Below, piece by piece: positions 1 through 64,000 of a stretch of DNA of 64,000 bases. Within the stretch, counting starts at the first letter, position 1. Each line of letters begins with the position of its first letter. Both the position numbers and the translations under genes were made by a program. Location of the stretch: NCBI RefSeq assembly GCF_000003815.2, contig NC_049984.1, positions 19,925,861 through 19,989,860 of the forward strand, written 5' to 3'. Origin of the DNA: Branchiostoma floridae. Its lineage: Eukaryota; Chordata; Leptocardii; Amphioxiformes; Branchiostomatidae. The notes beneath the pieces were generated by a model. It saw nothing but the letters and a program-made list of their open reading frames with translations, was not told where the DNA came from and searched no databases.

Positions 1-650
1 AAATTATAATTAGTATGACGTCAATGAAAAACTGTATCTCTCCTCTCTTGTCCAGATTAGATTGCTAGTGTCACGCAGTGTCCTGGGTACGAGACTGTGG
101 GCATCCAAGATGGTGGACCGATCAAAATGCAAATTAAGTATCGCATTTGTTCCCTGTAGCTTAATATAAATTTACTTGGATACTACCTGCAGTCTAGGAA
201 TGCGGTGCCTGTTGTGGACTTATACGATATATGTTGAGTTTCTTTTATTTAAATTCAGGCACGTGGTACCGTCACCAGGATTTTCGCATTTCATTGGAAA
301 TTTTAATAAGCACCATGAGGGTGAAGTCACTGGCGGCCTGTATTACACAATGTCTGAGGTGGGTGGCTTCCTCGTTACAATAAGTCCTTTCACAGAGATC
401 AGATCGCATGTAAGGCGACTGGAATTCTAGGTAATATGTCAAAAAAACTTTTTCAGCTAGGTGGCGCTTATAGGGGCTGCCACACACGAAACCCGCTCCA
501 TTAACTATGTGTGCAATACTCAAAGTTTTTATGATTTTAGTCTATGTATGTGGGAACTTGTATGTATGAATGTTTCCGGCGACCGTGCAGAACCTTTCCG
601 AGCAAGTTTGGACCCGATTTCTTCAAGTTTGGACCGTTTTTTTATAACAC
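1..650. other. 5' flank of LINE, no gene seen
   Basis: Short ORFs occur on both strands but none has recognisable domains. The last ~100 bases before 651 may be the 5' untranslated/promoter part of the downstream LINE, because its ORF begins directly after them. I see no repeat structure here. Confidence 0.4.
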
Positions 651-2776
651 TTGGACACCATCCCGGCAAACACAATGGCTTCCCGGTCACGAGCTGTTTT
701 CCAGTACTCCTTGGATTACTTGTGGCGTTTGAAGAAGACATCTGCCCCGATCAGTCCTGAAATCAAGAACCAACTTCTCAACCTCGGACTCTGGAAACAA
801 GGAAACAGACCAAGAGGGACGAAAGCTGGTAAGCATTTTATAAGAAGGATCCCTACAGTAACTGGGAATAGACCATTGAGATGCAAATATGGATCATTCA
901 GTCCCGGCTTAAACCCGCTCCATCCACACATATGTAAAACAGCCGGAGAATTTCAACCTGTACTGGATGAAACGAACCCAGCGACATCAAGAAGACTACC
1001 TGCTGACCACGCCCCTACGCACATACCTAGAGCATACCAAAGTGCATTCCGATCGACAAACTGTCCCGTTGCTCTGCCCATCGACAACAGACTTTCTTGT
1101 ACAGCTACAGCGGCGAGCGTCATGAACAGACCAAGACAGGTAGTACCGCTTCAACCATCTGCGAACATTCAGAACTCTAAAACTAAATCAGGTAGTCCAC
1201 GCCAAATCGGTGTACCATCTGTAATGTTATGTAACGCTCGTTCTTTGGCAAACAAGTTGGATGAGTTTCATTCTGTGTTGTTAAGTGAAAATGTCCAGGT
1301 AGCTGCAGTGTCTGAAACCTGGTTTAGTAGTGACTCTCCCCCAGACTATTGGGCGGTAGATGGGTACAATGTATTTGTGAAATCTAGAGAAAACAGACGT
1401 GGTGGTGGTATCGCTCTGTATGTAAGTGATGATATAGCTGCACAACAAATCACAACAATCATTGTCCCAGACGAACTGGAATGTATGTGGCTGATGTTAC
1501 GACCAAAACGTTTACCTAGAAAGATTTCCTCTATCATCGTGTGTGTTGTATATTCACCGCCACAATCTTCTTGTGAAGGCGCTTTAAGGCAACACCTGTT
1601 AGATACGGTAGATGATCTAAGAACCAGATATGATAATGCAGGTTATTTGATAATGGGTGATTTTAACCATGTTGATGTGAGAGGGTTGTGCTCTGGCAAT
1701 GGTCTACAACAGATTGTTAATGTTCCAACCCGATCCGAGGCTATTCTTGACCTCATTATCACAAACTTGAATGTTTTCTATCACCCGCCCACTGTAACCT
1801 CGCCCTTGGGGCGCAGCGATCACAGCATTGTTTTACTCCATCCCAAACACCAGGCTGTCGTGAACAAGACCACAAAGAGAAGGATACGACCAATGAAGGA
1901 CTCTAACATCCGATCCTTCGGCCAGTGGATTACGACACACCATTGGGAAGAGGTGTTGAGCGCACAGGGAACACAAAGCAAAACCTCCGCTCTCTATGTA
2001 GCTTTAAATCAGGCAATAGAAACCTACTTTCCGTACAAGACCATCAGAACCCACGTACAAGACAAGCCGTGGATGTCCCCGAAGATCAAGTCTGCGATCA
2101 AGTCCCGACAGCGTGCGTTTCAGGCACAGAACTGGGTGGTATGGCGAGCACTCCGTAACAAGATCCAGACAGCGATTAAGAGAGCAAGAAAACTGTTCTA
2201 CAGTACTAGAATTCAGAAGTTGAAAAGAGAAAACCCACGCGCTTGGTTCAAAGAACTGAAAGTTCTGACAGGCACTCAAAGAAAGGACATGATGGTACAA
2301 GTCGATGGTGTTGACCCAGAAAACAACGTCGACATAGCAAACATCATCAACACGAGGTTTTCAGACATCACAACGTCGCTCCCCCCTCTGGACCTGTCCA
2401 AACTCCCGGCATTCCTCCCTTCCCGCCCTCCTCCCACCGTACAACCGTGGGAGGTGTACCACAAACTGCTGAGAGTTAAGACGACAAAATCGCCGGGCCC
2501 AGATGGAATAACGGGCAAGTTGATACGAGAGTTTGCCTACGAAATATCTACACCCCTTACTGACATATTCAACACTTCGCTGCGTGAGGGAGTAGTACCA
2601 CAACAGTGGAAAGAAGCGGTCGTAGTACCTCTACCCAAGACCCGCCCACCCAGTATAGATCAACTCCGACCCGTTTCCCTGACCTCACTCCTCGCGAAGG
2701 TTGTGAGGACTTCATCGTTTCCTGGGTCTACAGGACATAACAGGTCTATATCAACTAGCCAGTTTGGATGTTTGAA
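651..2776 (+). CDS. CR1/L2-like LINE ORF2: AP endonuclease + partial reverse transcriptase
   Basis: Non-LTR retrotransposon polyprotein that nicks target DNA and reverse-transcribes its own RNA. The apurinic-endonuclease-like domain spans about residues 190-400: LCNARSL, catalytic-type Glu in SETWF (E222), GDFNH (336-340) and SDHS (389-392). The RT domain starts with KSPGPDGI (614-621) and LRPVSLT (672-678). It stops at a gap, so the FADD/YADD catalytic block is not seen. The N-terminal ~180 residues are basic and Pro-rich without a recognised domain. One stretch, 2705-2735, reads as typical RT sequence only in a shifted frame, so the copy is probably decayed by two compensating indels. The ATG at 651 is the first in the open frame; the true start is uncertain. 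The clade (CR1, L2, Crack or similar) is inference. Confidence 0.9.
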
Positions 2777-2994
2777 NNNNNNNNNNNNNNNNNNNNNNNN
2801 NNNNNNNNNNNNNNNNNNNNNNNNNNNNNNNNNNNNNNNNNNNNNNNNNNNNNNNNNNNNNNNNNNNNNNNNNNNNNNNNNNNNNNNNNNNNNNNNNNNN
2901 NNNNNNNNNNNNNNNNNNNNNNNNNNNNNNNNNNNNNNNNNNNNNNNNNNNNNNNNNNNNNNNNNNNNNNNNNNNNNNNNNNNNNNNNNNNNNN
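2777..2994. other. assembly gap (218 N)
   Basis: Run of N inside the LINE RT domain. The sequence after it is not LINE sequence but a MITE and satellite 1, so the gap hides a junction. Confidence 0.99.
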
Positions 2995-3022
2995 TTTTAC
3001 CGTAGCCGTAGGGGCGGTATAA

Positions 3023-3212
3023 CTACTCTCCAGCAGAGGTTAGGCTCCGGCTGTTTTTAACGTTTTCTTTAGTCGTTTTTATCGGGCTTTCTATTTTGTC
3101 ATTTTTCTTGAAGTTTTGACATAGCAAGATAAAATACAAAATAGAAAGGCCAATAAAAACGACTAAAAATGTTTCAAAAACATCCGGAGCCTAATCTCTG
3201 CTTCGAGAGTAG
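3023..3212. mobile_element. 190 bp hairpin MITE, copy 1
   Basis: Long inverted repeat. Left arm starts CTACTCTCCAGCAGAGG and continues through TTAGGCTCCGG and AGTCGTTTTTAT; the right arm is its reverse complement, ending GCTTCGAGAGTAG. Arms are ~80 bp with a ~30 bp loop. It has no coding capacity, and satellite 1 begins at its right end. Other copies are at 6228-6417 and, as a half copy, about 39011-39090. Confidence 0.8.
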
Positions 3213-5380
3213 GCAGGTGCCGTGACAGGATCAAGAAAAGGAGCTTGTGGTTGCGCCTAAACAGAGTCCGTATACTCAAGAATATCTCGGGAAGGAACCG
3301 TCCGAGTATTTTGCGGTTGTCATCTTTCAATTCCTTACCATTAGACCTTTCCAACCATACCAATGTGCCAAGCCGGAACTTGAACCTTAAGCTACAATCG
3401 CGTTATTTTGTCATCACCCTAGCCGATGCCGTGACAGGTGGTGTTTCAATAAAAGGAGCTAGCGGTTCCGCCAAAACAGGGTCCGTATACTCAAGAAAAT
3501 CTCGGGGAGAATATGTCCGACAGCGCTTTTCCTCTTTCCATCCCTTACTATGGGACCTTTCCAACCATATCAAGTGTGCCGGAACTTGAACCCTAAACTA
3601 CAATCGCGTTATTAAGCCATCGCCGGTGCCATGACAGGCCCAAGAAAAGGAGCTAGCGGTTGCGCCTAAACAGGGTCCGTATACTCAAGAATATCTCGGG
3701 AAGGAAGTGTCCGACATTTTTGCGGTTTTCGTCTTTCAATCCCTTACTATGGGACCCATACCAAGTGTGCCATATCGGAACGAGAACCCTAAAGTACAAT
3801 CGCGTTATTAAGCCATCGCCGGTGCCGTGACAGGCTCAAGAAAAGTAGCTGGCGGTTGCGCCTAAACAGGGTCCGTATACTCAAGAATATCTCGGGAAGG
3901 AAGTATCCGACTATTTTGCTGTTTTCATATTCCGATTCCGTACTATAGGACCTTCCCAACCATATCAAGTGTGTCAGGCCAGAACTTGAACCTTAAGGTA
4001 CAATCGCGTTACTAAGTCATCACCCTAGCCAGTGCCGTGACAGGCGGTGTTTCATGAAAAGGAGCTAGCGGTTGCGCCTAAACAGGGTCCGTATACTCAA
4101 GAATATCTCGGGAAGGAAGTATTCGACTATTTTGCGGTTTTCGTCTTTCCATCCCTTACTATGGGACATTTCCAACCATACCAAGTGTCCAAGGCCGGAA
4201 CTTGAACCCTAAACTACAATCGTGTTATTAAGTCTTCACCCTAGCCGGTGCCGTTACAGGCTAAAGAAAAGGAGCTAGCGGTTCAATCTAAACAGGGTCA
4301 GTATACTCAAGAATATCTCGGGAAGAAAGTATCCGACCATTTTGAAGTTTTCGTCTTTCAATACCTTACTATGGGGCCTTTCCAATCATACCAAGTGTCC
4401 AAGGCCGGAACTTGAACCCTAAACTACAATCGTGTTATTAAGTCATAACCCTACCCGGTGCCGTGACAGACACAAGAAAAGTAGCTGGCGGTTGCGCCTA
4501 CACAGGGTCCGTATACTCAAAAATATCTAGGGAAAGTATCCGACTATTTTTTCGGTTTTCATCTTCCGATTCCTTAATATGGGACCTTTCCAACCATATC
4601 AAGTGTGTCAGGCCAGAACTTGAACCTTAAGATACAATCGCGTTATTAAGTCATCACCCTAGCCAGTGTCGTGACAGGCGGTGTTTCATGAAAAGTAGCT
4701 AGCGGTTGCGCCTAAACAGGGTCAGTATACTCAAGAATATCTCGGGAAGGAAGTATTCGACTATTTTGCGGTTTTCATCTTCTGATTCCTTACTATGGGA
4801 CCTTTCCAACCATACCAAGTGTGCCAGGCCGGAACCTCAATCCTAAACTACAATCGCGTTATTAAGTCATCACCCTAGCCAGTGCCGTGACAGGCTCAAG
4901 AAAAAGAGCGAGTGGTTGCGCCTAAACAGGGTCCGTCTACTCAAGAATATCTCGGGAAGGAAGTATCCGACTATTCTGTGGTTTTCGTCTTTAAATCCCT
5001 TACTATGGGACATGTCTAACCATATCAATTGTGCCAGGCCGGAACTTGAACCCTAAACTACGATCGCGTTATTAAGTCATCACCCTAGCCGGTGCCGTGA
5101 CAGGCACAAGAAAATGAGCGAGCGGTTGAGCCTAAACAGGGTCCGCATACTCAAGAACATCTCGGGAAGAAACTATTCGCCTATTTTGCAGTTTTGATCT
5201 CCGATCCCTTACTATGGGACCTTTCTAACCATACCAAGTGAGCCAGGCCGGAACTTGAACCCTAAACTACAATCGTGTTATTAAGTCTTCACCCTAGCCG
5301 TTGCCATGACAGGCTAAAGAAAAGGAGCTAGCGGTTCAATCTAAACAGGGTCCGTATACGCGAGAATATCTCGGGAAGAA
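3213..5380. repeat. Satellite 1 array, duplicated copy (~210 bp unit)
   Basis: About ten tandem units of roughly 190-217 bp. Recurring landmarks in each unit are GCCGTGACAGGC, AAAAGGAGCTAGCGGTTGCG, GTATACTCAAGAATATCTCG, CCTTACTATGGGACC, AACTTGAACCCTAAACTAC and CGCGTTATTAAGTCATC. The segment is essentially identical to 6418-8585 at a constant offset of 3205 and ends exactly at a gap. ORFs here (for example 3245-3589) are satellite sequence, not genes. Confidence 0.95.
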
Positions 5381-5480
5381 NNNNNNNNNNNNNNNNNNNN
5401 NNNNNNNNNNNNNNNNNNNNNNNNNNNNNNNNNNNNNNNNNNNNNNNNNNNNNNNNNNNNNNNNNNNNNNNNNNNNNNNN
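5381..5480. other. assembly gap (100 N)
   Basis: Exactly 100 N, the usual placeholder for a gap of unknown size. It truncates the duplicated satellite copy. Confidence 0.99.
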
Positions 5481-5638
5481 TGATATTTACGATGAAAGAT
5501 GTTTCAGAAAAGTTGTTGTGAAATGACAGTGCAAGTTTTAACATGTTTTAGAATTGGATATAGAACTATACTATAATCTAAGTTAAAGTCGTCAGTGTGT
5601 TATGTGTATGTGTATGTGTGCGTATGCTTATGCGTGTT

Positions 5639-5672
<34 letters not shown>

Positions 5673-5869
5673 TGTGTGTGTGTATGTCAGTTTCCTTATA
5701 TATAGTCTTGTCTTAAACCGTCAGAAGAATCGGAAGAAGTCAGGGTAAATCAATATCAGCTATAGCCTGGTAAAAAGTAAATATAGGAGGACGTTGTCAG
5801 CTTCTTTCTGTTTTGAAGGAGTACAGTGTGATAAATAAAAAAGAAAGATGGTTTTGCAACTACTAGGTT
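5481..5869. other. unique-looking spacer
   Basis: AT-rich spacer between the gap and the SINE. It includes the TG-rich microsatellite at 5590-5690. No coding or RNA gene is visible. Confidence 0.5.
5590..5690. repeat. (TG)n-type microsatellite
   Basis: Imperfect TG dinucleotide tract interrupted by TA, TC and TT steps. Confidence 0.95.
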
Positions 5870-6150
5870 CAGTAATCGGCAGCATGTTTGGTTCATTGCC
5901 TTTAAATCCATGGCTCGAATCCCGCCGTGTCACCGATCTTGTGCCCTATCGATAGGCACTTTGCACAACTTTTCCAACTTCACTCTGGTCGAAATGAATA
6001 CTAGCCTAGGCTAGGGCCGTCTCTCGGATAGAAAGTTAAATGGAGATCCACTGCTTGGGGAGAGCCACACCTCGCGCACAGTAAAAAAAAAACAGCACAC
6101 CGTTTGAAAAACGAGTAGGAGTATGGTTTACATCAATCACCGGAAAAGGA
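5870..6150 (+). mobile_element. tRNA-derived SINE (decayed)
   Basis: A pol III B-box-like GGCTCGAATCCC is at 5912-5923. The body has features I recall from a widespread marine-animal SINE: GGCACTTTGCAC, CACTCTGGTCGAAATGA, a CTAGCCTAGGCTAG hairpin, CTCGGATAGAAAGTTAAATGG, and GAGAGCCACACCTCG followed by an A-rich run. Family membership is from memory of this motif order and not from a search. The A box and exact ends are unclear. Confidence 0.7.
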
Positions 6151-6227
6151 GACCTAAAGGAATCACCGTCTTGTATTTATCCCCAAGAAAAACTATTTCA
6201 ACCCGTAAGCCGTAAGGGGCGGTATAA

Positions 6228-6417
6228 CTACTCTCCAAGCAGAGGTTAGGCTCCGGCTGTTTTTACGTTTTCTTTAGTCGTTTTTATCGGGCTTTCTATT
6301 TTGTCATTTTTCTTGAAGTTTTGACATAGCAAGATAAAATACAAAATAGAAAGGCCAATAAAAACGACTAAAAATGTTTCAAAAACATCCGGAGCCTAAT
6401 CTCTGCTTCGAGAGTAG
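6228..6417. mobile_element. 190 bp hairpin MITE, copy 2
   Basis: Same inverted-repeat element as at 3023-3212, with ~80 bp arms CTACTCTCCAAGCAGAGG... and ...GCTTCGAGAGTAG. It sits at the left border of the main satellite 1 array. Confidence 0.8.
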
Positions 6418-9400
6418 GCAGGTGCCGTGACAGGATCAAGAAAAGGAGCTTGTGGTTGCGCCTAAACAGAGTCCGTATACTCAAGAATATCTCGGGAAGG
6501 AACCGTCCGAGTATTTTGCGGTTGTCATCTTTCAATTCCTTACCATTAGACCTTTCCAACCATACCAATGTGCCAAGCCGGAACTTGAACCTTAAGCTAC
6601 AATCGCGTTATTTTGTCATCACCCTAGCCGATGCCGTGACAGGTGGTGTTTCAATAAAAGGAGCTAGCGGTTCCGCCAAAACAGGGTCCGTATACTCAAG
6701 AAAATCTCGGGGAGAATATGTCCGACAGCGCTTTTCCTCTTTCCATCCCTTACTATGGGACCTTTCCAACCATATCAAGTGTGCCGGAACTTGAACCCTA
6801 AACTACAATCGCGTTATTAAGCCATCGCCGGTGCCATGACAGGCCCAAGAAAAGGAGCTAGCGGTTGCGCCTAAACAGGGTCCGTATACTCAAGAATATC
6901 TCGGGAAGGAAGTGTCCGACATTTTTGCGGTTTTCGTCTTTCAATCCCTTACTATGGGACCCATACCAAGTGTGCCATATCGGAACGAGAACCCTAAAGT
7001 ACAATCGCGTTATTAAGCCATCGCCGGTGCCGTGACAGGCTCAAGAAAAGTAGCTGGCGGTTGCGCCTAAACAGGGTCCGTATACTCAAGAATATCTCGG
7101 GAAGGAAGTATCCGACTATTTTGCTGTTTTCATATTCCGATTCCGTACTATAGGACCTTCCCAACCATATCAAGTGTGTCAGGCCAGAACTTGAACCTTA
7201 AGGTACAATCGCGTTACTAAGTCATCACCCTAGCCAGTGCCGTGACAGGCGGTGTTTCATGAAAAGGAGCTAGCGGTTGCGCCTAAACAGGGTCCGTATA
7301 CTCAAGAATATCTCGGGAAGGAAGTATTCGACTATTTTGCGGTTTTCGTCTTTCCATCCCTTACTATGGGACATTTCCAACCATACCAAGTGTCCAAGGC
7401 CGGAACTTGAACCCTAAACTACAATCGTGTTATTAAGTCTTCACCCTAGCCGGTGCCGTTACAGGCTAAAGAAAAGGAGCTAGCGGTTCAATCTAAACAG
7501 GGTCAGTATACTCAAGAATATCTCGGGAAGAAAGTATCCGACCATTTTGAAGTTTTCGTCTTTCAATACCTTACTATGGGGCCTTTCCAATCATACCAAG
7601 TGTCCAAGGCCGGAACTTGAACCCTAAACTACAATCGTGTTATTAAGTCATAACCCTACCCGGTGCCGTGACAGACACAAGAAAAGTAGCTGGCGGTTGC
7701 GCCTACACAGGGTCCGTATACTCAAAAATATCTAGGGAAAGTATCCGACTATTTTTTCGGTTTTCATCTTCCGATTCCTTAATATGGGACCTTTCCAACC
7801 ATATCAAGTGTGTCAGGCCAGAACTTGAACCTTAAGATACAATCGCGTTATTAAGTCATCACCCTAGCCAGTGTCGTGACAGGCGGTGTTTCATGAAAAG
7901 TAGCTAGCGGTTGCGCCTAAACAGGGTCAGTATACTCAAGAATATCTCGGGAAGGAAGTATTCGACTATTTTGCGGTTTTCATCTTCTGATTCCTTACTA
8001 TGGGACCTTTCCAACCATACCAAGTGTGCCAGGCCGGAACCTCAATCCTAAACTACAATCGCGTTATTAAGTCATCACCCTAGCCAGTGCCGTGACAGGC
8101 TCAAGAAAAAGAGCGAGTGGTTGCGCCTAAACAGGGTCCGTCTACTCAAGAATATCTCGGGAAGGAAGTATCCGACTATTCTGTGGTTTTCGTCTTTAAA
8201 TCCCTTACTATGGGACATGTCTAACCATATCAATTGTGCCAGGCCGGAACTTGAACCCTAAACTACGATCGCGTTATTAAGTCATCACCCTAGCCGGTGC
8301 CGTGACAGGCACAAGAAAATGAGCGAGCGGTTGAGCCTAAACAGGGTCCGCATACTCAAGAACATCTCGGGAAGAAACTATTCGCCTATTTTGCAGTTTT
8401 GATCTCCGATCCCTTACTATGGGACCTTTCTAACCATACCAAGTGAGCCAGGCCGGAACTTGAACCCTAAACTACAATCGTGTTATTAAGTCTTCACCCT
8501 AGCCGTTGCCATGACAGGCTAAAGAAAAGGAGCTAGCGGTTCAATCTAAACAGGGTCCGTATACGCGAGAATATCTCGGGAAGAAAGTATCCGACGTTTT
8601 TGCGATTTTCATCTTCCTATCCCTTACTATGGGACCTTTCCATCCATAACAAGTGTGCCAGGCCAGAACTTGAACCCTAAACTACAATCCCGTTATTAAG
8701 TCATCATCCTAGCCGGTGCCGTGACAGACTCCAGAAAAGGAGCTAGCGGTTGCGCTTAAACAGGGACCGTTTACTCAAGAATATCTCGGGAAGAAAGCAT
8801 TCGACATTTTTGCGGTTTTCATCTTCCGATTCCTAATTAAGGGACATTTCCAACCATAACATGTGTGCCAGGCCAGAACTTGAACACTAAGCTACAATCG
8901 CGTTCTTAAGTCATCACCCCAGCCGATGCCGTGACAGGCTCAAGAAAAGGAGCCAGCGGAAGCGCCTAAACAGGGTCCGTATACTCAAGAATATCTCGGG
9001 AAGAAAGTATTCAACTATTTTGCGGTTTTCATCTTCCAATTCCTTATTATGGGACATTTCTAACCATATCATGTGTGCCTGGCCAGAACTTAAACCCTAA
9101 ACTACAATCGCGTTATTAAGTCATCACCCTAGCCGGAGCCGTGACAGGCTCAAGAAAAGGAGCTAGCGGTTGCACCTAAACAGGGTCTGTATAATCAAGA
9201 AGATCTCGGGAAGAAACTATCCGCCTATTTTGCGGTTTTGATCTTGCGATTCCTTACTATGGGACCTTTCCAAAAATACCAAGTGTGCCATGCCGAAACT
9301 TAAACCCTTAAACTACAAACGCGTTATCAAGTCATAACCCTAGCCGGTGCCGTGACAGGCTCAAGAAAAGTAGCTGGCGGTTGCGCCTAAACAGAGTCAG

Positions 9401-12400
9401 TATACTCAAGAATATCTCGGGAAGGAAGTATCCGACTATTTTGCGGTTTTGATCTTACGATTCCTTACTATGGGACCTTTCCAACAATACCAAGTGTGTC
9501 ATGCCGTGACTTAAACCCTTAAACTGCAAACGCGTTATCAAGTCATCACCCTAGCCGGAGCCGTGACAGGCTCAAGAAAAGGATCTAGCGGTTGCACCTA
9601 AATAGTGTCCGTATACGCGAGAACATCTCGGGAAGAAAGTATCCAACTTTTTTGCGATTTTCATCTTTCAATACCTTACTATGGGACCTTTTCAACCATA
9701 CCAAGTGAGCCAGGCCGGAACTTAAACCCTAAACTACAATCGAGTTATTATGTCATCACCCTAGCCGGTGCCGTTACAGACACAAGAAAAGTAACTGGCG
9801 GTTGCGCCTACACAGGGTCCGTATACTGAAAAATATCTAGGGAAAGTATCCGACTATTTTTGCGGTTTTCATTTTCCGATTCCTTACTATGGGACCTTTC
9901 CAACCATATCAAGTGTGTCAGGCCAGAACTTGAACCTTAAGATACAATCGCGTTATTAAGTCATCACCCTAGCCAGTGTCGTGACAGGCGTTGTTTCATG
10001 AAAAGTAGCTGGTGGTTGCGCCTAAACAGGGTCAGTATACTCAAGAATATCTCGGGAAGAAAGTATTCGACTATTTTGCGGTTTTCGTCTTTCAATCCCT
10101 TACTATGGGACCTTTCCAACCATATCAAGTGTGCCAGGCCGGAACTTGAACCCTAAACTACAATCGCGTTATTAAGTCATCATCCTAGCCGGTGCTCTGA
10201 CAGACTCCCAAAAAATAAGAGCGAGTGGTTTCGCCTAAATAGGGTCCGTATACTCGAGAATATCTCGGGAAGAAAGTATCCGACTATTTTGCGGTTTTCA
10301 TCTTCCTATCCCTTACTATGGGACTTTTCCAACCATAACAAGTGTGCCAGGCCAGAACTTGAACCCTAAACTACAATCCCGTTATTAAGTCATCATCCTA
10401 GCCGGTGCCGTGACAGACTCCAGAAAAGGAGCTAGCGGTTGCGCTTAAACAGGGTCCGTATACTCAAGAATATCTCGGGAAGAAAGCATCCAAATTTTTT
10501 GCGATTTTCATCTTCCGATTCCTAATTAAGGGATATTTCCAACCATAACACGTGTGTCAGGCCAGAACTTGAACACTAAGCTACAATCGCGTCATTAAGT
10601 CATCACCCCAGCCGGTGCCGTGACAGGCTCAAGAAAAGGAGCCAGCGGAAGCGCCTAAACAGGGTCCGTATACTCAAGAATATCTCGGGAAGAAAGTATT
10701 CGACTATTTTGCGGTTTTCATCTTCCAATTCCTTATTATGGGACATTTCTAACCATATCATGTGTGCCTGGCAAGAACTTAAACCCTAAACTACAATCGC
10801 GTTATTAAGTCATAACCCTAGCCGGTGCCAGTACAGGCTCAAAAAAAAGGAGCTAGCGGTTCCATCTAAACAGGGTCAGTATACGCGAGAACATCTCGGG
10901 AAGAAAGTATCCGACTTTTTTGCGATTTTCATTTTTCAATACCTTACTAAGGGACCTTTTCAACCATACCAAGTGAGCCAGGCCGGAACTTGAACCCTAA
11001 ACTACAATCGCGTTATTAAGTCATTAAACTACCCGATGCCATGACAGGCGAAAGAAAAGGAGCGAGCGGTTGAGCATTAACAGGGTCAGTATACTCAAGA
11101 ATATCTCGGGAAGAAAGTATTCGACCCTTTTGCGGTTTTCATCTTCTGATTCCTTACTATGGGACCTTTCCAACCATACCAAGTGTGCCAGGCCGGAACC
11201 TCAATCCTAAACTACAATCGTGTTATTAAGTCATTACCCTAGCCAGTGCCGTGACAGGCTCAAGAAAAAGAGCGAGTGGTTGCGCGTAAACAGGGTCCGT
11301 ATACTGAAGAATATCTCGGGAAGGAAGTATCCGACTATTCTGCGGTTTTCGTCTTTCAATCCCTTACTATGGGACCTTTCTAACCATATCATGTGTGCCA
11401 GGCCGGAACTTGAACCCTATACTACAATCGCGTTATTAAGTCATCCCCCTAGCCGGTGCCGTTACAGACACAAGAAAAGTAGCTGGCGGTTGCGCCTAAA
11501 CAGGGTCCGTATACGCGAGAACATCTCGGGAAGAAAGTATCCAACTTTTTTGCGATTTTCATCTTTCAATACCTTACTATGGGACCTTTTCAACCATACC
11601 AAGTGTGCCATGCCGAAACTTAAACCCTTAAACTACAAACGCGTTATTAAGTCATCACCCTAGCCGGTGCCGTTACAGACACAAGAAAAGTAGCTGGCGG
11701 TTGCGCCTACACAGGGTCCGTATAATCAAGAATATCTAGGGAAAGTATCCGACTATTTTTTCGGTTTTCATCTTCCGATTCCTTACTATGGGACCTATCC
11801 AACCATATCAAGTGTGTCAGGCCAGAACTTGAACCTTAAGATACAATCGCGTTATTAAGTCATCACCCTAGCCAGTGTCGTGACAGGCGGTGTTTCATGA
11901 AAAGTAGCTGGCGATTGCGCCTAAACAGGGTCCGTATACACAATAATATCTCGGGAAGGAAGTATTCGACTGTTTTTCGGTTTTCGTCTTTCAATCCCTT
12001 ACTATGGGACCTTTCCAACCATACCAAGTGTGCCAGGCCGGAACTTGAACCCTAAACTACAATCGTGTTATTAAGTCATAACCCGAGCCGGTGCCATTAC
12101 AGGCTCAAGAAAAGGAGCTTGTGGTTGCGCCAAACAAGGTCCGTTTACTCAATGATATCTCGGGAAGGAAGTATCCGACCATTTTGCGGTTTTCATCTTT
12201 CAATACCTTACTATGAGACCTTTACAAACATTCCAAGTGTGCCATATCGGAACGAGAACCCTAAACTACAATCGCGTTATTAAGTCATAACCCTACCCGG
12301 TGCCGTGACAGGCTCAAGAAAAGTAGCTGGCAGTTGGGCCTAAACAGGGTCAGTATACTCAAGAATATCTCGGGAAGGAAGTATCCGACTATTTTGCGGT

Positions 12401-12953
12401 TTTGATCTTACGATTCCTTACTATAGGACCTTTCCAACAATACCAAGTGTGCCATGCCGAAACTTAAACCCTTAAACTACAAACGCGTTATTAAGTCATC
12501 CCCCTAGCCGGTGCCGTGACAGGCTAAAGAAAAGGATCTAGCGGTTGCACCTAAACAGGGTCCGTATACAAGAGAACATCTCGGGAATAAAGTATCCGAC
12601 TTTTTTGCGATTTTCATCTTTCAATACCTTACTAAGGGACCTTTTCAACCATACCAAGTGAGCCAGGCCTGAACTTGAACCCTAAACTACAATCGCGTTA
12701 TTAAGTCATCAAACTATCCGGTGCCATGACAGGCGAAAGAAAAGGAGCGAGCGGTTGAGCATAAACAGGGTCCGTATACACAAGAATATATCGGGAAGGA
12801 AGTATCCGACAATTTTGCGGTTTTCATCTCCCGATTTCTTATTCTAGGACCTTTCCAACCATACCAAGTGTGCAAGGCAAGAACTTGAACCCTAAGCTAC
12901 AATCGCGTTATTAAGTCATCACCCTAGCCGGTGCTCTGACAGACTAAAAAAAA
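6418..12953. repeat. Satellite 1 main array (~31 units of ~210 bp)
   Basis: Continuous tandem array with the landmarks given for the shorter copy. Units diverge moderately (single-base changes and short indels such as the GGTGTTTCATGAAAAG variant replacing GGCTCAAGAAAAG). Particular variants recur 8-10 units apart (ACAGACTCCAGAAAAGG at ~8726 and ~10410; GGAGCCAGCGGAAGCG at ~8948 and ~10634; GTGTCGTGACAGGCG at ~7870, ~9975, ~11875), which indicates higher-order repetition. Long ORFs such as 11220-11663 are read-through of satellite units. Confidence 0.95.
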
Positions 12954-15159
12954 GGCTCGAAAGCGAATGAAGGTTCGCCTGGGTCGACCGCTAAGCGAAC
13001 CTTTTCGGTAACCGTAAAGCGACCCCAAACGATGAATCTTAAACAAAGTGTGCGTTACTTTCATTACTTGAATTTGATAGTAAAACCCTTGACGATTAGG
13101 CAGAAAGGAATTTGAGTACTAAAAATTACTTCCTTAAATTTCTACAAGGCTCGAAAGCGAATGAAGGTTCGCCTGGGGTAACTGCTAAGCGAACCCTTCG
13201 GTTACCGTAAAGCGACCCAATACGATGGAACTTCCATAATCTTAAACAATATTTGCCTTACTTTCATCAATTGTATTTCACAGTAAACTCGTGACGATTA
13301 GGCAGAAAGCAATTTGAGTACTAAAAATTACTTCATTAAGCTTCTACAAGGCTTGAAAGCGAATGAAGGTTCATCTGGGGTAACCGGTAAATCGCTAAGT
13401 GAACCTTTCGGTAACCGCAAAGCGACTCCATAGGATTGAACTGCCAGAATCTTAAACAAGGTGTAACTTTTTTCATGGCTTGAATTTCATAGTAAAACCC
13501 GTGACGATTAGGCAGAAAGCAATTTGAGTACAATTATTTCCTTACTTTTCTACAAGGCTCGAAAGCGAATGAAGGCTCGACTTTGGTAAACGATAAGCGA
13601 ACCTTTCCAAAGCGACCGCATGCAATGGAACTTCCAGAATCTTAAACAAAGTGTGCGTTGCTTTCATTACTTTAATTTCATATTAAAACCCGTGACGATT
13701 AGGCAGAAAGCAATTTGAGTACTAAAAATTACTTCCTTACATTTCTACAAGGCTCGAAAGCGAATGAAGGTTCGCCTGGGGTAACCGCTAAGCAAACCCT
13801 TCGGTAACGGTAAAGCGACCCCATACGATGGAATTTCCAGAGTCTTAAACAAAGTGTGCGTTACTTTTATCACTTGAATTTCATAGTAAAACTGGTGGCG
13901 ATTAGGCAGAAAGCAATTTGAGTACTAAAAATTACTTCCTTCCCTTTCTACAAGGCTCGAAAGCGAATGAAGGTTCGCCTGGGGTAACCGCTAAGCGAAC
14001 CCTTCGGTAACCGCAAAGCGACCACCTACGGTGGAACTTCCTGAATCTTAAAAAATATATGTGCCTTACTTTTATCACTTGAATTTCATAGTAAAACCCG
14101 TGACGATTAGGTAAAAAGCAATTTGAGTACTAAAAATTACTTCCTTACATTTCTACAAGGCTTGAAAGCGAATGAAGGTTCGCCTGGGGTAACCGGTTAC
14201 ACGCTAAGTGAACCTTTAGGTAACCGCAAAGCGACCCCATACGATGGACCTTCCAGAATCTTAAACAAAGTGTGCGTTACTTTAATTGCTTGAATTTCAT
14301 AGCAAAACCCGTGATGATTAGGCAGAAAGCAATTTGAGTACTCAAAATTACTTACTGACTTTTCTGCAAGGCTCGAAAGCGATGAAGGCTCGACTTTTGT
14401 AACCGCTAAGTGAACCTTTAGGTAACCGCAAAGCGACCCCATGCGATGGAATTTCCGGAATCTTAAACAAAGTGTGCGTTACTTTCATCACTTGAATTTC
14501 ATATTAAAACCCGTGACGATTAGGCAGAAAGCAATTTGAGTACTAAAAATTACTTCCTTCCCTTTCTACAAGGCTCGAAAGCGAATGAAGATTCGCCTGG
14601 GGTAACTGCTAAACGAACCCTTCGGTAACCGCAAAGCGACCCCATACGATGGAACTTCAAGACTCTTAAACGAATCGTGCGTTACTTTCATCACTTGAAT
14701 TCCATAGTAAAATCTATGCCGATTAGGCAGAAAGTAATTTGAGTACTAGAAATTACTTCATAGAATTTCTACAAGGCTGGAAACCAATGAAGTTTCGCCT
14801 CTGGTAACCGCTAAGCAAACTGTTCGGTAACCGGAAAGCGACCACTACGATGGAACTTTCAGAATCTTAAACAAAATGTGCGTTTCTTTCATCACTTGAA
14901 TTTCATAGTAAAACCCGTGACGATTAGGCAGAAAGCAAATTGAGTACTAAAAATTACTTCCTTACTTTTTTATAAGGCTCGAAAGCGAATGAAGGTTCGC
15001 CTTCGTTAACCGCTAAGCGAACCCTTCGGTAACCGCAAAGCGACCTCATACGATGGAATTTCCAGAGTCTTAAACAAAGTGTTCGTTACTTTCATCACTT
15101 GAATTTCATTGTAAAAACCGTGGCAGAATCAAATTTGAGTACTAAAAATTGCTCCATTA
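12954..15159. repeat. Satellite 2 array, left part (~203 bp unit)
   Basis: A second, unrelated tandem family, ~11 units. Landmarks: AAGGCTCGAAAGCGAATGAA, GGTTCGCCTGGGGTAACCGC, CTAAGCGAACC, GTGACGATTAGGCAGAAAGC and AATTTGAGTACTAAAAATTAC. GGTTCGC...GCGAACC can pair as a small hairpin in each unit. The junction with satellite 1 is abrupt, after a run of A at 12945-12952. Confidence 0.95.
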
Positions 15160-15598
15160 TACCCCCCTCACATTAGGCGCGATTCGATCGGACGACGAGT
15201 CTGCGAGCTCTAAATAACGAGGAGTCATGACCCTGACGGGAAGGGGGAACGCTGCCATATCTTGCCGGCGTAGCTACTTCCACCCGTTGCNNNNNNNNNN
15301 NNNNNNNNNNNNNNNNNNNNNNNNNNNNNNNNNNNNNNNNNNNNNNNNNNNNNNNNNNNNNNNNNNNNNNNNNNNNNNNNNNNNNNNNNNNNNNNNNNNN
15401 NNNNNNNNNNNNNNNNNNNNNNNNNNNNNNNNNNNNNNNNNNNNNNNNNNNNNNNNNNNNNNNNNNNNNNNNNNNNNNNNNNNNNNNNNNNNNNNNNNNN
15501 NNNNNNNNNNNNNNNNNNNNNNNNNNNNNNNNNNNNNNNNNNNNATTAGAGCTCGCAGACTCGTCGTCCGATCGAATCGCGCCTAATGTGAGGGGGTA
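15160..15598. mobile_element. TIR DNA transposon/MITE inserted in satellite 2 (internal gap)
   Basis: Terminal inverted repeats of ~53 bp (15160-15213 and 15546-15598) start TACCCCC(C)TCACATTAG and continue with CGATTCGATCGGACGACGAG. They differ only by one C in the C-run. The element is flanked by TTA at 15157-15159 and 15599-15601, and the empty satellite unit reads CATTAAGCTTC, which supports a 3 bp TTA duplication. A 3 bp TWA duplication is typical of PIF/Harbinger, but the superfamily is inference. The internal 254 N prevents any check for a transposase. Confidence 0.85.
15291..15544. other. assembly gap (254 N)
   Basis: N run inside the TIR element; the inverted repeats probably caused the assembly failure. 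Confidence 0.99.
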
Positions 15599-15601
15599 TT
15601 A

Positions 15602-16215
15602 AGCTTCTACAAGGCTTGAAAGCGAAAGAAGGTTCGCCTGGGGTAACCGGTTAACCGCTAAGTGAACCTTTCGGTAACCGCAAAGCGACCCCATACGATG
15701 GAAGTTCCAGAATCTTAAAGAAAGTGTGCGTTACTTTCATTGCTTGAATTTCATAGTAAAACCGGTGACGATTAGGCAGAAAGCAATTTGAGTACTAAAA
15801 ATTACTTCCTTACTTTTCTACAAGGCTCGAAAGCGAATGAAGGTTCACTTGGGGTAACCGGTTAACCGCTATTAATAAAGTGAACCTTTTGGTAACCGCA
15901 AAGCGAACCCATACGATGGAACTTCCAAAATCTTAAACAAAGTGTGCGTTACTTTCATAAATGAATTTCATAGTAAACCCGTGACGATTAGGCAGAAAGC
16001 AATTCGAGTACTAGATATTACTTCCTTACATTTCTAGAAGGCTCGAAAGCGAATGAAGGTTCGCCTGGGGTAACCGCTAAGCGAACCTTTCGGTAGCCGC
16101 AAAGCGACCCCATACGATGGAACTTCTCGAATCTTGAACAAAATGTGCGTTACTTTCATTACTTGAATTTCATAGTAAGATTCATGACGATTAGGCAGAA
16201 AGTAATTCGAGCACA
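15602..16215. repeat. Satellite 2 array, right part
   Basis: Three more units of satellite 2 after the TIR element, in the same phase as the left part. The array ends at about 16215, where the AATTCGAG landmark gives way to unrelated sequence. Confidence 0.93.
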
Positions 16216-16339
16216 GCCCAGCCCACCAGTTCATCCAACTTCACCTGCAGCTCAAGGAACGGACTGTGAGTCTTTTGGCTTCCTTTGTTAGGCAGGTTTT
16301 TTCCCCTCCCTCTCTTGATTTGTGAAATGTCGTTTTCCA

Positions 16340-16830
16340 GTGCGATGGGGTCCCGCGGAATGCTGGATTGTTCGGAATTATTCGAGTAACCCCGTTTTAG
16401 CCTGACGTCCTTGTGAATAACACGTGGAGTTACCTGTATGTGTTCTACGTTATTCCAGTGCGGGGATGTCGAGAAGAGCGGGGAAATCCATAGGACGGTG
16501 TATATTTTTTTCTGTCGCAGTACGGCGGAATATCATTCAGTGCGACCGACGGGGTGCCGCGGAAAGCTGAATGATTCGGAAAGTATGTAGTTGTTTTTTT
16601 TTAGCTGGTGTGGCATTATCCTGCGCGAAGGGTTTCCGCGGAAAGCTGGGCGATCCGAAAATTTGTGCACGTTTCTCTCGTGACACACTGTGGCGACATC
16701 CAGTGCGAAGGGGTTCCGCGGAAAGCTGGATGATCCGGGAAGTCATATACGTTCTTTCCTGACATTTTGTGACTTAATCCAGTGCGATGGGTTTCCGCGG
16801 GAGGCTGGATGACTTGCTAGGCGGAAGTGC
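16340..16830. repeat. ~80 bp tandem repeat with CCGCGG core
   Basis: Five related blocks with core GTTCCGCGGAAAGCTGGATG. CCGCGG occurs at about 16353, 16556, 16635, 16716 and 16795, so the last four are 78-81 bp apart. Blocks share CCAGTGCGA upstream and a TGATCCGG-like stretch downstream. Confidence 0.8.
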
Positions 16831-17261
16831 GTAAGGACCTGGGCCGGACTGAGGCCTGGCAAAGGAGTGTGCGCGGGAAACATGCATTGAGGACAGAAGT
16901 GAGCAGCATGATGTGGGATTGTGTTTAAATGATTTTTGTGTCGCATAGTGCTGACTTACCAGATGCAGTACAGAGCACGGTTCAGTTATGTCTGGTTTTC
17001 CCTCATGTTTTGAAGCGCTGTGTAAGATTAGAGTGGGTAAGATCAGCGTTGGGAAAACGAGAGTGAATACTTAGGAATGGTTTTATGTAACGTTAGTGAT
17101 AAAAGTTCGGAGAAGAACAAGATGAAGTGAGGGGGACAATTCGAGAGGAATAAGAAAGGGATAAGATGAGTAAGGGGAGAGGAAAAGGGAGAGAGTGAAG
17201 ATAAGGATCACAGCACGAAATCTGGTATTTAAGCAAGCTTAAACTCAACGTAAACGCGACG
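16831..17261. other. no gene seen
   Basis: Purine-rich stretch at ~17080-17210. No ORF with recognisable content and no clear repeat. Confidence 0.5.
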
Positions 17262-17650
17262 TTTCTGCACCCTTTCCGCAACTTAACGACATCTATCCGC
17301 GAACGTAAAGATCCCCTTTAATGTTACCTTTACGTTGGCACTTATATGTACGTTTCGGCACTCCTCACGTGCCTTTCCGCAACTATTAGACGCTTAAAGG
17401 CGTCGTTAATGACAGTTTTTCGTAACCTATACGGGCGGAAAGCACGCGTTTATTAAGACCTTTCTGCACCCTTTCCGCAACTTAACGACATCTATCCGTG
17501 AACGTAAAGATTCCCTTTAATGCACTTATATGTACGTTTCGGCACTCCTTCACGTGCCTTTCCGCAACTATTAGACGCTTAAAGGCGTCGTTAATGACAG
17601 TTTTTCGTAACCTATACGGGCGGAAAACACGCGTTTCTTAAGACCTTTCC
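17262..17650. repeat. 199 bp tandem duplication
   Basis: TTTCTGCACCCTTTCCGCAA starts at 17262 and 17461. The block also repeats TGTACGTTTCGGCACTCC, TATTAGACGCTTAAAGGCG and CCTATACGGGCGGAAA. The second copy lacks ~20 bp. Confidence 0.9.
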
Positions 17651-18446
17651 GTGATCTTTTGACCACATTTACAGTCGATCCGTCACGATTTCCCCACGTT
17701 TCTGTGTCGTTTACACACCCTGAAAGGCACGTGAAGAAGTGCAGAAACGTACTTATCCGAACGCTTTCCGTGATCTTTCCTTGGACTATAGTTGTCATTT
17801 ATTTTTAGTAAAGGCGGCGTAAGTTTAAACCTTTCCGCATCTTTAGGTAGGCTTTATGTGTTTTGTGTGGCTTAAATTGGAACTTTTGCATCGGGTATGC
17901 GTGTCTTATTTGGTGTGAATCATACCTACACCGGTATCTATGGCTTCGCCGTCTAAACTCTTGTGATACTAATTGTGGACATGGATTGGTCGACCGAGGG
18001 AACAATCGGTGTACAATATCCATGCACGAATCTCCGCTACATTTAAGTCCACAATTTGGAGTCCAGTGTCGGGCGATACTCCTGGAAAGACGTCATTTCA
18101 AGCAGCATAGTTCCATCTGGCCATCACATTAGGAAAAATCTGCTGAGATTCCCGAAGACGGGTACTGTTTTGTGATGAACAGGCCGTGCTCTCCATGTCT
18201 CCGCCAGCTTATGCTGGTCAAGACGACACAGTCTTGAATTCACCCTGAGTTGTGCCCCGTTGAAGACTCTCCAACATACTCCGTTTCCAGCCGCCCAGCC
18301 ACGTCTAAAATAGAATGTCTTTGGAACGCTATTTGTTTTCTTACGTATCAATGCGCGATGCATAGTAACGCCGTTGCTAAGGGCGCCAGTTTTCCCGCCG
18401 CCAGCGAGATGAAATTTCATCCGAGTTGACAGCTGATTGCATCACG
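17651..18446. other. no gene seen
   Basis: GTTTACACACC/CTTTCCGTGATCTTT-type words continue weakly from the upstream repeat to ~17790. ORFs on both strands have no recognisable domain. Confidence 0.4.
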
Positions 18447-18473
18447 ATGTACGGCCTTTCGGCGAAGATGGCG
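18447..18473 (+). CDS. possible first coding exon of SGNH-like gene
   Basis: ATGTACGGCCTTTCGGCGAAGATGGCG is followed directly by a consensus donor, GTAAGTG, at 18474. It encodes nine codons ending in phase 0, which fits the phase-0 start of the SGNH exon at 20536. The exon is short and the link is inference. Confidence 0.3.
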
Positions 18474-19392
18474 GTAAGTGTCGGACATGTTTGCTATCAG
18501 CTCTCCATTTAATCCATTTTTGTCTGGTTTTACAACGATTTTAATTTGTTTGATGATCAATCTCGGAACACAGTCAAATTAGCAAAATGGCAGCGTCGTA
18601 AAGAGTTGAAAATTCGGCGATTTTCAGATTGGGGGCGTTTGCTTTTCGCACCTAGACCCGTATTCATTGGATGGTGCGTCAGAGCCGTTTAACCTTCGTC
18701 TATATCCCATGTGAAAATCCTGTTGGTTTGAAATCTGGGTAGATATGTAATTTTAGATCTGCCGGGGTCGGTTTTTTTAGCGATTTTTCGCCAACACGTT
18801 GGCATCGTAGTGAGAGTCCTATGGCCCTGTTAGTCACTTAGTGTGACAGATGTGCTTTATCGTTGGTATTTCTTGAAAACACAACAACAACCGAGGTCTA
18901 AACCTACATGGTACGTTGTAAAATATATTAAATTATGCCGGTGCGTGACAGATTTTTATTTGATTCATTGTTTATTAGTGAGAATTTATTTGTCGCTGAG
19001 AGAAACTTCAAGAACATGGTTAAAAAAAACCCAGAAAATTTCGCTGTGAAAAATCTAGTAGATCCTTGGGTGTGACCAGAATTTCCCGCCAACACTGTCA
19101 CGTGTCCGATGTTGTTAAGTAAACTTTTGAAGGCAAACAAACAACTTGCATAACAACGCAGTTTCATGGCTGGCAGGTTTGCAACATAATGAAGGGTCAT
19201 GAAAACGTAATACCATTGTTTGAAGCAGATTGTGATATGGGGGGAGGGGGGTAACTTTATACCCACAAGATATAATCAAATGTGCAACAAAACAACAATC
19301 ATCACATCAGCAATGTCCACCATATTTTTGTACTACGTTAAGGACTTTTGGTAAAATATTATACAGACTTAGGAGATGAATAATAGATTTAA

Positions 19393-20340
19393 CCCTATTC
19401 AGACCGGGGGGGGGGGGGCTTTTGAGGCCCGCGCCTACTTTGATGTCCTATAACGCCAGAACGGCTTACGCTAGGGCCACCAAATTTGGTGAGTTTTCCT
19501 AAAATATTGTTGGCAACAATTTCACGAAGTTTGACAAATTTTCCATATTTTCGTGTTGCCATGGCAACCGTTTGTTGACAGGCTGTTTTGCCAAAAATCA
19601 CTTTTTTTGGTTCTAACAATGTATTTTTCACATTTATTTGCTATATTACTGCTATTTTGTTACATAAATAAAATCTTATATTATCTAGCATATCTTTCAT
19701 AATTATACATGCATAAATAATGCTAATTTGATGACGTCATCGGCCCAAAATCCAAATGGCGGACCGTATGGCCAGATCAAGAATAACGAGCTAATTATCC
19801 CTTAAAATTTATAACTACCTGGTATTTTTTCATCAAAAACCATCTAAATGAATGAATTAAGTCTATTTCCATTGCCCTTTGTGATTATTTGTTGCAAAAA
19901 AAGTATTTTTAAAAATTCAAGGTGGTGGATATAATATGGCGGAGCCCAACTGGTATCTTAGATGTGTATGACGTCATTTTATGACGTCATTTTGACGTCA
20001 TTGATGTTGCTATTGGCAACGCAAGTCGTAATAAACATTATTATTCTGTTATCTGCACTTGTTGTTACATTTTTGTAGAATAACTTGAAGTTTTCTGAGA
20101 ATACCCTTTTTTCATGGGTCCGGCCAATATAATCAAATTGATGACGTCATTATTACGTCATCTTACGTCAACGTAACGTCAAACGTCAAACGTCAGATAT
20201 TATGTCGATATCATGTCCTAAAAATTTGGTGGCCCTACGGCACGTCGTTTTAGAGTTATAGGACTTCAAAGTGGAGGGCCTCAAAAGCCCCCCCCCCCCC
20301 CCGGTCCAGGGATGACCAAAAAAGCCCGGTCTGAATAGGG
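19393..20340. mobile_element. piggyBac-like MITE flanked by TTAA
   Basis: Flanked by TTAA at 19389-19392 and 20341-20344. Terminal inverted repeats begin CCCTATTCAGACC, run into a G-run and then CTTTTGAGGCC. Subterminal inverted homology (ATAGGACxTCAAAGT, GGGCCACCAAATTTGG) extends the arms imperfectly to ~120 bp. TTAA target sites and CCC-starting termini are piggyBac hallmarks; Kolobok also uses TTAA. There is no transposase, so it is non-autonomous. The interior has a cluster of TGACGTCA-like words. Confidence 0.85.
19730..20200. promoter_or_regulatory. cluster of TGACGTCA (CRE/ATF-like) words
   Basis: TGACGTCA occurs at about 19733, 19970, 19981 and 20141, with variants (TTGACGTCA, TTACGTCA, AACGTCAAACGTCA) at ~19990 and 20150-20195, all inside the MITE. 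This is the consensus for CREB/ATF factors. Function is not shown; it may simply be amplified MITE sequence. Confidence 0.35.
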
Positions 20341-20535
20341 TTAAAATAATCCAATGAATAGATAAATGTTGAATGAATAGATCAAATGATCTGATGTAGA
20401 TTTCATATCCCAAAATGTATTGGCTTGTTCATGTAAAACCATTGACATTTAATACACCATCAATTGATATTAGTGGCATTAGTTCATGAATCAGTGAATT
20501 GAATTTTTTTAAATGACATTTTTTTCTTGTTTCAG

Positions 20536-21366
20536 ATCATCCTTGCCTTCACTGACTCTATCTGTAAGTATGTCTCCAATCATGGCACCTTCTCTTCTGA
20601 CATTTTTTTTTCCCTTAATGCGCACCCTGGAGCCTCAGTATATGATTTGACTTCTGACATCTCTCGTCACCCTTTTGTTGAGCCTGACCTGGTGTTCTTG
20701 CATGCGGGGACTAACTGTCTTCCCATGCACCGTCCACTCAGCCGGACTCTTGATGATTTCAGTTGCCTTATTTCTGTCACCAAGTCTCGCTTCCCGTCAG
20801 CCTCTGTTGTCATCTCTAGCATCCTGCCTTGGTTTGACTCTGAGGTCTATGACAGGAAGCGGTCTGAGTTAAACTCTCATTTGCTTCGCCTATGTTCTCG
20901 CCAGGGTGTGTTTTTCCTTGACAATGGTAGCCGGGCTCGCCGGGCCATGTTTTCTGTTGATGGTTTACATTTGAGTAGAGCAGGGAACATCAGCTATGCC
21001 AAGTATCTTTCTTTTTCTTTGAGCCACTACCTGCAGCTGCACCGTCGCAGCTGCCAGCATCGCTTTACGTTGAGGGGTGAGGAGTGGCCTGGGTTGGGGA
21101 CGGATGGAGGAAGTGGGAAGAAGGACAAGGAGCATCCAGGAGAGGAGCCGAAGTCAGGGGAGTACCAGGGACAAGTGGAGTGGGCTAGTGTGGTCCGACA
21201 GGGGGGACCTGTAGCTAGGGCGGCCCCAGGGAAGGTAGAGGGGGGTAGTGTGGGGAAGGGACCTTCCCAGCCCAGGGGAGTACCCGTAGTTAGATCGGCC
21301 CCAGGGAAGGTAGAGGGGGGTACCGTGGGGAAGGGACCCCAGCAGTTTAAAAAACTATCGGAGTAA
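20536..21366 (+). CDS. SGNH/GDSL-hydrolase-like ORF, probably terminal exon
   Basis: SGNH-fold esterase-like domain. Visible blocks: ILAFTDS (block I, normally GDS; here the Gly is Thr), LHAGTNCLP (block III, G-x-N) and SVDGLHLSRAG (block V, D-x-x-H), with VVISSILPW between them. After the domain, ~90 residues are Gly/Pro/Lys-rich with two copies of a PGKVEGG.VGKGP repeat, and the ORF ends at TAA. No ATG opens it; a good acceptor (CTTGTTTCAG) precedes codon ATC at 20536. SGNH domains of this sort occur in host genes and in ORF1 of CR1-like retrotransposons, so it could be a LINE ORF1 remnant. The loss of the block I Gly makes activity doubtful. Confidence 0.65.
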   Translation: MILAFTDSICKYVSNHGTFSSDIFFSLNAHPGASVYDLTSDISRHPFVEPDLVFLHAGTNCLPMHRPLSRTLDDFSCLISVTKSRFPSASVVISSILPWFDSEVYDRKRSELNSHLLRLCSRQGVFFLDNGSRARRAMFSVDGLHLSRAGNISYAKYLSFSLSHYLQLHRRSCQHRFTLRGEEWPGLGTDGGSGKKDKEHPGEEPKSGEYQGQVEWASVVRQGGPVARAAPGKVEGGSVGKGPSQPRGVPVVRSAPGKVEGGTVGKGPQQFKKLSE

Positions 21367-21849
21367 AGAATGAAGCTAAAATATTGTGAATGATGTGTAA
21401 CTAAGTAGATACGGGGTTATATACTCCAGGAGGAAGCTTTTCGGTAACGCGTGTTGACGCCCGGAGTCATGGAACGGACTACTTTCTCTCGCGGAAGGAA
21501 AATAAAACTGCCTCGAACTCTCGACGTGGCTGGGCGGCTGTTTCTGGCAAGCCTTGAGTGTCCTATGGTTATGTCCGTTCCGTCCTGTAGTTCCGTTCGA
21601 ATCCATTTGCGGCAAAGCCACGCCGATAATCCGTGTGTTGAAACGGATCCAAGGCTCCTTCTTGACTTGTCCCGAAATAGACGCCCTGCAAACTGGTTTC
21701 TTCTATAAATTATGGCATATTCGTTAGGTTTAAAAAACCCACCTTTGTCTGTCATTGGATAACGCCATATCACATGACTGGCCTCTTCTGGGAGCTGCTA
21801 ATTAGAAATTCAATGCCGCGTTGTTCGTTATTCATAGTTGACGGCGAAT
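21367..21849. other. no gene seen
   Basis: Separates the SGNH ORF from the 3' end of the next LINE. It contains an AATAAAA word at ~21502 that could act as a polyadenylation signal for the upstream gene. No recognised ORF. Confidence 0.4.
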
Positions 21850-21980
21850 AAATTTGAATTTGAAAAACACCATCCCCTTTGTACGCTGTTTCTGTATCTG
21901 TATCTATATAGCCGGTATAACCGCCCTTCGGCGTAACACACCAGCTTCGCAGGCACGCGGCGCGGCAGCAGCTGGTTATA
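21850..21980 (-). mobile_element. LINE 3' untranslated tail
   Basis: Sequence between the RT stop and the simple (TTCAAA)-type end; on the - strand it reads TTTTTCAAATTCAAATTTATTCG. Short simple-repeat 3' ends of this type are usual for CR1/L2-like elements. Confidence 0.55.
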
Positions 21981-23582
21981 TTACACTGAACGACTCATCA
22001 CACCCAACTTTTGCACATCTATATGCAAGTGTTCTCTGAAACTATCCAGAGAAGACGCCCCTACTGTGCTTGGTGGTAACGTATTCCACTCTACAATAGT
22101 TCTGGGGAAATAGGAATTTTTGAACACATCAATCCTAGGTTGGTAACTCTGGTACTTGAAAGCATGACTGTTTCTAGTTCGTTTCTGAGCTGGTGTTAGA
22201 TACTTATCAGTCGGTACGTCCACCAGTTTATTGGTCATTTTGTACATCATACAAAGTCTGGACATTTTCCTCCTGTCCTCAAGTGATGTCCACTGCAGAT
22301 CTGTTTTCATTTTGGTAACACTAGCATCTCTGCTGTAGTTGTTTGTACAGAATCTGGCAGCTTGGTTCTGTACCCTTTCCAGTTTATCTTTGTCTTTCTT
22401 TGTATACGGATCCCATACTGTTGCAGCATATTCAAGATTTGGTCTTACCAGTGACGTGTATGCAAGTGATTTTACCCTGGCTGGGCATGCCCACAAGTTG
22501 CGTTTGATTACTCCCAGTGTCTGTTTAGCCTTGGTTGTTATTTTGTTAACATGGACACCCCACTTCAGTCCAGTTGTTAATGTAACACCGAGGTATGGGT
22601 GGGTTTTTGTGGTTGCTAATGTCTGACCACAGAACTGGTAGGGGGATACATTTGGGGTTCGTTTGTTTGTTATGTGCATGATATAACATTTATCCGGATT
22701 GAACTGCATAAGCCATTTCCTTTGCCACTCTTCCAGGGTGTTCAGATCTTTCTGGAGAAGTAGTGAATCTTCCTTTGTAGAGAGCTCTACATATAACAGG
22801 CAGTCATCTGCGAACAACCTCACACTTGAATCGAGCTGGTCTGGCAAGTCGTTTATGTACAAGAGGAAGAGCAATGGTCCCAGGACAGTTCCTTGCGGAA
22901 CTCCAGACGCTACTTTAACTGGAGCTGAGGCCTTCCCTTCTACCACTACAGTTTGCTCTCTGTTCGTTAGGAAAGCCTTTAACCAATTAAGTGTGGTACC
23001 TTGAATTCCATAATGCTCTAGTTTTGATATCAGTCTGCTATGTGGGACTTTGTCAAAGGCTTTAGTAAAATCAAGAATTGCTAGATCCACTTGTCTTTTG
23101 TTGTTCAGTGCCCCAGCTATGTCGTGTACTGTTAAAATAAGCTGTGTTTCTGTGGATCGCTTTGCTCTGAAACCATGCTGGTAGTCCGTTAGTACATTGT
23201 GGCCTTCTAAGTGTTTCATTATATGGCTATGGATAATGTGTTCAAGTAGTTTACAGGAAATACAGGTAAGTGAAACTGGTCTGTAGTTACTGGGGACCGC
23301 TCTATCTCCCTTTTTGAAAATGGCGCATACATTTGCATCTCTCCAGTCTTTAGGAATCTCTCCTGTATCAAGCGATTGTTGGAAAATGTTAGTTAAAACA
23401 GGTGCGATTTCACTGGCTGTCATTTTGAGGAACCAAGGAGGTATTTGGTCTGGCCCGGATGCTTTGGATGGATTAAGGCCTTGCAGCATTTTCTCTACGC
23501 CATAAATAGAAATTTCTATTTGTTCCATAGGAGGGGTGCAGGGGTGTTTAGCCAAGGTTAAGCTAAACACAACTGTTACCAC
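21981..23582 (-). CDS. LINE reverse transcriptase ORF, 5'-truncated
   Basis: A 533-codon ORF covering an apparently complete RT plus C-terminal region. Motifs in order: GLNPSKASGPDQIPP, YRPVSLT, YQHGFRAKRST, DFTKAFDKVPH, GVPQGTVLGPLLF, catalytic FADD (residues 257-260; 22803-22814) and YLGV; near the C-terminus LVRPNLEYAATVWDP and VEWNTLPPSTV. No endonuclease domain precedes it, so the insertion is 5'-truncated near 23582, as is normal for target-primed reverse transcription. There is no internal stop. The family is CR1/L2/Jockey-like and differs from the LINEs at 651 and 58718. Confidence 0.95.
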   Translation of the reverse strand: MVTVVFSLTLAKHPCTPPMEQIEISIYGVEKMLQGLNPSKASGPDQIPPWFLKMTASEIAPVLTNIFQQSLDTGEIPKDWRDANVCAIFKKGDRAVPSNYRPVSLTCISCKLLEHIIHSHIMKHLEGHNVLTDYQHGFRAKRSTETQLILTVHDIAGALNNKRQVDLAILDFTKAFDKVPHSRLISKLEHYGIQGTTLNWLKAFLTNREQTVVVEGKASAPVKVASGVPQGTVLGPLLFLLYINDLPDQLDSSVRLFADDCLLYVELSTKEDSLLLQKDLNTLEEWQRKWLMQFNPDKCYIMHITNKRTPNVSPYQFCGQTLATTKTHPYLGVTLTTGLKWGVHVNKITTKAKQTLGVIKRNLWACPARVKSLAYTSLVRPNLEYAATVWDPYTKKDKDKLERVQNQAARFCTNNYSRDASVTKMKTDLQWTSLEDRRKMSRLCMMYKMTNKLVDVPTDKYLTPAQKRTRNSHAFKYQSYQPRIDVFKNSYFPRTIVEWNTLPPSTVGASSLDSFREHLHIDVQKLGVMSRSV

Positions 23583-24030
23583 ACTAGAAAATACCAGCCT
23601 TTCTGTGAGAACGTGATTATTGCTTGTAGATAATAAATGTTCTTCTAGATGATAAGAAAGTTTTTTTGTACAATTATATAAACAGCAAACCCGCTATATT
23701 CCCATGATACGTTACCGGGTAGTGAGGACGCTATGTCGTCGGGATGCCAAGCTGCAAGGCACAGCCAACCGCGAGCGACATACTGGACAGGCCGCCCAGT
23801 ACTAGTCCTCTTACCCTGAACGGGAACACGCCGTAATTATGACCACCAATCTTCGGGGGCATGTACGCAGTCCTCCCGGCGACTGTTGTTTCCTTTCAAA
23901 AGGAGGTTAAATATTTAATTTCCTTGCTTTCAAGTTTCAACGCTACCTCTCCAACATCTTTTTCTGTAACTATCAATCTTCACCTCTGTAAAGAGAGTTC
24001 AGAGAGTTTTCTGAAAAGTAAGCTCAAAGG
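23583..24030. other. no gene seen
   Basis: Mixed sequence after the LINE truncation point. No ORF with recognised content. The tandem repeat begins around 24030. Confidence 0.4.
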
Positions 24031-24583
24031 CAAAGGTAACGGAACGATATCGGTAACATACGATACTACTGGAAAAAATAAACGCTACCTTTCCGACATC
24101 TTTCTTGCACCTGTACATAGCATTTTTTGTGTGTAAAGTGAGCTCAATGGTAACGTAAAGACATTGGAAAGATACCATATGTTCCATGAGGATATTTTGA
24201 TTTTCCTGGTTTCGTCAAACACGCAAACACAGAATGAGTTATTCAGGCGAAGTCGCTACTTTAGTGAGAGGCGCATGTGGTATATTGAGCGGAAAATACT
24301 CGTAATTTGGTAAAAGCAATGCCTCTTTTAAGAATAATAATTAACGCTACCTTTCCGTTTGCACCTATACATTCCAAAAATTGTATCTGCTATATGTAAG
24401 TTTTAACCAGGAGTAAATGTTGCTTATCTTGGTTAAACTCAACACGTTAACACAGCAGGGGCCATTCAGGCGAAGCTGCTGCGTTAGTGAGGGCGCATGT
24501 GGTATATTGAGCGGAAAATAATGCCTCTTCTTCAAACAATAATTAACGCTACCTTTCCGACATCTTTTTTCCACCTATACATA

Positions 24584-24617
24584 AAAGGGGGGAGGTTTGC
24601 TTAAACCTCCCCCCTTT
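24584..24617. repeat. perfect GC-rich palindrome 1
   Basis: AAAGGGGGGAGGTTT, two-base centre, AAACCTCCCCCCTTT. It ends each repeat unit and could extrude as a cruciform or act as a strong RNA hairpin. Confidence 0.9.
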
Positions 24618-24879
24618 CATGTAAAGTCAGCTCAAATGTAACGGAAAGATATCGGAAAGATTGTATCTTTTATATGTAGCTTTCACACAGGAGGAGATTT
24701 GCTTTTCTTGGTTAAACTTAACACGCAAACACAGCAGGAGCTATTCATTTGAAGCCGCTGCTTTAGTGAGCGACGCATGTGGTATATTGAGCGGAAAATA
24801 CTCTTAATTTGGTAAAAGTAATGCCTCTTCTTCAAGTAATGATTAATGCTACCTTTCCGACACCTTTTTTCCACCTATA

Positions 24880-24921
24880 CATAAAAGGGGGGAGGTTTGC
24901 TTAAACCTCCCCCCTTTTATG
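24880..24921. repeat. perfect GC-rich palindrome 2
   Basis: Same palindrome as at 24584, here extended by ACATAAAAGG/CCTTTTATGT arms to ~42 bp. A third, imperfect copy is at ~25180-25213. Confidence 0.9.
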
Positions 24922-25529
24922 TAAAGTCAGCTCAAATGTAACGGAAAGACATCGGAAAGATTATATCTGTTATATGTAGCTTTCACACAAGAGATTTGCT
25001 TTTCTTGGTTAAACTTAACACGCAAACACAGCAGGAGCTATTCATTTGAAGCCGCTGCTTTAGTGAACGACGCATGTGGTATATTGAGCGGAAAATACTC
25101 TTAATTTGGTAAAAGTAATGCCTCTTCTTCAAGTAATGATTAACGCTACCTTTCAGACACCTTTTTTACACCTATACATAAACGGGGGGAGGTTACTTAA
25201 AGCTCCCCCCTTTATGTAAAGTCAGCTCAAATGTAACGGAAAGACATCGGAAAGATTGTATCTGTTATATGTAGCTTTCACACAGGAGATTTGCTTTTCT
25301 TGGTCAAACTTAACACGCAAACACAGCAGGAGCTATTCATTTGAAGCCGCTGCTTTATTGAACGGCGCATGTGGTATATTGAGCGGAAAATACTCTTAAT
25401 TTGGTAAAAGCAATGCCTCTTCTTAAAAATAAACGCTACCATTCCGACATCTTTTTTTGCACCTATACCTAAAGGGGGAGGTCTCCATAGGTCTATAATG
25501 ATAAGAGTATGTAAAATGAGATCAGTCAG

Positions 25530-26416
25530 TCAGTCGAGGACATCGTCAGATGCCAACACATGACGATGCTGGACCCTCCTTCTCCACTCCTCCCTATCCT
25601 TCATCAGTGAACGTAGTTCAGTTGTGCTGCTCAGTCTGTTGAGCCCGGAATCTCGCTTGAGTGTGTCTATAAAGGTGGTTTTCTGCCTGCCAGGTTTCTT
25701 TTACCCTGGACCGGTTCCCATAAGATCAGCTCACTTGTCACTAGTTCTGGGTGTCGCACATAGTGGCCAGAGAGCTGCATGCGCCTTTGCCTGATCTTAT
25801 CACTTAGTCTAGGCAGGTTACCATATAGTGCTGTGTTCTTTACATGGTCCAAACAAGACACATTTAGAGCTCTCCTTAGCATTCTTGTGTACATGCCATC
25901 CAGTGCCTTCTCATCCTGTATTGTTAGTGTCCAGGTTTCTGAGCCATACAGCAGCACACACTCGACTGTAGAGACAAAGAGGCGTCGTTTAAGGTCGTCA
26001 GCCATTCCCGACTGCCACACTCTCCTCATGTTGTGTAAGGCATTCCAAACTAGTGCTCGTCTCACTTTCATGTCGTGTGCTGTTGAGGCAATCCAGCCAC
26101 CGAGGTACTTGAAGTCGGGTACTACCTCTAGTCGAGTGCCGTCAAGAGTAGCAACATTGTTGTCTGTTGAATTGAAAGCCATGACCTTAGTCTTTTTCGT
26201 GTTCAACTGTAGGCCAATCCTTTGACATTGACGCTCGACTGCATTAAGAAGGGTACAAGCATTTTCCACAGTGTCGGATATCAACGCGATATCATCTGCG
26301 AAGTCTAAGTCCGTAACTATTTTAGCTGGTATTCGACGACTAGCCCTTTCTTTGAGGGTGAAGCCCAACCGCTCTTCCTTTCCTTCGATGGCACATCTCA
26401 GTGCATAGTCATGAGA
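25530..26416 (-). pseudogene. RTE-like reverse transcriptase fragment, frameshifted
   Basis: C-terminal RT piece, different from the CR1-like LINEs. Motifs: YALR..IEGKEERLGFTL, catalytic DFADDIALIS, LNTKKTKVM, FKYLGG, LYGSETWT and a C-terminal zone of RR.QLSGHY. Main open frame 25667-26368; upstream coding similarity extends in frame to ~26416, and the C-terminus continues in another frame after ~25684 to a TGA at 25530-25532, so one frameshift has occurred. The 3' end is followed by a TGAC-type simple repeat. RTE/BovB-like assignment rests on motif style only. Confidence 0.85.
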
Positions 26417-26419
26417 TCA

Positions 26420-26965
26420 ATTGAGATCAATTGTAACGGATGGGCAATGAAAAGATATTGATCATCTCCTATTGGCAATTTCCACCTTAGAGAGCCACGA
26501 AAATAAAAAAAAGGCGAAGGTCAACTGATTGTATGTGAACGTATGGTCGGTTCAAAGCCTGTAGATGTTTTCTGTACATAAGCAATACCCGTTTCATATA
26601 CGGCACATATAAGGATGCTTAAAGGTTATGTAAATATATTACATGTATTTAATCTGCCTTAACGAATACGGAAAGGTTACGGAAATGTAAAACCATGGTT
26701 TCCGTGGTCTTTACGATGCCGTAAACTCTGCGGAAATATTTTCCCACCTTTAGGCTACATTTAAGTATCTCGGAAAGTATGCTTAAATATTCGTTTTTGT
26801 GCTGTGGATGGGAAAATGAGAGCGGGATAAAGATAGGGAGTGATTTGAAAGAGTTAACAGGGAGAGGAAAGGAGCGAAAAGATACCTTTGGAAAGTATCA
26901 TAGTAGGGAGGCACTAGGGGACAGGAAAGGAAAGGCTTCAAAGCCAGAGAGGGCGAAGGCGGAAG
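26420..26965. other. no gene seen
   Basis: AT-rich, with several GGAAAGGTTACGG-like words resembling those in the 24 kb repeat. No recognised coding. Confidence 0.4.
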
Positions 26966-27025
26966 ACGATTTCCGCATCACTTCATAACGGAGGGGTCGA
27001 GGACTAATTCAGGACAAATAGGATA
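26966..27025. repeat. direct repeat, left copy (unfilled site)
   Basis: GACGATTTCCGCATCACTTC through GGACAAATAGGATACTATAT. The same ~65 bp occur at 28476-28540. This copy has GGATACT once and no palindrome, so it serves as the empty-site comparison. Confidence 0.85.
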
Positions 27026-27130
27026 CTATATAACCTAATTACTCATTGGTCCCGAAGGTTAACCTTTGACCCCACAGTGCTAAGAGATGTCAAACTGTCA
27101 GTCCTCCTGTGGCCCTCCGGCTACGTCTGG

Positions 27131-28478
27131 AGCCTGAAGCGAACCACCCTTCCAGCCCTCGACAAGTTTTCTGCTTTGCGCGGATTTTGGACGCCCGCTT
27201 AAGGAGGGTCTACATGGGGGGTCTTGGTAACGCTTAACGGTGAATTCAGGAGGCCCGGTAATGGTTAACGGTAAATTCAGGAGGTCCGGTAACGCTTAAC
27301 GGTAAATTCAGAAGTAGTTACAAAACATAACACCGTTGAAAGTATCATTGACGTGCATTCCTATTCATACAACGCTAGAGTAGTTATATCAATGGGGGAA
27401 AATATCCGACTAATGACAAAGCAAAAGGTGCCCAGACCCCGGAGGAATGACATTGTCCATGACATCTGTAAATTGACGGAGGCAGATCTAGAGTTCCCGG
27501 CCCGCCACAGAGACGGCGGCAGCAAATTTCTTACGGGGGGATTGAACTATTGTTTCAGCACATGGAGCGCCGAAGGCGCGACGCATCCCAGGGGGGTCCG
27601 GGGGTATGCTCCCCCGGGAAAATTTTAAAATCAAGACCCTCTTAAATGCTGTTTCCTGCATTTTCGGCAATTTTTGCCGACAGACTAAGCTAGGTTGATT
27701 TTGACATTTTCATCAAATTAGACAATGATGATAGCGTTGGCCTCCACCCTCAGAGCCCCCGACATATTTTACCATTTCGAGCTCAGAAGGCACGAGACGT
27801 TGCAATATAAGTCCGGGAAAATTAAAATCTGGACCGTCTGAAACGCCATTTACTGCATTTTGAGGGACACATTTTGCTATAGGACGAAGCTAAATTAAAT
27901 GACATTTTATTAGAAAGAAAAGTTTTGTTGTGCCTACCCACGCCCCTAACATATTTTCACCATGTCATCGTGAGCGCCAAAGGCGCCAGCCGTCGCAAGG
28001 AAGGTCCGGAGAAACGCTCATTTTCTGCATTCTAGGAGTACTTTTTGCCCGAAACTAAGCTAAGTTTACATTGAAATCTGTATGAGTGATAAAGTTTTTG
28101 AGGGCGACGCTTCCGAAACATATTTTACCCTGTCCAGAGCCGAAGGCCGGGAGGCTTTGAATCTGGACCATTTGAAACGCTATTTCCTGCATTTTCCGGG
28201 GTTCTATCTGGCATTTGACTTCGTGTGTATAACGGGTTACGAAGAATTTCTTGGTAACGCTTAACGGTGAATTCAGGATAACAAATAACGGTTAACGTTG
28301 AATTAAAACGACCAATAACGCTTCACGAAGAATATACCGATAACGATTAACGTTAAATTAGAGAGGGTCGGTAACGATTAACGGTTAATTAAAATGGCTC
28401 GTAACGCTTAACGGAAAAAGGCATGCAGACCCTCCTTAAGGCGGTCGTCTCAGCGCATAGGTGACTTTAGGCTCCAGA
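27131..28478. mobile_element. composite TIR repeat element
   Basis: Ends carry inverted CGTCTGGAGCCT (27131) and AGGCTCCAGACG (~28467-28478), followed inward by imperfect inverted TTAAGGAGGGTCTxCATG / CATGCAGACCCTCCTTAA. Both shoulders contain tandem GGTAACGCTTAACGGTGAATTC words (27227-27312 and 28250-28420). No transposase ORF. Direct repeats flank it, so it may be a nested MITE. Exact ends are uncertain. Confidence 0.55.
27560..28230. repeat. decayed ~200 bp tandem repeat, 4 units
   Basis: Units start near 27564, 27775, 27970 and 28135 with CGCCGAAGGCG-like sequence. Each continues with GGTCCGG, AAAATCTGGACC, GAAACGC.ATTT.CTGCATTTT and GACTAAGCTAAGTT. The ORFs over it are not genes. Confidence 0.75.
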
Positions 28479-28532
28479 CGATTTCCGCATCACTTCATAA
28501 CGGAGGGGCCGAGGACTAATTCAGGACAAATA

Positions 28533-28570
28533 GGATACTCAAGGAGGTTATATAACCTCCTTGGGATACT
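28533..28570. mobile_element. 24 bp palindromic micro-insertion with 7 bp TSD
   Basis: A perfect palindrome, CAAGGAGGTTAT/ATAACCTCCTTG (28540-28563), is flanked by GGATACT on both sides (28533-28539, 28564-28570). The paralogous copy at ~27020 has one GGATACT and no palindrome. The insertion with target duplication is therefore read directly from the sequence. Confidence 0.75.
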
Positions 28571-29463
28571 ATTTGAATACTAATAACCCATTGAATGTAT
28601 TACTGGGGGATTTAGAGAGTGAAAGTCCTGTGACGTCAACGTCTAATGTTGTTATCTTGTTACCAAAAATGTTCATCTATAGAAATCGCGGCATCAAAAA
28701 TGTCTATCAATAAGTTATTACCTTCATTAAGTACGCTCACAGCATGGCAAAAAGTATAGCCACACGCTATAACAAATTGTATTTACACACCAGTAACTGG
28801 GACCCTCGAGCTCTGTATTCTTTTTGAATGCCACATTATCATTGCCAGCACAACTGTATTGTACATGTCTTACCTTTGTTTGGTATATTAATAAAGTGAA
28901 AAAATGGTTGTGCTACAAAGGGAGTCTGTTTGGTGGAGTATCCGACTCCCACTGACCTTTTATAATCCTAACCTCTGTAAAAAAAAAAAAAAAAACTGCC
29001 TCTGTAGAGACTCTACCTTTGATTGTATAAACTTGGTACAAAGTGGACTATAAACTCCAGTCGACTTCGCTCTTGTTGTTTTCTTAGATTCATACTGTAT
29101 GCAATCATTTGGCCATTAAAAAAAATAATTATTTGCGCGCTCGCATCAGATTTGGCGTTCCGCGGATGGCATCCATATATTGAAATCAACATGGCCTTAC
29201 GTGTATCGAGTTTTTTTAAAGAGCGGTACCTCGAAAAACCCCTATGTAACCCTCGGTGCGTTGTACACGTCATCATCATGCCGCCACCGAATACCCTCCC
29301 CAGACGAAATATACACATGCGCCGCCATAAAATAGTGCAGCCAAAATGGAACGTGCAATTGATGTGCGGTTTCATTTGATGCTTTTGTTTATCTTTGACT
29401 ATTAAATGATTTTTGGGGGGTAATTTTGACGATGTAAGCTGAATGAAAGTGTTTCATTTAAAG
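28571..29463. other. no firm gene; poly-A tract
   Basis: AATAAAGTG at ~28890 and an 18-base A run at ~28979 could be a retroposed 3' end. ORFs on both strands at 29013-29379 are mirror images without domain features. Confidence 0.35.
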
Positions 29464-29557
29464 TCCAGGAGCATTCCAGATGTTTACGCGCACTGATACA
29501 AGAGAAGGTACAGTGGTTCTGTGGGAAATATACTCGGTGCAGGGCGACCATTGTGAG
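29464..29557 (+). CDS. candidate exon, function unknown
   Basis: Bounded by TTTCATTTAAAG and donor GTGAGC. The open frame (CAG at 29466) includes LIQEKVQWFCGKYTRC. It ends with two bases, which fit the next candidate acceptor at 30302. No family recognised. Confidence 0.35.
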
Positions 29558-30302
29558 GTGAGCGTGTACATCTGTTTCCACAAATTTTGTCTTCCTATTT
29601 TACTGAATTGTGCCTCAGAAATCTTTCTTGTCATCTCATAGTACATCTATTTTGGTGGTTAGTTAGTACATTGCAATTTGAAACTAACAAAATATTACCG
29701 GTGAGGAGGAAAACTGGTTTTTGGTGAGGTTAATGGCGGCCTTTTTGTAGGGGAAATTTCTGGCGTTGAAAACGCAGGCAAAATTTGTCTGAAATCCTCG
29801 ACGATGCCGGCCTATTTTAAACACACAACCTCAATTTTTATTTACCCAGAAGTTGTGGACGATGTTTCAGCTATGTTTATGTGTGTGAAGGTCCGTTTCT
29901 GTTACCGAGTCCTGTAGCTACAGAACAAAGGACCGGGGTGGCGTGGTCAGGTCATACGGGTTCTTTGTATTCAATTCACTGGGTTATGTAAACCGTCTTG
30001 ATCTGTTAAAGTTCCTGACGTGGCATTTTAATTTAAAATGGTTCAAGTGTTACCCAATAATTGAATTTGTAATATCCTCTGTTTGATTTTGAGATTCACT
30101 GCGTTAACTTAAACTCGATGTCTTCCTGGTAACTACGCTAGCCTGATCTGTAGTAAAATACAAGCCGGTAGAGTGCGGGCATATGTATATCATGCTCGGT
30201 CACAATCGTTACAGAGAAAATATGTATGATTTTTTAAAGCTTATACGAAGTTGTTGTATAATGCTGATGTTGTACAATAATGTAAACATTTCTTTTTCCA
30301 CA
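29558..30302. other. putative intron / spacer
   Basis: Begins GTGAGC and ends TTCCACAG. Contains no other recognisable feature. Confidence 0.25.
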
Positions 30303-30345
30303 GGTCAACCCAGAGGTACAAGATGCCACATGGGTCTGGTGATCT
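30303..30345 (+). CDS. candidate terminal exon, function unknown
   Basis: Preceded by a strong acceptor, TTTCTTTTTCCACAG. Joined to the exon at 29464 the phase is kept and the reading ends at TGA after STQRYKMPHGSGDL. Speculative; could be chance. Confidence 0.25.
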
Positions 30346-30985
30346 TTGAAGTGTTCAGCTTCAAGTGTGGAAATCATCTAATACCTACAGCAGGATGCTG
30401 AGACAAAACAACCAGCCCCTTGATGGGAACAACAGTAGCTGTTGCAATGTTATATTCCATACACATCCAAATATAAACAGGTGACAGAGCAAAACTATTG
30501 GCAATGGCAGGACATCCAGCTTACCCGGGTTCTGTTACCAATGTTAGTCAGGTCCTAAAATATTACAGCTGTCCAGCCTCTTGGAAACCCAGACTTCGGG
30601 GACTGTGCCTCTGGTACAGTGGGGGCTTGTTCAGCTAAGTTAGATGGGTTTGCTGGATGTCAAGGCCACAAATAATGTTTCGTTCCTTTTGCTCTTGTTC
30701 CTGATGGTACTTCAGCCCTGCACAGAGACAATGCTGTTAAACTCCTGCTAATATGGCTGATCTCGCGTTTTCTTCCTCGTATGCTTCGCTGGCAGCAGCC
30801 ACTTTCGTCTCCAGTGTGGTCTGATCAGGGTCTGGGATATCAAGCAAAGCAAATACGGGTTAGACAGTAGTAACACCATACCTGTCCTAACAATACATCA
30901 GGAGGGGTGATATCCGCCTTGAATGTTCCAGAAGCCTATTTCCAGAGAACACTTAATTGATATATTCACAGAATTTAAAACAAGA
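30346..30985. other. spacer with a dispersed repeat and short acidic ORF
   Basis: CCCAGACTTCGGGGACTGTG at ~30588 recurs at ~41518. A short - strand ORF (about 30738-30843) encodes an acidic segment with DPDQTTLETKVAAASEAYEE; no family recognised. Confidence 0.3.
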
Positions 30986-32030
30986 GGTGTTTAAAACTGA
31001 AGCATGCGCAATTTTGGCACATACTGATACCTTGGCAACTAGCGTCGCTGACAACACCACCAAATGGTTGAAAGCAAACAAGGCATTCTTGTACCTTGTA
31101 TAAGTGGGTCACTTCCAACCCTTTCTCCATGTACCATTTCAGTAAGGATGTGGCCAACAGGATCTTTACATGCATCCAATGAGTGAGTCTGGGTTTAGAC
31201 ACGATGTTGTGCATTCTGGCATACGGTTTCATATAGCCTCCAATATCGGCGATAGAGATGTCGCAGTTCTTGAAGGTTGGAGACATTTCAGCAAACATTT
31301 CTTATGGATAGTAAAGAACGACAATATTATGGTACCGTTGTTCGGTGGGTGTCTTGCACCTTATGGTACCTGTGTAGGTGGGTGTCTTGCGCCAAGCCAA
31401 AACTTCAGACACTTGCTTTGTTTTTTGCATGTTTTGCCAATAGCACTCCCACATTTCAACCACGTCAAACTCCTCGTGCCTTAGCTTGTTGTGTGCACCG
31501 TTTACAGATACAATTCAATCATGAGCTTGCCGTTGTTTTTATTGTAGGTGGCACCTTGGTTTAGAGTGCAATTTTGGCCGTGCCAATAACAACCACGAAA
31601 CTGAAAACTTTGCTTCGTCTCAGAGCAGAAACCGTCCATGGGAATTTGCTGATGGCCAATGCATTTCTCCGTGTTATATTTTATGTTGGATTTGGATCGC
31701 ACGTTTTTGTGATAAGTACACAACCACCAAGCACACATTTGCCATATTGGTGTTTCGGAACACATTTTCTTGAAATCATTATTTTTCTCGCACTTTCTGT
31801 ACTCCCAGTGGGCATGTCCTGCATCAAGGCCCACAGATACCACGTATTTGCGTAGTATACAATTATGTTCTTACAGAGTTTGGGAAACCATGGCCCTCAT
31901 GTCTTGTTCCCGAATTTATGTCACATCTTTTTGATGGTATCTATGGAAGATGATGTTAAGACCCCCTCCCCCCACGATATTGTCCTTGAAATTGGAGAGC
32001 TTCTGGGTCCAGTAGCTGTAGTATGGCCAC
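30986..32030 (-). pseudogene. protein-primed DNA polymerase B fragment (Polinton-like), broken
   Basis: N-terminal to middle part of a family-B polymerase of the kind in Polinton/Maverick virus-like transposons. Pieces appear in the expected order from high to low coordinate: an IVGG...FHRYH zone (~31940-32030), DGFCSET and FRGCYWHG (~31560-31640), VVEMWECYW (~31440), then FKN.DISIADIGGYMK and ILLATSLLKWY with a VSDA-like end (~31050-31290). At least four frame changes or stops separate them, so it is not functional. The catalytic YxDTDS block is not present here; a separate fragment at 55655 has it. Confidence 0.75.
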
Positions 32031-32119
32031 AGATGTGTCATCTAACTTGCCAGCAGTGTAACTTGGCGTTGGCAGCCCGACACTATAGGTGTCTTGTATC
32101 AGGAAGCGCTCAATGAAAA

Positions 32120-32204
32120 GTTTGTATACGTCCTCATTGTCTGTTAGAGTCAGACTATGTTAGCAAGCTGCATCGTCATTTCTGGTGTATGGTACTAGTA
32201 AATA
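32120..32204. other. spacer
   Basis: Short spacer leading to the second palindromic micro-insertion; nothing else seen. Confidence 0.4.
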
Positions 32205-32244
32205 ATACAATCAAGGAGGTTAAAAATCACCTCCTTGATACAAT
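32205..32244. mobile_element. 26 bp palindromic micro-insertion with 7 bp TSD
   Basis: Arms CAAGGAGGT (32212-32220) and ACCTCCTTG (32229-32237) with an 8-base centre, flanked by ATACAAT at 32205-32211 and 32238-32244. Same arms as the element at 28540 but with a different target. Confidence 0.75.
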
Positions 32245-32925
32245 TTACTTTATAGAGTATTTGGGGAAACATGTCAAAGTGCAAGTTGACTGAATAACCT
32301 TATGAAAACTGGCACATGTACATGTCACAAAACAAGTTGACTACACACTAACCAGCAACCCTCTGACATCACCAGCAAACTTCCAAATGAACTGACCTGG
32401 ACACTCCTTTGCTCACTGGAACTGTTCAAGTTCATCCACATCATTTTGCCTGTAACGCTTCACTCCTTCAATGCCTATCCTGTATGTTTCAGGCTTCATC
32501 GTGACTCGTTCGTCATATTTTTCTGAAACTGACATGGAAAAGGAAATACACATAGCAAGTGTAGGATGCATCTTATATGAACTAGTATACATACTTCATC
32601 TAATTTCTTTATATACTCGTTTCTTTATATACTCGTTTCTTTTCTGTCTGATTGCAACAAATCTTTTCCTCCAGAATAACAATGTTTGTGACTTCATATT
32701 CAACGAACTACGAACAAGGAACATAACAATTCAGATCAAAGGTATAGGCTGTGGTAAAGTGATTGAATGAATGAAACCTTTATTGTACATTCATGCCTCG
32801 ACGGGCTAAATACAGGTCACTGATAACAGACATAATAGACATGCAGAGACAACAAGATACAATTTAACTAATTGAAGGTACTAGGCTAACAGGATCGAGG
32901 TCGACATCTTCTCGCTTCTTTGTTA
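32245..32925. other. spacer with LINE 3' fragment
   Basis: At 32762-32870 the - strand reads GTACAATAAAGGTTTCATTC, a typical L2/CR1-like 3' end with an ATTC-type tail. The rest (32245-32760) holds short ORFs without recognisable content. Confidence 0.45.
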
Positions 32926-33864
32926 TTATAAGCGTCCTCTACGGCCCCTCAACCCTCGTCCTCGGCGCGCAGGACGGACCTCGGTGCCGTCGTCTTCATC
33001 TGTGAAGGGCTCATGATGGTATCCACCGTCTTCCTCGTTTGCATGCTGGACTGTGCGGCCTCTCCCTCCGCGGCCCGTCCCTCCTCGACCTCTTCCTCCG
33101 CGCCCGCCACGTCCACGGCGCGCAGGACGGAGCTCGGTGCCGTCGTCTTCATCTGTGGAGGGCTCGTGATGGTACCCACCGTCTTCCTCGGTAGCATGCT
33201 GGACTGTGCGGCCCCTCACCCCACGGCCTCTCCCTCCACGGCCCCCTCCCTCCACGGCCTCTTCCTCCTCGGTAGCATGCTGGACTGTGCGGCCCCTCTC
33301 TCCACGGCCCCTCCCTCCACGGCCCCTCCCTCCACGGCCCCTCCCTCCACGGCCTCTTCCTCCACGGCCTCTTCCTCCTCGGTAGCATGCTGGACTGTGC
33401 GGCCCCTCTCTCCACGGCCCCTCCCTCCACGGCCCCTCCCTCCACGGCCTCTTCCTCCACGGCCTCTTCCTCCTCGGTAGCATGCTGGACTGTGCGGCCC
33501 CTCCCTCCACGGCCCCTCCCTCCACGGCCCCTCCCTCCACGGCCCCTCCCTCCGTGCCCTCCTCGCCCGCGCCCTCCACGTCCTCGGCGCGCAGGACGGA
33601 CCTCGGTGCCGTCGTCTTCATCTGTGAAGTGCTCGTGATGGTACCCACCGTCTTCTTCGTTTGCATGCTGGACTGTGCAGCCCCTCCCCCCACGGCCCCT
33701 CCCCCCACGGCCTCTCCCTCTGCTGAAGGGTTGTCAGGACTAGGAGAAGCTGAAGAGTTGTCAGGACTAGGAGAAGCTGAAGAGTTGTCAGGACTAGGTG
33801 GAGCTGAAACTGCCAGCTGGGCTGAAGGGGGGTTGTCCTCAATCCTCTTGTTCTCAGTCACCAT
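32926..33864 (-). CDS. terminal exon: Ser/Pro-rich then Gly-Arg (RGG) repeat protein
   Basis: 312 codons after acceptor ACATAATACAG. It begins MVTENKRIEDNPPS, followed by three copies of SPDNSSA; the rest is a 15-bp DNA repeat (GGCCGTGGAGGGAGG-like) interleaved with a ~100 bp module encoding VQHA.EEDGGYHHE and TDEDDGTE.RPARRGRG. Because of indels, the same module is read in different registers along the ORF. The last register gives an RGG-box-like tail ending RRGRL. RGG boxes typically bind RNA; here function is unproven. A 42 bp exon at 34284 joins in phase. Confidence 0.55.
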   Translation of the reverse strand: MVTENKRIEDNPPSAQLAVSAPPSPDNSSASPSPDNSSASPSPDNPSAEGEAVGGGAVGGGAAQSSMQTKKTVGTITSTSQMKTTAPRSVLRAEDVEGAGEEGTEGGAVEGGAVEGGAVEGGAAQSSMLPRRKRPWRKRPWREGPWREGPWREGPHSPACYRGGRGRGGRGRGGRGRGGRGRGGRGRGERGRTVQHATEEEEAVEGGGRGGRGRGVRGRTVQHATEEDGGYHHEPSTDEDDGTELRPARRGRGGRGGRGRGGTGRGGRGRTVQHANEEDGGYHHEPFTDEDDGTEVRPARRGRGLRGRRGRL

Positions 33865-34283
33865 CTGTATTATGTAACAACAGAGTCATCAACATTTAGT
33901 CTTAGAATAATTATTTTAATCGATACATCAAAAGAGGTTTAACTAAGCTAGGCCCCTTCATCCTTAGCAACTTGTAATTTGTAGCTATAGCTTAACTGGT
34001 GACTTGTTAATTCTTTTTCATCATTGCTACCAGAAAAGTTCACAATTTCACAAGTCAAAATAAAGCATAAAGGACACCCACTCGTCAAGTTAACACACGT
34101 CACAATTGAGTTACGCAGTGGAGAGCTATTAATGCCATAAACAAATCAGTAAAAATCTTCCTCCTTCATGAAAAATTTGCCTGTTTCTGCCTTCTATATT
34201 TCCTTCAAAGGGAAAGAGATAGACAACAGATTTTACATTCACACTACATTATACAGTAATATAGTAACAGGGTTAAAACTTAC
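33865..34283 (-). other. putative intron
   Basis: Lies between the 42 bp exon and the RGG exon; bounded by GTAAGT and ATACAG on the - strand. Confidence 0.4.
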
Positions 34284-34325
34284 ATCAAAGCAGTAAACCC
34301 CAGGTTGTCTTTCAACAAGCACATC
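34284..34325 (-). CDS. 42 bp internal exon upstream of RGG exon
   Basis: Flanked by TTTTTTCTAG acceptor and GTAAGTTTT donor, with 14 codons reading DVLVERQPGVYCFD in phase 0-0. The phase matches the exon starting at 33864. The splice signals are near consensus, so this is one of the more credible host-type exons in the window. Confidence 0.5.
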
Positions 34326-35396
34326 CTAGAAAAAACACAGATTGATATGTCAGTGCATGATTTTGTATCAGGGATATGTTCAAACCCATATAGTGGTGGA
34401 TATCTGACATGGAGCAGAACCTCATTAATGGATAGATGTGATTACAGGTTAACTTAACTAGATTTCCTTCAAATCATTGTATTTCAAGATTTCTTTCACC
34501 CAAGGCCAAAGTTGGCTGACATGTAAGACTTCCACGTCAAAGTAAACAATGAATGCATTTACTTGGCAACGGTTTGCATGTTGTGTTCATGATGCAAACT
34601 TGCTGTACCAAAATTTGAAATCCACTTAAAGTTGCTTTGCCCATGCTTTAACTAACTTAGAAAATGCTCACAACCATTGATCTCCTAGTACTAATGATGC
34701 CATGTCCTCCTCTTTTGAATTCAGGCTGGGGACAGAGAACTGGGTAGACAATCTGGTAATTCTCACCCCAAATAATAATAATAATAATAATATGTAATCA
34801 TAACAATGGCATTGTGATGCCAACAATGTGTCGTAAAACTTGTTACGACAATGGCATTGTGGTGCAAAAAAGTGTTGTAAAACCTGACAAGAATTTCAAA
34901 CAGTGCTGTGAGAAAAGGTGTGAAGCGCCATCACCTGAGGGTCATGAATGAGAACTGTCTGTTCGCTTGCTAGTAAAACAAACTGCACGTTTCTAATGAC
35001 TGAAAATGAGTGTATTTTGCTTCTGAAAGTTGGCTATGTTCTAAGTCAGTTCTAGGGAGACCATTCAGTTGAATGGAGGGAGTCTCTGACTTGGTCGAAT
35101 TTATTCGCTCATGATTGGCTGAGGAAAGATGGCCATTTAATTCTAAATAATGCAAATATATCCGCTTTAGCTCGCCAAAGGGAAAACCATTTCATTTTTT
35201 GCATCACGACCGGGGTCTTACAGACTCTTAGTAACATAACACAGTATACACAAACCCAACAAAGTATTTTTAATTATATTTCTTTATTGCAAAATAAGCA
35301 AAAGGCATAAGATATCGAATTGCTCAGGCATATTCTGGCCCAAATTACCTTTGTAGCTATTCTGGCCAAAGGTGACAATAAGTCAAAAGTCTTAGG
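34326..35396. other. no gene seen; small repeats
   Basis: Contains an (AAT)n microsatellite at 34770-34796 and a ~46 bp tandem duplication (ACAATGGCATTGTG at 34803 and 34849). No coding trace. Confidence 0.5.
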
Positions 35397-36117
35397 CCCC
35401 GTTCATGATACAAAAAATGAAACGGTTCTATCGGTTACTATCGGTTAGGCCAGCTGAAACGGATAAGTTTTGTCATCATGGACGGTCCGAAATGGATCTG
35501 AAGCGATAGGAAACGGTTTGTTCGGAACCTCCTAGCGAGGTAGTATTGAAACGGTTTCTTCTTTATCCGGAATTGCGAATTTGTATCATGAACGCAAAAG
35601 AGGCGCGATCCGTTTTACATCCATGTGCGTTCATATTTGGTGGCGCCACGGTGCAAAAGTACAATTTCTAACCTGTCATTCGGGTGTTTCGGCCGCGTTT
35701 TCAATCGTACGATTCGTTTCTATAATCTTGGTCGACTGAGGAGCTAGCATTCCTGATATCGTTAGGGGAATGTGTCAGGAGATCCAGTGGAAATGTCATA
35801 GCATGGCATATATCGGGACCACAATGTTTTGTTTTCAGAGGCATTTCCAAGGTCATAACAGAACCCAGCTTCGAATTCAGTAAGACATTGGTTCAATTTC
35901 GATCAAAGACCAATAATCTGACACAGAAGTACAAGTTTGGGCAAGATCACAACAACCTCAGGGGTCAGAGGTCGCGTTACCTTGCCTTTTCAAGGAACTG
36001 AAACGGTTTGCAAGTTTGCATCGTGAACGCAAAATGCAAACCGTTTCCTGTCGTTTACTGTCGGATTTCCAGGCCTAACCGATAGAACCGTTTCATTTTT
36101 TGTATCATTTGAACTCT
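35397..36117. mobile_element. MITE with ~45 bp TIRs, right end degraded
   Basis: Left arm GGCCCCGTTCATGATACAAA, then ATGAAACGGTTCTATCGGTTA. Right arm is the inverse, TAACCGATAGAACCGTTTCAT then TTTTTTGTATCATTTGAAC. The outer GGCCCC is not found at the right end. Interior is non-coding with repeated AAACGGTTT words. The GGCCCCGTTCA terminus and an adjacent TTA suggest PIF/Harbinger, as inference. Confidence 0.75.
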
Positions 36118-36600
36118 AGCTGGTCCCAGGGTAGTTCCTTGTTGACCCAACCCTACATGGGTCCTTGTTCTGGTGTGAGTTTTGAATGGCCTTGGAGCAT
36201 CTAAACGCAGATAGATTTTGATTTCAACACAAGCAAGTATGAAGGCCACATTTCCCTCTAGATCATGCAACACATCATTTGTGTCAAATGTGGGCAGTAT
36301 CTGGGCTTTTCCTGTTGGCTTGGCTCACCAAAGTCCAGACCATGTACATTTCTATCATGTTTTAACCAAGCAGTAACATGAACAAAAATAAGCGGACAGC
36401 CTGGTTCACAGCAGCTGTGTCGTTCTCTCTGCGTAGGCCTTGACTCTTGAGCCACACCAGCATGGAGATCTCTCAGGATTCCTGACTCTGATGATGTATT
36501 TGTCCACAATCTGGGTGACATGGTCTTGTAGCCAGCGTCGCTGTTCCTCTTTCGTCCCTTCTCTCACGTGTGATGGGATGAGGTTTTCTTACACATCTGA
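36118..36600 (-). pseudogene. C2H2-like zinc-finger exon(s), frame-disrupted
   Basis: The - strand encodes CCEPGCPLIFVHVTAWLKHD followed by RNVHG, a C-x4-C...H-x4-H arrangement. A donor-like TTTG/GTGAGC follows HGLDF. Upstream, QRRWLQDHVTQIVDKYIIRV reads in another frame, implying a frameshift at ~36410. Downstream, after a CCCAG acceptor at ~36300, TFDTNDVLHDLEGNVAFILA reads on toward 36060. Possibly part of the same gene as the exons at 37074 and 34284. Function unknown. Confidence 0.45.
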
Positions 36601-37073
36601 AATGACAACAGTGAAAAAGATTTTGTTCAAGAAATAACTGCATATGATCAAGTGTAGGTGCAAAATGTTGACCATTGTTTTAGAAAAATTAAGAGCTCTT
36701 TTTAAAAAAAATATTTGTATACGTATAAAAGCTAAAGTACGGGGTATGGACGCTACATGTTGTACATACTGTATGAGTCGGCGCAATTCAGTTCTTACTG
36801 CCAAGCCGATGATGTTTTTTATCAATAATAAACCATTCACCACCTACATGCTACATACCTGTAAGTACATGTCGCTCTACACCAGCTAATTTAGGCAAAG
36901 AAAACCAAAAATCCTAAAGTGCTTTAAACCAACAATTAACCATGCTACTTAATCTATGTTAGGGTTACATGAGATAAACAATAAAAAGCTTCCTTAACTA
37001 AATTCCACTTTTCAATGTGACAAAGGAACTGCAAAGAATTACTTAAAGTGGTACATGTTATTACCAGCTTTCA
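36601..37073. other. no gene seen
   Basis: AT-rich spacer between two - strand coding traces; would be intronic if they belong to one gene. Confidence 0.4.
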
Positions 37074-37421
37074 CTAAAATGTTCTTAACTGTAGTGGTAT
37101 CCTCTTTGGAGAAGCGGACCCAGAATTGCTAACTGGAGTTGGCCATGGTTGGGACAGGGAAGCCATCTCCCATGAAGTGTTCTTGTTCTCTGGCCAAATG
37201 TAGATGTCTCCAGATTTCTTCATAAAGAACAGTTGAGCTTCCTCCTTCTCCTGCTCCTAATACTCAATCCTTTCAGCCATGTAAGTGCTCATGTCTTTCT
37301 CCTCCCTGTGCCCTAAAGCCACAAAGTCACCTTTTTTGATGGATTTGTCCACACCTATAATGGAAGGTGTTTCGACATTCTCCACAGTGGTTCCTGATTG
37401 GTAAGGTTCAGATGTTGTCAC
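37074..37421 (-). pseudogene. conserved-looking exon with one in-frame stop
   Basis: After a GGTCCAG acceptor, 116 codons read VTTSEPYQSGTTVENVE, VDKSIKKGDFVALG, EEAQLFFMKKSGDIYIWPEN and WPTPVSNSGSASPKR. A single TAG follows AERIEY. The GDFVA...IYIWP...P.PVS layout recalls a small barrel-like domain I have seen in chordate TE-associated proteins, but I cannot name it. Codon use is protein-like; one substitution would open the frame. Confidence 0.5.
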
Positions 37422-37649
37422 CTGGACCGTTGTTACCTGAATCCGTGCAGGCGATCAGCCCTCTACATATTCCTTATTGCTACATGTTGTAGCGGCCGCC
37501 TCGTTATTACAGCTGGAACAGAAGCAGCTCTCGGTACGTGCTGCTAACTGTTTATACTCTTATCAGCTGATGCAGATAGAAAATAGAGAAACTTTTGCGG
37601 CCATCCATGGAATTGGGCAGAGGAAGTGGACGAGGAGAGCCCAGCCTGA

Positions 37650-38124
37650 CGATCCTGGGTATGGTGGGGGATCCGCCTCGGAGAGCGACTCTAAAGAATC
37701 GACGGTGGGCAGCAACACAGGTGAACTGGATGACGATGATGCTGATTAAAGGGTCATCCTCGACAAGACCGACGGCGGCCTGGGCGGCGTCCCTGATGGC
37801 CTTGTCCTGCTTGATGGGTTGGGCCGCCGTGATGTTATTGGCGGCCAGGATGGCACAGTGTGCCAGCTTCCTCATGGAGGCCTCGGGCTTTGGGTCCATG
37901 CCGGCCATCTCCATCAGATCCTCCGGGGCCTACCCAGTCAGTGCCCCAATCCGTTCCGAAATCTCCTCAGCATTGTATGCCGAGAGAGGTGTCTCGGCCT
38001 CAAACCGCGCTAGTTGGTCCTCCTCAGGTGGACCGTCGGGCTTTCGCAACTCCCGCAAAAGCGGGAGGATGCTACGGTTCACCAGGGTGGCGTCCGCGCG
38101 CTGAACCGGAGGGGAAGACATCAC
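37650..38124 (-). pseudogene. gag-like ORF of DIRS-type retroelement, one nonsense codon
   Basis: Starts MMSSPPVQRADATLVNRS. A conserved core reads YNAEEISERIGALTG, then a TAG at ~37931, then APEDLMEMAGMDPKP, LAHCAILAANNI and IRDAAQAAVGLVEDD. The same core occurs in the mosaic at 44740-45160 (QQIFDRVGAVTGEPPETLL, FAILAANGF, KDAAQASVQLLSDN), which shows it is a repeated family and that the TAG replaces a Glu codon there. I infer a structural (gag-like) protein because in the second copy it precedes a YIDD-type RT. Downstream of ~37740 the frame is unclear. Confidence 0.55.
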
Positions 38125-38129
38125 TCCGT

Positions 38130-38220
38130 TCTGGTCGGGCGTCGAAACCCGAGTGAGGACACATGGTGTGTTCTATACCTAGACAATACCTCCTGCAAAG
38201 CATCTCGGGATAGTCTATGA
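38130..38220. repeat. 80 bp repeat upstream of the gag-like ORF
   Basis: CCCGAGTGAGGACACAT, GTGTGTTCTATACCTAG and GCAAAGCATCTCGGGATAG. It recurs at 40606-40672 without an attached gag ORF. As it sits just 5' of the gag start (- strand), it is likely the element's terminal/leader sequence. Confidence 0.5.
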
Positions 38221-39010
38221 TGGTGAAGAGGATGACTAATGATGATGATGAATTACATCATGCCGTCCGCGGCATCCCAGTGCGACCTCATCCTTGTAAA
38301 GGAGAAGTTCATCTCCGATTTGCCGACAAAGTAGTAAAGCTTCGTGGTGCAGCTGTCTGGTCGCTGTGACCCAGAGCTCTCCTCCCAATTATCAGGAGGT
38401 AGTCCTGTACAGTGACGACCTCCCTGTGACTAAGGGAGGTTGATCTTAATTAACTTGCGAAGTTGTGTTTTTACGTCCTCACTACCTTTGCAGTTTTCCA
38501 AAACAACTCGCTCATCGCCTCTTCATCATATAAGATGTTGCATACATGGTGCAAGCGTACGGGTCTGTTATGTAATGGAGGTCGAAGTTAGCTTATCAGG
38601 TTTGCAGGATATGTTTGTTGTAGCTGTTTGTCACTTGGCACATTGGATCACGTTTGAGAACGATAGACACATGGGAGCTTTTCCCGCTTTAACTTTATAT
38701 GCGTGGGATCTATTGCTAAAGTTAAAATGTAATAGCTTGTCTGGAGAACTAGGTACCAGAACAAGTCTGACTGTTCCACAGGTGGCAAATCTTGCGAGTA
38801 AACTTGGGATTGCGGCAAGGAATATCTATCACATATATTTTCTCCATACACCGCAGCTTTTATTTATTTATTTATATATTTATTTATGATTAGCTTAACA
38901 TGGCTTTCCAAAGACTGAGCATACTTGGACAGCACTGGTACATTATTGGTACGGAGGAGGGCGACATTTTGATAGCTAGGTCAGAAGAGAGCTGTGTCCG
39001 GCCACAGCAA
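38221..39010. other. no gene seen
   Basis: Includes short inverted ACCTCCCT/AGGGAGGT at ~38418-38440. Mirror ORFs at 38440-38889 have no recognisable content. Confidence 0.4.
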
Positions 39011-39090
39011 AAAAAATGACAAAATAGAAAGCCAGATAAAAACGACTAAAAAAACGTTAAAAAAACAGCCGGAGCCTAACCTCTGCTTGG
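39011..39090. mobile_element. half copy of the 190 bp hairpin MITE
   Basis: AAATGACAAAATAGAAAGCC, AAAAACGACTAAA and ACAGCCGGAGCCTAACCTCT match the right arm of the MITE at 6228-6417. Only one arm remains. Confidence 0.75.
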
Positions 39091-39315
39091 ATATGTCGGG
39101 TTTGCATATTGCTTGATTCTCTTGACTTCTGCTTGTCGTTGTTGGAGACCACCCTGCACGTTCTTTGATACTCTTCCTGTGTACTCCATAGCTGTTGTTA
39201 GCAAGTACAACAACTTGATGATACACATTACAAATATCTAAGTATATACAAAAGGTATAAAAAGTTGAGTGTATGTCGTCTCAGACGGCCAGTTCTTGCG
39301 CTTCTCAACCCTATT

Positions 39316-39881
39316 TCAGTATTTGTTAGCAAACCGACTGCTTGAAACATACTCAGGCCCACCACCGCAGCATAGTTTCTCTACATCTAATGGCATTTCC
39401 TTGCAGTTACGGCAACTGCACCAGTCACCAGCCTGTGGAAAGTGACTATGTGGACCGCCACCACCCTGTGGACCACCACCGCCCATGGCACCTCCCTCTG
39501 CACCACCCTCTCCACCGCCAACGGCACCTCCCTCTGCACCGCCACCGCCCACGGCACCTCCCTCTGCACCGCATTCTGCACCGCCCACGGCACCTCCCTC
39601 TGCACCGCCCTCTGCACCGCCACCGCCCACGGCACCTCCCTCTGCACCGCCCTGGGCACCGCCCACGGCACCTCCCTCTGCATCGCCTTCAGCGCCACCA
39701 CCACCCTGGGCACCTCCCTCGCCACCGCCCTGGGCACCTCCCTCAACACCGCCCTCGGCGGCACCACCTCCATCGTGGAAGCCCCCGAGGCTGGCGGCTG
39801 TCCCGGCGGGGTTCCGGTCGGCAGTAACCCAGCCCTCTGGGCGTTGTGCCGCGCAAACGCCCTTCCGCGCACTTGGTGGAC
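39316..39881 (-). CDS. exon: Gly-rich repeat + P2X7-C-terminal-like cysteine domain
   Basis: 188 codons after acceptor TTTGGTTCAG. An N-terminal segment (PEGWVTADRNPAG) leads into ~90 residues of GGAEGGAVGGGG-type repeat encoded by a GCACCTCCCTCTGCACCGCC-type repeat on +. The C-terminus has AGDWCSCRNCKEMPLDVEK then LCCGGGPEY and stops at TGA. W-C-x-C-x-x-C-x-x-MP...CC is the signature of the cytosolic cysteine domain at the end of P2X7 receptors, which also occurs alone in invertebrate and TE-associated proteins. No transmembrane segment is present, so this is not a receptor by itself. No internal stop. Confidence 0.6.
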
Positions 39882-40509
39882 CTGAACCAAAATCATGAGA
39901 AAGGGGACTCGTGATTGATTCTGGAGAAAATGATGTGTCTATTATGTGTCTATTACTCTGATGCTGGACCTTGATATTTTTTTCTTATGCGTAAGCGGTA
40001 AAATTTCTCATCTGTTTAGCTACTGGTAAACATGGTAATTATCACCTTACTGGGAGCAGTAACATGGGTCATTGAAGTTCAATATCAAAATAACATAGGA
40101 GTTGAATAACAATTGCTTGCCCAAAACGTCAGTTTGCATATTAAAGACTTAACTATCACGTTGTCAGCTATAAACATTCCATCCTTTTTCTTAGTCGTAA
40201 GTGGTAGAATTTCTCGTCAGTTTTGCCACTGGTATAAAAAAACATGGCAAAGTAACGGGGCATTGGAATGCATTGGAATGCAAGATCGCACTCAAAAAAC
40301 CAAATTGGAGTTGACTAACAGATACCTAAATCGGCAGTTTACACAATAATACATACTATCAAGTTGTGAGCAAGAAATTACATCATAAGCTGTACTCCCG
40401 AAAAAAAGCAATAGCTTGGTGGGAGCGGGAAGAAAATTTGCTTTCATCGGTGGAAGGAAAACTTTCCATCCAAACGCAAACTTTTCAAATCGGTGGGTCC
40501 CTCGAACAC
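39882..40509. other. spacer with a diverged ~215 bp duplication
   Basis: TTTTTCTTATGCGTAAGCGG at ~39975 and TTTTTCTTAGTCGTAAGTGG at ~40185 start two related blocks. No coding. Confidence 0.4.
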
Positions 40510-40538
40510 CTGAGGAAGGACTGCAGTGCCTTCCTCAG
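40510..40538. repeat. 29 bp inverted repeat
   Basis: CTGAGGAAGG, nine-base centre, CCTTCCTCAG. No flanking direct repeat, so no evidence for insertion. Confidence 0.6.
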
Positions 40539-40605
40539 CTTCCTGTCTGTAAATAGTCTATTCACCATGAGCGCTCATCAGAAAACGCGTTCGAGCGTGC
40601 GAAGC

Positions 40606-40672
40606 CCGAGTGATGACATATTGTGTGTTCTATACCTAGCTAGACCCTTCCAAAGCATCTCTGGATAGAGTG
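40606..40672. repeat. second copy of the 80 bp gag-leader repeat
   Basis: CCCGAGTGATGACATATTGT, GTGTTCTATACCTAG and CAAAGCATCTCTGGATAG. No gag ORF follows. A - strand exon-like stretch (acceptor TTTCATTCACAG, about 40673-40776) reads into it. Confidence 0.45.
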
Positions 40673-40779
40673 GATGTCCGAGAATGTCCTCCCCCTGGTT
40701 GGAAGAGGAGTATTTGCCTGAACTGGATCGTTTTGGACCACGTAGAACCTGTAGAAGTGAGTGTTCCTGTGAATGAAAT

Positions 40780-41515
40780 AGAGAGGGAATGATTACTTTT
40801 CAGGGTTTTGAAGATAGTTAGTTTAATGATTAAACTTCAACGTGGAATTCATATTTTATTGGTATTATCAAGGGCATCTAAGTGTAGGTATACATGTGAC
40901 TTTGTATCTGATGCTAAAAGTAAATGGTAAATCGTACTGCAGTGTGGCCCGCCACACGGTGTTACGATGTTCCCTTGTCTTCCCAGCCCTTGCAAGATGG
41001 CCTGTAGGAATGTCATGCAATTAGATAAAATGGCTGAAGTCCATATAGGGTCGTCTACTTCACTACGTTGCACATGCATTACAAGTTTCTTAGAATACTA
41101 AAGTTCGAATATGACCACGTAATCCTGGAATTCAGGTCCTTGGGTTGCGATCAAGTCTCTCTCTTCTTGGAGGTTTGTGTTGTAATACCTCCTTCGATTT
41201 TGCTCGAGCACACCCAGTCACCCTCCTACCATGTATTTCTCCCAGCGGAGGAGGGGGCACGAGATATAAGTTTGCATATACAGGGTCCTAATGACTGCAT
41301 TGAACGAACGACGCTATGGTTCTGGAAAAAATAATTTTCAACACGATTACCGTCGACATAATTTGCCTTTAGTGTCGATAAATGAAACAATTTTACCTTT
41401 TCAAATATTTGAATTTACAGGTGAAGTTTTGATTAAACGTCACGAATATTATTTGCTGTATGAGGTAACTCTGAAAATCACGACTAAAACCAGATGCATT
41501 TTCTGTATTATCAGT
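40780..41515. other. no gene seen
   Basis: Overlapping ORFs on both strands without domain features. Confidence 0.4.
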
Positions 41516-41570
41516 ACCCAGACTTCGGGGACTGTGCCTCTGGCTCAGTGGGGGCTGGTTCAGCTTAAGT
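41516..41570. repeat. dispersed repeat, second copy
   Basis: CCCAGACTTCGGGGACTGTG then CCTCTGGCTCAGTGGGGGCT, nearly identical to 30586-30640. Family unknown. Confidence 0.7.
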
Positions 41571-41750
41571 AACATCTACAACAATGTATCTTTTTTTATA
41601 GTAACATTACAACAATGTATCTACTTTTTTAGTAACATCTACAACAATGTATCTACTTTTTTAGTAACATCTACAACAATGTATCTATTTTTTTAGTAAC
41701 ATCTACCACAATGTATCTATTTTTTGCGTAACATCTACAACAAGAGACAT
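41571..41750. repeat. 32 bp minisatellite, ~6 copies
   Basis: Unit AACATCTACAACAATGTATC plus TACTTTTTTAGT, with small length changes in the T tract. Confidence 0.9.
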
Positions 41751-41756
41751 AAAACC

Positions 41757-41932
41757 TACTCGTTCATCTTTCTGACCAACTCGTCGTACAATCGCATGGC
41801 CTCTGGACCCCCCTCTGGGTCATCGAACCTCCGCTACAGATGGGCGAGGTAGGCCATCTCTGCATTGAACTGTTCCCGGTCCGCCCTTTCTTGTTCTCTC
41901 GCAGCCTCCTCTGCCTCGTCCACCTGAATGAT
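41757..41932 (-). pseudogene. acidic coiled-coil C-terminal exon with one stop
   Basis: After acceptor TTTGAATCATTCAG: VDEAEEAAREQERADREQ, FNAEMAYLAHL, TAG, then RRFDDPEGGPEAM and LYDELVRKMNE before a second stop. Heptad-like charged helix. Probably the end of a TE-associated or host protein; family unknown. Confidence 0.4.
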
Positions 41933-42589
41933 TCAAACCGTTATTTCCTGTTATAAACATTTCCCAATTAACCTCTGAATCACTAAGTGAAGGCACTGGG
42001 GCCCGACAGTTCCGCAGAGACTTTTATTCCATGATTCAACCCTCCTTTCCCTATCAGATTCGCAAAGCTGACTTACTGCTCCAGTAACGCACGCGTTGCT
42101 TCATATTAGAGTCGTTTGTGGTGTTTAGGCTCAAAATCATACAGTGAAAGTTCATATTTCATCTGCAGATTGTAAATAAATGTTTCTCTGATTATTTTTA
42201 AGTCTTCATGCAGAATCAGAACAGCAATTGAATACCACACAAGGTTGAACAAATACAAAGTAACTTAATACCGCCAAATCCTGTGCTCATCCTGAAAAGC
42301 TGCCTCGCCACACCTGATGCAGATTTGGTCTCAAGTGGGTGTATCGTTAAATAACGGCTGAAGACATCAAGGTTTGAGAAAGCGTACCTTAACACTTGGT
42401 TGAACACTCTTGCACATAGAACAGGAAAACTGAGTTCCATGACCACATACCTTAACCTTTGATAGTAACCTTTTGAAGTGAAGTATTATAAATATTTCCC
42501 ATTGATTATGCAAATAAGGACCTCCTTTGCATAGAATGTTGATCATGTTCTCTACTCCAAAATAACAAAGTGTTCAAAGAATGGAAGCT
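41933..42589. other. no gene seen
   Basis: No coding or repeat pattern beyond short ORFs. Confidence 0.4.
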
Positions 42590-42975
42590 TAATGCTGTGG
42601 GTATGGTAGTAGGGCAAGGGGTCCCTGTGGAAATGGGTTCAGGCCCAGGGGTCCCAGTCAGAATGGTTCTGGGGCATGGAGTCCCTGTGCGAATGGAGGG
42701 GCAGGCTGTGATGTGCTGGGGTTGGAAGGAGTGTTAAACTGCTGGAATGCACGAGACATCATAGCTTCAAAATGAATGCTATACGCATAGACATTTCTGC
42801 CTGCATTTGTGCCATTCTCACATGCTGTTGTAAGGCAGCATCCCTTTCGTTTTCTGCCTCTCTCTCCTCCTGTAGTTTACTCCTGTTGTTTTTGGTGTCC
42901 TTGCACAGTGGTTGATGGAGTTCACTGTAGGCACACTTCAGACGTGTCTTCTTTTTTGTCCTTTCTCCTAAATTC
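42590..42975 (-). pseudogene. coiled-coil/Gln-Pro-rich terminal exon, frameshifted
   Basis: Acceptor TTTTCACTTTAG. Reads NLGERTKKKTRLKCAYSEL, then a charged helix EEREAENERDAALQQHV and MAQMQAEMSMRI. The frame shifts near 42780, after which FEAMMSRAFQQFNTPS and SQPAPPFAQGLHAPEPF read on, with a TGA at about 42653. Layout is similar to DNA-binding accessory proteins of Harbinger-type elements, which is a guess. Confidence 0.4.
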
Positions 42976-44003
42976 CTAAAGTGAAAATGGATTACTTTAT
43001 GAACCTGCAATTTATGCCCATAGTCAAGTGAGAAGGAAATTTGAGAAAGGAGAGTACACAGAAGTGTCAGAGCAGTGAAAATCTTATGTCAGACTACTGT
43101 ACCATATGATTTTACACACATTGCAACCACTACTGGTACATGTAGGTATCAATGAGAAGTCCTCTTTCAAAAGGAGGAATAAGTTCATACATGCACATAC
43201 ACTTTATTTTGCACGCTTAGTACATAAAAGCGGCGGTTTTCGGCTATTTCTAGTGCAGCCAGCAGTCGGAGAAGAAGATGATTTTCGTGCCCATACATTC
43301 CTTGTGAACAGGACCCTTTGTCATTGAAAAGGAGATCAGTAGATGAACAGGCATTTATCCAAAAACGTCAACATTCTTGGACTGCTGTTGTAGTTCAACT
43401 TTCAAAGTTTGTCTTTTTCTTCCACTTCTTAGTTTTTTTCTTCCCTGCCAGAATTTAGGCGCTTAACTGTGAGACCGATTTTTGGACGGGTGACTAAAGA
43501 CACCATTTGCATTCCGTGTCTGTTCTGACAGAGACTGTAAAGCAGCCCCCATCAATTTCTATATGCTTGTTCCATACCATTGTCACATTGATTTTTTTAT
43601 CATGTGACCTGTTACTTCAGGTTGTATAACTGCCTATCAACATACGTGCAGTTCGACGCCTCAACAGCAAACCTCTCGGTTAGTTTGTCATTCCGCTGCA
43701 TCTCACGCAAGACGTTCTTGCTGATGAATCATTGAGCTTTCAATGTTCCATCCCCACGTCACCATTCCGGATATCACTATCATCTACGCCCTTACGTAGC
43801 TCATGTTGTATCTGGTCAAGTGGAACATCCAATGATAAGTTTTGTGTCGATGGCGGGTTTTCAGTCATTTTTAGAATAATTAAAACAGGGAAATAAATGT
43901 GGAATACAAATGTTTTATTTTGACCATCAAGTGGTGTTAGATTTAATTCATCAACTTGCTTTTCTTGAAATGACTCCCATCTTTAAACCTTTGCATTGAG
44001 AGA
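42976..44003. other. no firm gene
   Basis: A - strand stretch at ~43225-43310 reads GMYGHENHLLLRLLAALEIA, protein-like but unplaced. Otherwise nothing recognised. Confidence 0.3.
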
Positions 44004-44276
44004 CTAACAGGCATTTTGTGTATATAGATGATTGTTACCGTCTGTGACTAAAACCTGACCTTTGAGTACTGGGATAATTTGCTTTCTGAAGTATGTTATG
44101 AATCTGACCATGTAATCATGGCCATGACCAGTGTCCATCCAATTGATATCCAATTTGATCTGCGCCCAAATGTATCCATTCTTCCACAGATCGTGGGTAC
44201 ATCTATATCCTTTTGCATTTGGTAATGCGCGATGTAAAGAATCAATCAAGTTACTTTCCCATCTGTTCCATATCAT
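44004..44276 (-). CDS. hypothetical ORF/exon, unknown function
   Basis: 90 codons including GYRCTHDLWKNGYIWAQIKL and FRKQIIPVLKGQVLVTDG. Protein-like composition, but no family recognised. It lies 3' of the DIRS-like RT fragment on the same strand. Confidence 0.3.
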   Translation of the reverse strand: MIWNRWESNLIDSLHRALPNAKGYRCTHDLWKNGYIWAQIKLDINWMDTGHGHDYMVRFITYFRKQIIPVLKGQVLVTDGNNHLYTQNAC

Positions 44277-44310
44277 TTTAGTAAATATGCCAGTTATGGT
44301 TTTGCATCGA

Positions 44311-44733
44311 CTATTTGCTGGAATAGAGGTGAATACGATTCTCTATTCTTATCTTGTACAACAGACATAGGCCCAATAATTGTTGGGGATACATCAGAAT
44401 AAAGCGTGCATCGTGGTTGTCAGGTTTCGTTCCTCTTTGCATATCCAATTCGAGGCAAGCCAAAGTCGGGTCAGCACGCTGAGCTCGACGATCCTCATCC
44501 AGAGACAAAGCAGGGATCGGGTTGAGCCCACCGTGATCAACCTGCCGGGCCGTAAAACCCCTGGGTGGCAGGGAGGCCTCGTCGTTTAGCCTATCATCGA
44601 TATACAACATTGTTGAGACTCCCAGGTGTCTCGCATATCTTGATATTAGTGTGCCAGTGGTGTTGTGAATGTATCCGCTCGCCTTGTAACCAAAGGGTAA
44701 TGTGCAATAAACATAATACTGGCCATCGAACAA
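44311..44733 (-). pseudogene. reverse transcriptase core fragment, DIRS-like
   Basis: Begins GQYYVYCTLPFGYKASGYIH, then a RHLGVSTMLYIDDRL catalytic block (YIDD). This LPFG...YIDDR pattern is typical of tyrosine-recombinase (DIRS-type) retroelements rather than LINEs. RT similarity stops right after YIDDRL; the remaining ~80 codons are unrelated. Only the palm core is left. The gag-like part lies directly upstream. Confidence 0.65.
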
Positions 44734-44739
44734 CTCATA

Positions 44740-45165
44740 CTGACCTCCAAATCATCCCCGTCAGAGCTGTCCGAGTATAAGCTCGCCATCTGCTGCCTCT
44801 TCTTCGTCGTCCGGGGCTTGCAGGCCCCGGCAGGTTGTCGCTCGAGCCGCCCGCTGAGGGTGGACGTTTGACCTGGGTGTTGGTAGTCGCGGTCGGGTTG
44901 TCTGACAGGAGCTGCACAGAGGCCTGTGCAGCATCCTTGGCCGCTTTCAGGCGCTCACCTCCAGGCCGTCTGGAAAACCATTCGCCGCCAGGATGGCGAA
45001 ACGGGCGAGGTGGGTTGGGGCGGCCTGGGTCCCGTCCCGCCATCCGGAGCAGGGTCTCCGGTGGTTCTCCGGTGACGGCGCCGACCCTGTCGAAGATTTG
45101 CTGGGGTTCGAGCTGGGATAGTGGGACAACAGCGCCGGTCGTCCGCGGGTGTAGCCTCCTTGGCG
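44740..45165 (-). pseudogene. gag-like region, second copy, frameshifted
   Basis: Homologous to 37650-38124. QQIFDRVGAVTGEPPETLL reads in one frame, FAILAANGFPDGLEVSA in a second, and KAAKDAAQASVQLLSDNP again in the first, so two compensating frameshifts lie near 45040 and 44955. A basic tail RRRRGSRWRAYTR ends the ORF just before the RT fragment. Confidence 0.55.
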
Positions 45166-45440
45166 TCCCCGGTTTGAAGAACAAAACACTGCGCCCGACC
45201 AAGAATACCGGAATTTTCCGGTGGCAAAGAGAATGGCGAAATATTCCTTCACAATGGTTGACCATTTTTTCTGGTGGTCAGTCAGTTCTTACTCCCATAT
45301 GCTATGGGGTGGTCACACACTACAGCATCTGCCTGGCTGAGAACAGCTCCAATGCAGACGTCCAGCTAGATGTTGAACGGCTTATTGTGGTCAGCTACCT
45401 TCAGCACTGGTTCGTTGCAGAGAGTTTCCTTCAACTTGTC
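45166..45440 (-). pseudogene. Ty3/gypsy RNase H fragment
   Basis: DKLKETLCNEPVLKVADHN with KPFNI, a TAG, then LDVCIGAVLSQADA and DHPIAYGSK, the start of a gypsy RNase H; KEYFAILFATGKFRY follows in another frame at ~45230. At least one stop and two frame changes. It is joined to the gag-like piece without a spacer. Confidence 0.65.
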
Positions 45441-45597
45441 TAAAGCAGTATGCTTCTACAGCGCTAATTTACATATCAGCGACTATAAGTAATAGTATTA
45501 TTACATAACCTAATTTACGTATCAAAAAACAAGTCACTGATCATTGTCGATTGCTACTTTGCTAGGGTAGTGGATTGATGGCGATGTTGTCCAGATA

Positions 45598-45733
45598 TTA
45601 CTTAATAGTCTTGAACAAGCCTCTATCTTTGTTGTGTAACTTTACAGCAACCTGCCATGGGTATTTCATGCCAAGTCGCTGGTCAGTTGTATACACCCTG
45701 TTGTGGCGAATGGCATCAAACACTCTGTAGTAT
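45598..45733 (-). CDS. candidate terminal exon, unknown function
   Basis: After acceptor TATACCTTTTAG, 44 codons in phase 1: YYRVFDAIRHNRVYTTDQ, GMKYPWQVAVKLHNKDRG, ending KTIK and TAA. No stop inside; protein-like. Family not recognised. Confidence 0.4.
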
Positions 45734-46267
45734 CTAAAAGGTATAATTATGAAATCAATTTTGTGAACGGGTTAGATGTAAAATTAATGCCACAGCCACA
45801 GCAAATACAAGCTTGGTATCAGTCTTACTACGTGTAAAACAATACCGATTTGGATGACCCTAATACAATTGATCATCACTGCTAAAATGGGTTACTGGCT
45901 GTAATATTTAACTGATGCTAGTTAACATGGTTAAGGTATCAAAGCATCAATGAACTTGATGATATAAAATAAGGTGTGAAACTGACAACCATCTCACATG
46001 TCTGAGTTATGAACTTGAACTAACACATGGAAAAAAACTTGCATTTCAAACACACGCATGAAGGCTTAATGCTGAATGACAATCTCAACTGACACCCTGC
46101 CCTGGTGATGAAGGTCAAACAAACCGGCCACATTTTCCGTTCCCGGGCACGAAGACAGCTGTCCCTGTCACCATCCTGGTCTGCTGTCCAACAGACAGTC
46201 TCAACCTTAGAGAAAACAGTGTGAGTCGATTATTCTTCTGATAAAACATGCCCTCGTATATGCAGAT
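45734..46267. other. no firm gene
   Basis: An exon-like stretch at ~46110-46215 (-) reads VETVCWTADQDGDRDSC after TTTTCTCTAAG; unplaced. Confidence 0.3.
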
Positions 46268-46462
46268 TTATCTGCCGGGTGACCACGTGGACTTGAACTG
46301 TTGGGAAATAGTGGGGTAGAATCCCCCCAGTTTCTGGAATGGGTTGTACTATGGGTGACCACGGGGTTTGTAATCGTCATTGTCACTCAGGTGCAGGAAC
46401 TTGAAAATCAGCTGAAACTTGACCTCCAGCTTGGACCTCAGGATCCCCAGGTTGTCATTGAG
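46268..46462 (-). pseudogene. piggyBac-type transposase fragment
   Basis: LNDNLGILRSKLEVKFQLIF, then KFLHLSDNDDYKPRGHP, a TAG, YNPFQKLGGFYP and FKSTWSPG. The RF..I.RFLHF.DN...PRGDP.YDPL.KI pattern is the N-terminal part of the piggyBac DDE domain. One in-frame stop, no catalytic Asp in view. Confidence 0.65.
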
Positions 46463-46599
46463 CATTGACAGCTGATGCTCTCATTTCTGGCTCTGTGATT
46501 CCGATCTCCGGCCAGTCTCTCGGAGACTGTTATGAAATACATTTATATCTTCATCATAAATTATTTTAACTTGCTACCAAACTTCGTCATGTCCCAGGC

Positions 46600-46772
46600 T
46601 AGGTTTAGGAGTTTGTGATGAAAGAGATGAAGTGATCAAGCTTCATGGAATCTACTCTCATTCGTACAAAGCCATACTTGTCAGCCATCATTGACAAAAT
46701 CTGTCTTCGTGTAAAAGACTGATTTGCGCAGTTATAGCATTCCACAAGAGCGGTCGGAAGCTCCATTTTTGT
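46600..46772 (-). CDS. short ORF, possible N-terminal exon
   Basis: MELPTALVECYNCANQSFTR then RQILSMMADKYGFVRMRVD, stopping at ~46605. The TRRQIL..MA..YG pattern looks like the helix-turn-helix start of some integrase-core proteins; weak. Confidence 0.3.
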
Positions 46773-47019
46773 TCGGTCTCTCTAAATTTATGTTTAAACG
46801 CAAAGACTACAAATTATATGATGCACATGTGAAGTTACCGTGTTCATTTCTATTGTACAGACCTGGGTAGGGGATGAAATTCAAAACAAATCCGAAGGCC
46901 CACCAGATATATAAGATGGAAATGGCCAGTCATTCACATTCTCAGTCGTTTTCTGTTCAGCACATATGTATAATCAGATTTTTAAAAAAAAGTAGTCTTT
47001 GGCGGTGCCTTGGTTTTGG

Positions 47020-47256
47020 ACGTCGTTCCCAGCCTTTTGTTTCACAGCCCTCGTAGTTTTGGAGTGGGTCGGCTCTCTCATCCGCTTTTGAACGTTTCTC
47101 GGCGGTGTTTGCTGGGGATCCGTGCGCGTTGGCTGCGTCTCTTTCACACGGTCAACCAGATCTTTTCACTCTTGCAGAATTTTGAGGCTTTCTTTCATAC
47201 GCGCCAATTGTCTCTGGCATAGCTGACACAACCTCTCGGAGACATCTTTTCTTTTC
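47020..47256 (-). pseudogene. basic/coiled-coil exon with one stop
   Basis: RLCQLCQRQLARMKESLKIL then QE, TGA at 47166-47168, KDLVDRVKETQPTRTDPQQ, RNVQKRMREPTHSKTTR. A CxxC precedes a helix. Unplaced family. Confidence 0.35.
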
Positions 47257-47500
47257 TGCAAAATGATGCCAACAATCTTTCAGGTTTGCCAAACGGTACA
47301 GAAATGCCTACAAAACCTTAAAGCTTTTCTTTGGAATCTAATGCTAACATGTACTCAAATTATGCATGATCCTAACCTTTCAAGAAAAAAGTACCACATC
47401 AGGATCACACTATAGTATTACACTATAGTATTACATTGTCATTTCAGCAGTATTAGCATACATCCCTAGATCTTCGTCAGCGAAGAAAAGCCGAGAGAGC
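47257..47500. other. no gene seen
   Basis: Contains a 13 bp tandem duplication (ACTATAGTATTAC) at ~47409-47436. Confidence 0.4.
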
Positions 47501-47645
47501 ATACCTTCAGTAGGAGGTAAGTGTGGTTTCTTCCACATTCTGAGCCACTGTTCTGAGAGGCAGGTCGGAGCTGCCCACAGCCAGGGATGTTCCAATGTAG
47601 TTGTACATTCTGTCAGAATGTGCCATGGGTAATCTTTCCTGCAAC
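47501..47645 (-). CDS. candidate exon, unknown function
   Basis: Acceptor TTTCCTGTTGCAG; donor GTATGC at ~47517. One frame reads RMYNYIGTSLAVGSSDLPLR then TVAQNVEETTLTSY before a TGA; another stays open to the donor (KDYPWHILTECTTTLEHPW). Which is real is unclear. Confidence 0.3.
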
Positions 47646-48430
47646 AGGAAACAGAAAATGGTGACACAGTTATTCAATGTAGATATAAGGCAGGTCGATT
47701 CCTTGGGAAAATCTTAACTAGACAATTTACAGAGGTGTGGACAGATGGTTTGGATGTGGCCAGCTTTATGTAAACAACTTTTTAAACGTATTTTATTGAG
47801 GAAGACATCAGGGCTGATGCAGATTTTCTCTTGCAATACCAAACTTGAAGCTTCTCTAAGGTAGACATTTGAATTATGGTAAACAATTCCGGATGCGCCT
47901 GTGTCCGGTGGCAGAAGTAGTGATCAGAGCTCTGTGTCTGTGAATAGAAATAAAACAATAAATGTCATGGAATAATGAAACAATGAAAACAAACATTGGG
48001 AATGGAAAAAAAAACATTGTCATGGCGACATTGGAACGAGTCCCCTTGCTGATCCATGTCAGCTCTGAGCCGCTTCCCCTTCATCAATTGGGAGAAGAGT
48101 TTATTTCCACTTATGTTAAACAATAATTGATTTCATTGATTTCGTTAATGAATGGTAACTATGGTCAGAGGGTAGAAATATTTTTTTTTCGATTTGATTC
48201 TGTGATTTGGGGAAGAGGCTGCTTGAATTCCGAGAAACAATCAATTCATTGGTGTGGCCTAATATTGAAAGTTGAGAACGGTGTCAGTGGTCTTAGACTT
48301 ACTTTGCCTATAACCTTAAGGTTATTCACTGCTTAACCATTTACATGAAGAACATGCTTGGCATTCAATGAACTGTGAGATAATAATTACTGATTACCTG
48401 CTGAGTGCAGCTCTTTTGTTGTATGTAGTA
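47646..48430. other. no firm gene
   Basis: A - strand stretch ~48005-48100 reads LFSQLMKGKRLRADMDQQG; unplaced. Confidence 0.3.
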
Positions 48431-48612
48431 CCAAGGCCTCCGCCATGCTGTGGTGTGAAGGCGCAGGATGGGCATATGAAAGACAGCATGTCGTCACCAC
48501 TTGTCCAACCACGTGATCATGCATGCGAGGTGGAACAGGTGTTCCCAATGTAGTGGAAGCACCTTATTTCCCAGTTCATAGTTCTCTAAACAGATGCTGC
48601 ATTCTGAGCTAT
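48431..48612 (-). pseudogene. RING-H2 finger exon, frameshifted
   Basis: After a CGCATATAG acceptor: SSECSICLENYELGNKVL, PLHWEHLFHLACMITWLD, then TGA. The last zinc pair (ICPSCAFTPQH) reads in another frame, so a frameshift lies near 48500. C-x2-C...H-x-F-H-x3-C-x2-W...C-P-x-C is the RING-H2 pattern of E3 ubiquitin ligases; one ligand Cys is replaced by Trp (HWEH). Confidence 0.55.
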
Positions 48613-48880
48613 ATGCGTTGACGATTGTTTGGGGAAAATATTAATTATGTAAGATACATGTGTGTAATATTGATATCTTGCCACATCGTCGTCATATAGT
48701 GATAATGGAAAATCACTGGGTTATGAATTAATTGGTAATGATTTGTAATACAATTTTGATGCACATCATATACAGTTGGCCATTGTCGACATACTTGTGT
48801 GGTTTTCATGCATTTGCTGTTTTTCTAACACGGCCAAGGTGGCGTCAATTGTGAAGCCTTTATAAAGGGAATTATTTACC

Positions 48881-48954
48881 CAGGTCCTGGTGGCACACTC
48901 TCCTGATTGGTTTCCCATCCTCAGCTCTGGCATCTGTTCGAAGAAGGCGATCAT
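48881..48954 (-). CDS. candidate small exon
   Basis: Acceptor ATATATATTTCAG and donor GTAAATAATT. Open in two frames: MIAFFEQMPELRMGNQSG or DRLLRTDARAEDGKPIRR. Function unknown. Confidence 0.3.
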
Positions 48955-49337
48955 CTGAAATATATATTACAAGTGTCACATCAGGAGAATTGCCAAGATA
49001 AAGACTACTGTATACAATCCAAAAGACAGCTGAAGATCTCTGATCACTTCAGTGTACCCATGGAGAGCTAGGCTGTTTTTGCATTAAAATGTGTATAAAC
49101 GTGTGGTTATAAATGGGGGGTGCTTCAGGATAAGAACAGCCAATCAGATGTCACTGGTTCTTTCGGGGCTTCACCAGAGAGCAGCCTGGATTAGAGGATT
49201 GTATCAAACCCATCAAATTCACTTGTGAGGACCGAACTCAATACCTCCACCATCCGAGAGCCTACGAGATCCAGAGAGCCTGGGTTAGAGGACTGTTTCA
49301 AACCCAGAAGCAGACGGCTGTATGGAAACGAACACCA
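48955..49337. other. no gene seen
   Basis: Contains a short duplicated word CAGAGAGC.GCCTGG.TTAGAG (~49180 and ~49270). No coding. Confidence 0.35.
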
Positions 49338-49706
49338 TTACAACGTAGTTATAAACGTGTCCCCCTTTCTGCTATAGAGTGGATTAGGGACCTGTATTGA
49401 GATAAACTGAATGAAGTGGAGAAAGTCATGAGTTTTCTGACCCTTTCTTACGTTTTCTTGTCCTTTGATCAGCTTTTTCACTGGTGGCCTTTGTAGCGCT
49501 GGCTTCCTTAGCATAATCTCTAATGCCCTTGTCCTTGAAACATACATGGGTTTCGAAGGTGACATTAAAAATGTATCATTTAGCGGTGACATTTTAATCC
49601 TACTCATCTGATGATTCACTCCAGGCTTTTGAGTTGGTAATGACCAGGTTTTGTATTTTTTTTTTCGTAATACAGACCCCATTCTCTTTTTGAACTTTGA
49701 AGGCAT
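49338..49706 (-). CDS. hypothetical basic ORF, 122 codons
   Basis: MPSKFKKRMGSVLRKKKYKT, then Met/Ser/Pro-rich (SPLNDTFLMSPSKPM) and KKLIKGQENVRKGQKT. Lys/Arg-rich, no domain recognised. Could be an exon of a nuclear protein or chance. Confidence 0.3.
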   Translation of the reverse strand: MPSKFKKRMGSVLRKKKYKTWSLPTQKPGVNHQMSRIKMSPLNDTFLMSPSKPMYVSRTRALEIMLRKPALQRPPVKKLIKGQENVRKGQKTHDFLHFIQFISIQVPNPLYSRKGDTFITTL

Positions 49707-50109
49707 GAGAGAACATGAGGAAGGTCAGACCATTTCCTGGTCAGGCCACTCCTTGATGTCGTACACAGAGTTGGCTTTCAATGTTGTGGCTTTTGGTTTC
49801 GGAGTTCTCTCTCACTTTTGTCAGCATATTCATTGTGGTTGCTGACTTTCTTCTTAGCTGTGATTGTATCTGCAGTATACAGAAATTCTAAAAATATGGT
49901 AGAAATTCGATCTATAGAAAGTAACGTTATATCTTTTTTAGACTAGAGTAGTTGTGTAGTTTCTCTGGCGCAGGTAGGAACGTCCTGATCCAATTTGTTC
50001 TAATTTCTGTTCATTTATTAAAGTTCTAACGTTTCATAATGTTTTGAGTTCGGTGGTTATGGCATCCTGACCGAGGTCTGCCTGCGAAACAAAGAAACGT
50101 TATAAAATA

Positions 50110-50362
50110 AGTTAATAAATATACAAACCATTTCAGGGAGCTGGTCCCTTGCTGAGATTCAGTTTCATGAGTTTGCGTGCACTTGTCAGTCCCAATGGTT
50201 TTCGCTCTCTTCACAGATGCAGATGGCCTATAGACACGATTTCGAACGAACGTCTTCAGTCTTTGCAACTTCGCGGCGTCCTAAACCCCAGGTTCCAATC
50301 GAGAAATAATCGCAGCTGGCTTCTTTAATCCTTCTGCAATGAGTTTATCCACCTAGGACTTG
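50110..50362 (-). pseudogene. TE-type exon with two stops
   Basis: VDKLIAEGLKKPAAIISRLE, PGV, TAG, DAAKLQRLKTFVRNRVYRPS, then a basic stretch KRAKTIGTDKC. A TAG also precedes VDK. The LI.EG..KP..I...L....LR.F pattern resembles part of MULE/FLYWCH-type proteins; tentative. Confidence 0.4.
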
Positions 50363-50660
50363 TAGCACTTAAACTCCGATCGCGTGCTCATATTAACCGT
50401 CAACAAGAAGCAGTAGTGGCAAATACACGTGTACAATATGTTTCGAGACTTGAAAGAAGGGGCATGCATGGGGTGTCTGTGAAACAGCTGCTCATTATTC
50501 AGCATCTTCACCAAGCTTCAAATTTTTAGCAAGAAGTACTAAGTTAAGATCAAATTGCTTAGTTCTACTCGGTTTTCTACTCGCCACACACAAAAAAAAT
50601 TGTAGGAGGCCTCCATGCACAGCCTTGACAAAAACGTGGGAACAGAAAACCGTTTGCATA

Positions 50661-50902
50661 TGTCACGGTTGCTAGGTAGTGAGTCAAGCAAGGATCAGGA
50701 CAAAGGCATGATGTGCGGAGATGATAAACTTTATTCAGGACAATCTGGGCACGTCCTACCCTGTCGGCGTCTCTAGCTGGACTCCCCTTACCCTGCTGCG
50801 TGTCCCTTCTACCCGACCCCTCTACATCTGGTCCCACTTAGTCCGGTGACATTCCCCACACCAGGGGTTAACAGTGACTCAACATGCTGTCACCTCGTGA
50901 CA
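50661..50902 (-). mobile_element. candidate solo LTR
   Basis: 242 bp starting TGTCACG and ending CGTGACA (6 bp inverted TGTCAC/GTGACA). On the - strand it holds a polyadenylation signal in CCTGAATAAAGTTTATCATC. No clear target duplication at its sides, so the call is tentative. Confidence 0.45.
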
Positions 50903-51258
50903 CCTCACACCTCATTTTTAAACAATTTCCACATCGTTGACAGCTGGTCATCACCGCTTTTCTTTTACATACTAATTCTTCTACAATGCAACGAACAGGT
51001 TAAGATAATAATAAAGAAAGTTTAGGAACAACAACGTACTCGTACATAATCAAAAACAGGTCCACGACAGTCCGACATTCACAAAGCAATAACATAAACA
51101 TAACAATTTACAACAACAAAAGTCCGTCAATGGCCGCAAGGTGTCTTGCTCCAACTTCCTCCTCGGCGGCCGGCTTGCGCACTTCCGGGTGTGTCCCGGA
51201 ACCACAGGGAAACTGTCGTATCCAACTTTCGTCACTATCTACTATTCGTACTATGCCG
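50903..51258. other. no gene seen
   Basis: Unremarkable sequence before the minisatellite. Confidence 0.4.
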
Positions 51259-51345
51259 AATCTTGGATATCCAGAAAACGTCCTGAGCAGAAGGACGATT
51301 CCTGGATATCCAGAAAACGGCCAAAACAGGACGCTTCCTGGATAA
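51259..51345. repeat. GGATATCCAGAAAACG minisatellite, block 1
   Basis: Two to three units of TCCTGGATATCCAGAAAACG, separated by variable ~20 bp. Confidence 0.85.
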
Positions 51346-51635
51346 ACAGTGGTGTTTATCCAGGATGTGTACGTGGGGGTGGAGCTTCCTGTTTTCGAGG
51401 GCGGAGACTATGTGGCATGTTGTTTTCGTGAAGAAGGCCGCCATCTTTGTATCTCCGCGCAAGAGGTTTATGTAGAATTATTGTGTCAAGTCCTGGTGTT
51501 ACAGAACTTAAGAATGTTGATAATGATACTTCGATGTTTACATGTTAATACTCAGTACGTATCAGGCCCAAAATTATTTTTGCGTAATGAATTAACAAAT
51601 GGCAGTCAAGATGGGATAAAGTTACTGTTGTTTTC

Positions 51636-52175
51636 CGTATAGCGACACATTCACGGTAACGTGTTAATAGCATCCAGATGGCGTCTCTTTGTCACACAAG
51701 GCCTGGTCCGCATCCTGGATATCCAGAAAACGGCTTGAACAGGAGAACGAATCCTGGATATCCAGAAAACGGCTTGAACAGGCTCAGGACGAATCCTGGA
51801 TATCCAGAAAACGGCCTGAACAGTAAGACGCATCCTGGATATCCAGAAAACGGCCCAAGCAGCCCTGGTCGCATCCTGGATATCCAGAAAACGGCCTGAA
51901 CGCCCGACGAAAATAAGGAATTCTCCCGTCAGCTGTCTCCCGTGATTTTAATTTGCGAGCAAGAGGTCACTGTGGGTCACGCACGCACCGCAATGGTATC
52001 TTGCACCGCGGGTGTCCCGCAATACTCTGAACACATGTCTAAAGACAACCGTTGTCCACAACGATAGACAATAACAGTCGCACGACTGTATAAGTGTTGT
52101 GTGTTTGAAGCTGTTTTTCGTGTAGCGTCACATTCTAGTTACGTGCTAATAGCATCCAGATGGCGTCCTTATCAT
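51636..52175. repeat. ~44 bp direct duplication at 51640 and 52124
   Basis: GTAACGTGTTAATAGCATCC then AGATGGCGTC (to 51684) recurs as TTACGTGCTAATAGCATCC then AGATGGCGTC (to ~52167), about 485 bp apart, flanking the minisatellite. Confidence 0.75.
51705..51905. repeat. GGATATCCAGAAAACG minisatellite, block 2
   Basis: Five units of ATCCTGGATATCCAGAAAAC, GGC.TGAACAG, period ~40-48 bp with a variable spacer. TGGATATCCA is palindromic. The ORFs on both strands here are repeat translations. Confidence 0.9.
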
Positions 52176-52584
52176 GGGGAGGGCAGCGGTCACTTCCGGG
52201 TTTTAACCTCTCGCGAGGTTGACCCAAATATGGAAATATGGGCGTTCATAATAACTGTTTTCTGTCTTGGTAATCACCATGATTGACGGCACCGGAAGTA
52301 CGAATCCTGGATATCTAGTTATCGTAAGGTTTTTGGACGATTCCTGGAGCCGACGAAAACTAGATGTATCAGAAACGGCAGGAACTCCTCTGCCCGTCGG
52401 GAAGAGGCTTGTCTTGTCCACAGAGGCCTCCCGGCGAGATGCTCCCACGACGACGACTCCTATACGACGTCGGGCCCTCGGGACATCGTTGTCCGCCGAG
52501 TTGACTGTAGAATCTCACCTGTAGAGGTTGGGGTCGGACAGGACACGCGAAGCAACCACTGACGCACACACACCGGTCTCCTAA

Positions 52585-52773
52585 CCTCCTCAGTTGGAAA
52601 CCTGTTCACTCCATGATTGTATGAGTCTGCAAAGGTTGCTTTCAAGCTTTTCAGGAGCTTTAACCTTTCTTGGTGTATGTAAATGCCACGCTGCTTGCTG
52701 TATAGTTGTGCCATAGCTATGGCAACGGCCTCGACGGGCTTCTCTCCTTTCACAAATGGATGTTGCACATTCC
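52585..52773 (-). CDS. candidate exon, unknown family
   Basis: Acceptor GGTTATCAG, donor GAG/GTTAGG. Reads VQHPFVKGEKPVEAVAIAMA, QLYSKQRGIYIHQERLKLL and ATFADSYNHGVNRF with no stop. Protein-like helical segment; I do not recognise the family. No break in the frame. Confidence 0.45.
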
Positions 52774-52789
52774 TGATAACCTGATAGAA

Positions 52790-53488
52790 TTTTTGTTTAT
52801 TATATTAGAGGCCTCTACACATAATAGTTATACTGGCTACAAAATCACCTTAGAGAGCGACAGGGGAATTGCCGGGGAGGTAGCCATCTGGGCTTGGCTC
52901 AAATAGCCCACTGGTTTCAACTATTCCTTGAAGGGCCAGGTGGAACATAAAAATCCTGGGTGCTTTCCTTTCCAATAATTTCAACCTTGACATTTTTAAA
53001 GAGGTCATGCTTTCTTCTGTTTTAAATCAAGATTTATCTTTAGGGTCCATACACAGTTACAAAAACACTATTCTGATGCCTGGAACACAGAATTTAAAAA
53101 AAAATCTAAAATATGACTTTGTGGTGAGGTGTCAAGGATTGCAACAAGTAGAGTGAGGAATGTATAACTGTACATTAGGTGGGTGGTCTATCGGGTGAAT
53201 CTGCTGGACAGAGCCGCATGGCAGTATGGTGTGCTATGACTATGCAACTGCTGACTATCTTTGCCAGGTATCCCAGCAGCAGCAGTATAATAAATAATCG
53301 TACTTAGTCTACTTGTTATTAATGACTGAGATAGAGTTTCTCCGGCACTTTATAATGATTGCCATCAGATACTAGTAACCTCACTGCATTTTACATAATA
53401 TCAAGCTGGCCATCTGTTAGATTCTAATCCTGACGTTATTTTACAATAATGACAAACTCCTTGTTTCATACCTTTGGTACTGTATACC
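52790..53488. other. no gene seen
   Basis: AT-rich, no features; could be an intron between the two neighbouring candidate exons. Confidence 0.35.
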
Positions 53489-53580
53489 TAGCATTGGCCA
53501 GCTTCTCCTCTCGAGGTCCTCCCTGTTGCTTTTGTATTCCTCCCATTTAGTCCTGTTGGGCACTTTGTCCTTGTCCTGGA
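53489..53580 (-). CDS. candidate exon, unknown family
   Basis: Acceptor TTTCATTTTCCAG, donor CTAG/GTATAC. Reads DKDKVPNRTKWEEYKSNRED then LERRSWPML. Charged helix; same strand as the exon at 52585. Confidence 0.4.
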
Positions 53581-53661
53581 AAATGAAATATTTTGGCCTG
53601 AGCAGATTTTTTAGATAAAATGAGGAAAATGTGAGCAAGATATTAATTGTCAATTATTTTA

Positions 53662-53735
53662 CCGCATGTCTCGAGGCGGTTCAGCCTGCAGGTCTCGAGG
53701 CGGTTCAGCCTGCATGTCTCAAGGCGGTCCGGTCC
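53662..53735. repeat. 24 bp tandem repeat, 2.6 copies
   Basis: GTCTCGAGGCGGTTCAGCCT plus GCA(G/T). Confidence 0.9.
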
Positions 53736-54082
53736 GCGGCGCCTAGCTATATGAAAATTGATAAGTTATTATGCGGGCAAAATTACAAGGTTCACCACTA
53801 ACTTATACCTTGAAACGAGCAAGGAACGGAGTTTTATGATTGCGACCTAGCTGACGGAGAAAAGGAATTATAGACCATATTTACACCCAAAACAACGTTT
53901 ATTGGAAAATCGGTGTCGTTACAAAGACACAGAATGTTTCTTTTCATACATCCAAGGAAAAAACGTTTATTTAATATCTCAACGGGTGTGAAAGGGTGAC
54001 ATAGTTGGACGTTGGTGATGATTTCTTCCTGTATGTGACTGTTGGCAGGTTTCTAATTACAGCAGGTTCCTGTTGCTCCTTC
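53736..54082. other. no gene seen
   Basis: Spacer; likely 3' untranslated sequence of the neighbouring pseudogene. Confidence 0.35.
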
Positions 54083-54526
54083 TCAAAATCTTCTGGAGGG
54101 TTTACGGCACTTAGCTGCCAGTCGGGAGAAGTAGCTAGAGACTTGCTGGCCAGTCAAAAAGTCCTGCACTTGGAATAGCCGTTGGCCTTGTGCATCCCGC
54201 GCATGTCTCATCTCTTTGGACACAGTAATGGGGTCTGACTTTCGTCAAGTAGATTGTCCAAGCCGAAACCGCTTATCAAGGTATTCCTTTTGCTTGTGGC
54301 TAAACCTGACAGCCTTCTTCGGACTGCGAAGTGGCCATCCTTGCTGTGGGCAAGGTGGTGTTCTAATTACTTCCAAGGATGGCTCTACATGTGGCACTTC
54401 TGACGGGCCTTGTGCGAGCTTTTGTGCGTACTTCAACTTTGACTTGTCCAGCAAAGTCTCTCTTTCAAGGCGACGTTTGTGCTTTCCGACATGCCGGCAG
54501 CTACATGAGCCTCTAGACCTTTGCAT
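54083..54526 (-). pseudogene. C-terminal exon of a TE-associated protein, single nonsense codon
   Basis: Reads CSCRHVGKHKRRLERETLL, DKSKLKYAQKLAQG, SPKKAVRFSHKQKEYLDKRF, RLGQST, TGA (54245-54247), then RKSDPITVSKEMRHARDAQ and FLTGQQVSSYFSRLAAK to a TGA at 54083. The same frame is open on both sides of the TGA; a Gly codon (GGA) is expected at that site from the family pattern GQ.TGRK. The KAVRF...KQKEYL.KF..G..TG.K.....V...MR..RD..G.RLF...FLT.QQ..S.FSRLA layout is one I recall from invertebrate C2H2/TE-linked proteins. Function unknown. Confidence 0.6.
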
Positions 54527-54528
54527 GT

Positions 54529-54978
54529 TTGATAAACCTTGACGCAGCTCTCAAGGAAAAGGCTGCCAAGGCTGGGTTGTACATGCCTGACAACTTCCAC
54601 GTGCCCGACAAGAAGGTTCTTCGGCTTGCCATCTCCGATGATGAGTGCGTAAACAATTTCACACTCTTTATTCGCAACATCGGTGTCTCCATTAATCATG
54701 AAGGAGATGTAGGGACTTACGAAATACGACCTGCAGTCTTCACCCTGGTGTCACTGATTGTCTTCAGGAACTTGGGGCATGCAGGCCGTGTCGTTGGCGT
54801 AGGTCGTGTTAATGTTGAGCCCATTTATCCGCATCCTCCTAACGCCCGGTCCCCAACGGCATTTACCTTATGGGGCCCTGCTGTCCCAGGGCCTACCTAC
54901 GGGTATTATGATTGTCGCCACAAACAAGCTGTCAACCAATCAGAGAACAGGCCTTCCTTGGGCTTCTTGTTGTCGTGA
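54529..54978 (+). CDS. hypothetical ORF, 149 codons
   Basis: LDAALKEKAAKAGLYMPDNF, VPDKKVLRLAISDDECVNNF and FIRNIGVSINHEGDVG look protein-like with a coding-type third-base preference. The C-terminal half runs into repeat-like sequence (AACGCCCGGTCCCCAACGGC, which recurs at ~55059). No family recognised; may be antisense noise. Confidence 0.3.
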   Translation: MINLDAALKEKAAKAGLYMPDNFHVPDKKVLRLAISDDECVNNFTLFIRNIGVSINHEGDVGTYEIRPAVFTLVSLIVFRNLGHAGRVVGVGRVNVEPIYPHPPNARSPTAFTLWGPAVPGPTYGYYDCRHKQAVNQSENRPSLGFLLS

Positions 54979-55100
54979 AGCTGTCTCGCAAAGGCCGCTG
55001 GGAAGCTACCAGCCAATCATGTTACGTATTACCATGACTTTGTTTGCTCACCATGCCAACGCCCGATCCCCAACGGCTGACTGCCCATATAAGGGCAAGC
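54930..55100 (+). promoter_or_regulatory. promoter-like CCAAT/TATA cluster
   Basis: CCAATCAG at ~54939, CCAATCATG at ~55012 and CATATAAGGG at ~55086 with CCAAT-to-TATA spacing of ~70 bp. No convincing downstream gene on +, so weak. Confidence 0.2.
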
Positions 55101-55153
55101 TCATTAATATCTAATAAGTAGGGCGGGTAATACCGCCGGCAAAAGGGAAGGAA

Positions 55154-55195
55154 AGCAGAGTACAGTCAGGAATAAATGACTGACGGTACTCTGCT
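55154..55195. repeat. 16 bp-arm hairpin
   Basis: AGCAGAGTACAGTCAG and CTGACGGTACTCTGCT, one mismatch, 10-base loop. Confidence 0.8.
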
Positions 55196-55559
55196 GTAGG
55201 AGAATGATTTATCCGCTGCAGTTGGAGAAGAGGCTTGAACTTTGTGAAGGGGTGTTCCTCCTTGCCAATGGTGTACGCGGTGTTGAACTCTACTTGTGAG
55301 CACTGTCCGGCCTCCTGTCGCTGCCATACAGCTTGGATAGTAGACGATATGACAAAGACAGCTTGTTTTCGCCCTAGACGAAACTTGCCGTCACCCCGGA
55401 TGACGTTGTCGATTTCCATGAAGCGTGTCCAACAAAGGTTGGTATCGACGGAGAGTAAATAGAGTGAAGGACGCGAAGTCTGTTCACCTCCTTCTTTAAC
55501 TTTTCCGCCCCTCTATGTAAACATTTTTTCGGTTTCTGGTGCATGGTAGTCAGCAAGCA

Positions 55560-55655
55560 CCTCCACCGGTTTAGTCATGATGCCAAAGGCGTTTTCCACC
55601 ACTCGTCGACCATGTGACAGGCGGTAGTAGTGGAGGATTCTTTCGTCATCTGTTG
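55560..55655 (-). pseudogene. PIF/Harbinger transposase C-terminal scrap
   Basis: LHYYRLSHGRRVVENAFGIM, the signature (YRLSRARRVVENAFGI) at the C-terminal side of the Harbinger DDE domain. Only this motif remains; it joins the PolB fragment directly, and downstream codons are not Harbinger-like. Confidence 0.6.
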
Positions 55656-56010
55656 TGTTATAGCAAACTCATTCGTCGGCGCCAAAGCAATAATAGGGCT
55701 TTGAGCACAGCCCAACGAAAGCATCCTCTGGCCATTCTTCTTTGAACAGTCCGGTAGAACGTTTGTCGTAGACCGCGTTTTCTGTGGGGAGAAACCAGAG
55801 ATGTCGTGCATGTTGCGTTTGATGGCGTCCGCCAAACTGTCAGCAGAGATTGCGATATAAGCCGAATCCGTATCCATCTGGCAGTAGTGGGAGTATGAAA
55901 CGTCCACAACCTTTCCCATAAAGTGGAAATAACACTGAAACATTTTGGCGTACTGATACACGAACAAGCCAATGTCGTGGAAAAGATCGAGTCACCCGCA
56001 ACTTCCGAAA
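55656..56010 (-). pseudogene. protein-primed DNA polymerase B palm fragment
   Basis: DIGLFVYQYAKMFQ, a short spacer, then YCQMDTDSAYIAI, the motif C (YxDTDS-type) catalytic block of family-B polymerases; YDKRSTGLFKEEW and LCSKPYY follow in another frame near 55720-55780. The IG...YQ.AK...MDTDS...LFK.E...GLCSK.YY order is Polinton/Maverick-like. Broken by at least one frameshift and truncated at ~55656 by the Harbinger scrap. Confidence 0.75.
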
Positions 56011-56425
56011 ACGCGGAGAATTGATATGTTGAACTTCATACAAAAGTACAGATAATTCCTGATCTTCTGTCGCATGTACAGTCCTACGTCCCTCTGTGGC
56101 CTGTCCGGGACAGTCCTGCTTCCAGCAAACTCTTTGTAGTTCTGAAGTTGTGAACAAAATTACATCGTTTTTGTGTAAATACAAAAAATTGCAAACGGGG
56201 CAACTATTTTAGCATTATTAATGTCAACCAGATATTTTACAGAGGATATATAAGGCCCTTGAAATGCCTTCGTGGCAGAGGAGTTAAACAAATCAGTACC
56301 TCATTTGCATAATTCATTAGAAACATATAATACATCAGTCATAAAGGTAAAACTCATTTGGGTCACGGAACTCTACTTTCTTATTTATTTTTGTACTAAA
56401 CACATAGAAATTAGATTGAACTTAC
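56011..56425. other. no gene seen
   Basis: AT-rich spacer; a - strand ORF over 55840-56184 is a shadow of the PolB frame. Confidence 0.4.
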
Positions 56426-56587
56426 GTCAACAACCCATGCCATGTTGTAGATGGTATGTGCACCACAGTCACTGCCATTCCCTTGAAGAGGTACCTTGAT
56501 GGCATCTGCTGTGCGGTCGAACTCTTTCTTGCTTTTGTAGCCGTCATGGAATTTCTGCAGGAGGTCAAAGAGCATCCTTGAGGCCAT
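56426..56587 (-). CDS. Ulp1/C48-like cysteine protease exon
   Basis: 54 codons ending at donor GTAAGT: MASRMLFDLLQKFHDGYKS, TADAIKVPLQGNGSDCGAH, TIYNMAWVVD. Q35 and C41 in PLQGNGSDCG form the oxyanion Gln and catalytic Cys of Ulp1-type (SUMO-protease fold) peptidases. The His/Asp part is not seen upstream, so the gene is partial. Ulp1-like proteases are common passengers of eukaryotic DNA transposons, including KDZ, Mutator and Helitron types. Confidence 0.65.
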
Positions 56588-57044
56588 TCAAGCAGCAGTA
56601 CTGAGTCTATCTTACGCTCCGGCTTTGGTCTGGCTTTACAATTAGAATGAATTAGAATTCCAATACCACATAAATAGCTGCCGGAGATTCTAGCATGGCA
56701 GTCAGCAGCTTTCTGTAGGAAGGAATCAGCTGGTGTAATTACGTAGCTGTTTGTTCATGAGCTGACTCCCGGAAAAGAACATGCCTGATTCATACAAGTC
56801 TGACGCGTTGGGTGGTTGCGGGCAAGACAACTGCATACATTCCACTCTGTGTGAGGCCTACGACAAGAATCCTTATCCAGCTTGCAGTAGGCAGCCATGG
56901 TAGTTGAGCACGAGCCTTTTGCTAGAGTTGTGCTCTACAAGAGGGAAAGTGTTGGAGAGCTTTGAGCGGGCACTTGCGCTCCGGTGAGGGTGTGTTCGGC
57001 CTTAGAATCTGAATAATGTTCCCCACGGCACTTTACATGCTCTC
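56588..57044. other. no firm gene
   Basis: A + strand stretch at ~56793-56900 reads SYKSDALGGCGQDNCIHST, a cysteine-rich segment; unplaced. Confidence 0.3.
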
Positions 57045-57274
57045 CGGGCTAGCCCTGATGTCCATCACAGCGTTGTGGCCCAGGCTGTCTTGGGCGCCCG
57101 GAAATATTTCCGTTAACATTCTGACGTCGTCTTCTAGTTGAGATGAGCTTGGAGCGCGAGATGAACTTGGAGCCGGACTACTGTAGGAGTCATCCAAGCG
57201 AGATGTGCTGGAACCGGCGCTGAAGTCATCTTCGCGAGATGTGCTGATACCGGTGCTGAAGTCAATGTCGTCAT
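57045..57274 (-). CDS. Ser/Asp-rich repeat exon
   Basis: Acceptor TTTCTTATCTTGTAG; possible donor AT/GTAAAG at ~57043. Reads DDIDFSTGISTSRE, DDFSAGSSTSRL, DDSYSSPAPSSSR (three imperfect repeats), then LEDDVRMLTEIFPGAQDSLG. Phase joins the exon at 57466 (G + AT). Low-complexity acidic/serine linker, function unknown. Confidence 0.5.
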
Positions 57275-57465
57275 CTACAAGATAAGAAATACGTCATGCG
57301 CACATAAATTTCCATCTGAGATATGCTGGTTATAAGCTAAAACCTCGTCATGGAATGATGCGAGGGGCGAGGGATCAAGTGAGCTGACTTTGGAGTGGCT
57401 TGTAAAGGAGTTTAATGTCTCCACAGTGTTGGTTAGTGTACAAAATAAGATAGAACCATATCTAC

Positions 57466-57577
57466 CTGAGCCTGGGTCTTCGGCCATATCCGTCATGATG
57501 CTCTGTGTGGCCTTGATGTTAGTTTTGGCCTGAGGTTTCTTGTGGCGTTTGGCCTCCTCAGATGTTTCGTTTCTACC
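57466..57577 (-). CDS. basic linker exon
   Basis: Acceptor GTACACTACAG, donor GTAGAT. Reads GRNETSEEAKRHKKPQAKT then NIKATQSIMTDMAEDPGS. Ends in phase 1, compatible with 57274. Its start phase does not match the upstream cysteine exon, so an exon or base may be missing. Confidence 0.45.
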
Positions 57578-57710
57578 CTGTAGTGTACAATATGAGTTAG
57601 AGTTGACATTTCTCATTAACAGCATGTTTATTTATGTTAAAGATATCTTATATTGTAAGCTAATTGAATGACGAAAGACATGAAAGAACAACTTTGATTG
57701 GTTTATTTAC

Positions 57711-57957
57711 CTTGTCTTCTCTTGGACACTTTGCATTTGTCCTTTTCCCTTCCAAACAGTACATACATGTCATTGCTGTCATGAGCTGGTATCAAGTGGG
57801 GCTTTATACAGCAATCTGAACAGTACACTACAGTTGGTCCACAGTCGTCACACTTGATGGGATGGCTTTCTTCTTCTCCACAAAAGCTGCAAATGGAAGA
57901 AACTTGGGCGGCCAGTTGGGTTGCTGTGTCTTAAAGCTGGTCCCTGATTTCTTCCCA
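57711..57957 (-). pseudogene. cysteine-cluster zinc exon (KDZ-type, tentative), one stop
   Basis: From W (57957): EEIRDQL, TAA (57931-57933), then DTATQLAAQVSSICSFCGEE, HPIKCDDCGPTVVYCSDCC, IKPHLIPAHDSND to donor GTAAAT. The C-x2-C...C-x2-C...C-x2-C..H...H layout is like the cysteine clusters that accompany KDZ-family transposases. No DDE region is identified. The exon lies directly 3' of the DM-domain reading frame. Confidence 0.55.
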
Positions 57958-58472
57958 CTGGCCACATTAAACGTACATAGCTGCTTGATAGAGATCACAT
58001 GTATCAGGAGATTGAGCAAGAATGTGCACCATTGGGTGCAGCCCTGGTGTGTGGCTTGCAAAGTCACCATCTTTTTGTTCAGGTTTTCGTACAGATTATT
58101 TGTTTCAGATTCCCCAAGCCTCCTGTTCTTCCTACGCTTGGCAGAGGTGCTGGTCGGCTTGGCGGCTCCACTGCTTCGACCAAAGTTCGCCATGGTCATC
58201 ACGTCGGCGGCAGACATGTCGGATCCGACTTCTCTCCTAGAATTTATCTCCCAGGCATGCTTCTGTCTGTACAAGGTGACCTGTTCACAGCCAGGACACT
58301 GGCAGTGCTTCCAGGGTCACTGCCGCTTGTGTCCTTTCACGGCCACCACGACTCCGTGAACACGGCAGAGTTTGCGTTTGAAGAAAGGATTGAAATTGGT
58401 AACCGCGGACCAGTGGCTGGACAAATTCCTACAGAGAGGGGTAACAGATGTAGATGAGGATGCTGAAGCCAT
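57958..58472 (-). pseudogene. DM-domain (doublesex/mab-3-like) reading frame with TGA
   Basis: One frame runs from ATG 58472. After ~35 residues it reads LCRVHGVVVAVKGHKRQ, TGA (58317-58319), PWKHCQCPGCEQVTLY, RQKHAWEINSRREV, then MSAADVMTMANFGRSS and a basic SAKRRKNRRLGES. CR.HG...KGHKR.C.W..CQC..C.....RQ.......RR is the DM zinc module of DMRT transcription factors. Here the TGA occupies a ligand Cys position and the first Cys of C-x2-C is absent (Arg), so DNA binding as a classical DM domain is unlikely. The frame stays open past 58228 into a basic linker; where the next exon joins is uncertain. Context is TE-rich, so a transposon-borne DM module is plausible. Confidence 0.7.
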
Positions 58473-58559
58473 CTTGAACGATGAAGAGGAGGGTCCTGAC
58501 GTTGTTGACCTCCCTGTGTTGATGGACGAATTTCTTAAAAGTTCTCAGATCCGGTACAA

Positions 58560-58717
58560 TCTGAGGGGAGCCGGCAACAGAAGTCAAATTTCTCTACGAG
58601 GCCGGCTCCCCAGAAGATCTACAGACAATAAATGTAACGATAGCCTAACATTAAAAACTACACATAACTACAATAAAAGAATGCTAACAAGTACAATGAC
58701 GATTAGGAATAAAATAG
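58560..58717 (-). mobile_element. LINE 3' UTR with stem-loop
   Basis: 3' end of the LINE at 58718-60540. CTGAGGGGAGCCGGC and GCCGGCTCCCC (58561-58612) form a strong stem with a ~25-base loop, similar in position to 3' structures read by LINE RTs. End point approximate. Confidence 0.5.
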
Positions 58718-60543
58718 CTAGTGAGGAATCATGAAAGTAAACAATGACTGCAGCGATGTCCAGGTACAAAAATTATCAGCTAAGAAGGTATGGTTTGTGC
58801 GGGATGTAAAATGATTGACCAGTAGTTTCCTAACAGATGAAATGGTAAGGTTTGAGAACATATGCTGGCGGATTGTTGCAGGTAAAGTGTTCCAGATGAG
58901 TACAACACGACTGAAGTAAGAGAAAGTAAATGATTCGGTTTTACATATACGGACAACAAGTTGGAAAGGATCAGTTGAACGGAGCTGTATATGTGGTAAT
59001 GATACATGTACGAACCGATGAATATCAATGGAGTATAGGCCTCGAAAACACTTAAAGAGAAACAACATGTCGAAAAGTTCACGCCTATAACAAAGAGGTA
59101 ATAAATTAGTGGTAACAAGTCTATCCCTATATAACAAGTCATAGTTGTTACAGATGTATTTGGTGGCTCTCCGTTGAACTCCCTCAACTTTACACATAAG
59201 AAATCTCGTGTGAGGGGACCACACCTGTGAGCAGTAATCTAAATGTGGAATTACTAGCGAACGAAACAGGTTAAGTTTGACTGTGAATGGAGCATTGTAC
59301 CCAACAGATCGTTTTATCATACCGAGTAAAGAATTGCACTTTGACACTTTCTTATGTACATGAGAATTCCAGGATAAATTGTGTTGTACATGAACTCCTA
59401 AGTCATTATAACTATCGTGTCGGCTGAGTACAGAATCTGACATGCGATAAGGGTATTCTACAGGTGCAGTTTTACGTGTCATACTAACAACAGAACACTT
59501 AGATGGATGAAATGCCATCTCCCAGGTTTTACCCCATGCCACAAGACGATCTAAGTCGGACTGAAATTTAAAACAATCAAAAATTGTAGCAATTCTTCTA
59601 AAACATTTAGCGTCATCTGCAAATATGGCCATTTTGCCAAATTCAACACAGTCAGGTAAATCATTAACGAACAATAGAAATAAAAATGGACCTAATATGG
59701 ATCCCTGGGGGACACCTGACAACACAGGTAAGTAATCAGACATTTCGCCCTCTATGACAGTTCTTTGAAAACGTTCTGAAAGATAGTCGCTAAATAAAGA
59801 AAGTAGTTGTCCGGAGACCCCAAAAGATTTCAATTTGTGTACAAGGAGTTTATGGGAGACACTATCAAAAGCTTTGCAAAAATATTACGTCAACTTGCCC
59901 AGATTGGTCCAGTACTTCACCTATTTCATCATAAACTTCTAAAAGTTGAGTGGTAGTGGATTTACCCTTGACGAAACCATGTTGAAGGGGATAAAGAGTG
60001 TTTGACAATAATGGATAAAGAGAGTTGAAAATACATCTTTCGAAAACTTTGCTTGTGATACATAATAAAGACACAGGTCTGTAATTAGATACGGCACTCT
60101 TATCCCCCTTCTTAAAGACAGGAGTAATATTAGCTTTTTCCCACATATTCGGAATTGTTGCATTGCTCACACATAGTTGAAACAGTTTTTCCAAGGATGG
60201 TGCTAATTGAGCTGCACACTTATTTAGGACCATCGCTGGGAGGTCGTCCGGCCCTGTGGCCTTTGTAACTTCCAGGTTTTTGAGAATAGATTCAATGGTG
60301 CTGACAGTAAATGTAACTGAGGAGATTTTGGGCACACTAGAAGTATCAATCAAGTCGGGCAACGGGGTTCCCCCATCCGTTCAGTTAAAAACAGAGTAGA
60401 AGAAGTTATTGAACAATTCTGCATTCTCCTGAGCAGTCTCAGCATACTCATCCTGAAGTTTCATTCTGTCTGGTAGACTTTTAGACTTTGTCTTAGTGTG
60501 GAAGAAGGACCAAAATCTTTTAGGATTACTCAGTACGATTGAT
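58718..60543 (-). pseudogene. LINE reverse transcriptase, 5'-truncated, one frameshift and one stop
   Basis: RT and C-terminal region of a CR1/L2-like element distinct from 21981. From the 5' side: NPKRFWSFFHTKTKSK, then TGA at 60381-60383; VTKATGPDDLPAMVLN, NYRPVSLLC, LQHGFVKGKSTTTQL; frameshift in the T-run at 59878-59882; SGVPQGSILGPFLFLL, catalytic IFADD (FADD 59612-59623), YNDLGVHV, and IPHLDYCSQVWSPH near the end. Removing one base of the T-run would keep a long frame, so the copy is fairly young. No endonuclease; 5' truncation at ~60543 touches the RecQ C-terminus. Confidence 0.92.
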
Positions 60544-60549
60544 GAGGTA

Positions 60550-61143
60550 TCAAAGTGTGTTGCTGATGTCTTGGAGTGGGCCTCTTCTTGCTCTTACCCG
60601 TCTAGTAGGTTGGTACTCAGGGTAGAGGGTGTCTATTGCATCTAGAATTTCTCCAGCTTTGCCGACTGGAATGCCGCTGATCTTCTCAAAATCCTCAACA
60701 CAATGGATTGTTTTGCATTTTCCACATATTAGCTTAATTGTCTCATCAGCCATCACTGCGTAGGATCCGTAAAGTAGTAACTCTGGTCTTTCAGCATACC
60801 ACTCTTCCCGTAGCTCCTCGATCCTCTTCTTCAGCTCCTCTGACTTTCTTGTGTCTGGCGTTGTTCGTCTTCTTTTCTGTCTTGTTTGTTGCTGGCATGG
60901 CTCTCTTGCTTGGTTGGAGAATAGACATGTAGACACAGTGTCTTCAGCTCTGTCACAGTGGCTACAGCACTGTTCTTGCTGTGTATGTGTGTTTTGCCCC
61001 AGATGTTTAAGTAATTCCTTACGCAGGCAGCCATCCGATGTTAAAAAGGCTTTGACCTCCTTTGCATTCTTCAGGTCTCCCTTTCCATGGAACACTACTG
61101 CACTTGCCTGTTCGCCGTCTCGACCACATCGACCAATTTCCTG
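60550..61143 (-). CDS. RecQ-like helicase C-terminal exon (motif VI + zinc region)
   Basis: 198 codons after acceptor CCTTTGTTGTAG. Starts QEIGRCGRDGEQASAVVFH, helicase motif VI (QE.GR.GRDG) with its arginine fingers, then the RecQ zinc region SDGCLRKELLKHL...CCSHC, a basic stretch QKRRRTTPDTRKS, a helical segment, and CGKCKTIHCVEDF before a stop. Motifs I-V are not found at higher coordinates except perhaps the 75 bp exon at 61612. RecQ enzymes unwind 3'-5'; alone this exon cannot. RecQ-like genes are multi-copy in several invertebrates. Confidence 0.75.
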   Translation of the reverse strand, partial: QEIGRCGRDGEQASAVVFHGKGDLKNAKEVKAFLTSDGCLRKELLKHLGQNTHTQQEQCCSHCDRAEDTVSTCLFSNQAREPCQQQTRQKRRRTTPDTRKSEELKKRIEELREEWYAERPELLLYGSYAVMADETIKLICGKCKTIHCVEDFEKISGIPVGKAGEILDAIDTLYPEYQPTRRVRARRGPLQDISNTL

Positions 61144-61611
61144 CTACAACAAAGGTCAGTTACGACATGAATTCAACCTTGATATTGTAATGATCTAAGT
61201 GGAGGTTTTGGTCAGGTGGGCTTGGAGAAAAATGTCAAAAATCGCAGCCACAACTTCATGTAGCCCACTCAACCAAACCCCTTGCATGTAGAGTACAAAG
61301 TTGATAAGTCATGGATGCCAATATGTTATTTATTTTTGAAAAGCAAACACAAAACTGCTTTCTTTAAGACACTTTGAATCCTAAGTCTTTCTCAATCTTG
61401 TATGACCCTATATGTTGATACTGTTACTTTTCTCTTTGACTTTGATCAAATTGAAAGGAGATTGATCAATAGTCTTTCACATTACCTATTGACACCTTGA
61501 ATATCTTGCAAAGATATTATGAAGATCATACAAAATTGAAAAAAAAACCGTTGGAACATGGTCCCTCTGTAAAGCAGTATGCTATCCAAACTATTGCTTT
61601 TTCAAACTTAC
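61144..61611 (-). other. putative intron
   Basis: Between the 75 bp exon (donor GTAAGT) and the RecQ exon (acceptor TTGTAG); AT-rich, no coding. Confidence 0.45.
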
Positions 61612-61686
61612 CTGCCAAATCTCTTGGATGTCCTCGACCTTGATTACAGCACGTCGAGCGTTCCCATTGCTGCCAGGTAGTTTGAC
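61612..61686 (-). CDS. 75 bp exon preceding the RecQ exon
   Basis: Near-consensus acceptor TTTCCCACTGTGTAG and donor GTAAGT; 25 codons VKLPGSNGNARRAVIKVED then IQEIWQ in phase 0-0. Continues in phase into QEIGRCGRDG; RRAVIKV...I is compatible with the motif V region but short. Confidence 0.5.
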
Positions 61687-61776
61687 CTACACAGTGGGAA
61701 ATACAGTTAATTTGGAAGAGAGACGCTTGAAGTAAGAAATTTGAAAATATATGGGGAGTTAAAAGTTTCTCCTTTG

Positions 61777-61986
61777 TCATTCTAAACAACTCATGATCTC
61801 TGAACCCGTGAGTTTCTTCAATGCACCCTTTCTGTCTGACACCCGATGGGGAACTTTTGCTCTATGTTTTCCAGCAGGTTTTTTAACGTAGGCCCCAGGC
61901 CTGTAGACTGTCAATGTGGACTTCGGCGGTGTTCTTGATGTTGCTGATGATGCTTGGGATTTTTTCCTGCTCTCTTCAGTTCTTTT
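61777..61986 (-). CDS. basic terminal exon, unknown
   Basis: Acceptor CTTTTTCACACGTAG. Reads KRTEESRKKSQASSATSRT, STLTVYRPGAYVKKPAGKH, KVPHRVSDRKGALKKLTG, ending at TGA. Lys/Arg-rich, no domain recognised. Could end the gene containing the exons at 62343 and 62652, but phases do not join directly. Confidence 0.4.
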   Translation of the reverse strand, partial: KRTEESRKKSQASSATSRTPPKSTLTVYRPGAYVKKPAGKHRAKVPHRVSDRKGALKKLTGSEIMSCLE

Positions 61987-62175
61987 GCTACGTGTGAAAA
62001 AGATTATAACAGTTTGCACACTCATATATGTTTCTATATGTATTATGTAATGTTACAACATGATTTTGCTTTATTTGCTCATTGAGCTGTTGCACAAAAT
62101 CAAATAATCCAAACATACATGTAAATGTAATGTCAGCAATACATTTGAATTTTCTATATTTACCTTTAGTCCATT

Positions 62176-62266
62176 CTCTACCTATATCTTTTAAGCTTGT
62201 AGCTTTAGTTGCTACTATGTTTTTAGCTGAGTTTGTCAGTAAGCTGACGCTGTCAGGCTCTTCCAT
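62176..62266 (-). CDS. candidate first exon
   Basis: ATG at 62266: MEEPDSVSLLTNSAKNIVAT, KATSLKDI, then donor G/GTAGAG. Phase does not match the next acceptor at 61986. Weak. Confidence 0.25.
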
Positions 62267-62342
62267 TTGTATGCACGTGTTTCAATACATATATACCTGC
62301 CCCGGCCAAACTGACGAAACATAAAAATACCACAGCGCCTAC

Positions 62343-62551
62343 CTCCTGGAGACCTCCCTGGGCCTGCTGGCCAGGAACTGGAGGAACAACGGCCGCTTCT
62401 GGTGGCACCGGGGCCGGCGGAACTTGGACCGGTGGCGCCTGGGGCTGGTGTAAAATGGGCGGCCCGGGCCCGTCTGCACTGCTTACTGGACTCGGCCCGG
62501 CTGAGATGGAGCTGCCGGCGGAACGGGGCGCTGAGGACGAATCATCACGTA
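62343..62551 (-). CDS. Pro-rich exon
   Basis: 209 nt, acceptor AAGTTAAAGTAG, donor GAG/GTAGGC. RDDSSSAPRSAGSSISAGPS then ILHQPQAPPVQVPPAPVPP and GQQAQGGLQE, all open. GC-rich. Starting phase matches the exon at 62652 (A + TA). Confidence 0.5.
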
Positions 62552-62651
62552 CTACTTTAACTTTGTAATATCACCAGGGTTAAGACTACATGGTGGCCCT
62601 AAACGGTGTACTTCTGATGGAGGGCGTTAGATTACTCATTTATGGCTTTAC

Positions 62652-62799
62652 TGATACACAACTGAATTTCTATTCTTCTGTGAGGAGAAGAGTCTGCAGG
62701 TAGTTGTTGGCTCGACTTCCTCTTTCCCTCACCCTGGCGGGGTTTTGCTACATTGTATTTGAAGTATCTAGACGTGGCAGGCCTGTCAACATGACCGTT
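62652..62799 (-). CDS. basic exon upstream of Pro-rich exon
   Basis: Acceptor with a long pyrimidine tract (CTTTTTTTTTTTTCAG), donor A/GTAAAG; 148 nt, phase 0 to 1. Reads NGHVDRPATSRYFKYNVAKP, RQGEGKRKSSQQLPADSSPH. Phases join 62551. Unknown protein. Confidence 0.5.
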
Positions 62800-62804
62800 C
62801 TGAA

Positions 62805-63165
62805 AAAAAAAAAGATATCACTGTCACTGCATTAACACTTTTCATCTCAATGATATGGTACAATGATTATACTTTAATTTATAGCCTTATGTGTGTCCCA
62901 TATTGAGATACAGGACACCTATTGATGTCAAATGATTGAAAGGATACCTTGAGGAAAGAAATTTACATGTGCAGGGCCGAGTTATGACAGGCTATTGACG
63001 TAATGTAATCATCTGTCTGAGATTGTGAAGATGTTATAATATAACGTAAAATGGCAGCCTTGATGTATTATTTTATTATGGCTATACCGCATTAAATGTG
63101 TTATATTGACAAGATTTGATATAAGAAAGTATATCATATAATCTGAGGTCTGGTATCTTGTAGGC
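62805..63165. other. no gene seen
   Basis: AT-rich, intron-like. Confidence 0.4.
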
Positions 63166-63475
63166 CTTCAAATCGTGACTGGCTTAGTGGAAATACGGTG
63201 CTCTGTCTGCAACCCTATGGAAATTGGCTGCGCAACCGTTATCGACTCCTGTCATATTTCCATCACCATTAAAGCACTGGGCTCTGAAGTTGGCTGGGGT
63301 GAGATTTAGCATGGTTAGATCTTTAAGTATGGTATCACAGAGCGCTTTCCCTGTGATTTTGTCGCAGTGTACAAACAGGAGCAATCGTTTTTGTCTTTTA
63401 ACTATCTGACCAGTAACCCAATTGCTCCCAATTGCTGACATCTGTCAGTTCATCCGCCATGATCTCGTAGAGTGG
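63166..63475 (-). pseudogene. hAT transposase (DUF4371-like) fragment
   Basis: YEIMADELTDVSNWEQL in one frame, then after a frameshift near 63425, LFVHCDKITGKALCDTILKD, LTPANFRAQCFNGDGNMTG and VADRAPYFH, TAA, ASHDLK. MADE.TDVSN.EQL...L...L......R.Q..DG..NM.G...A.Y.HC..H is the catalytic-domain pattern of TTF/ZMYM-type hAT transposases; the stop is at the expected Cys. Confidence 0.75.
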
Positions 63476-63581
63476 GCCAAAGGGTTAGTTGGAAATGTTA
63501 CTTACAATGGTCTGTAGAATGTACTTAATCCTCCTGCAGTTGGTTTTGTGATGTTTTTTATATGTATGTCTGACGTTATAT

Positions 63582-63790
63582 ATATACCTTGACATTATTT
63601 GAGTCAAGGCATGCTCTCTCTGCCTTCACTATGTCCCCAGCAGTGCTGAACACCCGCTCACTGGGGACACTTGTGCCTGGGACAATCAGGTACTTGCGTG
63701 CATGCCTGTTCAAGAGGGGAACTCATCTTGCTTTCCCTTCCAGAAGGCTACAATATCTAGACCTGTTGAGTCGGGTGTCCATCTTATCTA
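63582..63790 (-). pseudogene. hAT C-terminal dimerisation domain fragment
   Basis: GLDIVAFWKGKQDEF, frameshift near 63720, then PLLNRHARKYLIVPGTSVPS, ERVFSTAGDIVKAERACLD. ArkYL.ipgTSVPSERvFStaGdiv is the conserved hATC block of Ac/ZBED-type hAT elements. It lies upstream (5' on -) of the catalytic fragment, so order is reversed from a normal hAT. Confidence 0.8.
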
Positions 63791-64000
63791 ACGTTGCATC
63801 TCATGAATAATTCTTTTGCTGATAAATTGCTGTATGAATGATGATATGAATGATTTTATTTGTAAAACATTGCAGCTTGGTAGCTGAATTGCGAGTTACA
63901 TTACACATACATAATACATACATACATAAATTAGCACAAACATCGTGAATAAAACTAGGCTATTGAATCTCTGCATAAATCTACACAGTATTCCGACAGT
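63791..64000. mobile_element. LINE 3'-end fragment
   Basis: The - strand of ~63835-63960 reads GTAACTCGCAATTCAGCTAC then ACAAATAAAATCATTCATAT, an ATTC-type tail typical of L2/CR1-like 3' ends. Confidence 0.45.

Follow-up and report, generated by a model that had tools for sequence, protein, structure and literature searches.

Short palindromes of the amphioxus genome as probable excision scars of P-superfamily DNA transposons

The window, i.e. the whole stretch of 64,000 nucleotides of Branchiostoma floridae DNA that was analysed (G000:C6:19925861-19989860), forms part of a searched genome of 513,431,437 bases. Two of its open frames (3167-3589 and 6372-6794), located 3,205 bp apart and with an identical translation of 140 aa, reflect a local duplication and lie close to a gap (N), and a further open frame (20503-21366) encodes a GDSL-like lipase/acylhydrolase domain (PF13472) and is possibly part of a retrotransposon. 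No relatives of two RT proteins of the window were found in viral contigs. The region 24111-25470 is occupied by a tandem array of units of approximately 295 bp, several of which incorporate a hairpin of 34 bp, for example AAAGGGGGGAGGTTTGCTTAAACCTCCCCCCTTT, absent from the first unit. Between two paralogous blocks (Table 1) lies a non-coding-looking stretch of 1,233 bp (27203-28435), bounded by TTAA copies (27199-27202 and 28436-28439), with the inverted ends GGAGGGTCT...AGACCCTCC and internal GGTAACGCTTAACGG repeats near both ends. It has the appearance of a non-autonomous DNA transposon of the TTAA type.

The downstream paralogous block contains a perfect palindrome of 24 bp between two copies of GGATACT, exactly as described in an earlier note made from the letters of the window. 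The palindrome is composed of two ends, CAAGGAGGTT, which overlap at ATAT. The note had also presented the upstream block, with its single GGATACT, as the empty site of an insertion. This holds for the left side, where 63 of 64 bases match between the two blocks, but the right of GGATACT is ragged, with a weaker alignment over only about 20 bp. Furthermore, TATATAACCT, located to the right of GGATACT in the palindrome-free block, represents a 10-bp match to the middle of the palindrome, and the alignment scores of the empty-site and filled readings are 124 and 118, respectively. Judging from the alignment, the upstream block is probably an unoccupied site, though an unclean one, and as such supports insertion.

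Table 1. Coordinates of the palindromes and paralogous blocks of the window, and of the full-length elements and their genes. Positions without a prefix refer to the window.
Feature	Position	Strand	Basis	Sequence or description
Left target site duplication	28533-28539	.	window sequence	GGATACT, 7 bp
Perfect palindrome, read as excision scar	28540-28563	.	sequence, window scan, 42 exact genome places	CAAGGAGGTTATATAACCTCCTTG, 24 bp
Right target duplication copy	28564-28570	.	window sequence	GGATACT, 7 bp
Block holding the 24-bp palindrome	28476-28594	+	alignment to paralogous block	
Paralogous block without palindrome	26964-27049	+	alignment	probable unoccupied site, unclean
Second putative scar, left target duplication	32205-32211	.	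looser window scan	ATACAAT
Second putative scar	32212-32237	.	window scans	CAAGGAGGTTAAAAATCACCTCCTTG
Second putative scar, right target duplication	32238-32244	.	looser window scan	ATACAAT
Third putative scar, left target duplication	23893-23899	.	arm-seeded scan	CTTTCAA
Third putative scar	23900-23926	.	arm-seeded scan	AAGGAGGTTAAATATTTAATTTCCTTG, decayed, outer C missing on left
Third putative scar, right target duplication	23927-23933	.	arm-seeded scan	CTTTCAA
C19 element	C19:10308832-10317273			8,442 bp; flanking copies of CTCTAAC; inverted repeat CAAGGAGCTTTTATCAGGAGGAGAGAGCAAG, 31 bp, perfect
C11 element	C11:17071456-17080139			8,684 bp; flanking copies of AAGTCAT; inverted repeat CAAGGAGGTTGAATAAGGGAAAGGAGTCGGCTCATAAT, 38 bp, perfect
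Predicted P-type transposase gene	L116 2192-4495, 6090-6470	+	Pfam	PF21787, PF21789, PF12560
Predicted P-type transposase gene	L117 3797-5833, 5448-6209	-	Pfam	PF21787; PF12560 in overlapping frame
Second convergent gene (putative)	L116 7174-8262 with L158 436-786; L159 4661-5053	- with -; +	weak Pfam	

Using a strict scan for near-palindromes with no more than one mismatch among the 9-10 outermost pairs, in elements of up to about 90 bp abutted by exact direct repeats of at least 4 bp, only the 24-bp palindrome and the stretch at 32212-32237 (the latter in two registers) could be distinguished in the whole window, and six order-2 Markov shuffles of the window yielded zero elements. When looser criteria were applied (elements of 20-600 bp with 10-bp inverted ends and an exact 7-bp repeat), both palindromes and one stretch of 196 bp (14546-14741) were recovered, with zero or one element found per shuffle in ten shuffles. 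The 196-bp stretch is bounded by two copies of AGTACTA, has inverted ends of 10 bp that are nearly perfect, and may be a DNA element or the product of chance. When the scan was seeded with the arms and three mismatches were allowed per arm, five matches were found in the window, compared to 0-3 in twelve shuffles. The third copy (23900-23926) comes from this loose scan and is thus less secure taken alone. The second copy may be read as approximately 18 nt of one end followed by 8-9 nt of the other, on the basis of a scar at C4:12024207 with CAAGGAGGTTAAAAATCA at one end in the minus-strand reading. Both arms are exact in only one of the three window copies.

Across the genome, the 24-mer occurs at 42 exact places and at 251 places with two mismatches or fewer, and the exact arms CAAGGAGGTT/AACCTCCTTG are found with a gap of 0-30 bp at 1,535 places, with zero places for the reversed-pattern controls. 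As both arms had to be exact, the latter number represents a lower bound on the scar total, and with decayed-arm copies included the family is perhaps several times 1,500, extrapolating from the single exact-armed copy among the three of the window. The first 40 listed of the 1,535 places, one of which duplicates another, constitute the sample for flank and interior analysis. Exact flanking repeats are present at 27 of these (26 of 7 bp and one of 8 bp), and the remaining thirteen include ten with one mismatch in seven and three with neither, as compared to a 7-bp repeat in 2/1,560 pairs of the swapped-flank control. Twenty-five of the 42 exact 24-mers were fetched, and 17 of these have exact 7- or 8-bp repeats, with eight copies of one insertion (L053, L054, L056, L057, L059, L060, L072 and L074) included in the 25. 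The insertion with a 7-bp target duplication proposed in the earlier note, which was to be checked by the finding of many genome copies with 7-bp repeats above a control, is borne out by these duplications. The target motif is itself palindromic, TTN-GTNWNAC-NAA. The duplication has T at its position 2 in 48/74 and A at its position 6 in 60/74 contexts (strands unpooled), and duplicates may be present among these contexts. Viral and prokaryote contigs also contain hairpins built from the same arms, which is compatible with the palindrome being a chance or functional (e.g. terminator-like) hairpin with accidental flanking repeats. However, none of the 36 distinct hairpins in those contigs has a flanking repeat of 3 bp or more (2 bp in four), and this, along with the empty shuffles of the strict scan and the frequency of exact repeats in the amphioxus sample, renders such an origin almost inconceivable.

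The interiors of the 40 sampled copies vary widely, with between 0 bp (20 bp in total) and 26 bp separating the arms. The inverted repeat extends perfectly for a further 2-9 bp per side in 23/40 copies, with extensions of the types ATATTC, ATATC, AAAGAA, AAAAAAG, GAAAAAGG, GAAAGA and TTATCA, and the perfect arms are 10-19 nt long in the sample and 26 nt long in L120. Read as a trimmed left end and a trimmed right end, nine of the interiors overlap (microhomology), two are blunt and 29 contain at least 1 nt of filler, the last class being over-counted since the arm library was drawn from the same sample. The 24-mer corresponds to the product of two tails ending ...GGTTATAT joined over ATAT, and the 20-mer to that of tails ending ...GGTTAA joined over TTAA. 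The filler of elements of 40 bp or more (n = 43; arm words and low-complexity words excluded) has 10-nt words in common with its own flank in 9/43 cases, as compared to 19/1,806 swapped pairs (p 4e-9). For 9-nt and 8-nt words these values are 12/43 against 59/1,806 and 16/43 against 151/1,806, respectively. The target copy recurs between arm pieces in L138, L151 and L157, and the matching flank of L132 itself contains a second arm. A later tandem duplication is a possible alternative source of the flank copies in L118, L122 and L139. Since a moving element could not know its new flank beforehand, filler that copies its own flank argues against movement and for repair which copied nearby DNA.

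The P-type RNase H domain (PF21787) is found at no fewer than three places in the genome, two of which fall within complete elements (the C19 and C11 elements; E-values 8.6e-22 and 6.5e-21). The terminal inverted repeats of both begin with CAAGGAG(G/C)TT, and both elements combine features of the P superfamily, namely a P-type RNase H, a 7-bp duplication and inverted repeats beginning with CA. Both furthermore encode the RAG1 importin-binding stretch (RAG1_imp_bd, PF12560; 7.1e-8 and 7.2e-10). In the C19 element this stretch shares one open frame with PF21787, and in the C11 element the two domains are in overlapping frames. PF21789 (3e-8) is encoded by an exon further downstream in the C19 element. 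In the pieces scanned of the multi-exon transposase gene, Pfam analysis identified RAG1_imp_bd, with THAP absent, and no PDB sequence was matched by the C19 transposase frame at E 0.01. The end pair CAAGGAG/CTCCTTG is absent from 9.9 kb around the third PF21787 locus (L160). A pairing of single arms in L117, 682 bp in length, was considered as an element and ruled out, as its flanks mismatch. On the basis of weak Pfam matches to a C2H2 finger, a second gene of convergent orientation is apparently present in both full elements, and the gene spanning L116 7174-8262 and L158 includes a stretch of 362 aa without a Pfam match.

The search for a full element with the same termini, suggested in the earlier note, thus gave two elements with CAAGGAG(G/C)TT ends but none with the ATAT arms seen in the palindrome. 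The arm types ATATTC (that of the scar at 28540-28563), AAAGAA and AAAAAAG have no parent among the two complete elements found. Remnants of parent ends are present in other copies. For example, L130 contains 55 nt which align to the C11 end at 89% identity, and retains 12 nt of the other end as well as exact GTCTGTT copies. Parent-end stretches are also found inside the scars at L149 (33 nt), L120 (28 and 26 nt) and L141 (26 nt), and a recurring 31-bp scar, CAAGGAGCTTTTATCAGGTAAAAGCTCCTTG, opens with nucleotides 1-18 of the C19 element. Within 266 kb of DNA from the same genome (the window and L052-L075, around exact 24-mers), all CAAGGAG...CTCCTTG pairs flanked by an exact 7- or 8-bp repeat were 106 bp or shorter, and scars thus vastly outnumber known parents. 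Fifteen unpaired arms occur in the same 266 kb; seven belong to one repeat (CAAGGAGCTTCC), and no parent end was demonstrated among the fifteen.

The palindrome is very probably the excision scar of a P-superfamily transposon with CAAGGAG(G/C)TT ends, left where the element was cut out and the donor site was sealed by end joining. The variable interiors, the flank-copied inserts, the P-type parents and the anatomy of Drosophila P footprints (see below) all point to such a scar rather than to a transposed 24-bp element, and two target copies enclose remnants of both inverted ends in 27/40 sampled copies, in which both 10-bp arms are present by selection. The 24-bp scar would presumably derive from a relative of the C19 and C11 elements, and most of the sampled palindromes, drawn from more than 1,500 exact-armed ones, look like P-type excision scars as well. 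Alternatively, the palindromes could be mobile themselves, as end-only miniatures of 20-50 bp moved in trans by a P-type transposase, each with its own 7-bp duplication. The existence of the target duplications and of a target motif is compatible with mobility, as are identical interiors at differing duplications (e.g. the 24-mer at its 42 exact places), a 33-mer which occurs twice within the 40-place sample (L090 and L103) and the lack of a longer parent element in the 266 kb. Against this, interiors vary widely and arms are unequal, fillers are copied from the local flank, and some copies retain 26-55 nt of a parent end. The interiors that do recur are of the kind that would be favoured by short self-complementary microhomology, and 20 bp is likely too short to accommodate two end complexes. 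Mobile miniatures are therefore improbable, and the claim in the earlier note that the 24-bp palindrome was itself inserted is not supported. The variable interiors, the unequal arms, the local-flank inserts and the 8-kb P-type elements agree better with the insertion and later excision of a longer element. The puzzle that the palindrome leaves no room for transposase-binding sites is answered by excision, as a scar needs none.

The formation of the scar may be envisaged as follows. A P-superfamily DNA transposon with CAAGGAG(G/C)TT inverted ends would have inserted at GGATACT, with duplication of the 7 bp, and would later have been cut out by its own transposase. The second strand would presumably be cut at an inset position within each end, as in Drosophila P, so that single-stranded tails, consisting of the outermost nucleotides of each end, stay at the donor site. 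The tails would then be trimmed by end joining, annealed at a short microhomology, in this case the self-complementary ATAT, and sealed, giving a product in the order target copy, left end, right end and target copy. Such a join is palindromic, as the ends are inverted copies of each other.

Scars of this kind are already known from Drosophila, where the P transposase makes its second-strand cut 17 bp inside the inverted repeat (PMC7776569). The end-joined donor sites given in Table 1 of PMC2895639, from Rad51-deficient (spn-A) flies, include acccagacCATGATGAAATAAC(AT)GTTATTTCATCATGacccagac, recovered in 14 isolates, as well as templated insertions. As in the amphioxus copies, the Drosophila footprints reported there consist of a target copy, an end remnant, a microhomology or templated filler, an end remnant and a target copy, and a perfect palindrome is the most frequent of the joins at short microhomologies (PMC2895639). 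The Drosophila P footprints differ in their 8-bp duplications, 17-nt tails and origin by induced excision in laboratory Rad51-deficient flies, whereas the amphioxus scars have 7-bp duplications, are natural and are found at more than 1,500 exact-armed places in one genome. Some amphioxus arms also exceed the 17 nt of Drosophila P, as with the 26 nt of L120.

Most products recovered from wild-type flies are described in PMC2895639 as the outcome of incomplete repair synthesis followed by end joining. It could thus be argued that the amphioxus palindromes are internal-deletion derivatives, formed by interrupted gap repair in which the sister was copied before end joining, and not by direct joining of tails. 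The unequal end remnants of L130 (12 nt and about 55 nt) are in keeping with this. However, interrupted gap repair would be expected to produce a long tail of sizes, and a sharp size bound is observed instead, with only 64 genome places (reversed control 0) for the same exact arms at a gap of 31-61 bp against the 1,535 at 0-30 bp. Exact 7-bp repeats flank 22 of the 40 fetched out of these 64 long elements, and several of the longer copies consist of repeated arms or copied flank. Interrupted gap repair is accordingly a highly improbable source of the palindromes. If they are instead scars of directly joined tails, such joining would be commoner in the amphioxus genome than in wild-type flies, given the predominance of repair-synthesis products reported for the latter (PMC2895639). 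Excision would then usually be sealed by microhomology or templated joining and rarely restored from a template, and the genomic trace of these transposons would for this reason consist almost entirely of scars.

Several other systems share features with the amphioxus family. The RAG1-like stretch of both full-length elements brings to mind N-RAG-TP, which occurs in lancelets. Like N-RAG-TP, which is described as a transposon coding for a RAG1 N-terminal-like stretch (PMC8355894), the amphioxus elements encode PF12560, in their case alongside a P-type RNase H, the likeness being one of description and not of compared sequences. Galileo, a member of the P superfamily, duplicates 7 or 8 bp at its palindromic target motif GTANTAC, with an extra signal just outside (PMC4168063). 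The amphioxus copies are similar in the 7-bp (sometimes 8-bp) duplication, the GT...AC within it and the informative positions 2-3 bases outside, but these positions are left T and right A here as opposed to left A and right T in Galileo (PMC4168063). The end sequences differ, and the likeness is one of duplication and motif layout. MITEs, including the amphioxus LanceletTn named in PMC5802833, resemble the palindromes in being short, non-coding and numerous, with inverted repeats and target duplications. The palindromes lack the common interior of MITEs, although some interiors recur (e.g. the 24-mer), and further differ in their size of about 20-50 bp and their flank-copied fillers, a comparison which concerns MITEs in general.

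In the open-licence literature, a genome-wide excision-scar family appears in no title or abstract among the matches listed. The sole match to the 12-nt palindrome half is unrelated, and the matches listed for the 10-nt halves are apparently unrelated primer or sequence mentions. A natural genome-wide scar family with complete parents that carry a RAG1 stretch is thus unnamed among the literature matches listed. That the whole interspersed family consists of independent end-joining P-type scars which never transposed in that form, some of them from parents with a RAG1 N-terminal-like domain, is a reading we favour with some reservation. Knowledge of the footprints left by transposon excision comes mostly from single events in the laboratory. 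Here, footprints would form a countable repeat family within one genome, with their ends, target duplications and structurally complete parents known, and would provide natural data on the germline sealing of staggered breaks, including tail length, microhomology and templated insertions, over evolutionary time. As the parents encode a RAG1 N-terminal-like stretch together with a P-type transposase, they also bear on the origin of this part of RAG1. Annotation may label such scars as miniature transposons, against which a warning is in order. If the interpretation is correct, each scar represents a single germline repair event and is in principle datable. At the eight loci listed above as copies of one insertion, a palindromic scar (CTTTCAC/GTGAAAG) is located inside a larger repeat that carries it, and the scar is thus older than the spread of that repeat. 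A second scar, of 31 bp, is also present at six of these eight loci.
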